A stretch of DNA of 64,000 nucleotides, from contig PBSL01000009.1 in the NCBI GenBank assembly GCA_002726205.1, positions 1 to 64,000 of the forward strand. The letters are read 5' to 3'. Below, in pieces: positions 1 to 64,000 of this stretch (position 1 is its first letter; each line of letters begins with the position of its first letter). This DNA is from Planctomycetaceae bacterium. Lineage in GTDB: Bacteria > Planctomycetota > Planctomycetia > Planctomycetales > Planctomycetaceae. A program made the translations under genes and the position numbers. The notes beneath the pieces were generated by a model. The model did not search any database. It worked only from the letters and a program-made list of their open reading frames with translations, and was not told where the DNA came from.

Positions 1-2
1 AG

Positions 3-1496
3 GCGATCGCACAGCTGGACCACCCGAACATCGTCCACGTCTATGAGTTCAACCAGCAGGACGACCTCTACTACATCGTGATGAGTTTCATTCAAGGCGA
101 GAGCCTCTCGCAGCGACTGGACTGGGAAGGGACGATCCCAGCCAAGGAGGCTCTCCGGATCACCGTCTCGCTCTGCGAGGCCCTCGCTCACGCCCACCGC
201 AAGGGAATCATTCACCGCGACATCAAGCCGTCCAACGTGCTGTTGAGCAGCGAGGGAGTGCAGAAGCTGGTGGACTTCGGGCTGGCCCGGATCGACTCTG
301 ACCAGGGCCAGCACACCCGTGCCGGGGCCACGCTGGGGACCATCGACTACATGTCTCCCGAACAACGCCGTGACGTGTCCGGTGTGGATCACCGTAGTGA
401 TCTCTGGAGCCTGGGCGCGACGTTCTACCAGATGCTGACTGGTGAACCACCGCACCCCGTTGAAATGGAGTCAATCCCGGAGTCAATTCACTCGACGATG
501 GCGAAAGTCCTGAAGAGGAAGCCAGACGATCGCTACCAGAGTGCCGAGGAATTCCGCGATGCCTTGAAGGTCGTCCTCGATTCGCTCGAGGATCCCCAAC
601 CGCCGACTGGGGGGGAACTGGCCAAGGGGCGATGCACCCAGTGCGGAGTCATCAATGACCTCTCGCGGAAATTCTGTGAGGAATGTGCCACGGCATTACG
701 GGTGTCCTGCCTCTCGTGTGAACAACAAATTCCCGTCTGGGATAAGGTCTGCGGCGAGTGCGGTGGGAGGCAACTGGAACTGCTGGCAGAACGCCGGTCC
801 GGGATGCAGCAACAGCGAGCAGAGGCCAAGTCTCTCAGGGCAGAACACGAGATGGAGACGTCCCGAGCGATTGCCGAGCAGATTGCGGACGAATCAGACG
901 ACCGATTGCAACAAGACCACGAGTGGGCAACCGGATTTCTTGAGTCGTTCGTCGAAGAGAGTGTGAAGTACTTCAAGCGCGGTGTCGCTCACCGCCAAAA
1001 CGGCGACTTTGAGGCGGCGATCAGCGACTTCACCGAAGCGATCCGGCTGAATCTTGAATACGCCCAGGCGTACTTCAACCGTGGCGTCACTCATGGCAAG
1101 AACGGCGACTTTGAGGCGGCGATCAGCGACTACACCGAAGCGATCCGGCTGAATCCTGACTACGCTGATAAGTACAGAAACCGATACGTCGATGCGTACA
1201 ACAACCGCGGCTTCGATCACAACCAAAATGGCGACTTTGAGGCGGCGATCAGCGACTACACCGAAGCGATCCGACTGAATCCTGGAGATGCCTTTACACA
1301 TCACGCCCGCGGCATCGCCCACTACAACAACGACGACGCAAGATCGGCCATCACCGATTTGACCGAAGCGATCCGGCGGAATCCTGAAGACGCTGTGGCG
1401 CACCACAATCGCCACATTGCCTATGACAGAATCGGGGACGTGGAACGGGCGAAAGCGGATCATGCCAGCGCCAGGCAACTGGGGTACAAGTCGTGA
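3..1496 (+). CDS. Ser/Thr protein kinase with zinc ribbons and TPRs (5' truncated)
   Basis: Cytosolic Hanks-type kinase whose N-terminal lobe lies outside the window; the frame is open from base 3. Counting from that codon, the catalytic loop HRDIKPSN is at about residues 71-78, the DFG at 91-93 and the SPEQ (APE-like) motif near 120, so the visible catalytic core is intact. After the kinase come two CxxC pairs repeated (about residues 211-256), a double zinc ribbon. A charged helical stretch follows, then four to five TPR units up to the C-terminus (about 325-497). No transmembrane segment is visible, unlike many bacterial PknB-type kinases. The TPR units share almost identical DNA, which points to recent duplication. 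Its stop codon overlaps the start of the ABC ATPase gene. The substrate is unknown. The glycine loop and the ATP-binding lysine cannot be checked. Confidence 0.92.
   Translation, partial: AIAQLDHPNIVHVYEFNQQDDLYYIVMSFIQGESLSQRLDWEGTIPAKEALRITVSLCEALAHAHRKGIIHRDIKPSNVLLSSEGVQKLVDFGLARIDSDQGQHTRAGATLGTIDYMSPEQRRDVSGVDHRSDLWSLGATFYQMLTGEPPHPVEMESIPESIHSTMAKVLKRKPDDRYQSAEEFRDALKVVLDSLEDPQPPTGGELAKGRCTQCGVINDLSRKFCEECATALRVSCLSCEQQIPVWDKVCGECGGRQLELLAERRSGMQQQRAEAKSLRAEHEMETSRAIAEQIADESDDRLQQDHEWATGFLESFVEESVKYFKRGVAHRQNGDFEAAISDFTEAIRLNLEYAQAYFNRGVTHGKNGDFEAAISDYTEAIRLNPDYADKYRNRYVDAYNNRGFDHNQNGDFEAAISDYTEAIRLNPGDAFTHHARGIAHYNNDDARSAITDLTEAIRRNPEDAVAHHNRHIAYDRIGDVERAKADHASARQLGYKS
1002..1283 (+). 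repeat. Near-identical DNA cores of three TPR units
   Basis: A core of about 54 bases beginning GGCGACTTTGAGGCGGCGAT recurs at about 1002, 1104 and 1230, with only a few substitutions. The first two copies are 102 bases apart, exactly one 34-residue TPR. The third is 126 bases on, which equals one TPR plus eight extra residues. The flanking parts of each unit are more divergent. Confidence 0.85.
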
Positions 1497-2314
1497 TCTC
1501 TCCCGGCGGATCTGCGAAGGATCTTGCATCGGGTAGACCATTGTCACGATCGACCAGCACGGCACTGGCCCTGGACCGGTCGACGGTGGCGTTTTCTCCC
1601 GACCAGCCGGTGCTGGCGGAGATGGACCTGGAGATTGCGACCGGGGAATTCGTTGCGCTGGTCGGCCCGTCGGGATGTGGCAAGTCGACGGTTCTGAGGC
1701 TGTTTGCCGGATTGCTTGAAGCCTCGGCCGGGGCGGTGGAGGTCGGACAGGAAGCGCGCCTGGCGCTGGTGTTCCAGGACCCCAACCTGTTGCCGTGGCG
1801 GGATGTGGAAGAGAACATCCGGCTGCCCCTGGAACTGCAGGGAGTTTCGTCCGACGAGATGGCCGAACGCGTCCGTGACAGCCTGGAGTTGATCGGGTTT
1901 GATCCGACCGATGCGCAGAAGCGGCCGCATGCCCTCTCGGGGGGCATGAGAATGCGGGTGTCGTTGGCGCGGGCACTGGTAACCCGGCCCGACGTGTTGC
2001 TGCTCGATGAACCTTTCGCGGCGCTCGACGACCTGCTCCGTGAACAGCTCAACGAGGACCTGCTGGAGATCCACGCCGCGCGGGGCATGACGACCGTGTT
2101 TGTCACCCACAACGTGTCAGAAGCCGTTTTCCTGGCCGATCGCGTTGTCGTGATGCCGCCCCGGGCCGGTGATGCCCTCGAACACGTTCCCGTGGGATTT
2201 GCCAGGCCGCGGGCGGCGTCGTTGCGTGCCGACGCCGGGTTTGCCCGGCTGGTGGGAGATGTCTCGACGCTGTTGCGGGACGCCGCCCCCGCACGATCGG
2301 CGGTGGCGACATGA
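1493..2314 (+). CDS. ABC importer ATP-binding protein (nitrate/sulfonate/thiamine-precursor family)
   Basis: ATPase subunit of an importer, acting on the cytoplasmic face with the permease encoded next. The 273 residues contain a Walker A (GPSGCGKST, about residues 59-67), a Q-loop in VFQDPNLLPW, the signature LSGGMRMRVSLARAL, a Walker B ending LLLDEPFAALDD and an H-loop in VTHN. The LLPW after the Q-loop is typical of the SsuB/TauB/ThiZ group. The GTG start lies within the kinase stop region (4-base overlap). Residues 1-28 are poorly conserved in type, so a later start is possible. The ATPase-permease-lipoprotein order and short overlaps indicate one operon, with expression possibly coupled to the kinase gene. 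Confidence 0.9.
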   Translation: MISPGGSAKDLASGRPLSRSTSTALALDRSTVAFSPDQPVLAEMDLEIATGEFVALVGPSGCGKSTVLRLFAGLLEASAGAVEVGQEARLALVFQDPNLLPWRDVEENIRLPLELQGVSSDEMAERVRDSLELIGFDPTDAQKRPHALSGGMRMRVSLARALVTRPDVLLLDEPFAALDDLLREQLNEDLLEIHAARGMTTVFVTHNVSEAVFLADRVVVMPPRAGDALEHVPVGFARPRAASLRADAGFARLVGDVSTLLRDAAPARSAVAT

Positions 2315-3105
2315 ACCATCCCCGTTGGACGACGATCGGGCCACCGGTGATCCTGCTGCTGGCCGTCCTGGCCACCTGGCAGTTTGCGGTACGCTGGTAT
2401 GACTGGCCGGTATTCCTGGTACCGGCACCGACCGATGTGATCAGAGCGGTTGTCGAGAGCGGGGACCGTTTGCTGGCCGCGACGGCCCGAACCGCTCTGG
2501 CGGCCGTCGCGGGACTTCTCGCCAGCCTGGGACTGGGGGTCGGCGTGGCGCTGGTGTTTTCGCAGTCGAGACTCGTGCGGGCGAGCTGTTACCCCTACGC
2601 GATCTTTCTGCAGACGGTGCCGATCATCGCCGTGGCACCGTTGATCATCAACTGGTGCGGGACGGGTTTCTCCAGTGTTGTGCTGGTAACGCTGATCATC
2701 AGCGTCTTTCCAATCATTGCCTCGACCACGTCCGGGCTACTGGGGGTCGAGCAGGATCTGCTCGATCTGTTTCGATTGTACCGTGCCGGTCGCTGGCAGA
2801 TGCTCTGGAACTTGAGACTGCCGCACGCGGTGCCTTCCCTGGTGACTGGTGCCCGTACCAGCAGCGGAATGGCCGTGATCGGCGCGATTGTCGGCGAGTT
2901 TTTCGTGGGGCACACGACCCGGCATTACGGCCTGGGCTATCTCGTCCTCAGCACGTCGCAGCACCTGAAGACCGATCACCTCTTCGCCGCCGTGATTGCC
3001 TCGGCCCTGCTCGGCATCGCACTTTTCGGTGCGGTGACGCTGATCGGTGCAACGGTGCTGGCCCGCTGGTATCATCTGCCCGAATCGAATGCGAGACCGG
3101 GGTAG
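2311..3105 (+). CDS. ABC importer permease (SsuC/ThiX-like)
   Basis: Integral membrane subunit of the importer, 264 residues with about six hydrophobic segments. The conserved coupling region of BPD-type permeases is visible as the stretch with Leu-Phe-Arg-Leu-Tyr-Arg-Ala followed by LRLPHAVPSLVTG (about residues 155-175), which docks on the ATPase. The start ATG overlaps the ATPase stop as ATGA, which suggests translational coupling. The family covers importers for nitrate, taurine, alkanesulfonates and pyrimidine precursors of thiamine; the permease alone does not reveal the substrate. Confidence 0.9.
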   Translation: MNHPRWTTIGPPVILLLAVLATWQFAVRWYDWPVFLVPAPTDVIRAVVESGDRLLAATARTALAAVAGLLASLGLGVGVALVFSQSRLVRASCYPYAIFLQTVPIIAVAPLIINWCGTGFSSVVLVTLIISVFPIIASTTSGLLGVEQDLLDLFRLYRAGRWQMLWNLRLPHAVPSLVTGARTSSGMAVIGAIVGEFFVGHTTRHYGLGYLVLSTSQHLKTDHLFAAVIASALLGIALFGAVTLIGATVLARWYHLPESNARPG

Positions 3106-3109
3106 CGTG

Positions 3110-4198
3110 ATGGCCGACCGAAAGATCCGTGTCTCGACCGTTTGTACAGAGCCCGTCGTGCCGCTGTTGCTGTCATTGTTGCTGGCCTGGTTTGGCACCG
3201 GTTGCTCCGACGACACCACGACCACGCCGGACGCGGCCGGGAAGGCGGACGGGGAGGCCACGGAGGTGATTCGGCCACCAACGGCGGTGGCACTGCAGTT
3301 GAACTGGTTTCCCGAGGCCGAGCATGGCGGGTTTTTCGCCGCCGAGGAACACGGGCTGTTTGACGAGGTCGGGCTGGATGTCGAGATCCGGCCAGGTGGC
3401 CCGGGGACCCAGGTTGTAGCACAGGTGGCCACCGGCCGGATTCAGTTCGGAGTGACCAATGCCGACCGCGTGCTGGTCGGCCAGGCGGCCGGGGCGAAGA
3501 CGGTGGCGGTGATGGCGGCCATGCAGGTCAGTCCACGGTGCGTCCTGGTCCACGAGAATTCGGGGATCGAGTCGCTGAAGAACCTGGGCCGGGTCGGGAC
3601 CCTGGCGATCAGCAGCACGGCCACCTGGTCGCTGTTCCTGCAGAAGCAGGTCGATCTCGAGGGTGTTCAGCTCGTGCCCTACGCAGGCAACGTCTCGCAG
3701 TTTCTCCTTCAGGACGACTTCGCCCAGCAAGGTTACTCGATCAGCGAACCGTTCGTGGCTCGTGCGAAAGGCGGTCGTCCGCGGGTGCTGATGGTTTCGG
3801 ACCTGGGTTTCAACCCGTACACGAGCGTGTTGATCACGCGACCGGAACTGGTCAGGGAACAACCGGAGCTGGTGCGGCGAATGGTCGTCGCCTCGGTTCG
3901 CGGCTGGCAGGAGTACCTCGACGACCCGAAACGCGGCAACCAGGTCATTCATCGAAGAAACGAGGAAATGGGATTGCCGATCCTGGCCTTCGGGGCCCGT
4001 GAACTGAAACGATTGTGTGTGACCGACGAGGTGTCCCGGGAACGGCTGGGATGGATGACGGCCGAGCGTTGGCAGCAGCTGGCGGCCCAGTTGGTCGAGA
4101 CCGGGGCGATCGAGGCCGACAATCTGGAGGTTGGCCGGGCATTCACCAATGGGTTTCTGCCGGGCAAGCCGACCCGTGGCGATGCCGACGGGGGTTGA
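3110..4198 (+). CDS. ABC importer substrate-binding lipoprotein (NMT1/THI5-like)
   Basis: Extracytoplasmic binding protein of the importer. The N-terminus carries a hydrophobic signal ending in a lipobox-like FGTGC, so it is probably lipid-anchored. The mature part starts with LQLNWFPEAEHGGFFAAEEH, the classic NMT1/THI5 opening in which a ligand-binding region follows Asn-Trp-Phe-Pro. This resembles ThiY-type proteins that bind thiamine pyrimidine precursors, so a pyrimidine ligand is a reasonable inference but is not shown. No thiamine riboswitch was seen upstream. The ATG at 3110 was chosen, four bases after the permease stop; the GTG at 3107 is an alternative. Confidence 0.85.
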   Translation: MADRKIRVSTVCTEPVVPLLLSLLLAWFGTGCSDDTTTTPDAAGKADGEATEVIRPPTAVALQLNWFPEAEHGGFFAAEEHGLFDEVGLDVEIRPGGPGTQVVAQVATGRIQFGVTNADRVLVGQAAGAKTVAVMAAMQVSPRCVLVHENSGIESLKNLGRVGTLAISSTATWSLFLQKQVDLEGVQLVPYAGNVSQFLLQDDFAQQGYSISEPFVARAKGGRPRVLMVSDLGFNPYTSVLITRPELVREQPELVRRMVVASVRGWQEYLDDPKRGNQVIHRRNEEMGLPILAFGARELKRLCVTDEVSRERLGWMTAERWQQLAAQLVETGAIEADNLEVGRAFTNGFLPGKPTRGDADGG

Positions 4199-4279
4199 AG
4201 ACCTGCCGGGTTTCCGTCTTGTCAATTCCCGTCAACGCCGGGAGAATAACGGGGGATGGGCCGCGGGATTGGATGCAGC

Positions 4280-4729
4280 ATGTCAGGCACCATGAAGAAC
4301 GGTTCGCCGAGGGAGTCGAAAAACGGGTCTCCGGCCAGTTCCAGCGTTTCTCCGGACTTCTGGAACGAGCACGATCGAGAAGCGGTCAGCGGCCTGGTGG
4401 CGATGGTTCGTCGGGTCGAGCAGCACGCCTTCGAGATTGGTGACCGCGGCCTGATCGCCGACGCCCACAGCCTGCTGAGCGGACTGGTCCAGCTCTACGA
4501 CCTGCTGCGGGCCTTTCGCAACAGTCCCGACGGGCGGATCAAGGGTCCCCAGGGCGTTGCCAAGAAGCTGGGACTGACCCGCAACGGGGTCTATTGTCGC
4601 CTGGAGATGGTGGGCCTGGATCCGGAAGACCTGCGGGATCCATCGGCGGAGGTGATGGAGTTGCTCTCGCGGAGCCGCATCCTCGGGCCGCTCGCCAACC
4701 GCCTGCAGGACACCGCCGGCTTGATCTAG
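4280..4729 (+). CDS. Small Fis-type helix-turn-helix protein
   Basis: A 149-residue cytosolic protein. The middle is helical (about residues 30-80). It is followed by a likely DNA-binding helix-turn-helix in the region GPQGVAKKLGLTRNGVYCRL (about 90-109), of the Fis/NtrC C-terminal type. No receiver or AAA+ domain is present, so it is a stand-alone DNA-binding or adaptor protein. The ATG at 4280 was preferred over an in-frame ATG at 4256 because the extra eight residues are low in coding character. It ends in a CTAG shared with the stop codon of the convergent symporter gene, so no terminator fits between them. The target is unknown. Confidence 0.65.
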   Translation: MSGTMKNGSPRESKNGSPASSSVSPDFWNEHDREAVSGLVAMVRRVEQHAFEIGDRGLIADAHSLLSGLVQLYDLLRAFRNSPDGRIKGPQGVAKKLGLTRNGVYCRLEMVGLDPEDLRDPSAEVMELLSRSRILGPLANRLQDTAGLI

Positions 4730-6309
4730 CTGCCCGGGGTCGGTTTTTCGGGAAGCGTCATTTCCCCGCTGTCTTGCCGTCGCGTCCAGATGGTCACGCC
4801 ATCCAGCGAGTCGTCGTCACGGGGGCTGCCCAGCAGCCAGCCAAGAGCGAAGAGCAGCGGGTTGGCCACGACGCCGACCCAGAACGTGTCCTCGACGAGT
4901 TCGTGCAGAGCGGGGAACCAGCCGGCAGCCGTCTCGGTGGCCAGGCCGACCCAGGCGGTTACGGTCACGACGGTGACCGTGGTGGCGATGGCCGCCGACC
5001 GGCTGGTCGCCCGGCGCGTCAGCAACCCGAGCAGGAACAGCCCGAGAATGCCGCCGCCGAGGATGCTCAACAATTTTGTCTGCAGATCCTCGACGCCCTC
5101 GGCCGTCCGCGACGCGTGGATCACCAGGCCGCTGGCGATCATCACGACGCCGACGGCGAGGCTGAGAGCCTTGCCGATCTTGCCGTAGTGACGGTTGGTT
5201 TCCCGTGGTCGCCAGAGACGGCGATAGAAGTCGTTGGTAATCGTGGCGGCGATCGCGTTGATGCTGCTGTCGAGTGTCGACATCGCCGCGGCGATCAGGC
5301 CGATGATCACAAACCCGGCCACGCCGGCGGGGACCTGGGTCATGATGAAATGCGGAAAGATCTGTTCATCGGTCAGCGTGGTGATGGCCGGATCGGCCTG
5401 GAAGCGGTAGAAGGCCCACAGTGCGGTGCCGACGAGCAGAAAATAGCCCCAGACGGGTACCGTCAGCAGACCACCGATCCACAGTGCCCGGCGAGCCTGG
5501 CGGTCGCTGCCGGCGGCAAAATACCTCTGTACGGTGGTCTGGTCGGTGCCGAGGATCTGAAGGAAGACGATGATCTTGGTCAGCATCGTCGCTCCCAGCG
5601 TGTGACGACTGGCGTCTCCCGGCCATGCGCCAACCGTCAGCTTGTCGTGTTCACGCGCCACGTCAATCAATCCGCCGAACCCACCGGGGATGCCCGCCAG
5701 CAGTATGGGCAGACAGATCAGTCCACCGCCGATCAGGGCAATGCCCTGCACAACGTCGGTCCAGATCACCGCTCTGAGTCCGCCCAGCACGGTATAACCG
5801 GCGACGACGACACCAAACACGATCATCACGACGTCGAGCACCCATTCTTCCCGCCGACCGATCATCAACTGGATCGACTCGGAGGCGACATAGAGAATCA
5901 GGCCCATGCGGGCGAGGTGAAATCCGATGAAGGCCCCCCCCGCGTAGAGCCGGGCCCACAGCCCGAAGCGACGTTCGAGGTACTCGTAGGCCGATTGCAG
6001 GCCGCCGGCCCGGTAGAACGGGATGAAGAGCATCCAGGCAACCGGAACCGCCAGCAGGTAGGTGGCGTTGGCCGGAAAGTGTCGCCAGTTGGTCTGGTAA
6101 GCGGCCGCCGGCAGGGCCAGGAACGTCATCGAACTGACGATCGTGGCCATCAGCGAAAAACCGACCGCCCAGCCAGGCAGTGAGCGGTCGGCAAGAAAGT
6201 ACCCGTCGGCGGTGCGACTCTTGCGGGAACAAAGGGCACCGATCCCGGCAATCAGGGCCATCCCCAAACCGATCACGACAATGTCGGCGGTGCGGAGTGT
6301 TGCGGCCAC
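4726..6309 (-). CDS. Sodium:solute symporter (SSS/SLC5 family)
   Basis: Secondary transporter of 527 residues with 12 or more hydrophobic segments. Family hallmarks are the N-terminal motif with Lys-Ser/Arg-Thr-Ala-Asp-Gly-Tyr-Phe-Leu-Ala (about 30-40), the stretch GYTVLGGLRAVIWTDVVQG in the middle and the helix containing LDSSINAIAATITNDFYRR. The last corresponds to the region where SSS proteins coordinate sodium through Ser/Thr. The substrate could be a sugar, sialic acid, proline, pantothenate or another solute; sequence reading alone does not decide. The gene stands alone, convergent with the HTH gene and upstream of the FKBP gene on the same strand. Confidence 0.9.
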   Translation of the reverse strand: MAATLRTADIVVIGLGMALIAGIGALCSRKSRTADGYFLADRSLPGWAVGFSLMATIVSSMTFLALPAAAYQTNWRHFPANATYLLAVPVAWMLFIPFYRAGGLQSAYEYLERRFGLWARLYAGGAFIGFHLARMGLILYVASESIQLMIGRREEWVLDVVMIVFGVVVAGYTVLGGLRAVIWTDVVQGIALIGGGLICLPILLAGIPGGFGGLIDVAREHDKLTVGAWPGDASRHTLGATMLTKIIVFLQILGTDQTTVQRYFAAGSDRQARRALWIGGLLTVPVWGYFLLVGTALWAFYRFQADPAITTLTDEQIFPHFIMTQVPAGVAGFVIIGLIAAAMSTLDSSINAIAATITNDFYRRLWRPRETNRHYGKIGKALSLAVGVVMIASGLVIHASRTAEGVEDLQTKLLSILGGGILGLFLLGLLTRRATSRSAAIATTVTVVTVTAWVGLATETAAGWFPALHELVEDTFWVGVVANPLLFALGWLLGSPRDDDSLDGVTIWTRRQDSGEMTLPEKPTPGS

Positions 6310-6378
6310 GGGTCGGGTGATCCACGGGCTGGGCCGATGGACTTCGTCGGGAGGCTGATTGTCCTGAAAGTCCCTGGG

Positions 6379-7179
6379 CTACTTCTTCTTTTTACCTTTG
6401 CCCTTGCCGGACTTGTCCTTCTCGATGCCCAGCAGGATCACCTCGAAGATCAATGTCGAGTTGGGACCGATATCCGCCCCGGCACCCCGTTCCCCGTACC
6501 CGAGGCTCGCGGGGATGAACAACCGGTAGCTTGACCCGACTTTCATCAGTTGCAGGGCCTCGGTCCAACCCTTGATCACCCGGTTGGCGGCAAAGCTGAC
6601 CGGCTTGTCGGTCAGATTCGGCGACTTGCCCTTGTAGGACGCGTCGAAGACGGTGCCGTCGATCAACGAACCGCGATAGTGCACTTTCACCGTGTCGGTC
6701 GCCTTCGGGCTGGGACCGCTGCCGGCTTTCAGGACCAGGTACTGCAGTCCGCTCTTGGTCGTCTTGACACCTTTTTTCTTGGCGTTGGCGGCGAGAAATG
6801 CCACACCGGCCTTGGCGTTCTTGTTGGCGGCCGCCTTGCTCTTGGCGGCCTGCTGTGCCTGCATCTCGCGCTGGAATGCGGTCAACGCCGCCTGGATTTG
6901 CTGATCGCTGAGAGCGGGTTTCTTGCCGGCGAGCGTTTCGGCGATTCCCTGGGCCAGCAGCTTCGGATCGACATCCAGGCCCTGCCGCTTCAATGCCTGC
7001 CCGATTTGCAGCCCGATGGCGTAGCTGGCCTTGTCACGGATGGTTTTCAACCCGCCGGCCGCGGCCTTGGCAGCGGGTTTTTTCGCCTTTGCGTCCTGGG
7101 CACCTGCTTGAGGAGCCGGGATCGCCAGGCTCGTGAGGAGTGCGAGTCCAAGTGTCAGGGTCAGTCGAGAATACGGCAT
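6379..7179 (-). CDS. Exported FKBP-type peptidyl-prolyl cis-trans isomerase (Mip-like)
   Basis: Folding helper acting outside the cytoplasmic membrane. It has a signal peptide (hydrophobic core about residues 6-20, Ala-Gln-Ala-Gly-Ala cleavage area). An alpha-helical Mip-type dimerisation region follows (about 35-130, starting near SYAIGLQIGQALKRQG), then the FKBP domain with VHYRGSLIDGTVFDAS, VIKGWTEALQLMKVG and LGYGERG. The family isomerises X-Pro bonds; the aromatic and Asp positions of the FKBP pocket appear to be present. The tail is lysine-rich (GKGKGKKKK). The ATG at 7179 was chosen because it gives the signal peptide a normal N-terminus; an upstream in-frame ATG at 7239 only adds an unlikely leader. 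Confidence 0.9.
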   Translation of the reverse strand: MPYSRLTLTLGLALLTSLAIPAPQAGAQDAKAKKPAAKAAAGGLKTIRDKASYAIGLQIGQALKRQGLDVDPKLLAQGIAETLAGKKPALSDQQIQAALTAFQREMQAQQAAKSKAAANKNAKAGVAFLAANAKKKGVKTTKSGLQYLVLKAGSGPSPKATDTVKVHYRGSLIDGTVFDASYKGKSPNLTDKPVSFAANRVIKGWTEALQLMKVGSSYRLFIPASLGYGERGAGADIGPNSTLIFEVILLGIEKDKSGKGKGKKKK

Positions 7180-7297
7180 GCCTGTCGTCTCCGACCGGGT
7201 CAAGAGGAGAAACCGCGTCGGACCCGGTACTGCCGACAAAGGTTCAGTTCACAGCCCAAGCGATGACCGGTGAGCCAGAAGGTTCAAACAACGGCAT

Positions 7298-8023
7298 CTA
7301 CCCTACCGCGTCGAAACGGCCACGACCAGTCCGGGCATCATGCCACCACAGGGCTGTAAAGATCGGCACCAGCAGCAACGCCGCCCACTGGTACCCGGTC
7401 CATCCCCCCCACAAGCGAACCTCCGGTCTCAGGAACTCGGTAGCGAATCGGAAGACGAAGTACAGCAGGAGGTAGAGCTTGATGAGTTGTCCACGAAGCA
7501 GTCCGTCGCGGCGCATCACGGCCAGCGCCACTCCGCACGCCAGGTGAAACGCCGTTTCGTACAACTGCGTCGGATGCCGCGACACCCCGTCGCCAAAGTC
7601 GATTCCCCAGGGGGCCGAGGTGGCGATCCCGTGACAACAGCCGTTGGTGAAACAGGCCAGCCGGCCGATCGCGACAGCCACCGGCACCGAGACGGCAAAG
7701 CTGTCCCCGGTGCTGACGCGGACACCCGACCACCACTTCGCCAGTTCAACTCCCACGTACCCGCCCACCAGCCCGAGCATGATCGTCTTGCCGTCGGCCA
7801 GCAGGGCGCGACCGCTAAGCAGTGCCGCCCAGTCGCCGTCGACAACATACACCAGCACGAATGGCAGCTTCGCCGCCAGGAATCCTCCACTGAAAGCCCC
7901 CAGGCCCACCATCACTCGCTGGTGGAACGACAACCCGAGCCGGGCCTGGCTGTCCCGGGACAACCAGGCGGCCACGGCCACCGCGGCCAGCATGATGGCC
8001 GCGTAGGTGAATCGACCACTCAT
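7298..8023 (-). CDS. Lgt-like integral membrane protein (prolipoprotein diacylglyceryl transferase family)
   Basis: A 241-residue membrane protein with about six to seven hydrophobic segments. Two Lgt hallmarks are clear: GRLACFTNGCCHG (residues 120-132) and RHPTQLYE (149-156), followed by the FRFATEFLRP segment typical of the C-terminal part. True Lgt enzymes move a diacylglyceryl group from phosphatidylglycerol to lipobox cysteines. Here the region where E. coli Lgt has its His-Gly-Gly motif reads TIMLGLVGG, without a histidine, so the reaction may differ. The start was set at 8023 because ATG overlaps the radical SAM stop as ATGA; an upstream frame extension has no signal features. The tight coupling suggests joint action on lipids. 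It could also be a second, divergent Lgt. Confidence 0.85.
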   Translation of the reverse strand: MSGRFTYAAIMLAAVAVAAWLSRDSQARLGLSFHQRVMVGLGAFSGGFLAAKLPFVLVYVVDGDWAALLSGRALLADGKTIMLGLVGGYVGVELAKWWSGVRVSTGDSFAVSVPVAVAIGRLACFTNGCCHGIATSAPWGIDFGDGVSRHPTQLYETAFHLACGVALAVMRRDGLLRGQLIKLYLLLYFVFRFATEFLRPEVRLWGGWTGYQWAALLLVPIFTALWWHDARTGRGRFDAVG

Positions 8024-9519
8024 GGGGAGGCGACCGCGGCCAGTTCGGCCAGCCGATCGAGCGTGGGCAACGGGACGTGGCCCTCGCGGTACAACACGTT
8101 GTAGGCGCAGAACGGGACCACGTGTCCGCTGGGCAACACGTGGTGGATGCAGCACTTCATCACGCGACGGACATCAAAGTTGTAGGCATCCAGGAACGAC
8201 GTGATCGTGATCCTGAAGACGTCCTCGGGGTCGAGATCTTCGGCCAGTGCCCGTTGGAAAAACTCCAGCGGCAGCGAGTCGTCGCCGGCCGGCACGATCG
8301 GTTCATCGGTCAGCAGCGGCAGCTGAAGATCCGCGACAGGTGCCGACGACGAGGACGGTGTGCCGCAACCCTCGGGACCACAACAGCCCAGCCGACCAAG
8401 GTAGGTCTCGATCAACTCGCGTGCCCGCGGGCGGTTGAACGTGATGCCGTTGGCCAACAGGTCGGTGTTGTGCCTGGCATCGATGAAACGCAGCAGCGGG
8501 ATCGCCCGATCGCCGGAGCGGTAGGCGTAGCTGAGCGTGTGGCAGTTGGGATGAGCGCACGGCAGCGGCATGAAATCATCGGCTGTGAACAGGCCGTTCG
8601 TCTGCGATTCGATCAGCGAAACCACCTCGGGAAACGTGATCCGGTTTTCGATCATCTCGGGCAATACGTGTCGCCCACTGTAGGTCGCCGGCTGCAAGCT
8701 GATCCCGGTCACCCACGATCTCTTCAATCCGTATTCGACGATGGCTCCGAGCTCGTCCTCGTTGACGCCTGGTTGGACGGTCGTGACCAGGGTGGTCCGC
8801 AGGCCCAATGCTCCCAGGGCTTCGACGGCCAGCTGCTTTGTTTCGACCAACGCCTCGCCGCGAAGCGCCTCGTAGGTCGTGTCGCGGAAACCATCGAACT
8901 GCAGGTAGATTTCGAGTCGATGGCGGTAGGCGGCGACGGCCTCGAGGAATTTCGGGTCGTGGGCGAAACGGATGCCGTTGGTGTTGATCATCACGATGTC
9001 GATCGGCTGGCCGCAGGCGTAGTCGAGGATCTCGAGGAACTCGGGGTGGATCGTCGGTTCGCCGCCGGAGAGCTGCAGTACCTCGGGCCGGCCCTCGACC
9101 TCGACCAGTCGGTCGATCGCTTGCCGGCTCTCTTGCAGCGACAGGTGCCGACCTCCCGGCCCGCTGGATGCGTAGCACATCGGGCACGACAGGTTGCAGG
9201 AATCGGTCAACTCGACCAGTCCCACGCAGGTGTGTTGTTCGTGCTCGGTACACAGCCCGCATTCGTACGGGCAGCCCTTGCCGGTGGAGGTCACGCCGAC
9301 CTGTTGCGGGATCCTGCCGGGAACACTGAATTCAAGACGGTCGTAGCTGTTGACGTCATTGCAGATGAAATCTTCGCGTGAACCGTGGGTCGGACAGTGC
9401 TTGCGGAAATACACGCGGCCACCCCGCTCGATGATCTTCGCCGGCACCAGCGACAGGCACTCCGGGCAAAGGCTCTGTGTCATCCCGAGAAAGGTGTGGT
9501 CGCGAAATGTCGTGGACAT
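8020..9519 (-). CDS. Radical SAM enzyme resembling tetraether/membrane-spanning lipid synthase (Tes/MJ0619-like)
   Basis: A 499-residue iron-sulfur enzyme. The N-terminal part has a CPECL pair (Cys18/21) and HCPTHG (Cys42), like a rubredoxin-type site. CPYECGLC follows (Cys83/87/90), then the radical SAM triad CNLSCPMC (Cys108/112/115) and the GGEP motif. More cysteines lie in the C-terminal half (CAHPNC and CCGPEGCG) and near the end. This order, including the LCTEHEQHT stretch after the second cluster, matches archaeal Tes proteins, which join lipid tails in the membrane, and bacterial relatives proposed to make membrane-spanning lipids. The assignment is by motif memory, not a search. The stop overlaps the start of the Lgt-like gene (ATGA). 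A substrate other than lipids is possible. Confidence 0.8.
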   Translation of the reverse strand: MSTTFRDHTFLGMTQSLCPECLSLVPAKIIERGGRVYFRKHCPTHGSREDFICNDVNSYDRLEFSVPGRIPQQVGVTSTGKGCPYECGLCTEHEQHTCVGLVELTDSCNLSCPMCYASSGPGGRHLSLQESRQAIDRLVEVEGRPEVLQLSGGEPTIHPEFLEILDYACGQPIDIVMINTNGIRFAHDPKFLEAVAAYRHRLEIYLQFDGFRDTTYEALRGEALVETKQLAVEALGALGLRTTLVTTVQPGVNEDELGAIVEYGLKRSWVTGISLQPATYSGRHVLPEMIENRITFPEVVSLIESQTNGLFTADDFMPLPCAHPNCHTLSYAYRSGDRAIPLLRFIDARHNTDLLANGITFNRPRARELIETYLGRLGCCGPEGCGTPSSSSAPVADLQLPLLTDEPIVPAGDDSLPLEFFQRALAEDLDPEDVFRITITSFLDAYNFDVRRVMKCCIHHVLPSGHVVPFCAYNVLYREGHVPLPTLDRLAELAAVASP

Positions 9520-9564
9520 GGCGGGTTGGTCCGGCAGGGAGTCAGTGAGCGGTTGGGCTCGGCT

Positions 9565-9819
9565 CTAGAAACGAAACAGTATCGAGCAGCCGATGAAGAA
9601 CGCGGCAACGGCGGCCAGCAACACCACGGCGGCACAACCGACGCCGGTCAGCCCCCGCGCCCAGCCACTGCCGCCCGAGGTCGCCGAGACGCTCCACTGG
9701 GGATCGACCGAATCCAGGAGATTGCCGCAGTTGGTACAGGAGGTCGAGTCCAGCGAGGTCTGGGATCCGCAATGCGGGCAGGCAATGGTCATGTCGCCGC
9801 CATCGGGCGAGTCAGGCAT
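9565..9819 (-). CDS. Small zinc-ribbon protein with C-terminal membrane anchor
   Basis: An 84-residue protein. Two CxxC knuckles (CPHCG at about 14-18 and CTNCG at 28-32) form a zinc ribbon of the kind found in many short planctomycete proteins. A linker follows, then one transmembrane helix (about 60-80) ending in LFRF. The ATG at 9819 was chosen because the open frame continues upstream only as the antisense of the divergent dehydrogenase gene. It lies between the radical SAM gene and that dehydrogenase, on the radical SAM strand. Function unknown. Confidence 0.75.
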   Translation of the reverse strand: MPDSPDGGDMTIACPHCGSQTSLDSTSCTNCGNLLDSVDPQWSVSATSGGSGWARGLTGVGCAAVVLLAAVAAFFIGCSILFRF

Positions 9820-10029
9820 ATCAACATCTCCGACGTCGAAGTTGCCGTGATTGTGCGGTTGATCAGCGGGCGACGGCAAGACCGAATCGGTGGGAAGTTG
9901 GGGCCCGTCCCACCTCGGCTGAGGCAGTTGCAAACGGCCTGGTGAATTCGTAGAACAGAAATCCGGTTGCGTTGGACGGTCTCGCTGGCAGGTCGTCCCG
10001 GTTCCCTGGTTTTGCTGCGGTTGTCCACG

Positions 10030-11025
10030 ATGCCCACTGTCTTGATTACCCCCGAGGCTCTTCTCGAACAGCCCGGCCCCCATGTCGACCGCCTGGTCGG
10101 AGCGGGTTTCGAGGTCCGTTATCCGCAGGACAGGTCTTTCACCCGGGGCCATTTCGGGACCGACGAGACGATAGCCCAGTTCGAAGGCATCGATGCGGTG
10201 TTGGCCGGTGGGGAACGGTTGACCGAGGCGGTCCTGGAAGGGTGTCCAGGATTGCGTTCGATTGCCCGCTGTGGAGTGGGCTTTGACCGTGTCGACATTC
10301 CCGCGGCGACCCGATTGGGCCGCGTCGTCACGATCACACCAACGGCCAATCACGCGGCGGTGGCCGAGCAGGCGATCGCGTTGATGTTTGCGGCAGCCAA
10401 GCGTGTGGTTCCTCACGATCGGCTGGTCCGTTCCGGCGGCTGGTCCACCGAACCGATGCAGCCGATTCGAGGTCGCACGCTGGGGATCTTCGGGCTGGGT
10501 CGCATCGGTCGTAGCATGGCGACGCGGTGTGCGTCGCTGGGCATGACGGTGATCGCAACCGAGAAGTATCCCGACGAGTCGTTCTGCACCGAGCAGGGGA
10601 TCGAACTGGTCGATTTCGACACGCTGCTGGCCGGAAGCGACTACCTCAGTATTCACTGCCCGATCAACGATGAAACCCGGGGAGTGTTCGATGCCGGCGC
10701 GTTGGCCCGGATGAAACCCGGCAGCGTGTTGATCAACACGGCACGGGGTGGGATCATCGTGGAAAGTGACCTGCTCGTCGCGTTGCAGGACGGGCCACTT
10801 TCGGCCGCCGGGCTGGATGTCTTTGAACAGGAACCCGCTGGAGCCGACAACCCGTTGTTTGCTCTGGAAAATATCGTTGTCAGCCCGCACCTGGCCGGTG
10901 CGGATGTGACCAGCCTGCAGGACATGGCCAACGAGGCGGCCGACTGTATTGCCACACTCTACGAGGGCAACTGGCCCGAGGCGGCCGTGGTCAATCCTGA
11001 TGTTCGAGCAAACTGGTCCTGGTAG
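10030..11025 (+). CDS. D-isomer-specific 2-hydroxyacid dehydrogenase (phosphoglycerate dehydrogenase-like)
   Basis: Cytosolic NAD-dependent oxidoreductase of 331 residues. The Rossmann signature GIFGLGRIGRSMATRCASLG lies mid-protein. The substrate/NAD loop INTARGGII supplies the catalytic Arg, and SPHLAGAD supplies the catalytic His. The N-terminal catalytic domain contains the RCGVGFDRVDIPAATRLG segment typical of SerA-type enzymes. There is no C-terminal ACT domain, so this is a short form. It may oxidise 3-phosphoglycerate or another 2-hydroxyacid. The ATG at 10030 gives the standard MPTVLIT beta-strand start. The zinc-ribbon and aldolase genes follow closely on the same strand. Confidence 0.9.
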   Translation: MPTVLITPEALLEQPGPHVDRLVGAGFEVRYPQDRSFTRGHFGTDETIAQFEGIDAVLAGGERLTEAVLEGCPGLRSIARCGVGFDRVDIPAATRLGRVVTITPTANHAAVAEQAIALMFAAAKRVVPHDRLVRSGGWSTEPMQPIRGRTLGIFGLGRIGRSMATRCASLGMTVIATEKYPDESFCTEQGIELVDFDTLLAGSDYLSIHCPINDETRGVFDAGALARMKPGSVLINTARGGIIVESDLLVALQDGPLSAAGLDVFEQEPAGADNPLFALENIVVSPHLAGADVTSLQDMANEAADCIATLYEGNWPEAAVVNPDVRANWSW

Positions 11026-11076
11026 CCACCACTGTTGACCGTTTCCCTTTCCGTTCTCGAATCCGAGCCATCCCCC

Positions 11077-11472
11077 ATGTCGGTAGAAACCGTTTCCCTG
11101 GTTGCCGATCTGCACACCGTTCGCTGTGGCGGGTGCAAGGTCGCCGTTGAAGATCCCATGGCCGTGAGTTGTTCGGTCTGCGGGTCCACGTTCGGCAACG
11201 TCACGTCGATCCACGTGGGCCTGGCTGCTCGTCTGAACGTGCAGCGCGATGGAATTGTGTCGGCAGCCGGCGAGGGGGAGGAAATGGTGGCGGTGCCCCG
11301 CAGCGTGCTGGCGGAATTGGCCGCTGCCCTGGCCGAAGTCGATGGTGCTGACAAGCTGGCGGCGGCGGCGGGTGTTCTGGCCGAATCGTCACCGACTGTG
11401 TCTGCAGAGAAGGTGGCTGACGAGGCTGTCAAAGCGGGCGCGAGTGCCCGGGAGGTTGGATCCCTTGCCTGA
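11077..11472 (+). CDS. Small zinc-ribbon hypothetical protein
   Basis: A 131-residue protein, not recognised as a named family. Two Cys pairs (CGGC at 17-20 and CSVC at 32-35) suggest a zinc-binding knuckle near the N-terminus. The rest is Ala/Glu/Val-rich and probably helical, with no membrane segment or signal peptide. The ATG at 11077 was preferred to an in-frame ATG at 11035, which would add a serine-rich leader. The last eight bases overlap the TTG start of the aldolase gene. Confidence 0.6.
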   Translation: MSVETVSLVADLHTVRCGGCKVAVEDPMAVSCSVCGSTFGNVTSIHVGLAARLNVQRDGIVSAAGEGEEMVAVPRSVLAELAAALAEVDGADKLAAAAGVLAESSPTVSAEKVADEAVKAGASAREVGSLA

Positions 11473-12238
11473 GTTCAAGAATCCCGTCAAGGAACGTCTC
11501 GCGGCCGGTCAAGCCGCCTGGGGTGTTGCGCTTCCCGACAGTTCCGACCTGCTCGCCAAGATGTCAGTCGATACCGGCGTCGAGTTTCTCTGGATTGACC
11601 TGGAACACCGGCCCTATGGACCCAACGAGATTCGCTGGGCGCCGGTAATCTGTCGTCAGGTTGGTGCGTCTGCGATGGTCCGTGTTCCCGGGCTCGATGC
11701 CCTGTGGATCAAGAAGGCGCTCGACATCGGTGCCAGCACGATCATGGTGCCGCAGGTCGACACGGCCGATCAGGCGCGACGGGCCGTCGAATACTGCAAG
11801 TACCCGCCGGAAGGTTCACGGGGCGTTTCGCCTTTGTGGACCCTGCTGATGAACGTTGACTGGACCGATTACCTGCCGGCCGCAAACGAGGAAACGGCCG
11901 TGGTTGTCCAGATCGAGTCGCCCCAGGGGCTGGAGAACATCGACGAGATTGCCCAGGTCGAAGGTGTCGACGTGGTCTTTGCCGGTCCGCAGGACATCGC
12001 CGCGTCGCTGGGCGTGATCGGTCAGCCGGGTCATCCCGATGTCGTCAAGATACTCGAGGAGTTCCCGGCCCGGGTTGGTCAGTTCGGCAAACCGGCCGGA
12101 ATTACCGACGGCGGCTACGACAAGTCGGCTCACTGGTACGATTGCGGCTACCGCTTCATCAACATCGGTACGATTGCTCACATGGGGACCCAGGGAGTCA
12201 GCGAGGCGTTGTCGAAGTTGCGGGAGCGAGAGACCTAG
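11465..12238 (+). CDS. HpcH/HpaI-family aldolase
   Basis: Metal-dependent class II aldolase of the 4-hydroxy-2-oxovalerate/2-keto-3-deoxy-L-rhamnonate type, 257 residues, cytosolic TIM barrel. Visible family residues include the His in WIDLEHRPYG, the Arg in MVRVPG, the metal-ligand Glu in VVVQIESPQGLENID and the Asp in VVFAGPQDIAASLG. The start is a TTG at 11465 preceded by GGGAGG about ten bases upstream; no ATG start fits the family length. Upstream in-frame codons belong to the antisense-like frame of the zinc-ribbon gene. Pathway unknown; the neighbouring 2-hydroxyacid dehydrogenase could act on a related keto or hydroxy acid, but that is inference. Confidence 0.88.
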   Translation: MPEFKNPVKERLAAGQAAWGVALPDSSDLLAKMSVDTGVEFLWIDLEHRPYGPNEIRWAPVICRQVGASAMVRVPGLDALWIKKALDIGASTIMVPQVDTADQARRAVEYCKYPPEGSRGVSPLWTLLMNVDWTDYLPAANEETAVVVQIESPQGLENIDEIAQVEGVDVVFAGPQDIAASLGVIGQPGHPDVVKILEEFPARVGQFGKPAGITDGGYDKSAHWYDCGYRFINIGTIAHMGTQGVSEALSKLRERET

Positions 12239-12294
12239 TCGCCACCCGATCGTCTCGACCGATCGTCGGCGGTTCGCTACCATGGCCGCCCGCC

Positions 12295-14097
12295 ATGGAT
12301 CCGACCCGCATCCGCAATTTTTCGATCGTCGCCCACATCGACCACGGCAAGAGCACGCTGGCCGACCAGTTATTGCTCCAGACCGGGGCGATCACCCAAC
12401 GCGAGTTCCGCGAGCAGATTCTCGACGATCTCGACATCGAGCGGGACCGGGGGATCACCATCAAGGCTCGCACCGTGGCTCTCTCGCACCAGTGGCAGGG
12501 AGTCGATTACGAGCTGAACCTGATCGACACGCCCGGGCACGTGGACTTCCACTACGAGGTATCTCGGAGCCTGGCAGCCTGCGAGGGCGCGCTCCTGCTG
12601 GTCGACGCGTTCCAGGGTGTCCAGGCCCAGACGGTTGCCAATGCCTATGCGTCCATCGAAGCGAATCTCGAGATCATCCCGGTAGTCAACAAGATTGACC
12701 TGCCGGTCACGCGTGTCGAAGAAGTGCTGGCCGAGATCGAGACGGTGCTGGGACTGGATTCCGAGGAGACGCTGCTGGTCAGCGCCAAGGCCGGTCTCGG
12801 GATCGAGGATGTCTTCGAGGCGATTCTCGAGAGGATTCCGCCTCCGCCGGGACAAGCCGACAACCCGTTGCAGGCCCTGGTCATTGACAGCAAGTACGAC
12901 AGCTACCGCGGAGTGATCATCTATCTCCGCGTGATGGAAGGAACGATCCGCACCGGAGAAAAAATCCATTTCATGCGGGCCGGAACCGAACACGAGGTCC
13001 TGGAACTGGGCCAGTTCAGGCCGGCGATGACGGAATGCTCGTCACTGGGACCCGGTCAGGTCGGTTACCTGGTTACCCGGATCAAGGAACTGGGGGCAGT
13101 CCATGTCGGGGAGACCGTAACCGGAGTAAGCCGGCCCGCCGAGGAACCTCTGGCCGGTTACCAGGAACCACAGCAGATGGTCTTCTGCGGCATGTATCCG
13201 ACCCAGGCAACCGATTTCGAGACGCTGCGGGAGGAACTGCAGAAGTTGAGCCTGAACGACTCGAGCTTCACGTTCCAACCGGAGACCAGTGAAGCACTGG
13301 GATTCGGCTACCGTTGCGGGTTCCTCGGGATGCTGCACATGGAGATCATCCAGCAGCGGCTCGAGGGTGAGGCGGGGATCGAATTGGTGCAGACGGCACC
13401 CAACGTGACCTACCAGGTGCTGTTGAAGACCGGAGACGTCATCCGCGTGGACAACCCGCAGGAGTTGCCCGACAGCGGTACGATCGACGAGTTGCGGGAA
13501 CCGGTGGCGCGGGCGACGTTCATCATTCCGGCCGAGAAGATCGGTGCGATCATGACGCTCTGCGAGGACCGACGCGGGCAGTACAAGAGCACCGAGTATC
13601 TCGGGCCCGAACGGGCCCAGATCGTCTACGAGATGCCCCTGGCCGAGATCGTCTACGATCTGCACGACAGGTTGAAGAGCGTCACGCGGGGTTACGGGAC
13701 ACTCGACTACGAAACACTCGGGTTTCATGCCGCGAACCTGGTCCGGCTGGATGTCCTGGTCAAGGGACGTCGCGTCGATGCGCTCTCGACCATCGTGCAC
13801 CGCTCCCAGGCCGACCGTCGTGGTCGATCACTCGTCAGGCGGTTGAAGGAGGAGATTGCCAAGCACCAGTTCGAGATTCCTCTCCAGGCGGCCATCGGGA
13901 CCCGGGTGATTGCCCGCGAGACGATTCCGGCCATGAAAAAGAACGTGACGGCGAAGTGCTATGGCGGAGATATCACACGAAAGCGGAAGTTGTGGGCCAA
14001 CCAGCGAGCGGGTAAGAAGCGGATGAAGCAGTTCGGTGAAGTCGAGATTCCCCAGAAGGCCTTCCTGTCGGTCCTGGACACCAGTGGAGACCACTAG
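12295..14097 (+). CDS. lepA: Elongation factor 4 (LepA GTPase)
   Basis: Translational GTPase of 600 residues, the usual LepA length. It has G1 AHIDHGKSTLADQ, the switch region DRGITIKARTVAL, G3 DTPGHVDF and G4 NKIDLP. The characteristic LepA C-terminal domain is present: LVKGRRVDALSTIVHR, AKCYGGDITRKRKLW and the KKRMKQFG stretch near the end. LepA acts on ribosomes in stalled or mistranslocated states. The ATG at 12295 was chosen because the family begins with an Ile-Arg-Asn-Phe-Ser-Ile strand. The next gene begins immediately after the stop (TAG-ATG). It encodes a signal peptidase, the same order as lepA-lepB in E. coli. Confidence 0.97.
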   Translation: MDPTRIRNFSIVAHIDHGKSTLADQLLLQTGAITQREFREQILDDLDIERDRGITIKARTVALSHQWQGVDYELNLIDTPGHVDFHYEVSRSLAACEGALLLVDAFQGVQAQTVANAYASIEANLEIIPVVNKIDLPVTRVEEVLAEIETVLGLDSEETLLVSAKAGLGIEDVFEAILERIPPPPGQADNPLQALVIDSKYDSYRGVIIYLRVMEGTIRTGEKIHFMRAGTEHEVLELGQFRPAMTECSSLGPGQVGYLVTRIKELGAVHVGETVTGVSRPAEEPLAGYQEPQQMVFCGMYPTQATDFETLREELQKLSLNDSSFTFQPETSEALGFGYRCGFLGMLHMEIIQQRLEGEAGIELVQTAPNVTYQVLLKTGDVIRVDNPQELPDSGTIDELREPVARATFIIPAEKIGAIMTLCEDRRGQYKSTEYLGPERAQIVYEMPLAEIVYDLHDRLKSVTRGYGTLDYETLGFHAANLVRLDVLVKGRRVDALSTIVHRSQADRRGRSLVRRLKEEIAKHQFEIPLQAAIGTRVIARETIPAMKKNVTAKCYGGDITRKRKLWANQRAGKKRMKQFGEVEIPQKAFLSVLDTSGDH

Positions 14098-15465
14098 ATG
14101 GCGCGGGGTGGCAGTGCGGTGCGGGGTTTGGCCGAGTTGGTCACCTGTATTGCGATCGCGGTCACGTTGCTGAAGGGGTTCCTGGTGGAGGGATTCCTGA
14201 TCTCGACGGGATCGATGGCCCCGCAACTGCTCGGTTTCCACAAGCGGGTCACCTGCCCCGAATGCGGGTTTGAGTTTGCCCGGGGAGTCAACGTGGACGA
14301 TCCCGCCTCACGGTCCCCGCTGGCCACCTGCATCAACTGCGGCCAAACCGGCATCGCCATCACCGGTGTCCCCCGCAACGAGGGGGACCAGTTGCTGGTC
14401 CACAAGTTGCCGTGGGTGTTCTCGCAGGTGAAGCGATGGGAGCCGATCGTGTTTCGGCGACCGGGACGGGCGACGATGGCTTTCGTGAAGCGGGTGATCG
14501 GTTTGCCGGGCGAGTCGGTGCAGATCAGAGGTGGCGATGTCCACGTCGATGGTCGGTTGTGTCGAAAAACACTCGCCCAACAACGCGCCACCCGCGTTCC
14601 AGTCTACGACGACCGGTTTCGGCCGGCTGGCGGTTCCACCCGCTGGACCCTGGGCCGGGGGTGGTCGGATACCCGGGGCCGTTTTCGTTTCAAGCCGACG
14701 CAGGCGGCGACCAGTTGGCTCGAATACCACCACCTTGACGTTGACCAGCCCGGACCGGTCCGGGATCGGTACCCGTACAATCCACGAGAACCCAGGTCCC
14801 GAACCCACCGGGTTCGGGATCTGATGCTGACGCTGCGTGCGGTCGAATCGGTCGGGTCGAACCGGCCGGGCCGATTGAGGATTGAACTCGACAGTGCGAC
14901 ACACCGGGTGGCGTGGGTTCGCGACCTTGGCCGGGGTCGGCAGTGGCTGGAAATCGACGGACGCAAGGGGGCCCCCGTCGGGTTGACCGGCGGCACCGCC
15001 GAGAAGTCTCGCGTACTGGAATTCTCGACCGTCGACCAAACGCTGCAGGCCACCGCCGACGGTCGCCAGGTGTTTCCGGCCTACCCGTTAGATACCGGGA
15101 AACAGCCTGCGGTCGAGGACGCGTCGGGTCTGGAGAGGCCGTTGTTGAGGCTGGGCGCTGCCGGAGGGGTGTTGTCGATCACCGGTATCCGCATCGACCG
15201 CGATGTCTTCTATCGTGGGAGTCCCCGGCAGAATGCGACCGGTACACCCTGGAAGCTGGGGCCGAACGAGTACTTCATGCTGGGGGACAACAGCCCGGTT
15301 TCACTCGACAGCCGTTCGTGGTCGATTCCCGCCGTGCCCGCTCGACTGATCATCGGACGGCCCCTGCTGTTGCACCTGCCGTCACGTCAATGGGAGTTGA
15401 GGATCGGGAATTCGTCCCGATACATCCGCATTCCCGACCTCGGTCGAATCCGGTATATTCGCTGA
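14098..15465 (+). CDS. lepB: Signal peptidase I, large form with zinc finger (first copy)
   Basis: Membrane-bound S26 protease that removes signal peptides. A single N-terminal membrane helix (about residues 11-30) is followed by the catalytic serine box STGSMAP (Ser39) and the catalytic lysine in FVKRVIGLPGE (Lys131). The C-terminal box MLGDNSP completes the fold. Two insertions make it 455 residues, against about 320 in E. coli. One is a CxxC..CxxC zinc finger (about 53-83) between the Ser and Lys boxes. The other is a roughly 220-residue segment between the Lys box and the C-terminal box. It directly abuts lepA. A second, still larger paralogue follows 52 bases downstream, with a TATATT sequence between them at 15454-15459. 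Confidence 0.9.
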   Translation: MARGGSAVRGLAELVTCIAIAVTLLKGFLVEGFLISTGSMAPQLLGFHKRVTCPECGFEFARGVNVDDPASRSPLATCINCGQTGIAITGVPRNEGDQLLVHKLPWVFSQVKRWEPIVFRRPGRATMAFVKRVIGLPGESVQIRGGDVHVDGRLCRKTLAQQRATRVPVYDDRFRPAGGSTRWTLGRGWSDTRGRFRFKPTQAATSWLEYHHLDVDQPGPVRDRYPYNPREPRSRTHRVRDLMLTLRAVESVGSNRPGRLRIELDSATHRVAWVRDLGRGRQWLEIDGRKGAPVGLTGGTAEKSRVLEFSTVDQTLQATADGRQVFPAYPLDTGKQPAVEDASGLERPLLRLGAAGGVLSITGIRIDRDVFYRGSPRQNATGTPWKLGPNEYFMLGDNSPVSLDSRSWSIPAVPARLIIGRPLLLHLPSRQWELRIGNSSRYIRIPDLGRIRYIR

Positions 15466-15517
15466 TTCCTTCACCCGTGGTCTTGCCGCAGGCCCCCGTG
15501 CCCGGCGGAGACGCTTC

Positions 15518-17377
15518 ATGGCCAACGCAGCCGACTCTCAGCCGAAGACCACCACCTCGGCAACCGATCTGCTGAGGGACAAGGAGCCTGAGCGGAAGGG
15601 GGGCTGGCGGGAGACGATCGAGTCGTTCGCGATCGCATTCATCCTGGCGTTCGTGTTCAAGACCTTTGAGGCCGAGGCGTTTGTGATTCCGACCGGGTCG
15701 ATGGCACCGACCCTCTACGGGCGGCACAAGGACGTTGACTGCGAGAAGTGCGGCCACGGATTCTCGATTGGAGCCAGTGACGAACTCGAAGAGGACTGGC
15801 TGCAACCGGTCTACCGGATCGACTCGGCATACTGTCCCAATTGCCGGTTCGAAAACGACGTCCGCGAGCTGCCAGTCTTCAAGGGTGACCGAATCCTGGT
15901 CAACAAATTCCCTTACGAGTTTGGTGAGCCCAGCCGCTGGGACGTGGCGGTGTTCAAGTATCCCGAGGAACCCAATACGAATTACATCAAGCGGCTGGTC
16001 GGCCTGCCCGAGGAGACCCTGGTGATCCACCGCGGGAACCTCTACCGGGAACTCCCCGACGGCAGCCGCGAGATTCTCAGGAAGGATGACCCGGACAAAC
16101 AGAACGTGTTGCAGATCATGGTTCACGACAACGACCACCTGGAGACCGAGTTGCACCAGCGAGGTTGGCCACGCCGCTGGGCCGCGGTCCGTCGTGACTT
16201 TGATGACCCGAGGGCGGTGGCTGGTTGGGTCGAGACTTCTGACGGCTGGGCAGAGACTGACAGCGGTCGCGCATTCACGCTGCCGGTCGGCGAAACGCCG
16301 GCCTGGTTGCGGTATCGACATTTCGTGCCGCGACCGGAGACCTGGGTTGCGACCGAGCCGCTGGGCACCTCCCGGCCTCGCCTGATCACCGATTTCTGCG
16401 GGTACAATGCCTACGAGGGTGGTCGCAGCAGCGGCGGTCGAGACCAGGACTTTTACTGGGTCGGTGACCTGACGATGAACTGCCGGGTGACGATCGGCGA
16501 GGTCGGCGACCAGGCACGACTGGTGCTGGAACTGATCGAGGGCCGTCGCCGCTTTCGCGTGATCCTGGACCCGGCCGGAACCGTCCAGGTGACATCGAAA
16601 ATCGATTTGAACCGGGGTGCGGACGAGGAGGAACTGCTGGGCCAGGCCCGGATTCCTCGATTGGAGACGGGCTCGCACCAGTTCCGGTTTGCCAATGTCG
16701 ATGATCGGCTCTGCCTGTGGATCGATGACGACCTGGTCGAGCTGGGATCAGCCACGAGCTACCGCTGCGATCCGACCGAGTTCCCCGGTCCCGGAATTGG
16801 CGACCTCTCGCCGGCCGGAATTGCCGCCAAGGGTATCGAGTTGACCGTCGATCGCCTGCGGATTTACCGCGACATTTACTACCGGAGCGAGAAAGCCAGG
16901 GAGCCGAGCATGGCGGCCGATCCCGATTACAGCAAGGAGAGTACGAATCAGCTGGAGTTGTTGGCGAGTGTCGACGATCCGAGAGCGTGGGAGGAAGTGT
17001 ATTCTCAGACAGCCCACGAGGTCGTTTTCGAGCTCGGTCCCGACGAGTTCCTGATGCTCGGTGACAATTCTCCCAGGAGCAAGGACGGGCGACTGTGGGG
17101 GAATAGCCGCGGGGCCAAACATCGTCACGCGGTACCGCGATCGGCCCTGGTCGGCAAGGCCTTCTACATCTACTGGCCGCACGGGGTACCGTTCCTGAAC
17201 AACGGCCGCGGATTTCCCGACGACGGGGACTCGATCCTGGGAAAGATCCCGGTCATGAACCGATGGTTCTTTCATGTCGAGCCGTCGGTCGAGACCGGCC
17301 GTACGAAATTGACAGACTATCCGAATGTTCGCATCCCATTTTATCCCCAGTTCAGTCGAATGAGACGGATCCGTTAG
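15518..17377 (+). CDS. lepB: Signal peptidase I, extra-large form (second copy)
   Basis: Second S26 signal peptidase, 619 residues. A cytosolic N-terminus of about 30 residues precedes one membrane helix (about 36-50). Then come the catalytic box IPTGSMAP (Ser61), a four-cysteine zinc finger (CEKCG and CPNC, about 75-110) and the lysine box NYIKRLVGLPEE (Lys158). The C-terminal box is MLGDNSPRSKDGR (about 512-524). The region between (about 200-450) is a beta-rich, Trp- and Asp-containing domain resembling LamG-like or 3-keto-disaccharide-hydrolase-type jelly rolls; that resemblance is an impression only. Both active-site residues are present, so it should be active. Paralogy with the preceding gene suggests divided substrate sets. 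Confidence 0.9.
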   Translation: MANAADSQPKTTTSATDLLRDKEPERKGGWRETIESFAIAFILAFVFKTFEAEAFVIPTGSMAPTLYGRHKDVDCEKCGHGFSIGASDELEEDWLQPVYRIDSAYCPNCRFENDVRELPVFKGDRILVNKFPYEFGEPSRWDVAVFKYPEEPNTNYIKRLVGLPEETLVIHRGNLYRELPDGSREILRKDDPDKQNVLQIMVHDNDHLETELHQRGWPRRWAAVRRDFDDPRAVAGWVETSDGWAETDSGRAFTLPVGETPAWLRYRHFVPRPETWVATEPLGTSRPRLITDFCGYNAYEGGRSSGGRDQDFYWVGDLTMNCRVTIGEVGDQARLVLELIEGRRRFRVILDPAGTVQVTSKIDLNRGADEEELLGQARIPRLETGSHQFRFANVDDRLCLWIDDDLVELGSATSYRCDPTEFPGPGIGDLSPAGIAAKGIELTVDRLRIYRDIYYRSEKAREPSMAADPDYSKESTNQLELLASVDDPRAWEEVYSQTAHEVVFELGPDEFLMLGDNSPRSKDGRLWGNSRGAKHRHAVPRSALVGKAFYIYWPHGVPFLNNGRGFPDDGDSILGKIPVMNRWFFHVEPSVETGRTKLTDYPNVRIPFYPQFSRMRRIR

Positions 17378-17416
17378 CTGCTGACTGGCGACCACGGGTC
17401 AGGGAGGACCCTCGCG

Positions 17417-18154
17417 ATGCCCCTGCTGGAATGTCGAGGACTGGTCAAGGACTACCCGGGCAAGCGGGCCGTCGATGGTGTGGATTTCTCCGTCGAGCGA
17501 GGGGAAATCGTCGGGCTGCTGGGCCCCAACGGGGCCGGGAAGACCACGTCGTTTCGTATGACGTGCGGCCTGGTGACGCCCACCGAGGGTCGCGTGATTC
17601 TGGATGGTACCGATGTGACCGACTGGCCCCTGTACCGCCGCGCGCGGCAGGGCCTGGGTTACCTGCCCCAGGACGACAGCGTCTTCGGGAAACTGACCGT
17701 TGCCCAGAATCTGCAGGTCGTCCTGGAATTTCTCGGCGTCAAGCGGGCCGAGCGTCACAGGCGGATGGGTGAACTGCTCGAGCAATTCTCGTTGGCCGAC
17801 CGCACCGATCAGGTCGCTTCGACACTTTCCGGGGGCGAACGTCGTCGGCTCGAGATTGCTCGTTGCCTGGCCAGTCAACCGCAACTGATCCTGCTGGATG
17901 AACCGTTTGCCGGTGTCGATCCGGTGACGATCAGCAGCATCCAGGAGATCATACACCGCCTCTGCGAGCAGGGAATTTCGATCCTGCTGACAGATCATCG
18001 TGAGCGCGAGACGCTGACCGTGACCGATCGGGCCTACGTGGTCTACCAGGGCAAGGTGCTTGTCAGCGGGTCACCCGCGGAAGTGCTGGCCGACGAACAG
18101 GCCCAGCGGATCTACTTCGGATCACAGGACGCGCTGCCGACCAGGGCTGCCTGA
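17417..18154 (+). CDS. lptB: LPS-export-type ABC transporter ATPase (LptB)
   Basis: A 245-residue ATPase with Walker A GPNGAGKTT, LPQDDSVFGKLTVAQNL in the Q-loop area, signature LSGGERRRLEIARCLA, Walker B LILLDEPFAGVDP and the H-loop within LLTDHRERETL. The YLPQDDSVFGKLTV and DEPFAGVDPVTI motifs are typical of LptB, which powers extraction of lipopolysaccharide from the inner membrane with LptFG. It implies an outer membrane of gram-negative type. lptF/lptG are not nearby. The gene starts 39 bases after the signal peptidase stop and ends four bases before a convergent small membrane-protein gene. Confidence 0.9.
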   Translation: MPLLECRGLVKDYPGKRAVDGVDFSVERGEIVGLLGPNGAGKTTSFRMTCGLVTPTEGRVILDGTDVTDWPLYRRARQGLGYLPQDDSVFGKLTVAQNLQVVLEFLGVKRAERHRRMGELLEQFSLADRTDQVASTLSGGERRRLEIARCLASQPQLILLDEPFAGVDPVTISSIQEIIHRLCEQGISILLTDHRERETLTVTDRAYVVYQGKVLVSGSPAEVLADEQAQRIYFGSQDALPTRAA

Positions 18155-18158
18155 CGCA

Positions 18159-18341
18159 TCAGAGCCGGAAGGAAAGCGTGTTGAGCACGACGAAGAGGAT
18201 TCCCAGGAAGATCATGATCGTCAGGAAAATCCGTCTGGCACGCGAGAAAATCCGCGATGTCAGCTCGTAACGGCTGGCGCTGTAGACCAGGCTGATCACG
18301 ACGACCAGGGGCAGGATGTACCAGGTGTTGTGAGCGTCCAC
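18159..18341 (-). CDS. Small membrane protein, two predicted helices
   Basis: A 60-residue protein with hydrophobic segments at about 7-20 and 40-57 separated by a basic loop (SRIFSRARR). Family not recognised. It lies 23 bases downstream of the larger membrane-protein gene on the same strand, so they are likely co-transcribed. It is real rather than a shadow because the opposite strand has no gene here and the hydrophobic/basic pattern is regular. Confidence 0.6.
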   Translation of the reverse strand: MDAHNTWYILPLVVVISLVYSASRYELTSRIFSRARRIFLTIMIFLGILFVVLNTLSFRL

Positions 18342-18364
18342 GATGTGAGTCTCCCGGATCGACG

Positions 18365-19252
18365 TCAGTCGGCCGCGGCTTGTTCGGAATCGTCTTCCTC
18401 GTCACCGTACCCGTAGGCCGGGCCCTCCAACGCGTCCCAGATTGCCAGCAGGTTCAGCAGGCCGGCAATCCAGGTGAAGACCTGGGCGAGTTCGAAACGT
18501 CGTCCGAGTCGTCCGTGGAGTTCCTGCAGGGCTTCTTCTTCAAGCGGGACCTGGAACCAGTTCCAGAAGTCTCTGGGGACGGTCCCTTCGACGATGCCTT
18601 CGCGATCGCCATTCTGGACGTCGCACCGCACGTATCGTGCTGTGCTCGAGAACAGGCGAACGGAAGTTTCCTTGTCACGCCGGAGGATCGACGGTGTGAT
18701 TTCATCGTGGACAAACACCCTTCGCGTGGCCATCGGTTCGCGAATCAGTGTCAGCGACACGGCCTGGCCATCGTCGAGAGTTCCCTCGAGAGTGCCGGTA
18801 ACGGCAGCGGCTTCACGCTGCCAGTGAATGGTCCCGGTGATCTCGTGGATCTTCGAAGTCGGTCGTGTGTCGGGATCGACGGGGTGAATCGTGAGCTGGT
18901 CCGGGTCCGGATCGTAACGGAGTCGCCCGCTGAAGGGGGCGTCCAGCGTTTCATCGATGGCCCTGCCCTGCTCGAGGTAGCGGCCGGCCTGCCAGCGGGC
19001 CGGCAGGGCCGGCAGGCCGACAAGAACCTGCGAGAGGTATCCGAACGAGCGGTGGCCCCCGGGTTCCCATCGCCAGTAGACGACTTTCCATTCCCCCAGG
19101 ACCATGCCGCCGACAAACAGGCCGATAATGCCGACCGAGTAGATCGCGGCCTTGACGAGCCGGCCCTGGTAGAGGTGTCCGGCACCGGGGATCAGGAAGG
19201 CAAGCACGGCCGCCAGCCAACGATTCTTCAGGTCGACCTGTGGCGACGTCAT
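18365..19252 (-). CDS. Membrane protein, planctomycete DUF6677-like
   Basis: A 295-residue protein. Two N-terminal membrane segments (about 12-30 and 37-55) contain NRWLAAVLAFLIPGAGHLYQ, a motif shared with small TM2-like proteins and with a planctomycete family I recall as DUF6677. A long extracytoplasmic beta-rich region follows (about 75-245), then a C-terminal helix near FTWIAGLLNLLAIW and an acidic tail. The ATG at 19252 was chosen over an in-frame upstream start because it places the membrane segment near the N-terminus. Function unknown. Confidence 0.65.
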   Translation of the reverse strand: MTSPQVDLKNRWLAAVLAFLIPGAGHLYQGRLVKAAIYSVGIIGLFVGGMVLGEWKVVYWRWEPGGHRSFGYLSQVLVGLPALPARWQAGRYLEQGRAIDETLDAPFSGRLRYDPDPDQLTIHPVDPDTRPTSKIHEITGTIHWQREAAAVTGTLEGTLDDGQAVSLTLIREPMATRRVFVHDEITPSILRRDKETSVRLFSSTARYVRCDVQNGDREGIVEGTVPRDFWNWFQVPLEEEALQELHGRLGRRFELAQVFTWIAGLLNLLAIWDALEGPAYGYGDEEDDSEQAAAD

Positions 19253-19372
19253 CGAGGCGAACGGTTCCGGTGGGAAAGTGAAAGACCGGGTGACGAAACC
19301 CGGCAGCAAACGTCGGCGATCATTGTAGGTCGGTCCCGAAACGTCAACCAGCCCAACCACCGGCAGGGTGGA

Positions 19373-21214
19373 TCATCCGCCCCTCGCCGCTGCCAGGGGC
19401 CAGGCCCAGGGAACCACGACGACGGTGACGGCCCAGACGATCACACTGAGCAGGCCGCCAAATCGCAGGTAGTCGCCGAACCGGTAACCGCCGGGTCCAT
19501 AGACCATCAGGTTCGTCTGGAATCCGATCGGGGTGGCCAGGCTGGCAGCGGAGGTGACGGCGACCGCGATGACGAACGGGAACGCGCTGGCACTCACCGA
19601 ATCAGCAGCGGCAACCGCGATCGGAAACATCAGCACCGCGGCCGCCTTGGCGGTGATGATGTTGGTCAAGACCAGCGACAGCGCGGCCACCAGGGCCAGC
19701 ATTGCCCGGGGATGATTGACGATCGAATCGTCGATGAGTCCGTAGGCCGTTTCGGCGGCCCCGAACAGCAGGCTGGCCACCCGCTCGGCGGCATGGCTGT
19801 CGTGCATCGCCTGGCCGATTCCCAGTCCAGCGCCGATCGCCAGCACCACGCTCCAGTTGATCGATTGCCGGGCTTCGCTTCCGCTGAGGCAGCCGCTGGC
19901 GAGCATGGCGAACGAGGCGACCAGGGCGGCCAACAGCATGCTGACCCACTCCATCGCCACCGTCAAAACCATCGCCAACAGGATACCCCGGGCCACCCAG
20001 GTCCGGTGATGACGTGGTGGCGAGAAGTCATCGATGGCGCTGACCAGGTAGAAGTCGCGCCGGTTTCTCTGCTGCCGGAGAAATCTCGGGTGAGCCTCGA
20101 GCAACAGCGTGTCGCCGGGTCGCAGACGGATGTCTCCAATCTTGCTGTTGATCCGTTTTCCGTGACGGGCCACGGCGATCACCGCGGCCGCGTAGTGACT
20201 GCGGAATCGACCGTCTCGAATCGTCCGGTGGATCATCGGACAACTGGCGGAGACGACCGCTTCGACCAGGCAGCGCTCGGTTCGTGGACCGTCGAGCTGG
20301 AAAACCTGGTCGGTTGCCGGTTCCAGTCCGGAGATCTTCTGCAGGTCCACCACGCTTTCGACGATGCCGACAAAGACCAGCCGATCCTCGGCCTCGAGAA
20401 GCTGGTCGGATGCCACCGCCGGCAGCACGCGGTCGCCACGAGAGATTTCCATCAGGTACATGCCCGGCAGGTTTCTCAGCCCGGCCGCCTCGATCGATCG
20501 CCCCACCAGGGGACTGCCGGCTGCAACGAGCATCTCGATGGTGTATTCCCGGGGGTCGTCGGCGGAGGCAATCGCCGGGCGGCGATCGGGCAGCCACCAA
20601 CGCGAAAACACCAGGATGTAGACCATCCCCACCACCGCAACCGGGATGCCGACCCAGGCGATGTCGAACATTCCCAGTCCGTACCCCTTGCCGCCAAGAT
20701 CCAGGCGGTGGGAGTCGATCATCAGTCCGTTGATCACCAGCGTGGTGCTGGTGCCGACGAGCGTGCAAAGTCCGCCGAGGATCGCCGAGTAGCTCAGCGG
20801 CAACAACAACCGTGAAATCGCCAGGCCGTGCTTGTGGGCCCAGTCCCTGACGACCGGCAGGGCCATCGCAACCACCGGTGTGTTGTTCAGGAAGGCGCTG
20901 GCCAGTGACACCGGGAGCATCATCCGGGCCTGGGCGAGTGGCAGGTTGCGGGACTGACCGAGCAGCGCCTGTCCTGTGCTCCCAAGTCCTCCGGTCTGTC
21001 GAAAACCCTCGACCACGACAAACAACGCCGCAATCGTCACCAGTCCCTCGTTGGCAAAACCCAGCAGTGCGTTCTTTGTTTCGGCAAAGGCACCACCGGC
21101 CATCAGCAGGACAAGTCCTCCCAGCAGGATCAGGTCCGGGGAGGTTCTCAGCCTCGCCAGGGCGACAATCACCAGGGCCACGATCAGCAGTGTCCAGCTG
21201 GCCGGGTCAATCAT
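19373..21214 (-). CDS. SLC13/DASS-type permease with TrkA-C (RCK_C) domains
   Basis: Inner-membrane transporter of 613 residues. Hydrophobic segments at the N-terminus (about 1-190) and C-terminus (about 400-613) flank a soluble middle part (about 205-390) made of two RCK_C-like domains. The second of these includes IRDGRFRSHYAAAVIAVARHG and DIRLRPGDTLLLEAHP. Membrane motifs such as SAFLNNTPVVAM and LVGTSTTLVINGLM are typical of SLC13/CitT-like permeases, where Asn-Thr-Pro and Ser-Thr loops form the substrate/sodium site. Substrates of this family include sulfate, di-/tricarboxylates and silicate-like anions. It overlaps the bisphosphate nucleotidase gene by eight bases (or 17 if the ATG at 21223 is used). 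That neighbour makes sulfate an attractive guess. Confidence 0.88.
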   Translation of the reverse strand: MIDPASWTLLIVALVIVALARLRTSPDLILLGGLVLLMAGGAFAETKNALLGFANEGLVTIAALFVVVEGFRQTGGLGSTGQALLGQSRNLPLAQARMMLPVSLASAFLNNTPVVAMALPVVRDWAHKHGLAISRLLLPLSYSAILGGLCTLVGTSTTLVINGLMIDSHRLDLGGKGYGLGMFDIAWVGIPVAVVGMVYILVFSRWWLPDRRPAIASADDPREYTIEMLVAAGSPLVGRSIEAAGLRNLPGMYLMEISRGDRVLPAVASDQLLEAEDRLVFVGIVESVVDLQKISGLEPATDQVFQLDGPRTERCLVEAVVSASCPMIHRTIRDGRFRSHYAAAVIAVARHGKRINSKIGDIRLRPGDTLLLEAHPRFLRQQRNRRDFYLVSAIDDFSPPRHHRTWVARGILLAMVLTVAMEWVSMLLAALVASFAMLASGCLSGSEARQSINWSVVLAIGAGLGIGQAMHDSHAAERVASLLFGAAETAYGLIDDSIVNHPRAMLALVAALSLVLTNIITAKAAAVLMFPIAVAAADSVSASAFPFVIAVAVTSAASLATPIGFQTNLMVYGPGGYRFGDYLRFGGLLSVIVWAVTVVVVPWAWPLAAARGG

Positions 21215-22202
21215 GATTACCATCACCGTGCTGGTCAGACGGGGTCGACGCGAGCACGGCGTCCAGCACCCGTTCATGCAGTGGACCGTTGGTGACGACC
21301 ACGCCCCGGTTGGCCGACAGCGTACGGCCGAGCGAGAAATCCAACGGGCGGCCGTGGGTGTCGCTGACCTGCCCCCCGGCCTCACTGACGACCAACGCAC
21401 CGGCCGCGTGATCCCAGATCTTCTCCCGGTACGTGTCGTTGACGGGAAGCCGCAGGTAGATCTCCGCTGCGCCATCGGCGACCGTGGCGTACTTGGCCTG
21501 GCTGTCGAGTCGGACGGGCTGGCCGCCGAGTCCCAGGTCTTCGGCGATCCGCGCCGAGCGATCGTGGGCGCTGTGGGCGGATTCGACCGATTCGCACAAT
21601 CGCGCCAGCCGCATGTCCTGGCAGTCGCTGACCTGAACCGGGCGCGAGTCGTTGGGATTGCCGACCGGGGCAACCCGGGCACCCTGGTCCTTCACAGCCC
21701 AGTAAACCAGTCCTCCGGCGGCAGGATCGCCCAGCTGCGGACAGCCGAGCGCGGCGACTTCAACCCGGCCGTCGATGATCAGGGCCAGGGCGACGGCGTA
21801 GTGTCCCTTCCTGAGAAAACCCTTCGTGCCGTCGATCGGATCGAGTGTCCAGAACCGTTGACATGGTTGAGAGCTGCCTCGATCGATCCAGTCACAGATC
21901 GTCTTTCCCTCGGCCTCGACGCCCACCGAAGCCAGTTCACGGCCGACGCGTGCGAGAAAAGTGGACTGCTCCGGTCGCCGCAGTGCCCCGGCCTCTTCCT
22001 CGGCAACAACCGGATCCGACGGCCGGCTGGCGGCCAGCGATCGGCAGACCAGCGCCTGGCTGCCGTAGTCGGCAACCGTCACGGGACTGCGGTCGTCTTT
22101 TTCCAGTACCGCGTCATCAATCGAGCCCTGCACCGATCGGCACAGGGCCATCGCAGGCCGGATTGCCGCCAAGGCGGCGGCGAGTTCAGGTTCATGCTGC
22201 AT
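21207..22202 (-). CDS. cysQ: 3'(2'),5'-bisphosphate nucleotidase (CysQ/HAL2-like)
   Basis: Inositol-monophosphatase-superfamily phosphatase of 331 residues, cytosolic, magnesium dependent and lithium sensitive in known members. The metal-binding motif WTLDPIDGTKGFLR is in the middle, the second motif WDHAAGALVVSEAGG in the C-terminal half, and an upstream EEE (about residue 68-70) supplies metal ligands. The GTKGF ending of the first motif is characteristic of PAP/PAPS phosphatases rather than inositol phosphatases. These enzymes recycle 3'-phosphoadenosine 5'-phosphate from sulfate activation or sulfotransfer. The overlap with a permease that could carry sulfate supports this role, by inference. 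Confidence 0.9.
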   Translation of the reverse strand: MQHEPELAAALAAIRPAMALCRSVQGSIDDAVLEKDDRSPVTVADYGSQALVCRSLAASRPSDPVVAEEEAGALRRPEQSTFLARVGRELASVGVEAEGKTICDWIDRGSSQPCQRFWTLDPIDGTKGFLRKGHYAVALALIIDGRVEVAALGCPQLGDPAAGGLVYWAVKDQGARVAPVGNPNDSRPVQVSDCQDMRLARLCESVESAHSAHDRSARIAEDLGLGGQPVRLDSQAKYATVADGAAEIYLRLPVNDTYREKIWDHAAGALVVSEAGGQVSDTHGRPLDFSLGRTLSANRGVVVTNGPLHERVLDAVLASTPSDQHGDGNHD

Positions 22203-22258
22203 GCCGCGCGGGAGTATAGCGAATCGGGTCGAATCGGGAAGGGAGCGGTCCCGGTTCC

Positions 22259-25200
22259 CTAGCGATCCAGGATCTTGATGGTGATCTCGTCGGAATTCGC
22301 TCTCAATTCCGGCGCGTACACCGCGGTCCCCCGTGTCGGCAGGGCGCTGAACCGACCGGGAGTCTCGGCACGCATTCGGTACGAGACGCTGTGACGACCC
22401 CGGTTGAGATGACGCAGAAAGAACGACACGCGATCGTCTCGCAGCTGACGATAGACCGAAGGAAAACCACCCGTGTAGCCGCTTTGCCGGTCAACCGGCT
22501 CGAAACCCGCCGCCTTGGGGTCCTCGAACACCAGGTACTCGTAGTCGTTCTTGCTCTCGATCTCCAACTCGATTTCGACCAGGTCACCGCTGGTGAGTTC
22601 AGCGAGGTGCTTGACCGGACGCCGGTCATATTTCTCGACGCGCTGCTTGAGTGACTGGCCCCGTGAGCCGGACACCTTGCTGGTGGCCCCCGGGCGAGGG
22701 ACCAGCCGGTAGTACTTTCGCTGAACCTTGATTTCCAGACCGGCCTTGGTGATGAAGTCCTCGGTCGTGAAGTTGGTCAGATAGGAATTGAAGTAGAGCG
22801 GACCGCGGCCCTTGCGGCGGAGTTCGATCCGGTGTCGCCCATTGGTGACCGCCTTGCCGGTCAGGACCAGGGCGTTGTCGAAACTGAAGAGATTCTCGGC
22901 AGTCACGCGGACCTGCTTGTGCTGTTTGCCATCGACCAGCACGCTGATCGACAGGTCGGGTGTGCCCTCGCCGCTGTTTTGCAGGAACTCGGCCATCGCC
23001 TCGATGCACAGTGCCGTGTCACGGGTGTTTTGCCAGTAGGTCGCGTGGCGACGGTTGTTGAGCAGGTACTTGACCAGCCTCGAGGCCCGGATGTCCCGGG
23101 GGTTGGTCAGGGCCAGCAGTTTCAGGTACACCGCGTTGGCCTCGATCTCGTTCCCGTACCACCGCCACCAGTGTCCCCCGTCGGGCAGGTGCAGGTAGGC
23201 GGTCTGGTTCTGGTCGTCCTGCTGCAGGAACTGGTCGATGTTCTTCATGACGATCGCCAGGCGTTGGGGGTCCTGCATCCGGTGCAGTGCCAGGCCCAGC
23301 AGTCCCTTGCCGTAGGTCGACAGTCCGATCCGGTCGCGGAACAGAAAGTCGCCCATCGGCCGGTCGACGCTGCCAGTGTCGACGAGGACACGAAAGACGA
23401 GGGCATCGATGTTGTCGGCGCGGGACTTGAAAGGTTTTGTCTTGGTGGCCGCGTTGGTCAGGCGCGTCCGCTGCTCTTGCTGGTAGCGCTTCAACCAGCC
23501 CACCGCCTTCTGATAAACATCAGGCACAATCGCCACGTCGTTGGCCCTGGCCAGTGTCAGGCCATGGACGATCGTCGCGGTGGTGTGAGGCCCGGAGCGT
23601 TCCCCGTAGCCGGAGAACCAGCCCCAGCCGCCGTCGGCCAGCTGCATCTCGGTCAACGCCTTGACACCCGCCTTGACCAGCCGTGTGACCTCGACCGGGT
23701 CGAAGACCGGGTTGGGATTGATCCGTCGCCAGCGCTGACCTGCCTCGCCGATTTCCTGCGGATTGAGGTTCGTTCGCTGCCGCCGGACCGCTTCCAGGTC
23801 GATCTTCAGCTTCCGCAGCAGGTTGTGAGTGATCACCGTTGGCAGGAAGCGATTGAGTGTTTTTTCGGTCGACTTGTTCTTTGAGTTGACCAGATACGGC
23901 AGGGCATCGACGAGTGCTCCGGCAAGCGTGGGCGAGTAGCGGATCTCGAGCCGGGTCTGGTCGGGTTGACGGTCGGCGGGGACCGTCAGATCGAACGTGG
24001 CGGATTCCTGGTCAGCTCGAACCACCCCGGAGAGGGACTCGGTTTTGAGCATTCCGTGAACGTGGACGGGGAACCGGAGTTCCATCGCGTCGGATTCGCT
24101 GTCGGTCAGAGCGGCCATTCGCACCACGGCCTCACCCGGCTTCAGCACCTTCACCCGCCAATCGACACGGGCCTCGCCGCCGGCGGGAACCATGACGCGT
24201 CGCTCGGTGACACCGCCGGCATCCAGCGTGCCCCCGTCGAGTTCCAGGCGGACAAGGGCCGATTTGGCTTCCTCGAGGTAATTGTGGACGTTGGCCGAGA
24301 GTACGACCTCATCGGTGGTGGTAAAGAATCGCGGTGCCTGCAACCGGACCAGCACGTTCTTGGTCGTCAGCACCTCGGCGGTTTCCTCGCCGACGTTGGT
24401 TCCGTGGCCCATGGCCCACGCCCGCAGTTTCCAGGTCGTGAGGTTCTCGGGCATTTCCAGTTTGACGCGGGCTTTGCCGTCCTTGTCGGTGGTCACCGCG
24501 GCGGCCCACAACGCCGTGTCGGCAAATTCGCGGCGGACGGTGGGCTGGACGAGGTTCGCCCCCGCTCCCCCCCCCGGTGCTGCGTCGGCGACCGCCTCCG
24601 GAGCGGCTCGCATTGCGGACTTGGCCACCGCCCTGCGGGCGCCACCCAACCGCCCTCCTCCGGCCATCATCGAGTTCTCCATGGCGACCTGGTTGCCGAA
24701 GACTCCCAGGGGTTGCATCCGCTTTTCGCTCTTCTGCAGCAGGATGCCAAAGTAACGGTCGAGGCTGCTTTGGGTCTGTGGGGTGTGCCGCCGCCGCCAT
24801 TTCCAGAAGAACTCGCGGATGCCGCTGACGTTGGATCCGCCGGAGATGTACTCGACGCTCTTGTCATACATGCTCAGCACCAGTGAAGCGGCCAACGGTT
24901 TGCCCTGGGCGTCGGTCAGCTTGAGATCGACGGATGCCGGTGCTCCGGGCCGGTACTCCTTGGCCGACGGCGTGACCTCGACGTTGACCACCCGGTCCTC
25001 CGGCGGGACGACGAGCTCGCGGACGACCGAGTGAACGCGACCGTCGGAAATCGTGACCACCTCGACGTGGAAGTTGGGCATGTCCTTGAGGCCGACGGGG
25101 ACTTCGATCACCGTGCTCTTGCCCTTCAGTGTCAGGACTTGTGGCCGGTGGTAGACACCATTTTCCGGGCGCAGGAACAGCAGGACGGTGCTGTCGCGGC

Positions 25201-28200
25201 GATTGGTGTTGAGCATCAGCCTGGCCGTTTGTCCCGGCCGGTACTCGCGACGATCGGCGATCAGCTCGAGGTCGTTGAACCGGAAGTCTTTTCCGTCGAA
25301 TTCGGGTCCACGGACAACGAACACCGATCCTCCCTCGACCTGGTGTTCGTCGGCGTCCTCGAGTTGGCAGACGAGCCGGTACTGGCCGGCGTCGGTGGCC
25401 TTCATCGTCAGCGACGCAAGTCCCTCGGCATCGGTCGTGATTTTCCAGGACCGCTCCTTTTTTTCCCTGGGTTCGCCTTGCTCATTGTAGGTCACGTGAA
25501 AGATCGTCGCGGTTCCCTTGGCCTTGACCGGGCGTCCGTCGGGCGTCCGCGCCTGGATACTGGCCCGGATTGTCTCGCCGGTGCGGTAATGCCCGCGATC
25601 GAGCCAGGTGACCACCTGGAAGGCCTTGCGGGCTGCCAGCACCTGGCCGGTGCCGACGATCGTCCGGCGTGACCGGTCAAGCACCTCGGCGGTGATCCGG
25701 TAGCGGTGATCGGTGTCTCCGTGGAACTGTTGGGCCACCGACGAGTCGATGCGAACCGTCAGTGTGCCGTCGGGTCCGATTGCCGCCTCGTTCTCCATCA
25801 CCAGTTCCGGCGGCGCCTGTCTTCCACCCCACCACGGGGGGAGCGGACAGAGACAGCCCCAGCGACGCCAGCCGGGGTACCAGTCGTAGTCGGGCGTGAA
25901 CCATCCGTAGCCGTTGCCGTAGAGCCAGTCCCAGCGGCCGACCGGGAACCAGCGCTTGGGGTGGGTTTCCCGGTGCACCCGGTAACGAACCGTGGCGTTG
26001 GTGACCGGGCCGCCGAAGTAGTACTTGGCCCGGATCGTCGCGTTGATGACCTCGCCGAGTCGAACGGGTCGCTCGGGAGCCTCGATGGTCACCTCGAATT
26101 CCGGTTTCTTGTATTCCTCGACCCGGAAGGATCCTCCACCGCCGACCCGCCGGCTGGTGAAGATGGGGTCGGACTTTTTCGGGTCGATGCTGGCGCGGTA
26201 GCGGCCCAGCTCGGCATCCTCGGGCAGCGAGACCTCGCCGTCGAATCCGCCGAAGGCATCGGTCGTGAACTGTTTTTCCAGGACCGGCTTGCCCCGGGGA
26301 CCGTTCACGCGAACAACGACACGCCGGTTGGCAAACAGTGAATGGTCGGGCTTGTCGTAGCGGGCATTACGGATCCAGAACTTGAACTTGGCCACCTGGC
26401 CGGGTCGATAGACCGGCCGATCGGTAATCGCATAGACACGGGAGCGGTCGTAGATCGGAACCTGGTGGCGGCCAATCCACGCGCGGCGGAAACCCAGGTA
26501 GGCCAGTCGCTTGTCGGGGCCGCGGGCGATCACCAGCCACTGGAACCGGTTTTGGCGGTCCGGCGGGTCGGGGAAAACCTGTCCCCGGGCATCGGTGAAC
26601 TCGGCAAACTGGTTGATATCGATCTGGTAACGATTGTTGGCAATCCGTTTCTGTGCGTAACCGAAGAACTCGACGTTGGCCTTGGGGATCGGTTGCCCGC
26701 TGGTAGCGTCGGCCAGGAAGTAGTAGTCCCGCCCGTCGAGCCGCTTGTGAGCCAGGGCGGTGTCGCTGATCCAGATGATGATCCGGCTGGTGTTACCGTC
26801 GCCGATATCGGCGGTCAGCAGGTAAGCCCCGGCTTTCTGCAGGGGCGTGGTCACCGTGATCCGGCGATCGCGGTGACCGGGTCGCGGCTTGAGATCCTGG
26901 GCCCAGGTGGCGACCTGGTCTCCGAGGTACTTTCGCTGATTCTCGGTGACCAGTCGGTACCCGATGTTACCGATATTGATCCGGCGGTAGTCGATCCGCG
27001 GGGGGCGGGCCTTGATGTAATTCTTGACGTCGTCGAGCAACATCTCGACATGGATCCGGTGGGCGGTGAACTGAACCCTTCGGCCGTTGCGGAACCGGTA
27101 TTCCAGCGAGGCCGGCCGGCCGGCCGGGTGGACCCGGGCACTGTCGAACTGGCCCCAGTTGGCGATGATCTGGTCGAGTCGGTTTCTGCGATGGTTGTTG
27201 GACCCGGGACCGAATCGGTCGATTGCCTGCTTCCAGTACGCGGCCGCGCGGGGGTATTGCTGTCGATTCTCGTAGAGTCCCGCCAACGTCTCGAGTGCGC
27301 TGCCGACCGGCGCAATTCTTGGGTCGTCGGCGTTGGCCACACGTTTGAGCAGGTTGATGAAGTTGAACTCGGCGGGCAGCGCGAAGCGTCGAATTCCGGT
27401 CGCCAGGCGTGCAATCGTTTCGGTGTCCTTCAGCCCGCCAACGGCCCAGGGACCGCTGGCATTGTCGGCTTCGTCGTCTTTGACGACGGCGTTGCGTGGC
27501 TGGATTCCGGCGTGACGCATCGTCTGGACCCCGAATTCCTGCTGCAGGAATCTCACCCGTGTCATCAGGACCTGTGGCCCTCGCGCCGCGTTGGCCTGTA
27601 CGGCTGCTGCCAGTGCCCATCGCCACCGCTGGCCGTCGGTGGTGGCGGCCTCGTAACTTTCGGGCAACCGGTGAAAGACCGGGGCACCCTCCTCGTCAAC
27701 CGGGGCACCCCGGGGGGCACCGCCGAAGCCGAATCCTCTGAAGCCAAACCCGGAGTTCTCGAAATCGGGCGGGCTGGCCGGATCGGTCAGACCGGTCAGC
27801 CGCCAGGAGCTGCCGTAACTGCGGCCGAGCATGAGAATCCGTGCGAACTCGAGGTAGAAGCTGTCCAGGCCCTTGCGGTTGTTGTCGCGGGTGGCCAACA
27901 GGCGGGCCTGCCCGAGCAGGTCCAGTGCACCGGCACGGTCCTGCTCGAAGGCATTGACGAACCGGCCCCGGGTCCGGCCCCGGCCGCGGCCGCGTTGGAA
28001 TTCTCCAGCGACAATCATCCCGTAGTGTGGCCCGTCGGCGAGAGTCTGGGCGGCGGCCAGCAGCAACCGCCAGTTGCCGGCATGGATCCGGACAGCCTTG
28101 TCGCGCAAGGCGTCGATTTCCGACTCGCGCCGCAGCCGCGCCAGGCACAGCAGGGCCTGTTTCAGGTCGTTACCAACCATCGCGGGGTCATTACCGCGAT

Positions 28201-28381
28201 CGTGGGCAAGTCGCGTGTAGATGGCCAGGGCATCACGGAAATTGCCGGCCTTGAAGACCTTGGCCGCCTGGGCACGCTGTGCCGGCGGCGGCGGCTGTGC
28301 CGGCAGGGCGGCGACAGCCAACAACAGGACCACGCCACCGATGAGCAACAGGCCGGTTCCACCAGTTCGTCTCGCGTACAT
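22259..28381 (-). CDS. Alpha-2-macroglobulin-like exported protein, thioester motif degenerate
   Basis: A 2040-residue exported protein. It has a signal peptide (1-29), an N-terminal helical region resembling TPRs (about 35-380), an MG2 domain (YAITDRPVYRPGQVAKFKFW near 650) and further MG domains. An aromatic patch rich in Trp/Tyr/Gly lies at about 811-850, a Gly/Ala-rich bait-like stretch at 1238-1279, the A2M domain at about 1280-1370, and an alpha-alpha toroid (about 1490-1790). Bacterial A2M proteins trap proteases through a Cys-x-x-Gln thioester. Here the site reads KSTEKT, with Ser1504 for Cys and Lys1507 for Gln, while the flanking LPYLV and LNRFLP are conserved. So covalent trapping is unlikely. 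No penicillin-binding-protein partner (pbpC) is adjacent. Confidence 0.92.
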   Translation of the reverse strand: MYARRTGGTGLLLIGGVVLLLAVAALPAQPPPPAQRAQAAKVFKAGNFRDALAIYTRLAHDRGNDPAMVGNDLKQALLCLARLRRESEIDALRDKAVRIHAGNWRLLLAAAQTLADGPHYGMIVAGEFQRGRGRGRTRGRFVNAFEQDRAGALDLLGQARLLATRDNNRKGLDSFYLEFARILMLGRSYGSSWRLTGLTDPASPPDFENSGFGFRGFGFGGAPRGAPVDEEGAPVFHRLPESYEAATTDGQRWRWALAAAVQANAARGPQVLMTRVRFLQQEFGVQTMRHAGIQPRNAVVKDDEADNASGPWAVGGLKDTETIARLATGIRRFALPAEFNFINLLKRVANADDPRIAPVGSALETLAGLYENRQQYPRAAAYWKQAIDRFGPGSNNHRRNRLDQIIANWGQFDSARVHPAGRPASLEYRFRNGRRVQFTAHRIHVEMLLDDVKNYIKARPPRIDYRRINIGNIGYRLVTENQRKYLGDQVATWAQDLKPRPGHRDRRITVTTPLQKAGAYLLTADIGDGNTSRIIIWISDTALAHKRLDGRDYYFLADATSGQPIPKANVEFFGYAQKRIANNRYQIDINQFAEFTDARGQVFPDPPDRQNRFQWLVIARGPDKRLAYLGFRRAWIGRHQVPIYDRSRVYAITDRPVYRPGQVAKFKFWIRNARYDKPDHSLFANRRVVVRVNGPRGKPVLEKQFTTDAFGGFDGEVSLPEDAELGRYRASIDPKKSDPIFTSRRVGGGGSFRVEEYKKPEFEVTIEAPERPVRLGEVINATIRAKYYFGGPVTNATVRYRVHRETHPKRWFPVGRWDWLYGNGYGWFTPDYDWYPGWRRWGCLCPLPPWWGGRQAPPELVMENEAAIGPDGTLTVRIDSSVAQQFHGDTDHRYRITAEVLDRSRRTIVGTGQVLAARKAFQVVTWLDRGHYRTGETIRASIQARTPDGRPVKAKGTATIFHVTYNEQGEPREKKERSWKITTDAEGLASLTMKATDAGQYRLVCQLEDADEHQVEGGSVFVVRGPEFDGKDFRFNDLELIADRREYRPGQTARLMLNTNRRDSTVLLFLRPENGVYHRPQVLTLKGKSTVIEVPVGLKDMPNFHVEVVTISDGRVHSVVRELVVPPEDRVVNVEVTPSAKEYRPGAPASVDLKLTDAQGKPLAASLVLSMYDKSVEYISGGSNVSGIREFFWKWRRRHTPQTQSSLDRYFGILLQKSEKRMQPLGVFGNQVAMENSMMAGGGRLGGARRAVAKSAMRAAPEAVADAAPGGGAGANLVQPTVRREFADTALWAAAVTTDKDGKARVKLEMPENLTTWKLRAWAMGHGTNVGEETAEVLTTKNVLVRLQAPRFFTTTDEVVLSANVHNYLEEAKSALVRLELDGGTLDAGGVTERRVMVPAGGEARVDWRVKVLKPGEAVVRMAALTDSESDAMELRFPVHVHGMLKTESLSGVVRADQESATFDLTVPADRQPDQTRLEIRYSPTLAGALVDALPYLVNSKNKSTEKTLNRFLPTVITHNLLRKLKIDLEAVRRQRTNLNPQEIGEAGQRWRRINPNPVFDPVEVTRLVKAGVKALTEMQLADGGWGWFSGYGERSGPHTTATIVHGLTLARANDVAIVPDVYQKAVGWLKRYQQEQRTRLTNAATKTKPFKSRADNIDALVFRVLVDTGSVDRPMGDFLFRDRIGLSTYGKGLLGLALHRMQDPQRLAIVMKNIDQFLQQDDQNQTAYLHLPDGGHWWRWYGNEIEANAVYLKLLALTNPRDIRASRLVKYLLNNRRHATYWQNTRDTALCIEAMAEFLQNSGEGTPDLSISVLVDGKQHKQVRVTAENLFSFDNALVLTGKAVTNGRHRIELRRKGRGPLYFNSYLTNFTTEDFITKAGLEIKVQRKYYRLVPRPGATSKVSGSRGQSLKQRVEKYDRRPVKHLAELTSGDLVEIELEIESKNDYEYLVFEDPKAAGFEPVDRQSGYTGGFPSVYRQLRDDRVSFFLRHLNRGRHSVSYRMRAETPGRFSALPTRGTAVYAPELRANSDEITIKILDR

Positions 28382-28505
28382 CGTTTGTGTCCTTGCGCCC
28401 GCTGGATCCTTGATTGTCCTGTTTCCGTTGAATGGCGTCGAGAGAACAGGGAAAAGCCGGATGGAGAATTGGACGAATCCGGTCCGCGATGAGTTCCCTC
28501 GAGGG

Positions 28506-28550
28506 AAAAAAAATCCGCGAGCCAGTCCCGTTGCGGGGCCGGCTCGCGGA
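28506..28550 (-). terminator. Intrinsic terminator after the YTV-protein gene
   Basis: Read on the minus strand, a perfect 10-bp stem (TCCGCGAGCC at 28514-28523 pairing with 28541-28550) closes a 17-base loop and is followed by eight T residues (28506-28513). It lies about 90 bases past the stop codon at 28638 and before the start of the macroglobulin gene at 28381, so those two minus-strand genes are probably separate transcription units. Confidence 0.85.
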
Positions 28551-28637
28551 GGACCGGGTCGGGAGTGCGACCCGCTGGAAGGGCTCGTGTTGAAGGGCCC
28601 TTTGTTTCCCGCGTGTTTCAGCGTGGCTGATCGAGGC

Positions 28638-30008
28638 TTACTTTGTGCAGGTTTCGCAGTCCCTGGGTTTCGAGCAGGTCGACCTGATCTTCAGTGGTAT
28701 GGTCACGCGGACCGGGACACGCCTGGTGACGGTCCGCGGCACGCAGCGGGTCACCTTGTACTCGACCTGTCGGGGAACCTTCTTGGGTCGCGTCACGATC
28801 CGGGTGTAGCAGACCTTGCGGGGAGCACAGTAGGGCACCTTGCGGGTCCGCGTCTCGGTCCGGCAACCGTGAACCGTGTAAGGCACCTTGCGGGTCCGGC
28901 GTTCGCGGACGACCTTGCAGACGGTGTAGGCCACCTTCTTCTTGTGGGTTTTTTCTTTCCATTCACAGATCGTATAGGGGACCTTGCGAGTGCGGCACTC
29001 GCGGACGATCTTGCAGGCGGTGTAGGGCACCCGCTTGGTCTTGTGTTCACGGACGACCTTGCAGACGGTGTAGGGCACCTGTTTCTTCGTGCAGACGGGA
29101 ATCTCGCGGCAGACGGTGTAGGGCACTCGCTTGTGCTTGATCTCGGTGACGTGGGTTGTACACGAGACCTTCTTCTTGACTCTCCTGGGAACCCAGACCC
29201 GTTTGCAGACCATCCGGGGAGCACAGGCCACCCGGGCCGGCTTCTCACATCCAGGCCGGGTGATCTCGCCACTGCAGGACCGGATGACCGGAGTGCGGCA
29301 GGGAACCTTCACCGTTTTCCATTCGCCTCCGTCGACCTCGACTTCCTTCTCCAGGACGATCGGCTTGCAGACCTTCCAGGTGACGTCCTTGTAGTGTGTT
29401 TCGCGGATCGTCTTGACACTGCGAGAGGTGACCGTGCGGTACTTCGTCTCGTGCACCTTCCGGCAGACCGTGTAGCTGACATTGCGGTACTTCGTCTGCG
29501 AAACGTGACGGCGGACGGTATAGGACTCTTCACGGTACTTCGTCTTGTGGACCGGGTGACGTGTCGTGTAGGTCACCGTTTTGTAACGGGTCTCGGGCAC
29601 CTTGCGGCAGACCGTATACGACTCCTTGCGGTACTTCCGCTCGCATGTCGGGATCTTCACCGTGTAGCACTTGTTGCGGTATTTCGTTTCGTAGATCGTC
29701 CGAGTGCACTCGAGCGGGATCTTCTCACAGACCGTGTCAAAGACCGTCTTGTAGACGGTGAACTCCTTGGGTTCCCAGACAGTCTCCTTCATCTTCTTGT
29801 ACTCGGTCCGGCAGCGAACCCGCGCCGTGCAGTATTCGTCGCTGGCACGGCAGGCCTTGGTCGGGCAGGCACGATAACTGGTCGCACCGCAGTACCCGGC
29901 TCGTGCCGTCGAACACGTTGACGTGATTCCCGCGACGAGGGCGGTCAGGACCAGGAAACGCACCGTTGGTCGTCGGGCCGTTCGAATCGTCGGTGTTGGA
30001 AACGCCAT
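28638..30008 (-). CDS. Cysteine-rich YTV-repeat protein (planctomycete cell-wall type)
   Basis: A 456-residue exported protein: basic N-terminus, hydrophobic core (about 18-30) and an Ala-Arg-Ala-Gly cleavage area. The mature part is built from short irregular repeats of about 12-20 residues centred on Tyr-Thr-Val-Cys, for example VPYTVCKVVRE. Eight YTV triplets plus YTA/YTI/YTT variants are visible. It is rich in Lys, Arg and Cys, with frequent Lys/Arg pairs. Proteins with such YTV motifs are known from the proteinaceous wall fraction of Rhodopirellula baltica, where disulfide cross-linking is suspected. The opposite strand is open over most of the gene because of the repeats; that frame has no domain logic and was ignored. 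A strong terminator follows. Structural role inferred. Confidence 0.85.
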   Translation of the reverse strand: MAFPTPTIRTARRPTVRFLVLTALVAGITSTCSTARAGYCGATSYRACPTKACRASDEYCTARVRCRTEYKKMKETVWEPKEFTVYKTVFDTVCEKIPLECTRTIYETKYRNKCYTVKIPTCERKYRKESYTVCRKVPETRYKTVTYTTRHPVHKTKYREESYTVRRHVSQTKYRNVSYTVCRKVHETKYRTVTSRSVKTIRETHYKDVTWKVCKPIVLEKEVEVDGGEWKTVKVPCRTPVIRSCSGEITRPGCEKPARVACAPRMVCKRVWVPRRVKKKVSCTTHVTEIKHKRVPYTVCREIPVCTKKQVPYTVCKVVREHKTKRVPYTACKIVRECRTRKVPYTICEWKEKTHKKKVAYTVCKVVRERRTRKVPYTVHGCRTETRTRKVPYCAPRKVCYTRIVTRPKKVPRQVEYKVTRCVPRTVTRRVPVRVTIPLKIRSTCSKPRDCETCTK

Positions 30009-30324
30009 CGGTTGGTTTCTTTGGATGCTCGTCGGTCTGTTCGAGGCCGCCGGGATGACGGGAGGATCACGACCGGATTGACCGTCACGACCCGATCAAC
30101 CCACGAAACCCTCTCTTCTTTCCTCGGCACTCCGCCCGGCAAACTCCAGTGAACCTTGAATCTCTTCCCAGTCGTTGGTTCTTTCCAATTCCCCCCAGAC
30201 TGCTTATCCCGAAGACTCGGCCCTGAGAACCAGCGGTCCTCAGTCGGATGCCGAGCTGTTAGGATGAGTCCAGCGGTCGATTCGCGCCGGGTTTTGCGTC
30301 AGTAACAGGGACAGGGGAGCCGGG
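30009..30324. other. Divergent intergenic region, no gene seen
   Basis: A 316-base gap between the YTV-protein gene (minus) and the isomerase gene (plus), which must hold both promoters. It is less GC-rich than its surroundings, with pyrimidine-rich stretches near 30110-30190. A TAGGAT hexamer at 30260-30265 could be a -10 box for the isomerase gene, but no clear -35 box is present. No RNA gene or reading frame was recognised. Confidence 0.5.
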
Positions 30325-31149
30325 ATGAAATTTGCGATTTGCCAGGAGATGTTCGAGGGTTGGGAGTGGGAACGGCAGTGTCGAGTGATCTCGGAGGTCG
30401 GCTACACGGGCATCGAAGCGGCGCCGTTTGCGTTGGCCGAGACGATCGATGCACTGGGGCCGGAGGCACGGGTCGAGTTGCGGGAGCGGGCGGCAGGGCA
30501 TGGCCTGGAGATCATCGGCCTGCACTGGTTGTTGGCCAAGACCGAGGGGTTGTACCTGACCTCGCCGGAGGCGTCGGTCCGGGCGGCGACGCGGGACTAC
30601 CTGGTCGCGTTGGGCGATGCGTGTGCCGACCTGGGTGGCCACCTGATGGTCTTTGGTTCACCGGCCCAGAGAAATCTCCTGCCCGGAGTGACCCGGGAAC
30701 AGGCGATGGAATATGCCGCGGAGATCTTCGTGGCCGTGATGCCACGCCTGGCCGAGCGGGGCGTGACAATCTGCATGGAGCCGCTGACGACCAATGAGAC
30801 CGATTTCATCACGACCTGTGGTGATGCGGTGGAGTTGATCGAGCGGGTGGCGGCCGAGAATTTTGTTCTGCACCAGGATGTCAAGGCGATGGTCGGGCAG
30901 GAAACCGATTCGGTGCCCGAGTTGATTCACCGCCACGCCGCGCAACTGGGACACTTTCACGTCAACGACACCAACTTGTTGGGCCCGGGGATGGGCGAGA
31001 CCGATTTCGTACCGATTCTCTCGGCACTCGAGGACGTTGGATACGACGGGTGGGTTTCGGTCGAGGTGTTTGACTACGATCCCGGACCCGAGCACATAGC
31101 GCGGACGAGTTTCGAGAACCTGCAAGCGGCGCTGGCAGCCAGTCGATGA
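30325..31149 (+). CDS. Sugar phosphate isomerase/epimerase-like TIM barrel (AP endonuclease family 2)
   Basis: A 274-residue cytosolic protein. The expected metal-binding ladder of xylose-isomerase-like barrels is visible: Glu in ICMEPL, Asp in LHQDVKAM, His in GHFHVND and Glu in VSVEVFDY. These place it with 3-epimerases and hydroxypyruvate isomerase-like enzymes. There is no signal peptide, unlike many planctomycete relatives. A purine-rich AGGGGAG lies 5-11 bases before the ATG at 30325. It is a single gene convergent with rnc. The substrate is unknown. Confidence 0.82.
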   Translation: MKFAICQEMFEGWEWERQCRVISEVGYTGIEAAPFALAETIDALGPEARVELRERAAGHGLEIIGLHWLLAKTEGLYLTSPEASVRAATRDYLVALGDACADLGGHLMVFGSPAQRNLLPGVTREQAMEYAAEIFVAVMPRLAERGVTICMEPLTTNETDFITTCGDAVELIERVAAENFVLHQDVKAMVGQETDSVPELIHRHAAQLGHFHVNDTNLLGPGMGETDFVPILSALEDVGYDGWVSVEVFDYDPGPEHIARTSFENLQAALAASR

Positions 31150-31162
31150 GCGACCTCGCTCA
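31147..31162. terminator. Small hairpin spanning both stop codons of convergent genes
   Basis: TGAGCG at 31147-31152 pairs perfectly with CGCTCA at 31157-31162 around a four-base loop. The left arm contains the stop of the isomerase gene and the right arm the stop of rnc on the other strand. No T-tract follows, so termination is only possible. Confidence 0.25.
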
Positions 31163-31924
31163 GCTGCGATCATTCGGGAGCGGTTGCGCATCGGCCGACC
31201 GTTCCTGTTCTCCGGCACCACGCAGCAGTTCCAGGGCCCGCTGGGCGGCCAGTTGCTCGGCCTCCTTCTTGGTCGGACCCCAGGCTGCCGGAAAGGTCTC
31301 GTCGGAGATCCTCGCCGCGATCTGGAAGCACTTGGCGTGGTCGGGTCCCTGTTCATCCAGGAGTTGGTAGACGGGAATTTCTCCGTAGCGTTTCTGTGCA
31401 ATCTGTTGCAGCAGGTGCTTGTAGTTGCGGGACTCGTCGTCGGCTGCCCGGTCGATCCGTTCTGCCAGGCAGTTTTCGACCACTGCCCGGGCGGAGTCGT
31501 AACCCCCGTCGTGGTAGACCCCGGCCACGACGGCTTCGAAGACGGCGGCGAGGATGGACGAGGGAATCGAGCGGTGGCCGGGTCCCTGCCCGAGTCCCTT
31601 GCCCAGTTTCAGGCATTCAGCCAGGCCCAACTCGACACTGATTTCAGCACATGCCGTTCGGCTGACGACGACGGACTTGATCCGGGTCAACTCGCCCTCG
31701 GGACGCTCGGGAAACCGTTCGAACAGGAAGTCGCAGACGACGAGTCCCAACACGGCATCGCCGAGGAATTCCAGTCGTTCGTTGGAATCGAGCCGGGTTG
31801 GAGCACTGGAAGAATGGGTCAGGCAGCGACGGAGGATCTCGAGGTTGTGGAACCGGTAGTCGATCGCCTGCTGGCATGCTTCCAATTGGCTTTCCCAGGA
31901 AAGCTCGTCATTTTCCGTTGCCAC
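31160..31924 (-). CDS. rnc: Ribonuclease III
   Basis: Double-strand-specific endoribonuclease, 254 residues. The catalytic signature NERLEFLGDAVLGLVV is at about 48-63, and the second acidic cluster (Asp/Glu) lies in ILAAVFEAVVAGVYHDGG. A C-terminal double-stranded RNA-binding domain (about 165-235) ends with GPTKKEAEQLAAQRALELL. It processes rRNA precursors and structured mRNAs. An N-terminal extension of about 12 residues and a C-terminal tail of about 18 are not part of the core. The HtrA gene diverges upstream. Confidence 0.95.
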   Translation of the reverse strand: MATENDELSWESQLEACQQAIDYRFHNLEILRRCLTHSSSAPTRLDSNERLEFLGDAVLGLVVCDFLFERFPERPEGELTRIKSVVVSRTACAEISVELGLAECLKLGKGLGQGPGHRSIPSSILAAVFEAVVAGVYHDGGYDSARAVVENCLAERIDRAADDESRNYKHLLQQIAQKRYGEIPVYQLLDEQGPDHAKCFQIAARISDETFPAAWGPTKKEAEQLAAQRALELLRGAGEQERSADAQPLPNDRS

Positions 31925-32187
31925 CGCCGTGACACCTCGTTCTTGTTTTCGCCCTTGTTTTCAGTCCTGTTATCACTGGGGAACGGGGCCGTCGGGTGTA
32001 TTGTCGGCCTGTTCTCCGAAGGGAAACGTCAGTGCAAACTAGGAGGGCCGTTGGTGAAAGTCAACGAGTGTCCAACAGGTCTGGAGAGTCTTGACGTAAG
32101 CTCATACACTGGAGCCGGACGGGGGCAGATTCTCGCGATGAACGACTGGGCCCGTCGGTCAAAGACAGTTGAGATGGGAGTGCAACG

Positions 32188-33390
32188 ATGAAGTTGATTC
32201 GCAGCAGTTCTCTTTGGCTTTTGTCGGTGGCCTGCGGTGTCTGCGTGGTTGCCGCGGTCGGGTTTGGTCAACGGTCCGGGAATGCCAGGATCGCCACCGC
32301 CGCCACTGCCGTGGAACTCTCCAGTGTCTTTCGCGAGGTGTCGCGCAAGGTTCTTCCGGGCGTCGTTTCGATTCGCGTCAAGCAGAAGTTGCCGGCCGGC
32401 GCCGCCGGAAACGGCAACGAGGACCTCGAGAAGTTCTTCGAGGAACATCCGGAACTGCCCGAGAGATTTCGCGAGTTCTTTGGGCGCCAGGGCAGCCGGG
32501 CCCCCCGGAATCCTCAGGGAATGGGTTCAGGGTTCATCATTGACCGTCGTGGAACCATCCTGACCAACTACCACGTTGTTCGAAATGCCGAGGAGCTGAT
32601 GGTCCGGCTGCATGACGGCCGGGAATTCGTGGCCAAGGACGTGAAGGGTGACCCGCGGACCGACGTGGCGGTCATCAGGATCGAGGGAGCCGGCGACCTC
32701 TCGCCGGTGATGCTGGGCGACAGCGACCGGATCCAGGTGGGAGACTGGGTCCTGGCCGTGGGCAGTCCCTTCGGGCTGGACCTGACGGTCACCGCCGGCA
32801 TTATCAGTGCCAAGGGGCGAGGACCGGGGATTGCCGAGCGTGAGGATTTTCTGCAGACCGACGCTGCGATCAACCCGGGCAACAGCGGCGGACCGCTGGT
32901 GGACATGAGTGGGCGGGTGATTGGAATCAATACGGCGATTGCCACCAGCACACGTTCGTCGGCGGGAGTCGGGTTCGCGGTGCCGGTCAACATGGTTCGC
33001 TGGGTCAGCCGCCAGCTGATCGACAACGGCTCGGTCAAACGAGCCTGGCTGGGTGTCGGGGTCAGTCCGGTCGATGCCACGGTGGCCCGGAAGTTCGACG
33101 TCAAGATCGGCCAGGGAGCGATCGTTGGCCAGGTCATGAAGGAGTCGCCGGCGGCTCTCGCCGGGATCGTCACCGACGACATCATCCTGAAATTCAACAA
33201 CCAGGTCGTCAACGGTCCCAGGAGCCTGCAGGGAATTGTCGAGAGGCTCGAGGTGGGTAAGACCTACGCGATGTCGGTTCGCCGGAGTGGCAAGGCCCGG
33301 CCGATCAAGGTGACCGTGGCAGAGATGCCAGAACGGCCCCGGTTGGTTCCCCGTCGTGATCCCGGGAAGAAACGGCAACCGCCCGAGTGA
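32188..33390 (+). CDS. HtrA/DegP-type serine protease with one PDZ domain
   Basis: Extracytoplasmic quality-control protease, 400 residues. A signal peptide or anchor lies at about 8-27. The trypsin-like domain carries the full triad: His129 in TNYHVV, Asp159 in RTDVAVI and Ser233 in NPGNSGGPLV. A single PDZ domain follows (about 265-375, beginning near AWLGVGVSPVD), then a basic, proline-containing tail. A low-complexity Glu-rich segment precedes the protease domain. The ATG at 32188 gives a proper signal peptide. The 263 bases upstream, shared with divergent rnc, are not otherwise explained. Confidence 0.93.
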   Translation: MKLIRSSSLWLLSVACGVCVVAAVGFGQRSGNARIATAATAVELSSVFREVSRKVLPGVVSIRVKQKLPAGAAGNGNEDLEKFFEEHPELPERFREFFGRQGSRAPRNPQGMGSGFIIDRRGTILTNYHVVRNAEELMVRLHDGREFVAKDVKGDPRTDVAVIRIEGAGDLSPVMLGDSDRIQVGDWVLAVGSPFGLDLTVTAGIISAKGRGPGIAEREDFLQTDAAINPGNSGGPLVDMSGRVIGINTAIATSTRSSAGVGFAVPVNMVRWVSRQLIDNGSVKRAWLGVGVSPVDATVARKFDVKIGQGAIVGQVMKESPAALAGIVTDDIILKFNNQVVNGPRSLQGIVERLEVGKTYAMSVRRSGKARPIKVTVAEMPERPRLVPRRDPGKKRQPPE

Positions 33391-33402
33391 CGGTTCGGGC
33401 GG
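33379..33402. terminator. GC-rich hairpin between convergent genes
   Basis: CCGCCCGA (33379-33386) pairs with TCGGGCGG (33395-33402) around an eight-base loop that includes the stop codon of the HtrA-type gene. It lies directly before the end of the convergent DUF1570-like gene at 33406. No long T-tract is present on either strand, so it is a candidate bidirectional terminator only. Confidence 0.4.
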
Positions 33403-33405
33403 GGT

Positions 33406-34284
33406 TCAGCGGAGGTTGCGACGAGATGGTTCGAAGCCAAGCGTCGGCAGTTTCCTGAGGTAGGTCAGCAGCCGGGTGTCAGCGTCGGGCATCACCTTGC
33501 GGATGCGGTCACCCAGTGATCCCGCACGGGGTCGCCGGGCGAGCTCGGCAAGGTAGCTGCGAAGAAGACCGGCTCCCCGAGGATCTCCGTGCAACAGGAA
33601 GTGCACCCAGGCCCAGGCCTGTTCGTAATCGACCCGTTGCATGTCCGCCACCTGCTGGAGCGTTTCCAGCCGGTCCAGGTTCGGACGCCAGCCGTTGGCC
33701 GCGGCCGCGGCCAACCGGTCGGCGTACTCGGTGTTGATTCCTCCCGGTTTCGGCCCCACCACTTCGAAGTACTCGGCCAGACCTTCATCGAGCCACAAGG
33801 GAACGTGCTTGAGCGACGCGTGAAGGATTCCGTGAGTGAATTCGTGCCGCAGGTCCTCCTGGATCCGGTCGCCCCAGAAGGTGTACACCGCCAGACGGCG
33901 CGGCGTGCCGACAAAATAGGCGCGACGGGAAGGCAGCTGGGGATAGGTCGATGCCAGGAACGACTCGTATTCCCGCCGGCCGGCAAACACGTGAACCGTT
34001 ACGTGCCGGGAAGGTTCTGGCAGGTGGAGTCGTGCGACGATGTGCCGCTGGAGTTGTTCGAGATCCTCGATCAGCCAGTGGTCCTTCTGCAGTGAGACAT
34101 CACTGAGCAGCGTGAAGCGATCGGCCTGAACCGAGTAGCGGACCGGGGGGTCGGTTGTCGACTTTGCCGGAGAGAGGCAGCCGTTGACGACGAGTGCCAG
34201 GGTGGCCAGGACGGCCGCGGCCGGAACCCGCGTGCCGTTGGCCGGCCGGCCGGGCAGACGGTGCCGACGGTCGAGGACGGGCAT
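33406..34284 (-). CDS. DUF1570-like lipoprotein with gluzincin HExxH motif
   Basis: A 292-residue exported protein with a hydrophobic signal ending in the lipobox-like LVVNGC (Cys36). The zinc motif HEFTH (147-151) is followed 16 residues later by WLDEGLAEYFE, the usual third-ligand helix of peptidase-MA-like gluzincins, so it could be an active metalloprotease. Planctomycetes have many such DUF1570 proteins of unknown substrate. The ATG at 34284 was chosen over an upstream start because it sits 25 bases past the preceding gene and gives a normal lipoprotein signal. It probably forms an operon with the three genes upstream on the same strand. Confidence 0.75.
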   Translation of the reverse strand: MPVLDRRHRLPGRPANGTRVPAAAVLATLALVVNGCLSPAKSTTDPPVRYSVQADRFTLLSDVSLQKDHWLIEDLEQLQRHIVARLHLPEPSRHVTVHVFAGRREYESFLASTYPQLPSRRAYFVGTPRRLAVYTFWGDRIQEDLRHEFTHGILHASLKHVPLWLDEGLAEYFEVVGPKPGGINTEYADRLAAAAANGWRPNLDRLETLQQVADMQRVDYEQAWAWVHFLLHGDPRGAGLLRSYLAELARRPRAGSLGDRIRKVMPDADTRLLTYLRKLPTLGFEPSRRNLR

Positions 34285-34309
34285 GGCCGGTGACACCCGG
34301 CACGGGATT

Positions 34310-34681
34310 CTACTGGCGCTGGGACGTTGCATCGTCGCTGCGGCTGTTGCGGGGAGTCGACGGAAGGTGATCGGCCGACCGGGTTTCGACGGTCGGATCG
34401 GTCCGTGATGCATCCTGCAGATCGCCGTTGTCTCCGGATCGGTCGGTCGGCAGCAGATCGGCGTGGCCCTGGGATTTCATCGCCTCCAGGACCTCGGGAT
34501 GCTTCTCCCAGTCGTCCAGGTCCCATTCACGGACATCGACATAGGGATCAATCAGCGAGACCCTGCCCTTGGGAATCAACAGGAACTGGTCGCCGGTGCG
34601 GACCAGGTGGTACTGGTAGGCTCCGTAGACGCAACCACCGCCCAGGAACATGCCCAGCAGGAGTGTGGTGAGTCGGCGCAT
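34310..34681 (-). CDS. Small membrane-anchored hypothetical protein
   Basis: A 123-residue protein with one N-terminal hydrophobic segment (about 4-20) followed by a polar region with conserved-looking VSLIDPYVDVREWDLDDWEK. The C-terminus is hydrophilic, Asp/Ser/Arg-rich and probably disordered. Family not recognised. The ATG at 34681 was selected because upstream codons read as an unlikely leader. It lies between fmt and the DUF1570-like gene on the same strand. Confidence 0.65.
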   Translation of the reverse strand: MRRLTTLLLGMFLGGGCVYGAYQYHLVRTGDQFLLIPKGRVSLIDPYVDVREWDLDDWEKHPEVLEAMKSQGHADLLPTDRSGDNGDLQDASRTDPTVETRSADHLPSTPRNSRSDDATSQRQ

Positions 34682-34778
34682 GAGATCCGGCCAGGAGGTG
34701 GTGGCCGCGGCCAGATTCGATCGTGACTCGCCGCGGGGCGGGATGGTCCCAGAAAGATACTGCTGGGGCAAGAGGGGA

Positions 34779-35744
34779 TCAGTTGCCGGATCGGGGGCCC
34801 AGTCGTGTGGTGGGGCCGAGCACGGTTCCCCGCAGGAACGTCTCCGCTTCCATCGGCCGTCGTCCTTCCGGTTGCAGACGCGTCACCCGGACCGTTCCCC
34901 CGCCACAGCCGACGACAAGTCCGTCCCGGTTGTCCCCGCTGACGACGGTGCCGGCCGGGATCTCCTCGAGCAGGGGACCGGTTTCGACGGCCAGAATGAT
35001 CAGTCGCCGCGGTGGGGCATCGGCGGTGTGCAGGAACGTGAAGGGGTTGGGCCAGGGCTGCATGGCCCTCACGTGGCGATCGAGCGTCGTGGCGTCGCAC
35101 GACCAGTCGATCTCGGCGTCGGACTTGCTCAGTCGCGGAGCGCGGGTGGCAAGCGCGTCGTCCTGTTCAAGTGGCCGGGTTGTTCCGCTGGCCAGCTGTT
35201 CGACGACATTCACGGCCAGGTCGACGGCGAGCTGGGCCAGCCGATCGTGAAGTTTTCCGCTGGTCTCGTCGTCGCTGATCGTCGTGCAAACCGTGCCCAG
35301 CAATGGGCCGGTGTCGACGGCCGGTTCGATCTGAAAAATGCTGACGCCGGTTTTGCTGTCACCGGCGAGGATCGCATGGTGGATCGGCGTGGCTCCGCGA
35401 TGGCGGGGCAACAGCGAGGCGTGCAGGTTGATTGCGCCCAGCCGGGGAATGCTCAACAACTCGGGTCGCAGGATCTGGCCGTAGGCGGCGACGACGGCCA
35501 GGTCGGCGTCAAGTGTGACCAGCCGGTCAAGGGTCTCGGGGGAATTGACGTCGGGTGGTTGCAGCACCGGTATCCCCCGCTCGAGAAACTCGTCTTTCAT
35601 GGGGTGTGGATGATTGTGATGGCCGGCGCCGCTGCGATCGGGCTGGGTGACCAGGCCGACGATCCCGTGCGGACCAGCGGCCAGCGCGGCGAAGGCGGGA
35701 CGGGCGAAGTCGCCGGTTCCCAGCAGGAGCAGTTTCAGAGGCAC
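34779..35744 (-). CDS. fmt: Methionyl-tRNA formyltransferase
   Basis: Formylates initiator Met-tRNA using 10-formyltetrahydrofolate; cytosolic, 321 residues. The catalytic stretch INLHASLLPRHRGATPIHHA holds the Asn and His of the family, with the matching Asp downstream (DTGPLL). The start is best placed at GTG 35744: a GGAGG lies about eight bases upstream inside the end of def, and the protein then begins PLKLLLLGTGDFA, the normal first strand. In-frame ATGs at 35762 and 35780 would overlap def further. The one-base gap to def indicates a def-fmt operon, the common arrangement for initiator-methionine formylation and deformylation. Confidence 0.93.
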   Translation of the reverse strand: MPLKLLLLGTGDFARPAFAALAAGPHGIVGLVTQPDRSGAGHHNHPHPMKDEFLERGIPVLQPPDVNSPETLDRLVTLDADLAVVAAYGQILRPELLSIPRLGAINLHASLLPRHRGATPIHHAILAGDSKTGVSIFQIEPAVDTGPLLGTVCTTISDDETSGKLHDRLAQLAVDLAVNVVEQLASGTTRPLEQDDALATRAPRLSKSDAEIDWSCDATTLDRHVRAMQPWPNPFTFLHTADAPPRRLIILAVETGPLLEEIPAGTVVSGDNRDGLVVGCGGGTVRVTRLQPEGRRPMEAETFLRGTVLGPTTRLGPRSGN

Positions 35745-35745
35745 C

Positions 35746-36333
35746 TCATCCTCCGAGACCATTGCGTTCAAGGGAGCCAAGCTGCCGGGCGAGTTCCTCG
35801 TCGGAGTCGCAGTCGCCGGTCGCCTGGCAGTGTCGGAAAATCGTCTCGAATTCGTCGATCCCGGGCTCGAGCTCCTTGCGGTCGGTGTCGCTCATGCGAT
35901 CGAAGAACATGACCCCTTCGAGGTGGTCGTTCTCGTGCTGGACGACCCGGCAGGGCAGCTCGTCGAGATCCATCTGGAAACCTTCACCCTCGAGGTCATA
36001 GGCACTGACGGTCAGCGACTCGGCTCGCTGCACCTGGCCGTACAACTGCGGCACGCTCAGGCAGCCCTCCTCTCCCTCGACCGTTCCCGAACGGTTGGTG
36101 ATCTCGGGATTGAGAAACACGAACTCCTCGTCGGTCAGTTCCGGGTCACCGCTGATGTTGATGATGAAGAATCGAAAGGGCAACGCGACCTGGTTGGCCG
36201 CCAGCCCGACCCCCATCGCCTCGTACATCAACTCGAACATCTCCCGCACCGTTGATTTCAGTGCCGCGTTGATCCGCGTGACGGGACACGATTTCCAGCG
36301 AAGTGCCGGGTGCGGGTAGTGCACGATTTCCAT
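35746..36333 (-). CDS. def: Peptide deformylase
   Basis: Removes the N-formyl group from new proteins; metal-dependent, 195 residues. All three motifs are present: GVGLAANQV (about 42-50), EGCLSVP (about 88-94) and the HENDH metal site (about 133-137) in QHENDHLEG. The C-terminal extension of about 25 residues beyond the core is acidic. The gene is first in the def-fmt operon. Confidence 0.96.
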   Translation of the reverse strand: MEIVHYPHPALRWKSCPVTRINAALKSTVREMFELMYEAMGVGLAANQVALPFRFFIINISGDPELTDEEFVFLNPEITNRSGTVEGEEGCLSVPQLYGQVQRAESLTVSAYDLEGEGFQMDLDELPCRVVQHENDHLEGVMFFDRMSDTDRKELEPGIDEFETIFRHCQATGDCDSDEELARQLGSLERNGLGG

Positions 36334-36519
36334 TGCCGTGGTCTGCCCGGCTGGTGGTGAAAGCGGGACGTGTTGTCGCGATTATACGCGTGGCAGCCAG
36401 GCCGTTGAAGCGAGCCGGCAGTCCGGGGGCGCACGCAACGGCCCGGGGACGGAGCGAGTCCGTTTCCCGGGTCGGCGATCGCTTCGGGAGTCGTCCGAGG
36501 GCGGGTTGCCGCTGCCGGC

Positions 36520-36810
36520 CTAGCGGAAGGTCGGCAGGGTTTCGAGCACCACCGGGGTCGGGGCCGGCAGAACACCAATCGGGGTTGCGGTCGGCATCGC
36601 GATCGGAACCGTGTTGATCGTGTTGTAACCGGTGGCCGGTGTCGGGGTGGGCATGATCTGGTTGGTGGGTTGCATCGGTGGGCAGCCGAACGGGTATCCG
36701 CCCATACCACCACCAGCACCACCACCACCACCATAGAACGGCCAGCAGTAACAGCCACTGGTCGAAGCCAGCAAGGCCAGGGCCAACAAGAGGCTCGAGG
36801 TCTTTTTCAT
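36520..36810 (-). CDS. Small Gly/Pro/Thr-rich lipoprotein
   Basis: A 96-residue protein with a signal peptide (MKKTSSLLLALALLASTSGC) ending in a lipobox, so the mature protein starts at Cys20. It is followed by a glycine-rich run (about 27-38) and a Pro/Thr-rich tail with repeated PTPTP/PTATP-type motifs. Low complexity; no enzyme domain. Short lipoproteins like this are frequent in planctomycetes. The frame across the codon-repetitive region stays open and begins with a standard signal, which supports it as a gene. Confidence 0.7.
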   Translation of the reverse strand: MKKTSSLLLALALLASTSGCYCWPFYGGGGGAGGGMGGYPFGCPPMQPTNQIMPTPTPATGYNTINTVPIAMPTATPIGVLPAPTPVVLETLPTFR

Positions 36811-37038
36811 CGGGGCATCCTTTCCGAACAGTCCGAAGCGAAGATGATGAGCGTGAAACGGTCAGGCCCCGGCAGAATCATCGGGTGACCGGTGTGAGCG
36901 GGGAGAAAACCGAGGGATTTGTGTGAGTGGAGCGGGTGAGAGAACCACACGAGAGGCGGGACGATAGGACGTGCCGCGAGGGAGGTCAACAGGAATTTCG
37001 GGTCAGCGAGTCTGCAAACACGGTCGTGGTCAGAGCCG

Positions 37039-37081
37039 AAAAAAAAGCGGGGCCCGGCGCCACCAGGCGGCCGGGCCCCGC
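37039..37081 (-). terminator. Intrinsic terminator after the cstA-ThuA operon
   Basis: On the minus strand a perfect 12-bp GC stem (37047-37058 pairing with 37070-37081, arm GCGGGGCCCGGC) with an 11-base loop is followed by eight T residues (37039-37046). It begins 24 bases past the stop codon of the ThuA-like gene. Confidence 0.9.
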
Positions 37082-37105
37082 GATTGCTTTGAAGGTCCCG
37101 CCGAC

Positions 37106-37987
37106 CTAGTTGGTGACCACACTCGTTTTCTGGGCGGTCGGGAAGTTTCTGGGGACCGGCAACGTGACCTTTCCGGTTGCCGCCCATTCGGCACCGCGAC
37201 CGACGATGGTCTGGAAACCGACACACTTCATCGAGTAGTCACCGTGACCCATCACGGTGGTGAACACCCGTCCCTTTCCGTAGGGAATCCACCAGACCAT
37301 CGGCTCGTGTGCCGAGGTGCCCCGCTTGTCCTTGGCCGAGTAGGCGGTCGCCAGGATCTGCATGTTCAACGCCGGGCCCCGTTGCCCGTGGTACAACTCG
37401 TCCCGGAAGTGCATCCACTCGGCGGGGATTCCCTGCATGACCGGGTGCCGGCGATCCCGGGTGACAATGCTGAAGGGGTGCTGGGGTCCGTGTCCGGCTC
37501 CCGGACCCTGCCCCTTCGGGGTGAGGACGGTCTTGCCGTTGGCGTCGATCGTGATCCGGTTGCCGTAACCGTTGCCCCGCCAGCCGAGCCCGATCATCTT
37601 GTTGAACTCGATCCACTTCGGGAACGCATTGTTGGCCGCATGGACGATTACCATCGCGCCGCCGCCACCGATGTATTTCTCCAGTCCTGCCTGGACGGGT
37701 TTGGGCCAGGCCTGGCCGTTGTAGTTGGAGAGCACGACATCAAACCGCTCGAAGGCGGGGCGGAACTTGTCCCAGGCCGCTGCGGTGCCCTTGCGGTCCG
37801 GCGAGGTGGCGACCTCGACGGCGAAGCGGCCCGTCCTGGCCAGGAAGGCCTTCAGCACCGGCGTCGTGGCTCGCCAGTTGTGGTTGTTCTGGCCATCGAC
37901 GATCAACAGCTTGAGCTTCTCGGCGGCGAACGCATCAACGGCCAGCAGGGCCACGGCGGCCAGCAGGGCGGGTACAAGTCTTCTCAT
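37106..37987 (-). CDS. Exported ThuA-domain protein
   Basis: A 293-residue protein with a signal peptide (about 1-21, ending AFAAE). The body is a ThuA-like, class I glutamine amidotransferase-like fold: LLIVDGQNNHNW at the first strand, VVLSNYNGQAW, GGGGAMVIVHAANNAFP, and the histidine-rich HPFSIVTRDRRHPVMQGIP. No nucleophilic Cys is seen at the amidotransferase elbow, as usual for ThuA. Planctomycetes use many exported ThuA proteins in poorly understood carbohydrate metabolism. Its ATG overlaps the cstA stop (ATGA), which is an unusual pairing. Confidence 0.85.
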   Translation of the reverse strand: MRRLVPALLAAVALLAVDAFAAEKLKLLIVDGQNNHNWRATTPVLKAFLARTGRFAVEVATSPDRKGTAAAWDKFRPAFERFDVVLSNYNGQAWPKPVQAGLEKYIGGGGAMVIVHAANNAFPKWIEFNKMIGLGWRGNGYGNRITIDANGKTVLTPKGQGPGAGHGPQHPFSIVTRDRRHPVMQGIPAEWMHFRDELYHGQRGPALNMQILATAYSAKDKRGTSAHEPMVWWIPYGKGRVFTTVMGHGDYSMKCVGFQTIVGRGAEWAATGKVTLPVPRNFPTAQKTSVVTN

Positions 37988-39852
37988 GGTGTTTCTCCTG
38001 TTGCCAATTGGTCAGGGGCTTTCGCGAAGTTATCCAGTGCCGGCAGGGCTTCCTCGAGGACGCCACGGGCCCGTGGCCAGAGCAACACGCCCTCGATGAT
38101 CATCCAGAGTTGCAGGCCGAGCGTGGCCAGCCCGATGGTGAACAGCAGGTGGGTGTTTGACCAGGTCCAGGCCTGTTGCCCGGAAGTCATCTCCAGCAAC
38201 GGGAGAGCCCAGCCCGAGCTGGGGTTGAACAACTGCCAGGAAAGTGCCCAGGCGGGCATGATCAGCATGATCAGCATAGGGATCAGGGCGAACCAGATGC
38301 TGATGTTGCGTCGCCAGAGGTAGAAGACGATCACCATCAGTGCCAGCCCGGCCAGCAACTGGTTGGTGGCACCGAACAGGGGCCAGAGGATCAGGCCGCC
38401 GGTCCCCATTGGTTTTCCCGGTGCGGGGATTGTTGCCATCGCGCCGCCCAGTACGACGGCGATCGCGGTGGCGGTGTACTTGTTTCTCAGCGGCGCGATT
38501 CGCAGCGTGACGCCGAGTTCCTGGATGACGTATCGCTGCAGTCGTGTCGCGGTGTCCAGCGTGGTGGCAGCAAAGCTGGCGACCAGCACGGCGATGATCC
38601 CCACGGCAAGTTCCCTGGCGATGCCCAGCGAGCTGACGAAGTTGGCTCCCCCGTCGACGAAGGCTCCCACTTTCTGAGACAGGCCGAAGCTGGCCCAGCC
38701 GCCCGAGACGTCGTACTTGGTTTGCCAGGCCGCCAGCCCCGTCAGCAGCGTGCCCTCCTCGGTCGTGACCCCCATGCCGACGCCCGCGCAACAGGCCAGG
38801 ATCACGATCACGGCCAGGCCGCCCTCGAGCAGCATCGAGCCGAATCCGACGAACTGGGCGTCGGTTTCGCATGCCAGTTGCTTGCTGCTGGTGCCGCTGC
38901 TGACCAGGCAGTGGAACCCGCTGATTGCCCCGCAGGCGATCGTGATGAACAGGAACGGCCAGATGGGGGGGGCGCCCGAGGGAGCGGTTTCGGCGATCGC
39001 CGGAGCGCTGGCGGCCAGGTCGACCTGGCCGGTGGCAGCGGCCACGACCAGCCCCAGCCCCAGCAGTCCCAGGGCGACGATCAACTGGTGGCTGTTGATG
39101 TAGTCGCGAGGCTGCAACAGCGTCCAGACGGGAAGCACCGAGGCCACGAAGCAGTAGGCCATCAGGATCCCCGTCCAGGTGATGATCGGGTTGGAAACCT
39201 CGAGCCCGATCGCGGCAAACGAAAACGGGAAATGATAGACGCCGACGTAAATCGCCGCGTAAAGCAGTGCCAGGGCGACCAGTGACGGCAACAGCAGCCC
39301 ACCGCCCCTGCGGTAAACCCAGAACCCGATGGCCACCGCGATCGGGATCTCGATCCAGACCGAGATCACCGATTCGGGATAGGACTTGAAGATCGAGGCG
39401 ATCACCAGGCCGAAGATGGCCAACACGATCGTCAGGGCGAAAAACAGGATCAGCAGAAACAGCAGCCGCGCCCGCTTGCTGATCAACCGTCCGGCCACCT
39501 CGCCGACTGTCTGACCACGATTGCGGAGCGATACCACCAGCGCGCCGAAATCGTGCAAGGCGCCGAAGAAGATCGAGCCGACCAGGACCCAGGCCAGGGC
39601 GGGCAACCAGCCCCAGAAGACAGCGATGGCCGGTCCCACGATCGGGCCGGTGCCGGCGATACTCGTGAAGTGATGCCCGAAAATCACCTCCTTCTTCGTC
39701 GGCACGAAATCGACGTCATCCCGCAACTCGTGGCTGGGCACGATCGCTCCGGCGTCGAGATTGAAGATCTTGCCGGAAAGCCAACGCCCGTAGGTGTGGT
39801 AGGCCACCAGGTAGCCGACAAACGCTCCCACGGCGATCAGCAGCGTCAGCAT
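37984..39852 (-). CDS. cstA: Carbon starvation protein A (CstA-type transporter)
   Basis: Integral membrane protein of 622 residues with about 16 hydrophobic segments. Family motifs are visible: the N-terminal AYHTYGRWLSGKIFNLD, VPTKKEVIFGHHFTSIAGTG, GPIVGPAIAVFWGWLPALAW, and ISGFHCLVSSGTSSKQL. CstA proteins import pyruvate or peptides during carbon limitation. The ATG at 39852 places the first membrane helix at the N-terminus; an upstream frame of 30 codons lacks this logic. The stop overlaps the ThuA start, so the two are co-translated, and a strong terminator follows the pair. Confidence 0.93.
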   Translation of the reverse strand: MLTLLIAVGAFVGYLVAYHTYGRWLSGKIFNLDAGAIVPSHELRDDVDFVPTKKEVIFGHHFTSIAGTGPIVGPAIAVFWGWLPALAWVLVGSIFFGALHDFGALVVSLRNRGQTVGEVAGRLISKRARLLFLLILFFALTIVLAIFGLVIASIFKSYPESVISVWIEIPIAVAIGFWVYRRGGGLLLPSLVALALLYAAIYVGVYHFPFSFAAIGLEVSNPIITWTGILMAYCFVASVLPVWTLLQPRDYINSHQLIVALGLLGLGLVVAAATGQVDLAASAPAIAETAPSGAPPIWPFLFITIACGAISGFHCLVSSGTSSKQLACETDAQFVGFGSMLLEGGLAVIVILACCAGVGMGVTTEEGTLLTGLAAWQTKYDVSGGWASFGLSQKVGAFVDGGANFVSSLGIARELAVGIIAVLVASFAATTLDTATRLQRYVIQELGVTLRIAPLRNKYTATAIAVVLGGAMATIPAPGKPMGTGGLILWPLFGATNQLLAGLALMVIVFYLWRRNISIWFALIPMLIMLIMPAWALSWQLFNPSSGWALPLLEMTSGQQAWTWSNTHLLFTIGLATLGLQLWMIIEGVLLWPRARGVLEEALPALDNFAKAPDQLATGETP

Positions 39853-40279
39853 CGCTTCGGTTCCGGCAGAAGAGTGCGGAAAATAGGGACGGCAGACCGA
39901 TTCGGCCCGTCGAGGTCCCCGTGGTCCTTGCTCAGGAGTCACAAGTCGATCGGTGAGGTGGAAACCCCGGGAATATCTCGCCCGCCGAGTTTATCAACTC
40001 AAGTTAGCCGCCTCCCTGGAAGCACGCAACAAGGCGGGTGGGGCCGGGCAGGGAACCGGCACTGCCGTCACAGCCGGCACAGCCGGACGTCGCTTCGGAC
40101 GCGCCAGCCATTTTTGATCGATCGCGGTTCGAACGCCCCGGAGAATGCGACGATGAGCCTAGCACGGTGTCCGTTCTGGACACTTTTCACGTTGACCAAT
40201 TCACGACAACTACAGTCTCCTGACGTTTCTCCGGGTTCTCTCGGACGAAAACGGCAGCGATGGAGAAGGAGTTCTTAGG
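39853..40279. other. Divergent intergenic region upstream of cstA and csrA
   Basis: A 427-base gap. The part next to csrA is A/T-richer and holds TTGACC at 40192-40197, but no well-spaced -10 box was seen. A GGTTCGAAC near 40122 looks like a tRNA T-loop, but its stem does not pair. Nothing else recognised apart from the csrA leader annotated separately. Confidence 0.5.
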
Positions 40280-40280
40280 A
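40262..40280 (+). promoter_or_regulatory. csrA ribosome-binding region with three GGA motifs
   Basis: GGA triplets occur at 40262-40264, 40268-40270 and 40278-40280; the last overlaps the first base of the start codon. The middle one is the centre of the Shine-Dalgarno AAGGAG. Closely spaced GGA motifs over a ribosome-binding site are how CsrA represses target mRNAs, so autoregulation is likely by analogy. Confidence 0.5.
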
Positions 40281-40516
40281 TGCTTGTTCTGTCGAGACAG
40301 CGCGACGAGAGCATCATTATCGCGGACAATATTGTGATCACGATTGTCGACATTCGCGGAGACAAGGTTCGCCTGGGCATCGATGCGCCCAAGGAGATCC
40401 CCGTGCACCGCCAGGAAGTCTTCGACGCGATTCAACGCGAAAATGAGCAGGGAAGCCCGACTGATACACCATCGGAATCGGACGTTCCCGAGGAAACACC
40501 GGCGACCGAGGTCTAG
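40280..40516 (+). CDS. csrA: Carbon storage regulator CsrA
   Basis: Small dimeric RNA-binding translational regulator, 78 residues. The core matches the family closely: MLVLSRQRDESIIIADNI, then VRLGIDAPKEIPVHRQEVFDAI, where the VHR residues contact RNA GGA motifs. After about residue 55 there is a Glu/Thr/Pro-rich tail not needed for RNA binding. No flagellar genes (fliW, hag) are adjacent, although csrA often sits with them. A strong hairpin lies 30 bases after the stop. Confidence 0.96.
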   Translation: MLVLSRQRDESIIIADNIVITIVDIRGDKVRLGIDAPKEIPVHRQEVFDAIQRENEQGSPTDTPSESDVPEETPATEV

Positions 40517-40545
40517 GGGTTGCCGGGAAGCGACGAGATGATCTG

Positions 40546-40578
40546 CCGGAATCGGTTTCCTTTCGAAACCGGTTCCGG
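40546..40578. terminator. Long stem-loop downstream of csrA
   Basis: A 14-bp stem (40546-40559 with 40565-40578) with one G-U pair and a five-base loop CTTTC. No T-run follows on the plus strand, so it may terminate with Rho, stabilise the csrA mRNA 3' end, or act as a structured RNA element. Confidence 0.45.
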
Positions 40579-40846
40579 AGGCGGGGCCGGTGTGCTCTTG
40601 GCGTTCCGCGTGGCGAAACCCCGTCGAGTGGATTAATCGGTTCCGGCAGCGACATCGGCCGAAACGGCCTGGATGTCGTCGATGCTCAGCCGGTCCCGTT
40701 CCAGCAACCGGTCGCGCAGAAACGTTTTTCTTGACGACGATCGCCCGTCGGCAAACCCGGCGATGACGTCGTGCCGAACGCGAGAATGCCTTTCCGGCAG
40801 TGATCGGGAGTTGGCATCGGCGACCGGTTTGCCAAATCAACGTGGG

Positions 40847-40875
40847 TTGTTGAGACCCTGGCGGGGGGATAGAAT
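40847..40875 (+). promoter_or_regulatory. Candidate sigma-70-type promoter for the DUF1549/DUF1501 cassette
   Basis: TTGTTG (40847-40852) and TAGAAT (40870-40875) are separated by exactly 17 bases. The -10-like box is part of GATAGAATCGACG, which recurs with one change (GATAGAATCAACG) in front of the similar gene at 59032. Transcription would begin near 40882, about 90 bases before the start codon. Confidence 0.4.
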
Positions 40876-40973
40876 CGACGTTCGCTGATGTGTTTTTCGT
40901 GTTGCCGTTGTCGGTCGACGGTCCGCAGAAACAGTCGAAGCAAACATCAACGGTTTGGGCAGGCACACGAACA

Positions 40974-43409
40974 ATGAACAGATGCCGTTGCCTGGTCTTT
41001 TCGGCCGTCTGCCTGATGTGGTCGGCCCTGGTCGTTGCACCGGCCGGTGCCGACGAGCCTGGTGTTGTGCGTGTGGGTCCGACGAAGGTCGTGTTGGATG
41101 GACCCGGCACGGTGCATCGCCTGCAGGTTTCGACCCGATTGCCCCAGGGAACAATCGGTGACCTGAGTCGCGTGGCGGCTTATCGGTCGCTGGCAGCGGG
41201 AGTCGTCGCAGTTTCCTCGACAGGCGTTCTGCGCGGTGTCGGCGATGGGCTGGGAATCGTCGAGGTCAGTGTCGGCAGGCAGGTGGTGAAGGTTGCCGTC
41301 GAGGTTCGTGGAACCCGGGCGCGGCGGACCTACAATTTTGAACGCGACATCGTGCCGCTGCTGAGCCGGTTCGGCTGCAATGCCTCGGGATGTCATGCGA
41401 AGGCCGAAGGGCAGAACGGCTTCAAGCTCTCGGTGTTCGGATTTGAGCCGCTGGCCGACTGGGTGGCGTTGACACGCGAGGCGCGGGGTCGCCGCGTGGT
41501 GCCCACGTTGCCCGCCACCAGCCTGCTGCTGACCAAGGCCTGCGGTGACGTTCCTCACGGGGGAGGAGTCCGCATCCGTCGTGGCTCGGGAGATTATCGG
41601 ATTCTGTTTGACTGGATCTCGCAGGGCAGTCCCTACGGGGAGGCGACGGACCCCAGGGTGGTGTCGATCGACGTCACTCCCGGCGAGAGACAAGTCGACA
41701 TGAAGACGCAGCACCAGTTGCGGGTGGTTGCGACCTTCTCGGATGGCCGCACGGCCGATGTGACCGGACACACCAAGTTCCAGTCGAACAACGAGGGCAT
41801 GGCCCTCGTCGATGAGTTTGGGCTGGTGACGATCGGTGAGGCGATCGGCGAGGCGGCCGTGATGGCCAACTACATGGGGGCCGTCGGAGTTTTCCGGGCG
41901 ATGATTCCCAGCGATCAGCGGATTGTCGACTACCCGAAGTTTCCTGAAACCAATTTCATCGATCGTCTGGTTCACCAGAAGCTCCGGAAACTGCACATTC
42001 TTCCCTCCGGGGGCACCGATGATGCGACGTTTCTTCGTCGCGCCAGCCTCGATGTCATTGGCCGCTTGCCGACGTCGGAAGAGTCGCGGCGATTTCTCAC
42101 CGACAAGTCCGACGACAAGCGGGCGAAGCTGGTGTCGAGCCTGCTGTTGCGTCCCGAGTACGCCGATTTCTGGTCGTTGAAGTGGTCGGACCTGCTGCGG
42201 GTCGATCGGCTGAAGCTCGGTCATGAAACGGCGTACCAGTACTACCGGTGGATTCGCGAGAGTTTCGCGAAGAACACGCCGATCGACGTGTTTGTCCGGC
42301 GGTTGCTGACCGCCAGTGGCCCGGTCCGCGAGAATCCCCAGGCGGTGTTCTACAAGGCGATTGGCAAGCCCGGCGACCGCGGCGCGGTGATTTCCCAGGT
42401 CTTTCTTGGAATGCGGATCGAGTGTGCCCAGTGCCACCACCATCCCTATGATCGCTGGAGCCAGACCGACTACTGGGGCATGCAGGCCTTTTTCACCCAG
42501 GTTGGTTTCAAGCGCGGGCCCCTGGGCGAGAGAATCCATGCCAGTGGCGACCCCCAGACGAAGCATCCTCGTACCGGGAACGCCGTGTTTGCTCACGCCC
42601 TGGAGACGTCGATGCCCGAGGCCAATCCTGCCGGTGATCGTCGCCGGATCCTGGCGGAATGGATGACCCGAAGTGACAACCGGTTTTTTGCCCGTAGTAT
42701 CTGCAATCGCACCTGGGCTCATTTCCTGGGCCGTGGCCTGGTCGAACCGGTCGATGACGTGCGGTTGACCAACCCACCGTCAAATCCCGCCCTGCTCGAT
42801 GCGCTCGCCGAACACCTCGTCGAAAGCCGCTACGACCTGCACACGCTGATCAAGACGATCACGGCTTCGAGGACTTACCAGCGAACGACCGAGTCGATCG
42901 TGTCCAACCAAAAGGATGAGCAGAACTACTCGCGGTTCCTGATGAAACGCGTCGATGCCGAGGTCTTGATGGACGCGATCAGCGACACGACCGGGGTCAG
43001 CGAGAAGTTTCCGGGAACGCCGGCCGGGTACCGGGCCGTGCAACTCTGGGACAGCCAGGTGCCGCATTACCTGCTGAAACTCTTCGGACGCCCCTACCGC
43101 GTGACCGCCTGTGCCTGCGAGCGGGCCGTTGAACCCACCGTCGGCCAGGTCCTGCACGTGATGAACTCACCCGGGATTCACAAGAAGATTGCTCATGCCG
43201 GTGGCCGGATTGCGAAGCTCATCCGCGAAACAACCGATGATGACTATGTGGTGGAAGAACTCTACCTGACCTTCTTCAACCGGTTTCCCGGAAAGAAGGA
43301 ACGGCGGGCGGCGTTGGATCACTTTGGGCGGATCGGGAACCGGCGGCAGTCTGCCGAAGATCTTGCCTGGAGCATGCTCAACTCGCTTGAGTTCCTCTTC
43401 AACCATTGA
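40974..43409 (+). CDS. DUF1549/DUF1553 exported protein with Ig-like domains
   Basis: An 811-residue secreted protein: signal peptide (about 1-25), a beta-rich N-terminal segment, a short cytochrome-like motif CNASGCHAK (near residue 134) and a second bacterial Ig-like (Big2) domain (about 230-315). DUF1549 follows (about 320-530), with the heme-like CAQCHHHPYDRW near 484, then DUF1553 to the end. These families nearly always pair with DUF1501 and are abundant in planctomycetes, where a role in polysaccharide breakdown with redox steps is suspected but unproven. The first motif is CX4CH, not CX2CH, so heme attachment there is uncertain. The ATG at 40974 gives the signal peptide. Confidence 0.88.
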   Translation: MNRCRCLVFSAVCLMWSALVVAPAGADEPGVVRVGPTKVVLDGPGTVHRLQVSTRLPQGTIGDLSRVAAYRSLAAGVVAVSSTGVLRGVGDGLGIVEVSVGRQVVKVAVEVRGTRARRTYNFERDIVPLLSRFGCNASGCHAKAEGQNGFKLSVFGFEPLADWVALTREARGRRVVPTLPATSLLLTKACGDVPHGGGVRIRRGSGDYRILFDWISQGSPYGEATDPRVVSIDVTPGERQVDMKTQHQLRVVATFSDGRTADVTGHTKFQSNNEGMALVDEFGLVTIGEAIGEAAVMANYMGAVGVFRAMIPSDQRIVDYPKFPETNFIDRLVHQKLRKLHILPSGGTDDATFLRRASLDVIGRLPTSEESRRFLTDKSDDKRAKLVSSLLLRPEYADFWSLKWSDLLRVDRLKLGHETAYQYYRWIRESFAKNTPIDVFVRRLLTASGPVRENPQAVFYKAIGKPGDRGAVISQVFLGMRIECAQCHHHPYDRWSQTDYWGMQAFFTQVGFKRGPLGERIHASGDPQTKHPRTGNAVFAHALETSMPEANPAGDRRRILAEWMTRSDNRFFARSICNRTWAHFLGRGLVEPVDDVRLTNPPSNPALLDALAEHLVESRYDLHTLIKTITASRTYQRTTESIVSNQKDEQNYSRFLMKRVDAEVLMDAISDTTGVSEKFPGTPAGYRAVQLWDSQVPHYLLKLFGRPYRVTACACERAVEPTVGQVLHVMNSPGIHKKIAHAGGRIAKLIRETTDDDYVVEELYLTFFNRFPGKKERRAALDHFGRIGNRRQSAEDLAWSMLNSLEFLFNH

Positions 43410-43461
43410 CCAGACCTTCGTCTTGTGTGGACCAAACACGTTCGGAGCGCGTAGCCCCGGC

Positions 43462-43470
43462 TGGTATACT
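43462..43470 (+). promoter_or_regulatory. Extended -10-like element before a DUF1501 gene
   Basis: TGGTATACT at 43462-43470 matches an extended -10 box (TG, one base, TATACT). It lies in the 94-base gap between the DUF1549 and DUF1501 genes. No good -35 box is seen at the right distance, so this is a weak internal promoter candidate. Confidence 0.3.
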
Positions 43471-43503
43471 CGATCGGTTACCCCGAGTTCGAGAGGAGTG
43501 ATA

Positions 43504-44853
43504 ATGAGCGGCCAGGACAATTTCAACCATGGGCGATTCTGTGACGGCCTGAGCCGCCGCGACATGCTGACCGCCGGTGGCGCCAGCCTCTTCGGCACCA
43601 CGTTCTCGCTCTCCTCGATCCTCGAGGGGCAAGCCCGGGCCGCCAAGCCCAACAGCGAAAATTCTCTGATCATCCTGTTCCTGGCCGGGGGATTGAGCAC
43701 GATCGATACCTGGGACATGAAGCCCGACGCCCCCAAGGAGTTTCGTGGCACGTTTGATCCCATCGCCACGAGTGTCCCGGGCGTGCAGCTTTGCGAGCAC
43801 CTGCCCCGGCTGGCCAAGCAGATGGACAAGTTCGCCGTGGTCCGTTCCTTTGGCCATCGCAACTCCGGCCACGGTCCTGCCGATCACTATATCCTGACCG
43901 GCTACCATCCGGCCGCTGGTTTCAACGCGGGCCTGAAGCCCAACAACCAGCGTCCGGCGCACGGGTCGATCATTGCTCGCGAACTGGGCGCCCGCGGAAG
44001 CGTTCCCCCGTACGTGTGTGTTCCGAGCATGCACAACAGCGGCGGATCCAGTTACCTCGGGTCCAGTGCCGCGCCGTTTGTCGTCGAGTCCGATCCGGCG
44101 TTGCCGAATTTTGCCGTGCCCGATCTTGCCCCGCCGGTCGCGATCGATGCCGCCCGTTTCGGCTCGCGTCGCGACTTGCTCAGCACCGTCGATCGTTTTC
44201 AGAAGCGTGGGGAGGCAAAATTCAACAGCCAGGTTCGCACCGTCAGCAGTTTTCAGCAGAAGGCGTTTGAGCTGATGACCTCGCCTGCCACCAAGAAGGC
44301 CTTCGATATCCACAGCGAGTCCGACAAGGTTCGCGACCGGTACGGCCGCAACACGCTCGGCCAAAGCTGCCTGATGGCCCGTCGGCTGGTTGCTTCCGGC
44401 GTTCGCTGCGTGCTGATCAACCACGCCAACTGGGACACTCACTACAACAACTTCCACGTCCTCAAGAACGACCTGCTGCACCTGCTCGACGGAGGAATGT
44501 CGACCCTGCTCGAGGATCTTTACGACCGGGGCATGCTCGAAAAGACCATGGTGCTGGTGACCGGCGAGTTTGGCCGGACGCCCCGTATCAACAAGTTGGC
44601 CGGTCGAGATCACTGGGGTCCCAGTACGGCGATCGCCATGGCCGGCGGCGGCATCAAGGGGGGAACGATTGTTGGAGCGTCGAACGCCCGGGCCGAGAAA
44701 CCGGCAACGAAGCCCTACCGGCCAGCCGACCTGGCGGCGACGATTTATCACAGCCTGGGGGTCAACCCCGGGAAGATCTTCATCAGCGGCGACGGACGAC
44801 CGTTCCCGATCGTTCCGCACGGAGGTGAAGTGATCGAGGAGCTGTTTGCGTGA
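43504..44853 (+). CDS. DUF1501 protein with Tat-type signal (cassette 1)
   Basis: A 449-residue exported protein. The N-terminal LSRRDMLTAGGASLFG has the twin-arginine pattern, so it is probably folded before export. The alkaline-phosphatase/sulfatase-like fold is suggested by LFLAGGLSTIDTWDMKPDAP, the His/Asp-rich GHGPADHYILTGYHP and the C-terminal TGEFGRTPRINKLAGRDHWG. These correspond to metal-ligand regions of sulfatase-like enzymes. Function is not established for the family. It follows its DUF1549/1553 partner and overlaps the next gene by ATGA. The ATG at 43504 was chosen because it puts the Tat motif at the N-terminus. Confidence 0.88.
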   Translation: MSGQDNFNHGRFCDGLSRRDMLTAGGASLFGTTFSLSSILEGQARAAKPNSENSLIILFLAGGLSTIDTWDMKPDAPKEFRGTFDPIATSVPGVQLCEHLPRLAKQMDKFAVVRSFGHRNSGHGPADHYILTGYHPAAGFNAGLKPNNQRPAHGSIIARELGARGSVPPYVCVPSMHNSGGSSYLGSSAAPFVVESDPALPNFAVPDLAPPVAIDAARFGSRRDLLSTVDRFQKRGEAKFNSQVRTVSSFQQKAFELMTSPATKKAFDIHSESDKVRDRYGRNTLGQSCLMARRLVASGVRCVLINHANWDTHYNNFHVLKNDLLHLLDGGMSTLLEDLYDRGMLEKTMVLVTGEFGRTPRINKLAGRDHWGPSTAIAMAGGGIKGGTIVGASNARAEKPATKPYRPADLAATIYHSLGVNPGKIFISGDGRPFPIVPHGGEVIEELFA

Positions 44854-47207
44854 TGAGTAGGATCGCCACCCTGGCGGCGATCGGCACGCTGGCGATCACC
44901 GCTTCCAGCCTCGCCTCGCCTCCCAGTACCAGCTACATCTTTCCCAGCGGAGCCCGTCGCGGGACCACGGTCAAGGTGATCGTTGGAGGTCATTACCTTC
45001 ACGAGTCCTGCCCGTTTGAACTTGTCGGACCCGGCGTCACTGGCTCCGGCAAGCTGGTCAGGGCCGAGCGGACGGTCTACTTCGAGGGTCCCCGGATCCC
45101 GATGCCGGCGTCGCAGGCGGGCGAGTCGTACCCGAAGGACCAACTCGGATCGATCACCGTGGCCGAAGATGCCCGGCTGGGACATCGCTATTACCACGTC
45201 TCGACGTCCCAGGGAGTGGCCGCTGGTCGGATTTTTGTTGTTGGACACCTGCCGGAGATCGTCGAACAGGAAATTGACGGCCGCCCGATTCCGACGGCGG
45301 TCACCTTGCCGGTGACGATCAACGGACGGATTTTTCCCCGGGAAGATGTCGATGTTTGGACGTTTGTCGGGAAGAAGGGCCAGAGCTACATTTGCGCGGT
45401 CAACGCGTCACGGATCGGGTCGCCACTGGATTCCCGCCTGGAAGTTGTGGGACCCGACCGACGACGAATCGCCGAAAGCACCGATGATTTCGGCAGCGAT
45501 TCGTTCCTGCGGTTCACGGCTCCCGCTGATGGGACCTACCAGGTTCGGATCCACGACATCAAGTTCGGTGGCCTGCAGCACTACGTCTATCGTCTGACGA
45601 TCAGTGATGGCCCCTGGGTGCGGCAGACCTATCCACTGGGTGTCCAGCGAGGGGCAACAACCGCGGTGCGGTTGATCGGACAGCGGGTTCCGGCCAAGGC
45701 CGTGCCGATCGAGGTCGCGGCCGGGGCCGCGGCGACCATCGGCCGCACGCTCAATCTCGACAGCGGCCGGACCAACATCTTTTCGGTCGCCGTCAGCGAT
45801 CACGGCAATGTGCTCGAAGTACCGGGGAACGACACCCCCCAGGCCGCCCAGGCGGTCAGTCTGCCGATCGTCGTCAATGGACGGATCGAGTCCGTCGGTG
45901 ACCGGGATCACTGGTCGTTCGAGGCGAAGAAGGACGCGGTCTACGTGATGGATCTCCACGCCGCCCGGCTGCGGTCACCCCTGGATGCTACCGTCACGAT
46001 TCTCAACGCAGACGGCAAGAAGGTCTCTGGTGGCGACGACTCGAAGAGTTCCACCGACCCGACGTTCAACTTCAAGGTGCCCGCCGATGGGCGATACACG
46101 GTTGTCGTTTCCGAACAACTGGCCGGCCGCGGGGGCGAGGATTTCCTTTACCGGCTGGAGATCGCCCCGCCGGTCACCGGCAAGCCGGGATTTCAGCTGA
46201 AGCTGACCGGCGACAGCCTCGCGATCACCCGCGGTGCCGAGTCGAAGTACAAGGTCAATGTCGAACGTCGTGGCGGGTTCAACGAGGAGATTGCCCTGTC
46301 GCTGGAGAATCTTCCGGCCGGAGTGACCGTGACCGGTGGCAAGATCCCCAAGGGGAAAAACGTTGTCGAGTTGAAGCTGAAGGCAACCGGGGATGCCAAG
46401 GTGGTCGCGCAGCGTGTCCGGGTCATCGGCAAGGCGAAAATTGGTGAAACCGAAACGAAATCGACGGCCGTTCTTGTGCCGGCGACGGTTCATGATTTCC
46501 CACGGGACTCGCTGCTGACGGTGATCGCCGTGCCGACGCCGTTCAAGTTCAAGGGGATCTTCGAGAGTCGCTTTGGTCAGCAGGGATCGACGTTCTACCG
46601 CCACTACTCGATCATTCGCAATGGGTTCAAGGGCCCCTTCGTCGCCACGACGGCCGACATCCAGGGCCGGCACCTCCAGGGCGTGACCGCCGATCCGATG
46701 GTCGTGCCGGCGGGTGTTGACGAGTTCGATTTCCGGATCAAGTTGCCGCCATGGCTGGAGGTTGGCCGGACCAGTCGGACGGAGATGCTGCTGATCGGTG
46801 TCGTCACCGACAAGGATGGAACCAGGCACAAGGTCTCCTTCACGTCGAATGATCAGAGCGACCAGACCGTCGTGCTGGCCACCTCGGGAGTTGTCGGTGT
46901 CGATACGTCGGTCAGTTCGATCGTCGCCGGGCCTGGCAAGGTGGTGGAAATGCCGTTTGCAGTTTCCCGCGGCAGCGGAGCCGATGGAGAGGCGCTGGTC
47001 GAGTTGATCGTGCCCATCCATATCCGGGGCGTGTCGGCGACACCGGTGAAGCTGGCGGCCGGGAAGACCTCCGGCATTCTGAAGATCCGTTTTGCCGGAA
47101 AGGGAGCCGGACCGTTCAACCAGCCTTTGCTGATCCGAGCACGGATTCCCGATTCTCGCGGCCATGACCTCGTCGGCGAAACCGGGATCGAGGTGGTTGC
47201 CGAGTGA
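44850..47207 (+). CDS. Exported beta-sandwich protein with PPC domains
   Basis: A 785-residue secreted protein with signal peptide (about 1-23). The start motif SYIFPSGARRGTTVKVIVGG is common to planctomycete proteins encoded beside DUF1501 genes. At least two bacterial pre-peptidase C-terminal (PPC) type domains are visible: DVWTFVGKKGQSYICAVNASRIGSPLDSRLEVVGPDRR-type segments near 165 and DHWSFEAKKDAVYVMDLHAA near 352. The C-terminal half consists of further Ig-like beta-domains. There is no catalytic motif, so a binding or scaffolding role is inferred. It is translationally coupled to the DUF1501 gene. Confidence 0.8.
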   Translation: MMSRIATLAAIGTLAITASSLASPPSTSYIFPSGARRGTTVKVIVGGHYLHESCPFELVGPGVTGSGKLVRAERTVYFEGPRIPMPASQAGESYPKDQLGSITVAEDARLGHRYYHVSTSQGVAAGRIFVVGHLPEIVEQEIDGRPIPTAVTLPVTINGRIFPREDVDVWTFVGKKGQSYICAVNASRIGSPLDSRLEVVGPDRRRIAESTDDFGSDSFLRFTAPADGTYQVRIHDIKFGGLQHYVYRLTISDGPWVRQTYPLGVQRGATTAVRLIGQRVPAKAVPIEVAAGAAATIGRTLNLDSGRTNIFSVAVSDHGNVLEVPGNDTPQAAQAVSLPIVVNGRIESVGDRDHWSFEAKKDAVYVMDLHAARLRSPLDATVTILNADGKKVSGGDDSKSSTDPTFNFKVPADGRYTVVVSEQLAGRGGEDFLYRLEIAPPVTGKPGFQLKLTGDSLAITRGAESKYKVNVERRGGFNEEIALSLENLPAGVTVTGGKIPKGKNVVELKLKATGDAKVVAQRVRVIGKAKIGETETKSTAVLVPATVHDFPRDSLLTVIAVPTPFKFKGIFESRFGQQGSTFYRHYSIIRNGFKGPFVATTADIQGRHLQGVTADPMVVPAGVDEFDFRIKLPPWLEVGRTSRTEMLLIGVVTDKDGTRHKVSFTSNDQSDQTVVLATSGVVGVDTSVSSIVAGPGKVVEMPFAVSRGSGADGEALVELIVPIHIRGVSATPVKLAAGKTSGILKIRFAGKGAGPFNQPLLIRARIPDSRGHDLVGETGIEVVAE

Positions 47208-47225
47208 CCGTGGTCGCTGGCTCCC

Positions 47226-48020
47226 TCACCGCAATTCAATTTCCCGCGGTGTGGGCAAGTCGTGGATGTCGGTGATGTTGAAGACTTCCAGGAAACGTGG
47301 TGTGGTGCGGTAGGTGATGTCGCGTCGGGGGTTGTTGCCCCGCTCGATCTGGATCAGCCGCCGTCTCAGCAACTGTCGCAGCATTCCGCTGACGTTGTTG
47401 AGACCGTGTGCTTCGATTTCCTGCCGCGAGGCGGGCTGCTCGTAGGCGACGATGGCGAGCACCTCGAGCTGTTCCTGGGATAGTCGGACTTCCTTGGGAC
47501 CGAGGCCAAAGACGCGGTCCCTGACGGGATCGAATTCTTCGCGCAACTGCAACCGGTAGCCTCCCTCTTCCAACCGGATCTCGTAGGGCCGCTCCTCCCG
47601 GTTGTAGAGCTCGTTGAGTTTCTCGATCTCTTCCTCGACCAGGGTCTTGTCGGCATCCGGTCCGATCAGCGTGCCCAGTTTCTTGGCCGTCAGCGGCTGG
47701 CCTCCGACAAACAACGCCGCTTCGATCACCTGGCCCGAGGTCACCCGGAGCTGTTCGGGTTCCTCCTCGACTGCGGCTTGAGGTTCTTCCTGGTCGTCCT
47801 GGTCGGGACCGGGCCAATCGGTCGGTTCGATCCCCGGACCGATTTCTTCCTCGACCGCCTCGTTGGCCTCGAGGGCCTGCCGGTAGGCGGATTCCAGGTC
47901 CTGGTCGAACCAATCCCCGTTGCCGGCCTCGACCGTTGCAGGATCGCGGTGTTGCGGCCCGCTGTGGTTGTCGGGTTCCGGGTGAGCCGGATCGATTCGG
48001 AAGTCACTTTCGTCGGGCAT
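47226..48020 (-). CDS. scpB: Segregation and condensation protein B (ScpB)
   Basis: Subunit of the SMC-ScpAB chromosome condensation complex; cytosolic, 264 residues. An acidic, probably disordered N-terminal extension (about 1-90) precedes the two winged-helix domains, with VIEAALFVGGQPLTAKKLG at the start and LEVLAIVAYEQPASRQEIE in the second. The family signature of alternating winged-helix turns ends near the Arg-rich C-terminus. scpA is not adjacent. It is convergent with the PPC-domain gene. Confidence 0.93.
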   Translation of the reverse strand: MPDESDFRIDPAHPEPDNHSGPQHRDPATVEAGNGDWFDQDLESAYRQALEANEAVEEEIGPGIEPTDWPGPDQDDQEEPQAAVEEEPEQLRVTSGQVIEAALFVGGQPLTAKKLGTLIGPDADKTLVEEEIEKLNELYNREERPYEIRLEEGGYRLQLREEFDPVRDRVFGLGPKEVRLSQEQLEVLAIVAYEQPASRQEIEAHGLNNVSGMLRQLLRRRLIQIERGNNPRRDITYRTTPRFLEVFNITDIHDLPTPREIELR

Positions 48021-48201
48021 CGGGCCGTCCGTGGCGGTGCGGTGCGGTGCCGGGACCGCGGTGGGCCGGAAGTATATGGCTGAATTCCGGAAGCGGGCAA
48101 GAGGAGTGAACGCCAGAGAACTCGCACCAACCCGCCGCGATTTGATACGATCACTCCAGCGAACCTGATTCTTGAACGAGTTTTTTCAGATGGTGAGACC
48201 A

Positions 48202-49506
48202 ATGAAACGGACGGTTGCCGGCCTGGGCCTGTTGTTGACTGGCGTGATGTTGATGCCGACGGCATCGGCGGAGAACTGGCCGGGTTGGCGAGGGCCGCGT
48301 GGTGACGGTACCAGTGTCAGCACGAAGGTGCCGATTTCCTGGGACGCGACCACCGGCAAGAACCTGTTGTGGAAAACCCCGCTGAAGGCCAAGGGCCACG
48401 CGTCGCCGATCGTGCATGGAAACCGGGTTTATGTCGTCGGCTGTCTCAAGGCCAGCCAGGAGCGGGCGCTGGTTTGCCTGGACGCGCACTCGGGCAGGAT
48501 TCTCTGGTCGAGGATCGTTGTGACCTCGGCCCTGGAAACCAAGCACCGGCTCAACAGTTTTGCCTCGGGAACACCGGTGACCGACGGCAAGGTCGTCTAC
48601 GCGACGTTTCTCGAGGTCGGCAGCAAGAAGGTCCCCGCACCCAACGTCGGCAACAAGCGACTGATCACGCCGGGGAAGATGGTCGTCGCGGCCTACGATA
48701 CGGCCGGGAAGCAGTTGTGGCTGACCAGGCCGGGCGAGTTCGTCAGCGCCCACGGTTATTGCAGCAGCCCGGTGATTTATGAGGACCTGCTGATCGTTAA
48801 CGGGGATCACGACGGCAAGAGCTACATCGTGGCGCTGGACCGCAAGAGTGGCAAGACCGTCTGGAAGGTTGATCGCAAGTACGGGATCCGCAGCTACGTC
48901 ACGCCGTTGATCCGCAAGATTGACGGCCGGACGCAGATGGTGGTTTCCGGCAGCCAGCACATCTCGAGCCTGGACCCTCGAACGGGCAAGCAGCACTGGA
49001 TCATCGAAGGTCCGACCGAGCAGTTCGTGGCGTCGATGGTCTACAACGGCAACCTGTTCTTCATGGCCTGTGGTTTTCCGACGTATCACGTGATGGGGAT
49101 CAACCCACGGGGCAGCGGTGATGTCACCAAGACGCACGTGGCCTGGCACGCCCGCGGCGCCAAGTGCTATGTCCCCTCGCCGGTGCTAGTCGGCAAGTAT
49201 CTCTTCGTGGCCGATGACCGCGGCACGGGCAACTGCTTTGACGCCAAGACCGGCAAGCGGCTGTGGCAGGACCGGATGGGGCGACACTACAGCGGATCGC
49301 TGGTGACGGCCCGTGGCCTGGCCTACTTCATCGCCGATGACGGGATCACCAAGGTGGTCAAGCCCGGCCCCCGACTCGACGTGGTGTCGGAGAACAAGCT
49401 CGGCGAGTTCACGTACTCCTCGCCGGCGATTGCCCACGATCGGCTCTACATCCGTGGCGAGAAGAGCCTGTTCTGCATCGGGAGCGAAACGGCGGCTGGT
49501 CGGTGA
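48202..49506 (+). CDS. Exported PQQ-like beta-propeller protein
   Basis: A secreted protein of 434 residues: signal peptide (about 1-22), then ENWPGWRGPRGDGTS, the standard opening of planctomycete PQQ-like propellers. Tryptophan-docking repeats follow, such as ALVCLDAHSGRILWS, VVAAYDTAGKQLWL, IVALDRKSGKTVWKV and NCFDAKTGKRLW. It resembles BamB and quinoprotein dehydrogenase blades but shows no dehydrogenase active-site motif, so it may be a binding or scaffold protein. In-frame starts also exist at 48172 and 48190; 48202 gives the normal signal-peptide N-terminus. Confidence 0.85.
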   Translation: MKRTVAGLGLLLTGVMLMPTASAENWPGWRGPRGDGTSVSTKVPISWDATTGKNLLWKTPLKAKGHASPIVHGNRVYVVGCLKASQERALVCLDAHSGRILWSRIVVTSALETKHRLNSFASGTPVTDGKVVYATFLEVGSKKVPAPNVGNKRLITPGKMVVAAYDTAGKQLWLTRPGEFVSAHGYCSSPVIYEDLLIVNGDHDGKSYIVALDRKSGKTVWKVDRKYGIRSYVTPLIRKIDGRTQMVVSGSQHISSLDPRTGKQHWIIEGPTEQFVASMVYNGNLFFMACGFPTYHVMGINPRGSGDVTKTHVAWHARGAKCYVPSPVLVGKYLFVADDRGTGNCFDAKTGKRLWQDRMGRHYSGSLVTARGLAYFIADDGITKVVKPGPRLDVVSENKLGEFTYSSPAIAHDRLYIRGEKSLFCIGSETAAGR

Positions 49507-49629
49507 ACTCGCGATGGCTGCTGGTCGTGATTTCCGGCTGACCAACGTGTCGGGGCGGGTGGTTGACGAGATCCTCGCCTGACCCGTGCCTCAAACCGGA
49601 GTCGTTCGTTCACAGGCCGGAGGCCACTG

Positions 49630-50910
49630 ATGATGGACCTGGTTCAGCGATTGTGCCAGTCGCTCCCGGCTCGCTTTGGGAGGGTCGGCGCGTGGCTGTT
49701 GCTCCCGCTGGCCGTACTGGGGACCGTCGTTGTTGTCGAGTGCGGACGGATCCCGTCACTGCTCTCGGCAACCCGGTTGCCAACGCCGATCCACTTCGAC
49801 CAGGGACTGACCGCCTTCGACCCCGAAGACGTGAAGCCGTGGACCAACGTCAAGTGCGGGAAATGCCACGCGAGAGAATTCAAGGACTGGAGAAGCAGTC
49901 AGCATGCGGCGGCAGGAACGAATGAAAACTTCAAGGTCGAGTACTTGTACACCGGAGGTGATGGGCGGGCCCAGCAGTGCATGAACTGCCATGCACCGAT
50001 CAATCCCTACGGGCACTTGCTGCCCACGCAGGAAGCGGAAGGAATTGAACAGGTCTTCAAGGACCCTCCCTCGTGGTTGGCCGACGGTGTCGACTGCCTG
50101 TCGTGCCATCTGCGCGACGGCAAGGTGCTGGGCGTTCATGTCACTTCGCAGGGACTCGCGGCGCATCCCATGCGGAAGACCCCCGAGTTGTCGACCGCAG
50201 CATTTTGTGCCGGGTGTCACCAGTTTGGGTTCAAGACGGCCAACCTGCCTGACAACTACCACGGTCAATTGCAGCAGGCGAGCCTGGCGGAGTTCCTGGA
50301 CTATCGGAAAGCCGGTGGCGCCGAACAGAGTTGCCACGATTGCCACCTGAACGACCACCGCATGGAGGGTGGTTATACCGACAGTGTCCTGAAGACCGCG
50401 CTGGAGCTGGAACTTGGAGCGGTCTGGCAGCCCGGGTCGCGGCAACTCGAGATCGTCGTGACGCTCACAACTCAAAATGTCGGCCATCGGGTTCCGGGTG
50501 GGGAGTTGTTTCGTTTCCTGACGCTCGACACACAGGTCACCGATGCCCGGGGTCGCCCGTTGCTGCCACGGACCCCGTCCGGTTCTGGCGAGGAGCTTGC
50601 GGGGCCGGAGGCGAGTTCGCGTTGGCCGAAGCGCGAGACGATGAGGCGTCGGATCGGAGAATACGAACACGGCATGAAATCCAAGGCCCAACCGATTCCC
50701 GATACCCGGTTGTTGCCCGACTCGCGTCGTCGGTTTGTCTACCACGTCCAGATTGCTGATCCGGATGTGGTCGTGCCGGTCCGCGTTCGCAGCGAGTTGT
50801 GGTACCACCTGTTGGACCGGGAGAAGGCCCGGGAAATCGGACACGCCGGTGATTTTCCTCTGAAACGACTCTTGCTCACACGGACCGTTTCGCCTGACAT
50901 TTCACCGTGA
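49630..50910 (+). CDS. Pentaheme c-type cytochrome (cytochrome c554-like)
   Basis: A 426-residue membrane-anchored electron carrier. An N-terminal hydrophobic segment (about 20-37) is followed by five CxxCH heme-binding motifs: CGKCH (76-80), CMNCH (117-121), CLSCH (156-160), CAGCH (193-197) and CHDCH (235-239). Several unpaired His residues could be distal heme ligands. The C-terminal 170 residues (about 255-420) have no heme and look beta-rich. The layout matches cytochrome c554/multiheme reductase-like proteins, but the redox partner is unknown. The YfhO-like gene starts seven bases after the stop. Confidence 0.9.
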   Translation: MMDLVQRLCQSLPARFGRVGAWLLLPLAVLGTVVVVECGRIPSLLSATRLPTPIHFDQGLTAFDPEDVKPWTNVKCGKCHAREFKDWRSSQHAAAGTNENFKVEYLYTGGDGRAQQCMNCHAPINPYGHLLPTQEAEGIEQVFKDPPSWLADGVDCLSCHLRDGKVLGVHVTSQGLAAHPMRKTPELSTAAFCAGCHQFGFKTANLPDNYHGQLQQASLAEFLDYRKAGGAEQSCHDCHLNDHRMEGGYTDSVLKTALELELGAVWQPGSRQLEIVVTLTTQNVGHRVPGGELFRFLTLDTQVTDARGRPLLPRTPSGSGEELAGPEASSRWPKRETMRRRIGEYEHGMKSKAQPIPDTRLLPDSRRRFVYHVQIADPDVVVPVRVRSELWYHLLDREKAREIGHAGDFPLKRLLLTRTVSPDISP

Positions 50911-50917
50911 TCACCGT

Positions 50918-53392
50918 ATGCCTTGCACGACTCGCCACCTGCCCGTCCTGCTGCTGGGGCTGTTGATAACGGCCTGGTTGCTTCCCGTGACATTGGGACA
51001 GCATCGACCGGCGGATCCGGAAAATTCCACCGTCACCCTGCCGCTGATGTCGTTTTATGGCCAGTCGCTGCAGCGGGGACAACTGCCGTTGTGGAACGAC
51101 CGGTTGGATTTCGGGACCCCGGCCCTGGCCGACGGTCGCATCGGTGTACTCTATCCACCCCACCTGGTCCTGTATCGCCTGTTTGCGCCGGTCACGGCGT
51201 TTCGGATGAACCTGGTGCTGCACTATTTTCTGGCAGCCTGGTTCGCGTACCTGTGCGGTCGTGGTTTTGGCCTGGGTCGCTCGGCGGCCGGTTTAGCGGG
51301 GGTCGTGTTTGTCGGTCAGGGGTTCTTTACCATCCACCTGGCACAACAGTGGTCCTTTACGGCCGGATGCTGGCTTCCCCTGGCGGTGCTTGCCGGCTGG
51401 CGGTGGATGATCTCGCGCGAGCGGAGCTGGCTTCTGGCACTGCCGTTGATTCTGTCGATCCAGGCACTCGCCGGGCATTTCCAGGTGGCATTCTTCACGC
51501 TGGTTTCGGTCCTCGTCGTGACGGCAGTAGCCGTCTGCGTGGTCCCGGAGGGTCGCCGCGTCGGATTGAGACGATCCGGTGGGTTGGTGTTGGCGCTGGC
51601 AGGAACTGTCTGCCTGGTCGCGGTTCAGTGGCTGCCCACGCTGGAGTTGTTGCGACAGGCCGACTGGCGGGGCCGCGGAATCGAATACCTGGGCAGCTTT
51701 GCCGTCCCGCCAGCACTGGCCGTGCAATACGTGGCACCGACGCTGACGAGCCTGCACCCGTGGTGGCAGCAGCTGCTGGCCGCACCATGGCACAGTGATG
51801 CCGGGGAGTGCCTGAACTACGTTGGACTGATCCCGTTCAGCCTGGCATTGGCGACTTTGGTCTATTGTCGGCGGGAACCGGCCGTGATCTGCTGCGGGGT
51901 CCTGTGGCTGGTCTCGTTTCTGTTGAGCCTGGGACCACACCTCTCGACGGTGATTTTTGAGCAGTTGATCCGCCTGCCGGGGTTCGGCATGTTCACCTCG
52001 CCGGCCCGCTGGTCAATCGTCTCCGGCCTGGCACTCGGTCTCCTGGCCGGACGCGGCCTCGACGCTGTTGACGGGGTACGCTTGCGGCGCAGTTGGCGAT
52101 GGTTCGTGGCTGGAAGCGTCCTGGCGATTCTCGTCGCGACCTGGTCAATCCGGTTGGCCGCACAGAAATCGGGGAGGTTTCATCGCACCGCCGACGCCAG
52201 CATCCGGCAGGAGTTGATTTCTCACGGCATTCCGTCCAATCGGGTCCGTTTGGACACACCGGCTGACGCTTTCGCCGACATGATTGGTGGGGAACTGGTG
52301 TTTCCGCTGGCGAACCTGGGTTGCCTGCTGGTCGTACTCTGCATTCCTTCCTTGACCAACCAGTCGACTCGCCGGATCGTGCTGCTGCTGGGCTGGTCGG
52401 TTCTTGACCTGAGTGTCTCGGGATCCCTGCTACGGCGGGCCTGGTGGGAACCGGTCGATCCGGCGACACGAAAAAGTGTCGTGCTGGGCCGGTTGGCCGA
52501 GGAGGATCGGGCGCGAATCATCGGGGCCCAGTCAGCCACCCCGCTGCAACTGGGTCACGCGGCGATCACGCTGCAGCGGTTGCCGGACATGCACCGTTAC
52601 TGGGCAGATGCGGGCCACCCGCCGTATCCCTGGGCAAGATCAGCCACGAATCTTCCGGTGCTGTGGCGCTGGAATGATATCCCCAGCCGGATCTCCTATT
52701 CCCAGTTGTTCGAAGAAGATCATTACGAGTTCATCCGACTGGCCGGCATCCGTTTCTACGTCGAGGGCCCCGTTTCGGCCTCACCGCCGGAAACGCTCCC
52801 TTTTCACTCGCTGCTTCGTCAGCCTGATCCCTGGTTGTCGCGACACGCTTTCGGATCCGGATTTGCTTCGAACCCGTCCTCGTTGGAGTGGACCATCTGG
52901 GAGCTTCCCACCGCTGAGGTGCACCGTGCCTGGTTCTTCCCCCTGGAAGATCCCCCGCTGCCGGCCACCGATCCCCGCGACTTTCGCCAGGTACCTCCAG
53001 CAAGGCGAGGTATGCTCGATAGCGCGCAGGCGGCGGACCTGGTTGCCGATTCGGGCAGTTCCGTCGAGTTGACCGGGAGAGCCGAGCGCCCGGGAGTCCT
53101 GGTTCTCGCCGATTCCCATTACCCGGGCTGGGAAGCGGTGCTGACGCAGTCGGGCAAGAGCCGGCCGGTCCCGATCCAATCGGCGTTTGGTGGCTGGCGG
53201 GCCGTGGAGATTCCCTCGGCCGGGGAGTATCGGATTGCATTTCATTTTCGGCCCCGGTCTTTCCGACGGGGTCTGCGTATTTCACTTTTGTCGCTGGTAG
53301 CCTGGGGGATGGTGTGCTTTCTGTTCCTCGCGAATCGACAGCGACGCAGCACCGATGCCGGATCTGCCGGAAAGGGCTCACGAGCGGGTTGA
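50918..53392 (+). CDS. YfhO-like multi-spanning membrane protein (GT-C type)
   Basis: An 824-residue membrane protein. About 12 hydrophobic segments fill residues 1-510, then a periplasmic domain (about 515-785) and a last membrane segment near the C-terminus (about 787-805). The acidic pair in the first loop (NDRLDFGTPALAD) and the LGRSAAGLAGVVFVG-type helices resemble the YfhO/GT-C glycosyltransferase group, which uses polyprenyl-linked sugars. That suggests glycosylation of lipids or wall polymers; substrate unknown. Its close coupling to a pentaheme cytochrome is unexpected for a glycosyltransferase. Confidence 0.8.
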   Translation: MPCTTRHLPVLLLGLLITAWLLPVTLGQHRPADPENSTVTLPLMSFYGQSLQRGQLPLWNDRLDFGTPALADGRIGVLYPPHLVLYRLFAPVTAFRMNLVLHYFLAAWFAYLCGRGFGLGRSAAGLAGVVFVGQGFFTIHLAQQWSFTAGCWLPLAVLAGWRWMISRERSWLLALPLILSIQALAGHFQVAFFTLVSVLVVTAVAVCVVPEGRRVGLRRSGGLVLALAGTVCLVAVQWLPTLELLRQADWRGRGIEYLGSFAVPPALAVQYVAPTLTSLHPWWQQLLAAPWHSDAGECLNYVGLIPFSLALATLVYCRREPAVICCGVLWLVSFLLSLGPHLSTVIFEQLIRLPGFGMFTSPARWSIVSGLALGLLAGRGLDAVDGVRLRRSWRWFVAGSVLAILVATWSIRLAAQKSGRFHRTADASIRQELISHGIPSNRVRLDTPADAFADMIGGELVFPLANLGCLLVVLCIPSLTNQSTRRIVLLLGWSVLDLSVSGSLLRRAWWEPVDPATRKSVVLGRLAEEDRARIIGAQSATPLQLGHAAITLQRLPDMHRYWADAGHPPYPWARSATNLPVLWRWNDIPSRISYSQLFEEDHYEFIRLAGIRFYVEGPVSASPPETLPFHSLLRQPDPWLSRHAFGSGFASNPSSLEWTIWELPTAEVHRAWFFPLEDPPLPATDPRDFRQVPPARRGMLDSAQAADLVADSGSSVELTGRAERPGVLVLADSHYPGWEAVLTQSGKSRPVPIQSAFGGWRAVEIPSAGEYRIAFHFRPRSFRRGLRISLLSLVAWGMVCFLFLANRQRRSTDAGSAGKGSRAG

Positions 53393-53452
53393 CCAATCGT
53401 GGTGACGGTTCCGTGACGACTGTCGTCGGGCCTACAATGGCATCGACTTGGG

Positions 53453-56233
53453 TTGTTGAGCCGTGCCATCGTGATCCGCATTCCACTCGCCAGTTCCTGC
53501 CTGGTCTTGAGCCTGGCGCTGTTGTCGGTCGCAGCCGATCGGCCTGCTGTCGACTTTGTTGACCAGGTCCGGCCGATTCTGCAGGCGCGTTGCTTGAAGT
53601 GTCACGGCCCGGACAAGCAGGAGGGGGGTCTGAGACTGGATCGGCGGGATTCGCTGGTCGCCGGCGGCGATTCCGGAGAGCCGGCGATCCGGCCCGGCAA
53701 GTCGTCGGACAGCCCGCTGGTGCATCGGGTCCTCGGCACCGATCCCGCCACGAGGATGCCTCCCAAGGGACCGGGACTGACACGATCGCAGCTGGCCGTG
53801 CTGAAGACCTGGATCGATCGTGGCGCGGTGATGCCCGAGTCGTCGCCGCGGGAACGTCACTGGGCTTTTCAGCGGTTGGCGCCGGTGGCCCCGCCAAGGA
53901 TCAGGGATCCGGGGCAGGCGGCCCGGGTCAAGAATGCCGTCGATGCATTCGTGTTCGACCGCCTCCGCGAAGCCCGTCTCGCACCGTCGCGGTCAGCTGA
54001 TCGCCGCGTGCTGATCCGCCGGGCAGCGCTGGTTGTCACCGGGTTGCCACCAGGTCCCGGAGAAATCGAGGCCTTCCTGAAAGATCGCCAACCGGGGGCC
54101 TGGCGGCGGGTCATCGATCGGTTGCTGGAGAGTCCGCGGTACGGAGAACGCTGGGCCGGGCACTGGCTGGATCTGGTCCGTTTTGCCGAGACGACCGGGT
54201 ATGAGAGCAACGCGAGGATCTCCAACGCCTGGCATTACCGCGACTATGTCATCCGGGCGCTGAACGAAGATCGCCGCTACGACCGGTTTGTCTTCGAGCA
54301 GCTTGCCGGCGACACCGTCGGTGAGGATGCAGCCACCGGGTTCCTGGTCGCCGGGCCCCGCGATACGGTCAAGAGTCCCGATCTGAAGCTGACACGGCAG
54401 CAGCGTCAGGACGAGCTTGACGAGATCATCACCGCCACCGGCTCGGCTTTCCTGGGGCTGACGATCGGGTGCGCGAGATGTCACAGCCACAAGTTCGACC
54501 CGATTCCGCAACGCGATTATTACTCGGTCCAGGCGATCTTCGCTGGCGTCCGCTACGGTGATCGGCGGATTCGTGGAGAGGAGAACGATCGTTGGCAGGC
54601 ACGGTTGCCGGAGTCGCGGGCGCGGCTGGACCGACTCAAGCGACAACGCGACCTGCTGCAGCAACAACACCGATTGCGGCCGGCAATCGACCTGCAGGAG
54701 ACGAGCGAGAAGTTCCCCGCGGTGACCACGCGAATGATTCGGCTCGAAATTCATGCCACCAACGACGGGGCGGCAGCCCGGCTCGACGACCTGGAGGCCT
54801 GGACGCCTCGGGATGCCGGGCCCGCTCGCAACGTCGCGCTGGCCGCGGCCGGGGCAGTGGCGGACCAGTCGAGCTACTCGCTGGACAATCAGTCGAGGCT
54901 GGCCGAGAACCTGATCGACGGGGCTCGCAAGCTGAACTTCTTCTGGCGGGCCAGGCTGGCCGGCCCGTCGTGGGTGACGATCAGGTTTGCCGGTTCGCGG
55001 ACGATCGATCGCGTGGTGATCAAGGCAATGGGTGGCAGTGTTCCGGTCGATTACGACATCCAGGTGCCCGACGCCGGGGGCTGGCGGACGATTGCCCATT
55101 CTCGCGACCGGATGCTGCATCCGGCTGACAATCGCAAGGCCGAAAGCATTCGATTGGCCGGTGTCGCTGCGGCTCCAACAGCCGCGATTCGTGAGCTGAT
55201 GGGACGATTGGCCGCTGTCCGGCAGGAAGTCGACCGCCTCAGCGCCGGCCCACAGGGGTTTTTGGGGCGGTTCGAGACACCGGAAACAACGTATCGGCTG
55301 AAGCGAGGAGATCCGCTGCAGAGGCTCGAGCCGGTGTTGCCCGGCGCCCCCGGTTTGCTCGGTTCACTGAAACTTGCTGCAGCCGCCGACGACAGGACGC
55401 GCCGAGTCGCGTTTGCCCGCAGGATTGCCGCTGCCAACAACCCGCTGGCGGCCCGGGTCATCGTCAACCGGGTCTGGCAGCATCACTTTGGCACGGGGCT
55501 GGTGGATACGCCATCGGATCTTGGCCGAAACGGTTCTCGTCCGACACACCCCGGGCTGCTTGATTGGCTGGCCGTTGATTTCATCCAGAATGGATGGTCA
55601 CTCAAGCACCTGCATCGTCGCATCCTGCTCTCGGCCACGTTTCAGCAATCGTCCCGGCCGCGCGCCCCGGCGCTGGCCGTCGACAACCAGTCGCGGCTCC
55701 TGTGGCGGTTCCCGCCACGAAGGCTCGAAGCCGAGGTGTTGCGGGATTCGATCCTGGCTGTCAGTGGCAAGTTGAATCTCCGGATGTACGGTCCGGGTTT
55801 TGACTTTTACGACAATCCGGGGAACACGTTCGGGGATTATGTCGCGAAGGAGGAATTCACCGAGGCGGGATGGCGACGGATGATCTACGGGACCAGGATT
55901 CGCCTGCAGCGTCCGGGGGTCTTCGGCGCTTTCGACTGTCCCGACGGGGGGCGGATGGCTCCCAAGCGGTCACGTTCGACCACACCGGTGCAATCGCTGG
56001 GCCTGTTCAACAGTCGTTTCGTCAACCGGCAGGCGGAATTCCTGGCCGAGAGGGTTCGCGGGGCCGTCGGTGAGCAGATCGAGCGGCAGGTCGAGGTGAT
56101 GGTCGAGTGGGCGCTGGGCCGTTCAGCCGACAAGGACGAACGGTCGATTCTGTCCGGATTGGCGTCACGGCATGGGACGGCACAGGTAGCCCGGGTGCTG
56201 TTGAATTCCAACGAGTTCGTGTTCCTGGAGTGA
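53453..56233 (+). CDS. PSCyt1/DUF1549/DUF1553 cytochrome protein with discoidin-like insert
   Basis: A 926-residue exported protein: signal peptide (about 8-28), planctomycete cytochrome c domain with CLKCHGPDKQEGGLRLD (Cys47/Cys50/His51), DUF1549 (about 160-365) with a second heme-like CARCHSHKFDP near 341, and DUF1553 (about 620-920). Between them (about 425-560) lies a region reading like an F5/8-type (discoidin) carbohydrate-binding domain, with NQSRLAENLIDG and WVTIRFAGSRTIDRVVI. The start used is TTG 53453; the GTG at 53471 is also plausible. A TACAAT hexamer at 53433-53438 could be a -10 box. It is paired with the DUF1501 gene ten bases downstream. Confidence 0.88.
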   Translation: MLSRAIVIRIPLASSCLVLSLALLSVAADRPAVDFVDQVRPILQARCLKCHGPDKQEGGLRLDRRDSLVAGGDSGEPAIRPGKSSDSPLVHRVLGTDPATRMPPKGPGLTRSQLAVLKTWIDRGAVMPESSPRERHWAFQRLAPVAPPRIRDPGQAARVKNAVDAFVFDRLREARLAPSRSADRRVLIRRAALVVTGLPPGPGEIEAFLKDRQPGAWRRVIDRLLESPRYGERWAGHWLDLVRFAETTGYESNARISNAWHYRDYVIRALNEDRRYDRFVFEQLAGDTVGEDAATGFLVAGPRDTVKSPDLKLTRQQRQDELDEIITATGSAFLGLTIGCARCHSHKFDPIPQRDYYSVQAIFAGVRYGDRRIRGEENDRWQARLPESRARLDRLKRQRDLLQQQHRLRPAIDLQETSEKFPAVTTRMIRLEIHATNDGAAARLDDLEAWTPRDAGPARNVALAAAGAVADQSSYSLDNQSRLAENLIDGARKLNFFWRARLAGPSWVTIRFAGSRTIDRVVIKAMGGSVPVDYDIQVPDAGGWRTIAHSRDRMLHPADNRKAESIRLAGVAAAPTAAIRELMGRLAAVRQEVDRLSAGPQGFLGRFETPETTYRLKRGDPLQRLEPVLPGAPGLLGSLKLAAAADDRTRRVAFARRIAAANNPLAARVIVNRVWQHHFGTGLVDTPSDLGRNGSRPTHPGLLDWLAVDFIQNGWSLKHLHRRILLSATFQQSSRPRAPALAVDNQSRLLWRFPPRRLEAEVLRDSILAVSGKLNLRMYGPGFDFYDNPGNTFGDYVAKEEFTEAGWRRMIYGTRIRLQRPGVFGAFDCPDGGRMAPKRSRSTTPVQSLGLFNSRFVNRQAEFLAERVRGAVGEQIERQVEVMVEWALGRSADKDERSILSGLASRHGTAQVARVLLNSNEFVFLE

Positions 56234-56242
56234 TCCCGTCAC

Positions 56243-57709
56243 GTGACAACCACAAGCATCTCACCTCCGGGCCTGGGCCTGCTGGACCGTCGCCGTTTTC
56301 TCGGCGATACGACAATCGGGCTGGGCAGCATCGCGCTGGCGAGCCTGTTGCAGGCCGACGGTCGATTGATGGCAAGCCCGGTGATCGACCCGGCCCGGCC
56401 CTCGGCTCCGCGAAGCGGTCACCATCGGGCCCGTGCCAGGAACGTGATCGTTGTTTTCTGTGCCGGGGCGTTCAGCCAGGTCGATTCGTTTGACTACAAG
56501 CCGGAGCTGATCAGGCGGGATGGTCAACCGTTGCCGGGCAACGAGCGACTGGTGACGTTCCAGGGGGAAAACGGCAATCTCAAGCGACCGCTGTGGGAGT
56601 TCCGTCCGCGCGGTCGCTGCGGCAAGATGGTCTCGGACCTGGTGCCCTTCATCGGCGGACAGTCGGATCGGATCTGTTTTCTGCATTCGGTGACCACCAA
56701 GACGAACACGCATGGGCCCGGTGAAAACGTGATGTCGACCGGATTCGTGCCGGACGGTTTTCCGAGTATCGGGGCGTGGTCGAGTTTCGCATTGGGGAGC
56801 GAGAACCAGGACCTGCCGGCGTTCGTGGCGATCGAGGACCCTCGGGGAAATCCCCAGGCGGGGCCGAACAACTGGACCTGCGGGTTCCTGCCGGCACAGT
56901 TCCAGGGGACGCCCTTCAGCATGACCAAGCCGGTTCGTTACCTGCAGCGACCGCGGGGGGTCTCGCCGGAAAAGGACCTGGCGGCCCGCGAGGCGTTGCG
57001 GCGTTTCAACCAGCGCCACGCCGAGCGGTTTCCCGGTGACAGCGAACTGCTGGCACGGGTCGCCAGCTACGAACTGGCGGCGCGAATGCAGCTTTCGGTG
57101 CCGGGCGTGGCCAACCTGGCATCAGAGACCAGGGAAACGCTGGCGCTGTACGGGGCCGACGATCCAGAGAACAAGATCAAGGCCGGCTTTGCCCGCAACT
57201 GCATCCTGGCCCGTCGGCTGGTTGAACGGGGCGTGCGATTCGTGCAGTTGTTCAACGGATCCTACGCGTCGGGTGGTCGGCTCAACTGGGACGGCCACAA
57301 CAAGTTGAAGCAACAGTACGACCACCACGCGAAGATTCTCGACCAGCCGGTCGCTGGCTTGCTGGTCGATCTGGCGCGGCGGGGTCTGCTCGAGGACACG
57401 CTGGTGGTTTTCTGCACCGAGTTCGGCCGGTTACCGATGTTCCAGAGAGGCACGTTCGGCCGCGACCACAACCCCCGCGGATTCACCTGCTGGCTGGCTG
57501 GCGCGGGGGTGAAGGCGCCGCTGAGCTTCGGGGCGACCGACGATTTCAGCTTCCAGGCGGTCGAGAACCCGGCGAGCGTCCACGACTTTCACGCCACGAT
57601 CCTGCACCTGCTCGGTCTCGATCACAAGGCGTTGACGTTCTACCACAACGGCCTGCAACGGCGGTTGACCGACGTGCATGGCGAGGTTCTCAAGGGCATC
57701 ATCGCCTGA
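56243..57709 (+). CDS. DUF1501 protein with Tat-type signal (cassette 2)
   Basis: A 488-residue exported protein. [20 protein letters not shown] is a twin-arginine-like signal with the typical RRRFLG. The sulfatase-like core includes [38 protein letters not shown] and [20 protein letters not shown], with [15 protein letters not shown] near the end. The start is a GTG at 56243. It immediately follows its DUF1549/1553 partner. It ends 13 bases before the convergent DUF1501 fragment. Confidence 0.88.
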
Positions 57710-57721
57710 ACCGGTCGGCCG

Positions 57722-58093
57722 TTACGCCAACAGTTCGCTGACGACCCGCGGCTCGTAGATACTCGTCAGCCGCTCGCGGAGCCCGTTTCGCTCGAAGACC
57801 AGGTCGTGGTGATCCAGCCCCAGCAGGTGTAACACGGTGGCGTGAAAATCGGGAACGCTGACACGGTTCTCGACCGCGGCGTAACCGAATTCGTCGGTCG
57901 CCCCGTGAATGTGACCGGCCTTGATCCCGGCTCCGGCCATCCAGGTCGTGAAGCCCTGGCGGTTGTGATCACGACCGTTCTTCGACTGTGAGATCGGTAA
58001 CCGGCCGAATTCACCTCCCCAGATCACCAGCGTGTTTTCGAGCAGTCCTGCGACCAATAAGAATCCGAGCCAGCGGGCCATGGCGGGAACCAC
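57722..58093 (-). pseudogene. DUF1501 3'-end remnant
   Basis: Only the last quarter of a DUF1501 protein is present: homology to the intact copies runs from about GLLENTLVIWGGEFGRLPIS through GRDHNRQGF and [16 protein letters not shown] to the end (about 110 residues). An open frame starts at 58093, but its first 15 residues (MARWLGFLLVA type) look like a signal peptide from another gene fused at about 58045. The N-terminal three quarters, with the Tat signal and metal sites, are missing. The strand is opposite to both neighbouring cassettes. It probably reflects deletion or recombination; an expressed short protein cannot be excluded. Confidence 0.8.
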
Positions 58094-58165
58094 TTGCGCG
58101 AGAAGAGGAAAAACGCAGTATGTACCATCCTGTAACGGTCTGAAAGATTACCCGGTCGGTCACGA

Positions 58166-58936
58166 CTAGAGGGTTCCAAACAGCGGCGAACCGGCCGTCA
58201 GGCCGCCGTCGACGGGGATCGTGGCCCCGGTGATGAATGCTGACTCGTCGGAGGCCAGGAAAATGGCCAGCCAGGCGACGTCCTCGGGGTCTCCCAGTCG
58301 CTGCAGCGGGTACCACGGCAGCAACTTCTCCAGCGCCCCGGCCTTCTGCTGCCAGTAGTCCAGGCAGCGTTGTGTTCCGATCGTTCCCGGACAGATCACG
58401 TTAGCCCGGATGCCGTCGCGACCATATCTCACGGCGATGTTCTTCGTCAGCGAGATCAATCCGGCTTTGGCAGCGCTGTAACCGGTTTCGCCGATGGCCC
58501 ACAGGGCGTTGACTGACGACACGTTGACCAGGCTGCCGCCTCCCGAGGCAATCATCGTCGGCAAAACCTCGCGTGATGTCAGGAAATGGCTTTCGAGATT
58601 CAGCCGCAGCTCGTCTCGCCACTGGTCGGGCTCGATTTCGAGCAGGTCCTCGGTCAACGAGGAACCGGCGTTGTTGACCCAGGTGTCGATCCCGTTGAGT
58701 GCCGCGGCTGCCTGTTCCACCAGCGAGGCCACCTCGGAGGAATCGGTGACGTCGGTCCGGATGAATTCTGCCTGGCCGTCCGCCGACCGGATCGTCTCGA
58801 CCACTTCCTGACCACGGTCGCTGTCGATGTCGGCCAGGACCACCGCGGCGCCTTCTCGCGACATCGTCGTGGCGATGGCACGGCCGATCCCGTTGGCGGC
58901 TCCGGTAATCACCGCTCGTTTTCCCTGCAATCTCAT
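58166..58936 (-). CDS. SDR-family oxidoreductase (3-oxoacyl-ACP reductase-like)
   Basis: A 256-residue cytosolic NAD(P)-dependent short-chain dehydrogenase. The cofactor motif TGAANGIG (about 11-18), LADIDSDRG after the second strand (Asp at the end suggests NAD preference), NNAG, the catalytic Ser in NVSSVNALW, YSAAK with Tyr and Lys, and the C-terminal ITGATIPVDGGLT are all present. The substrate could be a sugar, alcohol or acyl group. The ATG at 58936 gives the normal RLQGKRAVITG start. It lies beside the DUF1501 remnant and diverges from the third DUF1549 gene. Confidence 0.9.
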   Translation of the reverse strand: MRLQGKRAVITGAANGIGRAIATTMSREGAAVVLADIDSDRGQEVVETIRSADGQAEFIRTDVTDSSEVASLVEQAAAALNGIDTWVNNAGSSLTEDLLEIEPDQWRDELRLNLESHFLTSREVLPTMIASGGGSLVNVSSVNALWAIGETGYSAAKAGLISLTKNIAVRYGRDGIRANVICPGTIGTQRCLDYWQQKAGALEKLLPWYPLQRLGDPEDVAWLAIFLASDESAFITGATIPVDGGLTAGSPLFGTL

Positions 58937-59016
58937 GTTCTCGATCTCACAAGCACGCCACGTGGTCCTCGAGAGCATCCTCATCTTTTCCGCGGCAGCT
59001 TTCCACGCCACGGTCA

Positions 59017-59029
59017 GATAGAATCAACG
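59017..59029 (+). promoter_or_regulatory. -10-like motif just before the third DUF1549 gene
   Basis: GATAGAATCAACG ends two bases before the ATG at 59032; the TAGAAT hexamer is at 59019-59024. If it is a -10 box, transcription would begin at about 59031, making the mRNA leaderless. No -35 box is obvious. The same 13-mer with one change lies upstream of the gene at 40974. Confidence 0.35.
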
Positions 59030-59031
59030 AC

Positions 59032-61701
59032 ATGCTGTCCCGATTGCTCATGGGCCCGGTTTTCCTGCTGCTGGTGCTGACCCCGTCGTTTCTTTTCGGA
59101 GGGCCGCCGGATGTTGACAAGACCCATCGACTGCGATTCGAACGGGACGTGTTACCGATCCTTGCCCGGCACTGTCACGAGTGTCATGGAGCCAAGGCAC
59201 CGAAACGGGGACTGGACCTTCGCGGCATCCGGTCCCTGGTCGATGGTGGCCAAAGCGGTGTGATCGCCGTACCGGGGAAACCCGGGCAGAGCTACCTGTT
59301 CCAGATGGTCCGTCGCCAGACAATGCCGCCGCGTGGAAAAGCCAAGTTGTCGAAGGCCGAGGTCGAGACGATCCGCTCGTGGATCGCCGGGGGCATGCTG
59401 GCCGACACCCCGTACACGATTCCCCAGCCCAGGGACCTGGTCGGACCCGGCGACCGCCAGCACTGGTCCTTCCAGAGGCTGTCTCGACCGACCGTTCCCG
59501 TCGTGAATTCGTCGTCGGACGTTGTGACTGCAGTCGACGCGTTTGTTCAGACCCGACTCGAGATGGCCGGGCTGGGGATGGCCGAACCGGCCGATCGCGC
59601 CACGCTGCTAAGACGCGTGGTGCTGGACCTGCTGGGTCGCCCTCCCTTCCCCGCCGAGCAGGACCGGTTCCTGTCGGATTCGATGCCCGGTGCCTGGCAA
59701 CGGCAGGTGGACCGGTTGCTGGCATCGCCGGAATTTGGACAGAGATTCGGCAGGCACTGGCTGGACGTTGCCGGCTATGCCGACACGGTCGGGTTCGACC
59801 ACGTGCCAACCCAGGTGATCATGACCGAGGGAAAATGGCGGTACCGCGACTACGTGATTGATGCCATCAATGCCGATCACCGGTTCGACCATTTCCTGCA
59901 CGAGCAACTGGCCGGTGACGAACTGGTCGACTGGAAGCGGGCCGACCACTACACGCCGGAAATCGTGAGAAACCTGGTGGCGACAGGGTTCATGAGAACC
60001 GCCCGCGACCAGACACACGAGTCGGTGGGGGTGATCACGCCCAATTACTACGAAGTGCTGTTCGAAACAATGGACGTTGTCACCGGCGGCCTGCTGGGAC
60101 TCTCGATCAAATGCGCTCGGTGCCACGACCACAAGTTTGACGCGGTCCCCCAGCAGGACTACTACCGGCTGATGGCAACACTGATGACGTCCTACAACCC
60201 GGCCGATTGGCGCCCGGTGTACCGCTTCGATGCCAAGGTCAACGAGCGATCGATCTTCGACGTCTCGAAAACAACCCGCCGGGAAATCGACGACGAAAAT
60301 GTGCGGCGGGATCGGGCGATCGATTCTCAACAGAAACGGATCAAGGCCGTTCGCGGGACCGCCGGCTCGCGAATCCTTGCGGTCAAACGAGCCGCTGTTC
60401 CCGAGCCCATCCGCGCCGATGTTGTCGCGGCGATCGCCGCGGATCCGAAGAACCGCAGCCCGGTGGAGAAGTATCTCGCCGGGCGATTCGAAAAACTGCT
60501 GAAGGTTGTCGATGCCGAGATCGACGGGGAACTTGTCGCGAAGGAGAAGGCGACGATCGCGTTGGCCGAGGAGACGATCGGGGACCTGCAGCAACAACGA
60601 CGAGGCTACGGTCGGATCCAGGCGTTGTTTGACGTCGGCAAGGTGTCGACGACGTTTGTGCTCCGGCGGGGCGACTTTCGCTACCCGGGCCTTCCGGTTG
60701 CACCCGGCTACCCGAGTGTTCTTTGTGACACGCCCGGGCAGTCGGTGATGACCCCGGCCAAGGTGCCGGCTGGAACCAGCGGGCGGAGATTGGCACTGGC
60801 CCGCTGGCTGACACGGCCGCAGACACGTGCCTCGGCCCTGGTGACCCGTGTCCTGGTCAATCGCTTCTGGCAGGCGCTGTTCGGCAAGGGGCTGGTGAGA
60901 ACTTCCGGAGAGTTCGGGGTCCAGGGAACGCCCCCCACCCATCCGCTGCTGCTGGATTGGCTGGCCGGCGAATTTCAACGTCACGATTGGCAGGTCAAAC
61001 CGCTGTTGCGGCTGCTGCTGGTGTCGCGGGTCTACCGGCAGAGTTCACGACCGGTCGATTCAAACCGGGCGAGGCAAGTGGATCCGGGCAATCGGTTGCT
61101 CTGGAAGATGCCACTGCGACGACTCGAGTCCGAGGCGGTTCGCGACAGCTTGCTGGCTGTCAGCAGTCGGCTCGACCGGTCGCTCGGTGGTCCTCCTGTA
61201 CCACAATCGGCCCACAGTGATGGCAGGATCACGATCAACGCGGAGGCTCTGAAACGGCCATTTGATCGCTGGCGTCGCAGCGTTTACCTGGTCACCCGTC
61301 GAGGCTACGCCGTGACGGTACTGGACGTTTTTGACCAGCCATCGATCCTGACGACCTGCAGTCGCCGCGAGGCCAGTGCCGTTCCCCTGCAGTCGCTGAC
61401 GATGATCAACGGACCATTTGCCGACGAGCGGGCACGCGGGTTGGCCGAAGCGGTACTTTCCGGGGCCAGAGCTGGGGCCGACGACCGGTTTCAGTCAGAC
61501 CGGGTCATCCAGGCGGTGTACCGTCGCGCGTTGTGCCGGCGTGCCGATATCGAGGAACTCCGATTGTGTCGTGCGGCATTGCAGGCGCAACGGAAGTCGT
61601 TTCTGGCGGCGGGTCGTGACGAGATGCAGTCCATGCGACAGGCGGTCGTTGAGTTGTGTCATACGATCTTGAACACCAGCGAGTTTCTCTATCGGGAGTA
61701 G
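59032..61701 (+). CDS. PSCyt1/DUF1549/DUF1553 cytochrome protein (cassette 3)
   Basis: An 889-residue exported protein: signal peptide (about 1-23), cytochrome c domain with CHECHGAKAPKRGLDLRG (Cys48/Cys51/His52), DUF1549 (about 160-385) containing CARCHDHKFDAV near 362, a charged helical middle region (about 410-535, with coiled-coil-like Lys/Glu periodicity), and DUF1553 (about 590-885). It lacks the discoidin-like insert of the neighbouring paralogue. It is paired with the DUF1501 gene five bases downstream. Confidence 0.9.
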   Translation: MLSRLLMGPVFLLLVLTPSFLFGGPPDVDKTHRLRFERDVLPILARHCHECHGAKAPKRGLDLRGIRSLVDGGQSGVIAVPGKPGQSYLFQMVRRQTMPPRGKAKLSKAEVETIRSWIAGGMLADTPYTIPQPRDLVGPGDRQHWSFQRLSRPTVPVVNSSSDVVTAVDAFVQTRLEMAGLGMAEPADRATLLRRVVLDLLGRPPFPAEQDRFLSDSMPGAWQRQVDRLLASPEFGQRFGRHWLDVAGYADTVGFDHVPTQVIMTEGKWRYRDYVIDAINADHRFDHFLHEQLAGDELVDWKRADHYTPEIVRNLVATGFMRTARDQTHESVGVITPNYYEVLFETMDVVTGGLLGLSIKCARCHDHKFDAVPQQDYYRLMATLMTSYNPADWRPVYRFDAKVNERSIFDVSKTTRREIDDENVRRDRAIDSQQKRIKAVRGTAGSRILAVKRAAVPEPIRADVVAAIAADPKNRSPVEKYLAGRFEKLLKVVDAEIDGELVAKEKATIALAEETIGDLQQQRRGYGRIQALFDVGKVSTTFVLRRGDFRYPGLPVAPGYPSVLCDTPGQSVMTPAKVPAGTSGRRLALARWLTRPQTRASALVTRVLVNRFWQALFGKGLVRTSGEFGVQGTPPTHPLLLDWLAGEFQRHDWQVKPLLRLLLVSRVYRQSSRPVDSNRARQVDPGNRLLWKMPLRRLESEAVRDSLLAVSSRLDRSLGGPPVPQSAHSDGRITINAEALKRPFDRWRRSVYLVTRRGYAVTVLDVFDQPSILTTCSRREASAVPLQSLTMINGPFADERARGLAEAVLSGARAGADDRFQSDRVIQAVYRRALCRRADIEELRLCRAALQAQRKSFLAAGRDEMQSMRQAVVELCHTILNTSEFLYRE

Positions 61702-61706
61702 CGTGG

Positions 61707-63164
61707 ATGCCAGCAGTCCCGTCATCGGCCAACACGGCGAATTTCTCGCGTCGTCGCCTGCTCGAGACCAGTTCGCTGGGTTTCGGGTGGCTGGCGCTGA
61801 AGGGATTGCTGGCTGATGAAAATTCTCTTGCCCGGGCTGATGACCCGTCGCGGCCGATCGACAGCGAGCGTCGTGCCGGTCAGCATTTTCCAGCGGCCCG
61901 CTCGGTGATCCTGCTGAACATGGTCGGTGGTCCCAGCCAGGTGGACCTGTTCGATCCGAAGCCGGTGTTGAACAAGTTCCATGGCCGGACCGCATCGGAG
62001 ACGTTCGAGACGTTGCAGCCGGGCAGCGAGAGCAAGACGCTGGTCAGAACACCTTTCAGTTTTCGACGACACGGCGAGTGCGGCATGGAGATCAGCTCGA
62101 TGTTGCCCCACCTGGCCGGTCTCGCTGACGAGATCTGCCTGGTCCGGTCGATGTTCAGCGCCAACAACAACCACCCTCAAGCACAACGGTTCCTGCAAAG
62201 CGGCAAGGTCGTCCCCAACTGGCCGACGCTGGGTGCCTGGGTCAGTTATGGCCTGGGCACCGAGAATCGGAGCATGCCCGCGTTTGTGGTGCTGAGAGAT
62301 CCCAAGGGTTATACCGATGGTGGGACCAACCACTGGAGCAACGGCTGGCTTCCGGCGATCTATCGCGGGACCGAGATTCGCTCCGAGGGTGATGCGGTAC
62401 TCAATCTCAAGCCCTCGCGCCAGGTCGCCCCGGAGGTCCGCCGCCGCAACCTCGCCCTGCTCGATGCGCTCAACAACCGCCGCCGCCGCCTCTATCCCGA
62501 CGACAGCCGCCTGGAGTCGCGGATCCGAAACTACGAGTTGGCCGCACGGATGCAGGTCAGTGCCGAGCGGTTGCTGGACCTGGATGGCGAGACGAAGGCG
62601 ACCCGTGATCTGTACGGGCTCGACAACGAGACAACCGCCGACTTCGGTCGCCGTTGCCTGATGGCCCGGCGAATGGTCGAACACGGTGTGCGGTTCGTCG
62701 AGGTGATGGTGACAGTGGCCAACGGGTCCAGCCCGTTCGACAGCCACAGCAACCTCGAGCCGGGGTTGAAGAAGATCTGCCCCCGGGTGGATCGGCCCTC
62801 GGCGGCGTTGATCCGCGACTTGAAGCAGCGAGGCCTGCTCGACTCGACGATCGTGATCTGGACCGGGGAATTCGGGAGGTTGCCGATTTCTCAGAACGGC
62901 ACCGGCCGCGATCACAACCGGAATGCCTTCAGCACGGTGATCTGTGGCGGTGGGTTCCGTCGTGGTCACGTGCACGGGGCGACCGACGAGATCGGGTACC
63001 GATCCGTCGACGATCCGGTCAGCGTGCACGATTTCCATGCGACGTTGCTTCACCAACTGGGGATCGATCATCATCGCCTGAGTTTCCCGCACAACGGTCG
63101 CGATGAACGATTGACCGATCCCGAGGTGAACGATTCCAGGGTAGTCCGCAAGATGCTGGCCTAG
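61707..63164 (+). CDS. DUF1501 protein with Tat-type signal (cassette 3)
   Basis: A 485-residue exported protein. FSRRRLLETSSLGFGWLALK is a twin-arginine-like signal. Core motifs are LLNMVGGPSQVDLFDPKP, MFSANNNHPQAQRF, WTGEFGRLPISQNGTGRDHN and [19 protein letters not shown]. The ATG at 61707 was chosen for the signal position. Its C-terminal quarter is the closest visible relative of the fragment at 57722-58093. The 241 bases after it contain no gene; a TAGGAT at 63311-63316 is a possible -10 box for the next gene. Confidence 0.9.
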   Translation: MPAVPSSANTANFSRRRLLETSSLGFGWLALKGLLADENSLARADDPSRPIDSERRAGQHFPAARSVILLNMVGGPSQVDLFDPKPVLNKFHGRTASETFETLQPGSESKTLVRTPFSFRRHGECGMEISSMLPHLAGLADEICLVRSMFSANNNHPQAQRFLQSGKVVPNWPTLGAWVSYGLGTENRSMPAFVVLRDPKGYTDGGTNHWSNGWLPAIYRGTEIRSEGDAVLNLKPSRQVAPEVRRRNLALLDALNNRRRRLYPDDSRLESRIRNYELAARMQVSAERLLDLDGETKATRDLYGLDNETTADFGRRCLMARRMVEHGVRFVEVMVTVANGSSPFDSHSNLEPGLKKICPRVDRPSAALIRDLKQRGLLDSTIVIWTGEFGRLPISQNGTGRDHNRNAFSTVICGGGFRRGHVHGATDEIGYRSVDDPVSVHDFHATLLHQLGIDHHRLSFPHNGRDERLTDPEVNDSRVVRKMLA

Positions 63165-63405
63165 CCGACGGCGTCCGACTGCCTCGTTGTTTTCTCTCGT
63201 CACGTGAATTCGCTGGAACCGGACGGCCTTGTGCGTCGTCAAAACAGGTCGAAGCGCGGCGTTGATTGACGTCGTCTGATTTCGTGATCGCGAGCCGGTC
63301 AGTGCCAAGTTAGGATTTGAGGTGGCGGTTGGTTCTGCGGAATGCCCTGTCACCGGGTTTTCTTGCTCACGCCACTCCAGAAGTTCTCTCACCAGGAACA
63401 TTGCC

Positions 63406-64000
63406 ATGAGTCGTCTGCTTGCCCGCGTCATGACATCGGTCGTCCTGCTTGCCGCAGTTGCCGATGCCGGCGAGATTTCGTTTCTCGAGGACTTTTCGCT
63501 TGCCCAGGACCGTTCGATTCCGCTGAAGACGTTGATCCCGGGGACCGAGGACTACTTCTACTTCCACTGTCTGCACCTGCAGAGCGAAGAGAATTACGAG
63601 CAGGTCGATGCGCTGATGGCGAAATGGTTGCAGAAGACCAAGACACGGACTGTCGGTTACCGCGAGATCGAGAATCGGCAGGTGTTGTTGCAGTACGCCA
63701 GGGCGCCGCAGAAGGCGCTCGAGTTCCTGCGTCCCCGACTGGGTGTCGTGCTGAACCATCAGCGGGCCAACCCGGCCGCGCAGGCCCGGCTTCCGGTCCT
63801 GCTCAATCCAGTTCTGATCACGCGTGCCGCGTTGACGCGCAGGGCCCTGGGACGATCCGGTTCCCTGCAGGGGTTCGAAACGGCAGCTCTGGAAAGGCTG
63901 GTCGGCACGAAACTCGACGTCGCGCGTCGTCGCCAACTGATCTCGCGATTGACTCGCCCCGACGTGGCCGGGCTGTCGCGATTGATCGTGGACGACCTGA
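63406..64000 (+). CDS. Exported protein of unknown function (3' end beyond the window)
   Basis: The frame opens at ATG 63406 and stays open for 198 codons to the window edge. It starts with a signal peptide (hydrophobic to about residue 19, VADAGE), then FLEDFSLAQDRSIPLKTLIP and EDYFYFHCLHLQSEENYEQ. This beginning recalls large planctomycete exported proteins, but I cannot name a family. The rest seen is helical, Leu/Arg-rich and TPR-like in spacing. No heme or catalytic motif is visible in this part. Confidence 0.75.
   Translation, partial: MSRLLARVMTSVVLLAAVADAGEISFLEDFSLAQDRSIPLKTLIPGTEDYFYFHCLHLQSEENYEQVDALMAKWLQKTKTRTVGYREIENRQVLLQYARAPQKALEFLRPRLGVVLNHQRANPAAQARLPVLLNPVLITRAALTRRALGRSGSLQGFETAALERLVGTKLDVARRRQLISRLTRPDVAGLSRLIVDDL

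Follow-up and report, generated by a model that had tools for sequence, protein, structure and literature searches.

Tes (GDGT-MAS; MJ0619, PDB 7TOL, NCBIfam NF045702) is an archaeal radical SAM enzyme that couples lipid tails, and its C-terminal cluster, [Fe4S4]C, has been proposed to hold an S-C intermediate. TrsS (NCBIfam NF045646), which goes together with a DVU_1556-family methyltransferase, belongs to the same branch of radical SAM enzymes. Lgt (PDB 5AZB) handles diacylglyceryl groups of phosphatidylglycerol (PG); in the E. coli enzyme, H103 is located on the acceptor side and is thought to be used near the acceptor cysteine. The pocket of E. coli Lgt that handles PG is formed by two essential arginines, R143 and R239 (PMC4728403). 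The idea of a metalloenzyme and an Lgt acting on one small protein is known from the DAG-RiPPs, in which the metalloenzyme is an MNIO enzyme and lipidation runs through a signal peptide and the usual lipoprotein pathway (PMC12636315). Mss and Ger are bacterial enzymes of membrane-spanning and ether lipids (PMC11868695), and their likeness to the system described here lies in a proposed lipid function, by description only. Moreover, bacterial 'Tes homologues' have been used to predict the producers of brGDGTs and of related paleoclimate lipids, with Planctomycetota among those showing the most hits (PMC11868695).

The window analyzed here is a stretch of 64,000 nucleotides from a Planctomycetaceae bacterium (contig PBSL01000009.1). 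Its minus strand carries three same-strand genes between positions 7298 and 9819. The first, recognized from its reading frame, encodes a small membrane protein of 84 aa (9565..9819, minus strand) and ends 45 bp upstream of the gene for a Tes/TrsS-like radical SAM enzyme, P0001 (8020..9519, minus strand; 499 aa), which was identified by profile scores, phmmer and an AF2 model. The third encodes P0002, an Lgt-like integral membrane protein of 241 aa (7298..8023, minus strand), identified by its PF01790 score and an AF2 model. The stop codon TGA of the radical SAM gene and the start codon ATG of the Lgt-like gene overlap in an ATGA at 8020..8023 (minus strand), as read directly from the sequence. 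The first-pass annotation of this DNA had the coordinates, strand and overlap of the two larger genes right, and its gene content was incomplete in that the small membrane protein gene was missed. The pair is best explained as two thirds of a conserved three-part module. None of the papers found in an open-access library describes this radical SAM/Lgt-like gene pair.

Relation of the radical SAM enzyme to Tes and TrsS

Among protein families, P0001 scores best against TrsS, with 341.9 bits, and does not reach the cut-off of 490; against Tes it obtains 294.5 bits, and the cut-off of 450 is likewise not reached. Sequence search with phmmer connects it to 7tol with an E value of 1.4e-75, and its AF2 model (pLDDT 82) matches 7TOL with an E value of 4.8e-39 and a TM score of 0.75, Tes being the closest solved structure. 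These comparisons support a predicted Tes fold for P0001. The profile and structure comparison of the 499-residue protein with MJ0619/Tes that had been proposed earlier thus gives the Tes fold and a score under the Tes cut-off.

Three metal motifs match those of Tes. A rubredoxin-like site, C18-x2-C21-x20-C42-x2-H45 (9385..9468, minus strand), is evident from sequence and conservation, and its spacing is identical to that of Tes, C9x2C12x20C33x2H36 (PMC9433317). Alignment to Tes places an N-terminal auxiliary [4Fe-4S] motif at C83, C87 and C90 with H93/H96 (9232..9273, minus strand), which precedes the radical SAM cluster motif C108-x3-C112-x2-C115 (9175..9198, minus strand; sequence and PF04055). 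The SAM-site Gln and Arg of Tes are also shared, as are three C-terminal cysteines, C326, C456 and C471 (span 8107..8544, minus strand), which are putative ligands of a C-terminal [4Fe-4S] cluster on the basis of their covariation. The motifs CPECL, CPYECGLC and CNLSCPMC and the C-terminal KCCIHH...PFC named in the first-pass annotation are all seen in P0001; the cysteine order that it called rare is the usual one in radical SAM enzymes of the Tes/TrsS branch. P0001 differs from Tes, apart from the score and the Lgt-like partner gene, in a non-aligning stretch that connects the core with the C-terminal domain and in the replacement of Met439 and Tyr459 by Thr440 and His460. These two Tes residues are fully conserved in 1000 archaeal Tes homologs, yet they are not essential in vitro (PMC9433317).

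A further difference from Tes is the loss of the C cluster in many relatives of P0001. Of 83 close relatives, 41 have the complete set of three cysteines; the other 42 lack both C326 and C456, and 31 of them C471 as well. P0001 itself retains all three. In the sister clade that contains L120, C456 and C471 are always replaced and the set is incomplete in 20/20 proteins. The group of L152 and the actinobacterial groups show the opposite pattern, since they keep the equivalents of C326, C456 and C471 and have lost the N-terminal auxiliary motif. The Lgt-like partner is retained in the relatives without C-cluster cysteines and in the L120 clade.

These data bear on the earlier reading of the locus, in which the radical SAM enzyme joins lipid tails, giving lipids of the membrane-spanning or tetraether type that are also processed by the Lgt-like protein. 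Such a function would be in line with the predicted Tes fold and the presence of all Tes metal motifs, with the dispensability of Met439 and Tyr459 in Tes in vitro (PMC9433317), with the listing of 'Tes homologues' of Planctomycetota as candidate brGDGT producers (PMC11868695), and with an AU test in which a P0001 clade joined to Tes is not rejected (p 0.127). However, P0001 remains under the Tes cut-off with Met439 and Tyr459 replaced, half of the close relatives (42/83) and the L120 clade have lost [Fe4S4]C cysteines while retaining the partner, Tes equivalogs in the phylum occur without an Lgt-like gene, and the small cysteine proteins are left unexplained. We therefore regard tail joining as improbable, and for P0001 alone the idea of tail joining is weakened rather than lost because this protein still has the C-cluster cysteines. 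The fallback offered with it, anchoring of unusual lipids to proteins, comes closest to the explanation that we prefer, although it did not include the third gene.

Two Planctomycetota genomes carry Tes equivalogs over the cut-off, at 576 bits, that have the Met439 equivalent and no Lgt-like neighbor (L155:6793-8484 and L156:6760-8364); they are better candidates for membrane-spanning lipids in Planctomycetota. At five other loci (L125, L130, L135, L136, and L138), two or three divergent Tes-like paralogs lie side by side with no Lgt-like gene, and several of these paralog clusters also have genes for short-chain dehydrogenases and another radical SAM protein in their vicinity. They form a separate cluster type.

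TrsS provides the second point of comparison. P0001 shares with it the best family score and the layout of metal motifs, and differs from it in falling short of its cut-off (342 vs. 490 bits), in having no selenocysteine, and in the absence of a methyltransferase partner beside the pair. It could be imagined that the enzyme is a TrsS relative working on a non-lipid small molecule containing sulfur, selenium, or arsenic, and that the product is held at the membrane by the Lgt-like protein. Besides the best family score, distant relatives in haloarchaea and Mycolicibacterium, which adjoin DVU_1556-type, ArsM-like methyltransferases, would speak for it. Nevertheless, the score is under the TrsS cut-off, no such methyltransferase is found beside the pair, and the surroundings lack shared redox or arsenic genes, which makes this possibility highly improbable. 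A Pfam search of 77 immediate same-strand neighbors revealed no shared lipid, redox, or arsenic gene. Among all loci, the DVU_1556-family methyltransferase occurs only beside L161, L162, L165, and L166 (Mycolicibacterium vanbaalenii and haloarchaeal plasmids), where a Tes/TrsS-like radical SAM gene is directly followed by a DVU_1556-like, ArsM-like methyltransferase gene. These loci represent a TrsS-TrsM-like pair in haloarchaea.

In a phylogenetic tree, one side holds all Lgt-linked proteins, separate from the Tes, TrsS-like, and tandem-copy groups; the root branch that sets them apart has weak support (82/51). P0001 is filed neither as Tes nor as TrsS because certain defining features tested for these families are absent from it; it is best explained as a member of a separate Tes/TrsS-like group that is marked by the Lgt-like partner. 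P0001 and P0002 may both still work on lipids in ways similar to Tes and Lgt.

The Lgt-like protein and its linkage to the radical SAM gene

P0002 passes the cut-off of the Pfam LGT family (PF01790; 103.1 bits, cut-off 24.9) and misses that of the lgt equivalog (TIGR00544; 51 bits, cut-off 118.9), which none of the Lgt-like family members tested passes. The only significant PDB match of its AF2 model (pLDDT 92.6) is 5azb, E. coli Lgt, with an E value of 1.4e-5 and a TM score of 0.67. The fold and donor-site residues of Lgt are retained, and the assignment to the Lgt family made in the first-pass annotation holds. By alignment, the Lgt signature region G120-R121..C130 (7634..7666, minus strand) corresponds to E. 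coli G142-R143.., and the donor site Y188..R192..E196..R199 (7427..7462, minus strand) corresponds to E. coli Y235, R239, E243, and R246; an equivalent of G154 is also shared. R121 and C124 are found in 101/101 family members, C124 standing for E. coli Asn146, and the donor site is conserved as Y in 100/100, R in 100/100, E/D in 99/100, and R/K in 98/98.

The acceptor side differs from that of Lgt. The position of E. coli H103 is V86 in P0002 and V, L, A, or I in 95/101 family members, and the family adds an invariant K96 and D107 of its own. No conserved tyrosine was found in the N-terminal region of the Lgt-like family, in the area of E. coli Y26. The expected His-Gly-Gly had been noted as lacking, which is correct (V86-G-G vs. 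E. coli His103-Gly-Gly), but this loss alone is not diagnostic: the single other LGT-family protein of the genome (L113, at C37), likely its housekeeping Lgt, has Tyr at this position (LVLYGG), and genuine Lgt proteins with Tyr, Trp, or Phe there have been reported (PMC13251419). P0002 is a member of the LGT superfamily and not Lgt proper; it is not filed as Lgt because it misses the equivalog cut-off and has neither His nor one of the known substitutes Tyr, Trp, or Phe at the H103 position.

Such a protein could have ceased to be a transferase and might instead present a lipid to the radical SAM enzyme or anchor it, with the small protein as a scaffold and with a lipid modification such as dehydrogenation, methylation, or ether formation as the reaction. 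The aliphatic replacement of H103 in 95/101 members and the missed lgt equivalog cut-off are both consistent with this. Conversely, the donor-site residues that are essential in E. coli Lgt are kept in about 100 divergent members, which argues for retained catalysis, and we consider a non-transferase role unlikely.

The two genes are closely linked. Of the 105 informative loci, collected from all sources, 97 have an Lgt-like gene within 1.2 kb of the radical SAM gene and on its strand. Gene order occurs either way, with the radical SAM gene first in 78 of these loci and the Lgt-like gene first in 20, a tally that takes in one Lgt-like gene beyond 1.2 kb. The median gap is -4 bp when the largest open frames are used, gene starts being assigned mechanically. 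Among 392 genomes of Planctomycetota, the two genes occur together in 41 and are both missing from 348; the radical SAM gene occurs without its partner in 3, and the Lgt-like gene in none. The two underlying genome lists were read off search outputs at score breaks, and the corresponding Fisher p value is about 2e-52 with relatedness ignored. Furthermore, where a Planctomycetia locus lacks a close Lgt-like gene, the genome carries one at another place in 10 of 11 cases. Pairing across genomes, which the first-pass annotation had suggested surveying, is thus far above chance, and its claim that the two genes are coupled is borne out by locus linkage and genome co-occurrence together, supporting the view that they form a functional unit.

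The pair is distributed over Planctomycetota, Bacteroidota, and Actinomycetota, including Persicobacter, Nonomuraea, and plasmids of Mycobacterium avium and M. branderi, and the pairing is maintained at 30-40% identity. In this survey, whole-genome sampling covered Planctomycetota, other phyla were reached via plasmid records, and the 80 relatives of P0001 that were fetched are nearly all planctomycetal. No relatives were found in viral contigs. A role in anti-phage defense was rejected, as the only matches were generic viperin-like ones to the radical SAM core.

Small membrane proteins with a helix-end cysteine

The small protein of the window has an N-terminal zinc ribbon (CPHCG..CTNCG) and one C-terminal transmembrane helix that ends in ..AAFFIGC-SILFRF; its start could also be an internal ATG (MTIACPHCG). 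The zinc ribbon gives weak Pfam matches below cut-off (E 1e-5), and the gene is present as a single copy in the genome. The family was recognized by direct reading of the open reading frames adjoining the pair. Under a strict filter, 79 of 114 loci have a same-strand gene for a small membrane protein adjacent to the pair, where detection was partly guided by the motif already seen and some small reading frames in high-GC DNA may be spurious; among the loci without one, some gaps are contig ends and some are not. At least two copies are present in 22 loci, and up to four in L128. About 17 loci (among them L008, L020, L022-L024, L027, L028, L030, L039, L049-L051, L062, L070, and L158) also encode, upstream of the small proteins, a second conserved multi-helix membrane protein of about 240 aa.

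An alignment of 19 diverse small proteins has a mean column identity of 22%, and conservation of at least 90% is confined to the start Met, the four zinc cysteines, and the helix-end Cys160. The cysteine closes the last helix or the one before it, is preceded by 18 hydrophobic residues in 110 of 117 non-redundant candidates, and commonly has Phe at -3 and -4. Its context, ..AFFxTC.., is not a lipobox, and the N-terminus holds the zinc ribbon and not a signal peptide with a lipobox. The zinc ribbon is absent in several clades (the L120 type, Persicobacter, and Mycobacterium), all of which keep the helix-end Cys. Lys and Arg are more numerous in the 20 residues before the helix than in the 16 residues after the Cys in 83 candidates, and fewer in 9. 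From this bias and the positive-inside rule, the Cys is predicted to face outward, where Lgt works. In addition, among 79 genomes of the class, all 11 with small-protein matches at E<1e-20 have P0001 homologs, and two genomes, G410 and G426, have a small-protein relative at E<1e-15 without a radical SAM gene.

Multi-copy genes located beside modifying enzymes usually encode substrates. One way to read this is that the radical SAM enzyme modifies the helix or the Cys of the small protein itself in a RiPP-like manner, after which the Lgt-like protein adds a lipid, the zinc ribbon serving for recognition. Tandem small genes beside a radical SAM enzyme do resemble precursor genes, and lipidated RiPPs made via the lipoprotein pathway exist, namely the DAG-RiPPs (PMC12636315). 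The radical SAM enzymes of Planctomycetia without the C cluster also occur only with small proteins that carry an extra segment after the Cys (30/30; Fisher 1e-8). We did not use this correlation as evidence because the cluster-less Planctomycetia proteins in the tree form one clade, and the correlation perhaps reflects one evolutionary event. Furthermore, nothing in the small proteins is conserved beyond the zinc ribbon and one Cys, and the enzyme has the predicted Tes fold and not a SPASM or RRE architecture. Modification of the polypeptide itself appears quite unlikely on balance. A classical short RiPP precursor was rejected separately, as no conserved family of 20-95 aa reading frames was found in more than 5 loci near the pair.

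A candidate lipidation module

We tentatively favor, at somewhat short of even confidence, a lipidation module in which the Lgt-like enzyme lipidates the helix-end Cys with a PG-derived diacylglyceryl group, and either this lipid or the lipidated protein is the substrate of the radical SAM enzyme. The Lgt-like enzyme would use PG as its donor, given the donor residues that it keeps, and would move the diacylglyceryl group onto the small protein with neither a lipobox nor cleavage. The helix-end Cys would be a new type of acceptor, for which the acceptor side of the enzyme may have changed, and the radical SAM enzyme could then direct its radical chemistry at the tails of the lipid or at the helix that bears it. 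We infer every chemical step of this scheme, namely the identity of the small cysteine proteins as lipid acceptors, the transfer reaction, and the radical chemistry, from the gene linkage, the folds, the kept and lost residues, the conserved Cys, and its predicted outward topology. Compared to the DAG-RiPPs, the module would rely on an Lgt-like protein of its own and on a Tes-like enzyme, and its helix-end cysteines would remain uncleaved.

Several observations stand against the lipidation module. The H103 position on the acceptor side is aliphatic and the cysteine context is not that of a lipobox; the small protein is adjacent in 79 of the 114 loci, with its zinc ribbon missing in several clades; and G410 and G426 have a relative of it and no radical SAM gene. 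A lipid substrate for the radical SAM enzyme would be in keeping with its fold and gene company. A more specific version, in which the Lgt-like enzyme lipidates the multi-copy small proteins and the radical SAM enzyme links or reshapes the tails as part of a new protein-lipidation system, perhaps giving membrane-spanning protein-bound lipids, is unlikely.

The usual company of the pair, small and often multi-copy cysteine membrane proteins, suggests that lipids on membrane proteins are attached or altered in a manner not recognized so far. If the lipidation module is real, membrane proteins would receive lipids by a new route, and would do so in bacteria that are in culture, since the hosts include Blastopirellula marina, Lacipirellula, Botrimarina, Aeoliella, Persicobacter, and Nonomuraea; the small proteins have about 60-250 residues. 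If the Lgt-linked group does something other than Tes, counts of 'Tes homologues' would overstate the number of lipid producers, and a neighboring Lgt-like gene could be used as a simple exclusion flag.

Two other gene arrangements were observed. On the M. branderi plasmid, two genes for DUF3558-type probable lipoproteins lie directly upstream of the Lgt-like gene (L167:3201-4258). Elsewhere in the window, at 14098-15465 and 15518-17377, there are two neighboring signal peptidase I-like genes with large internal insertions and Cys-rich motifs.
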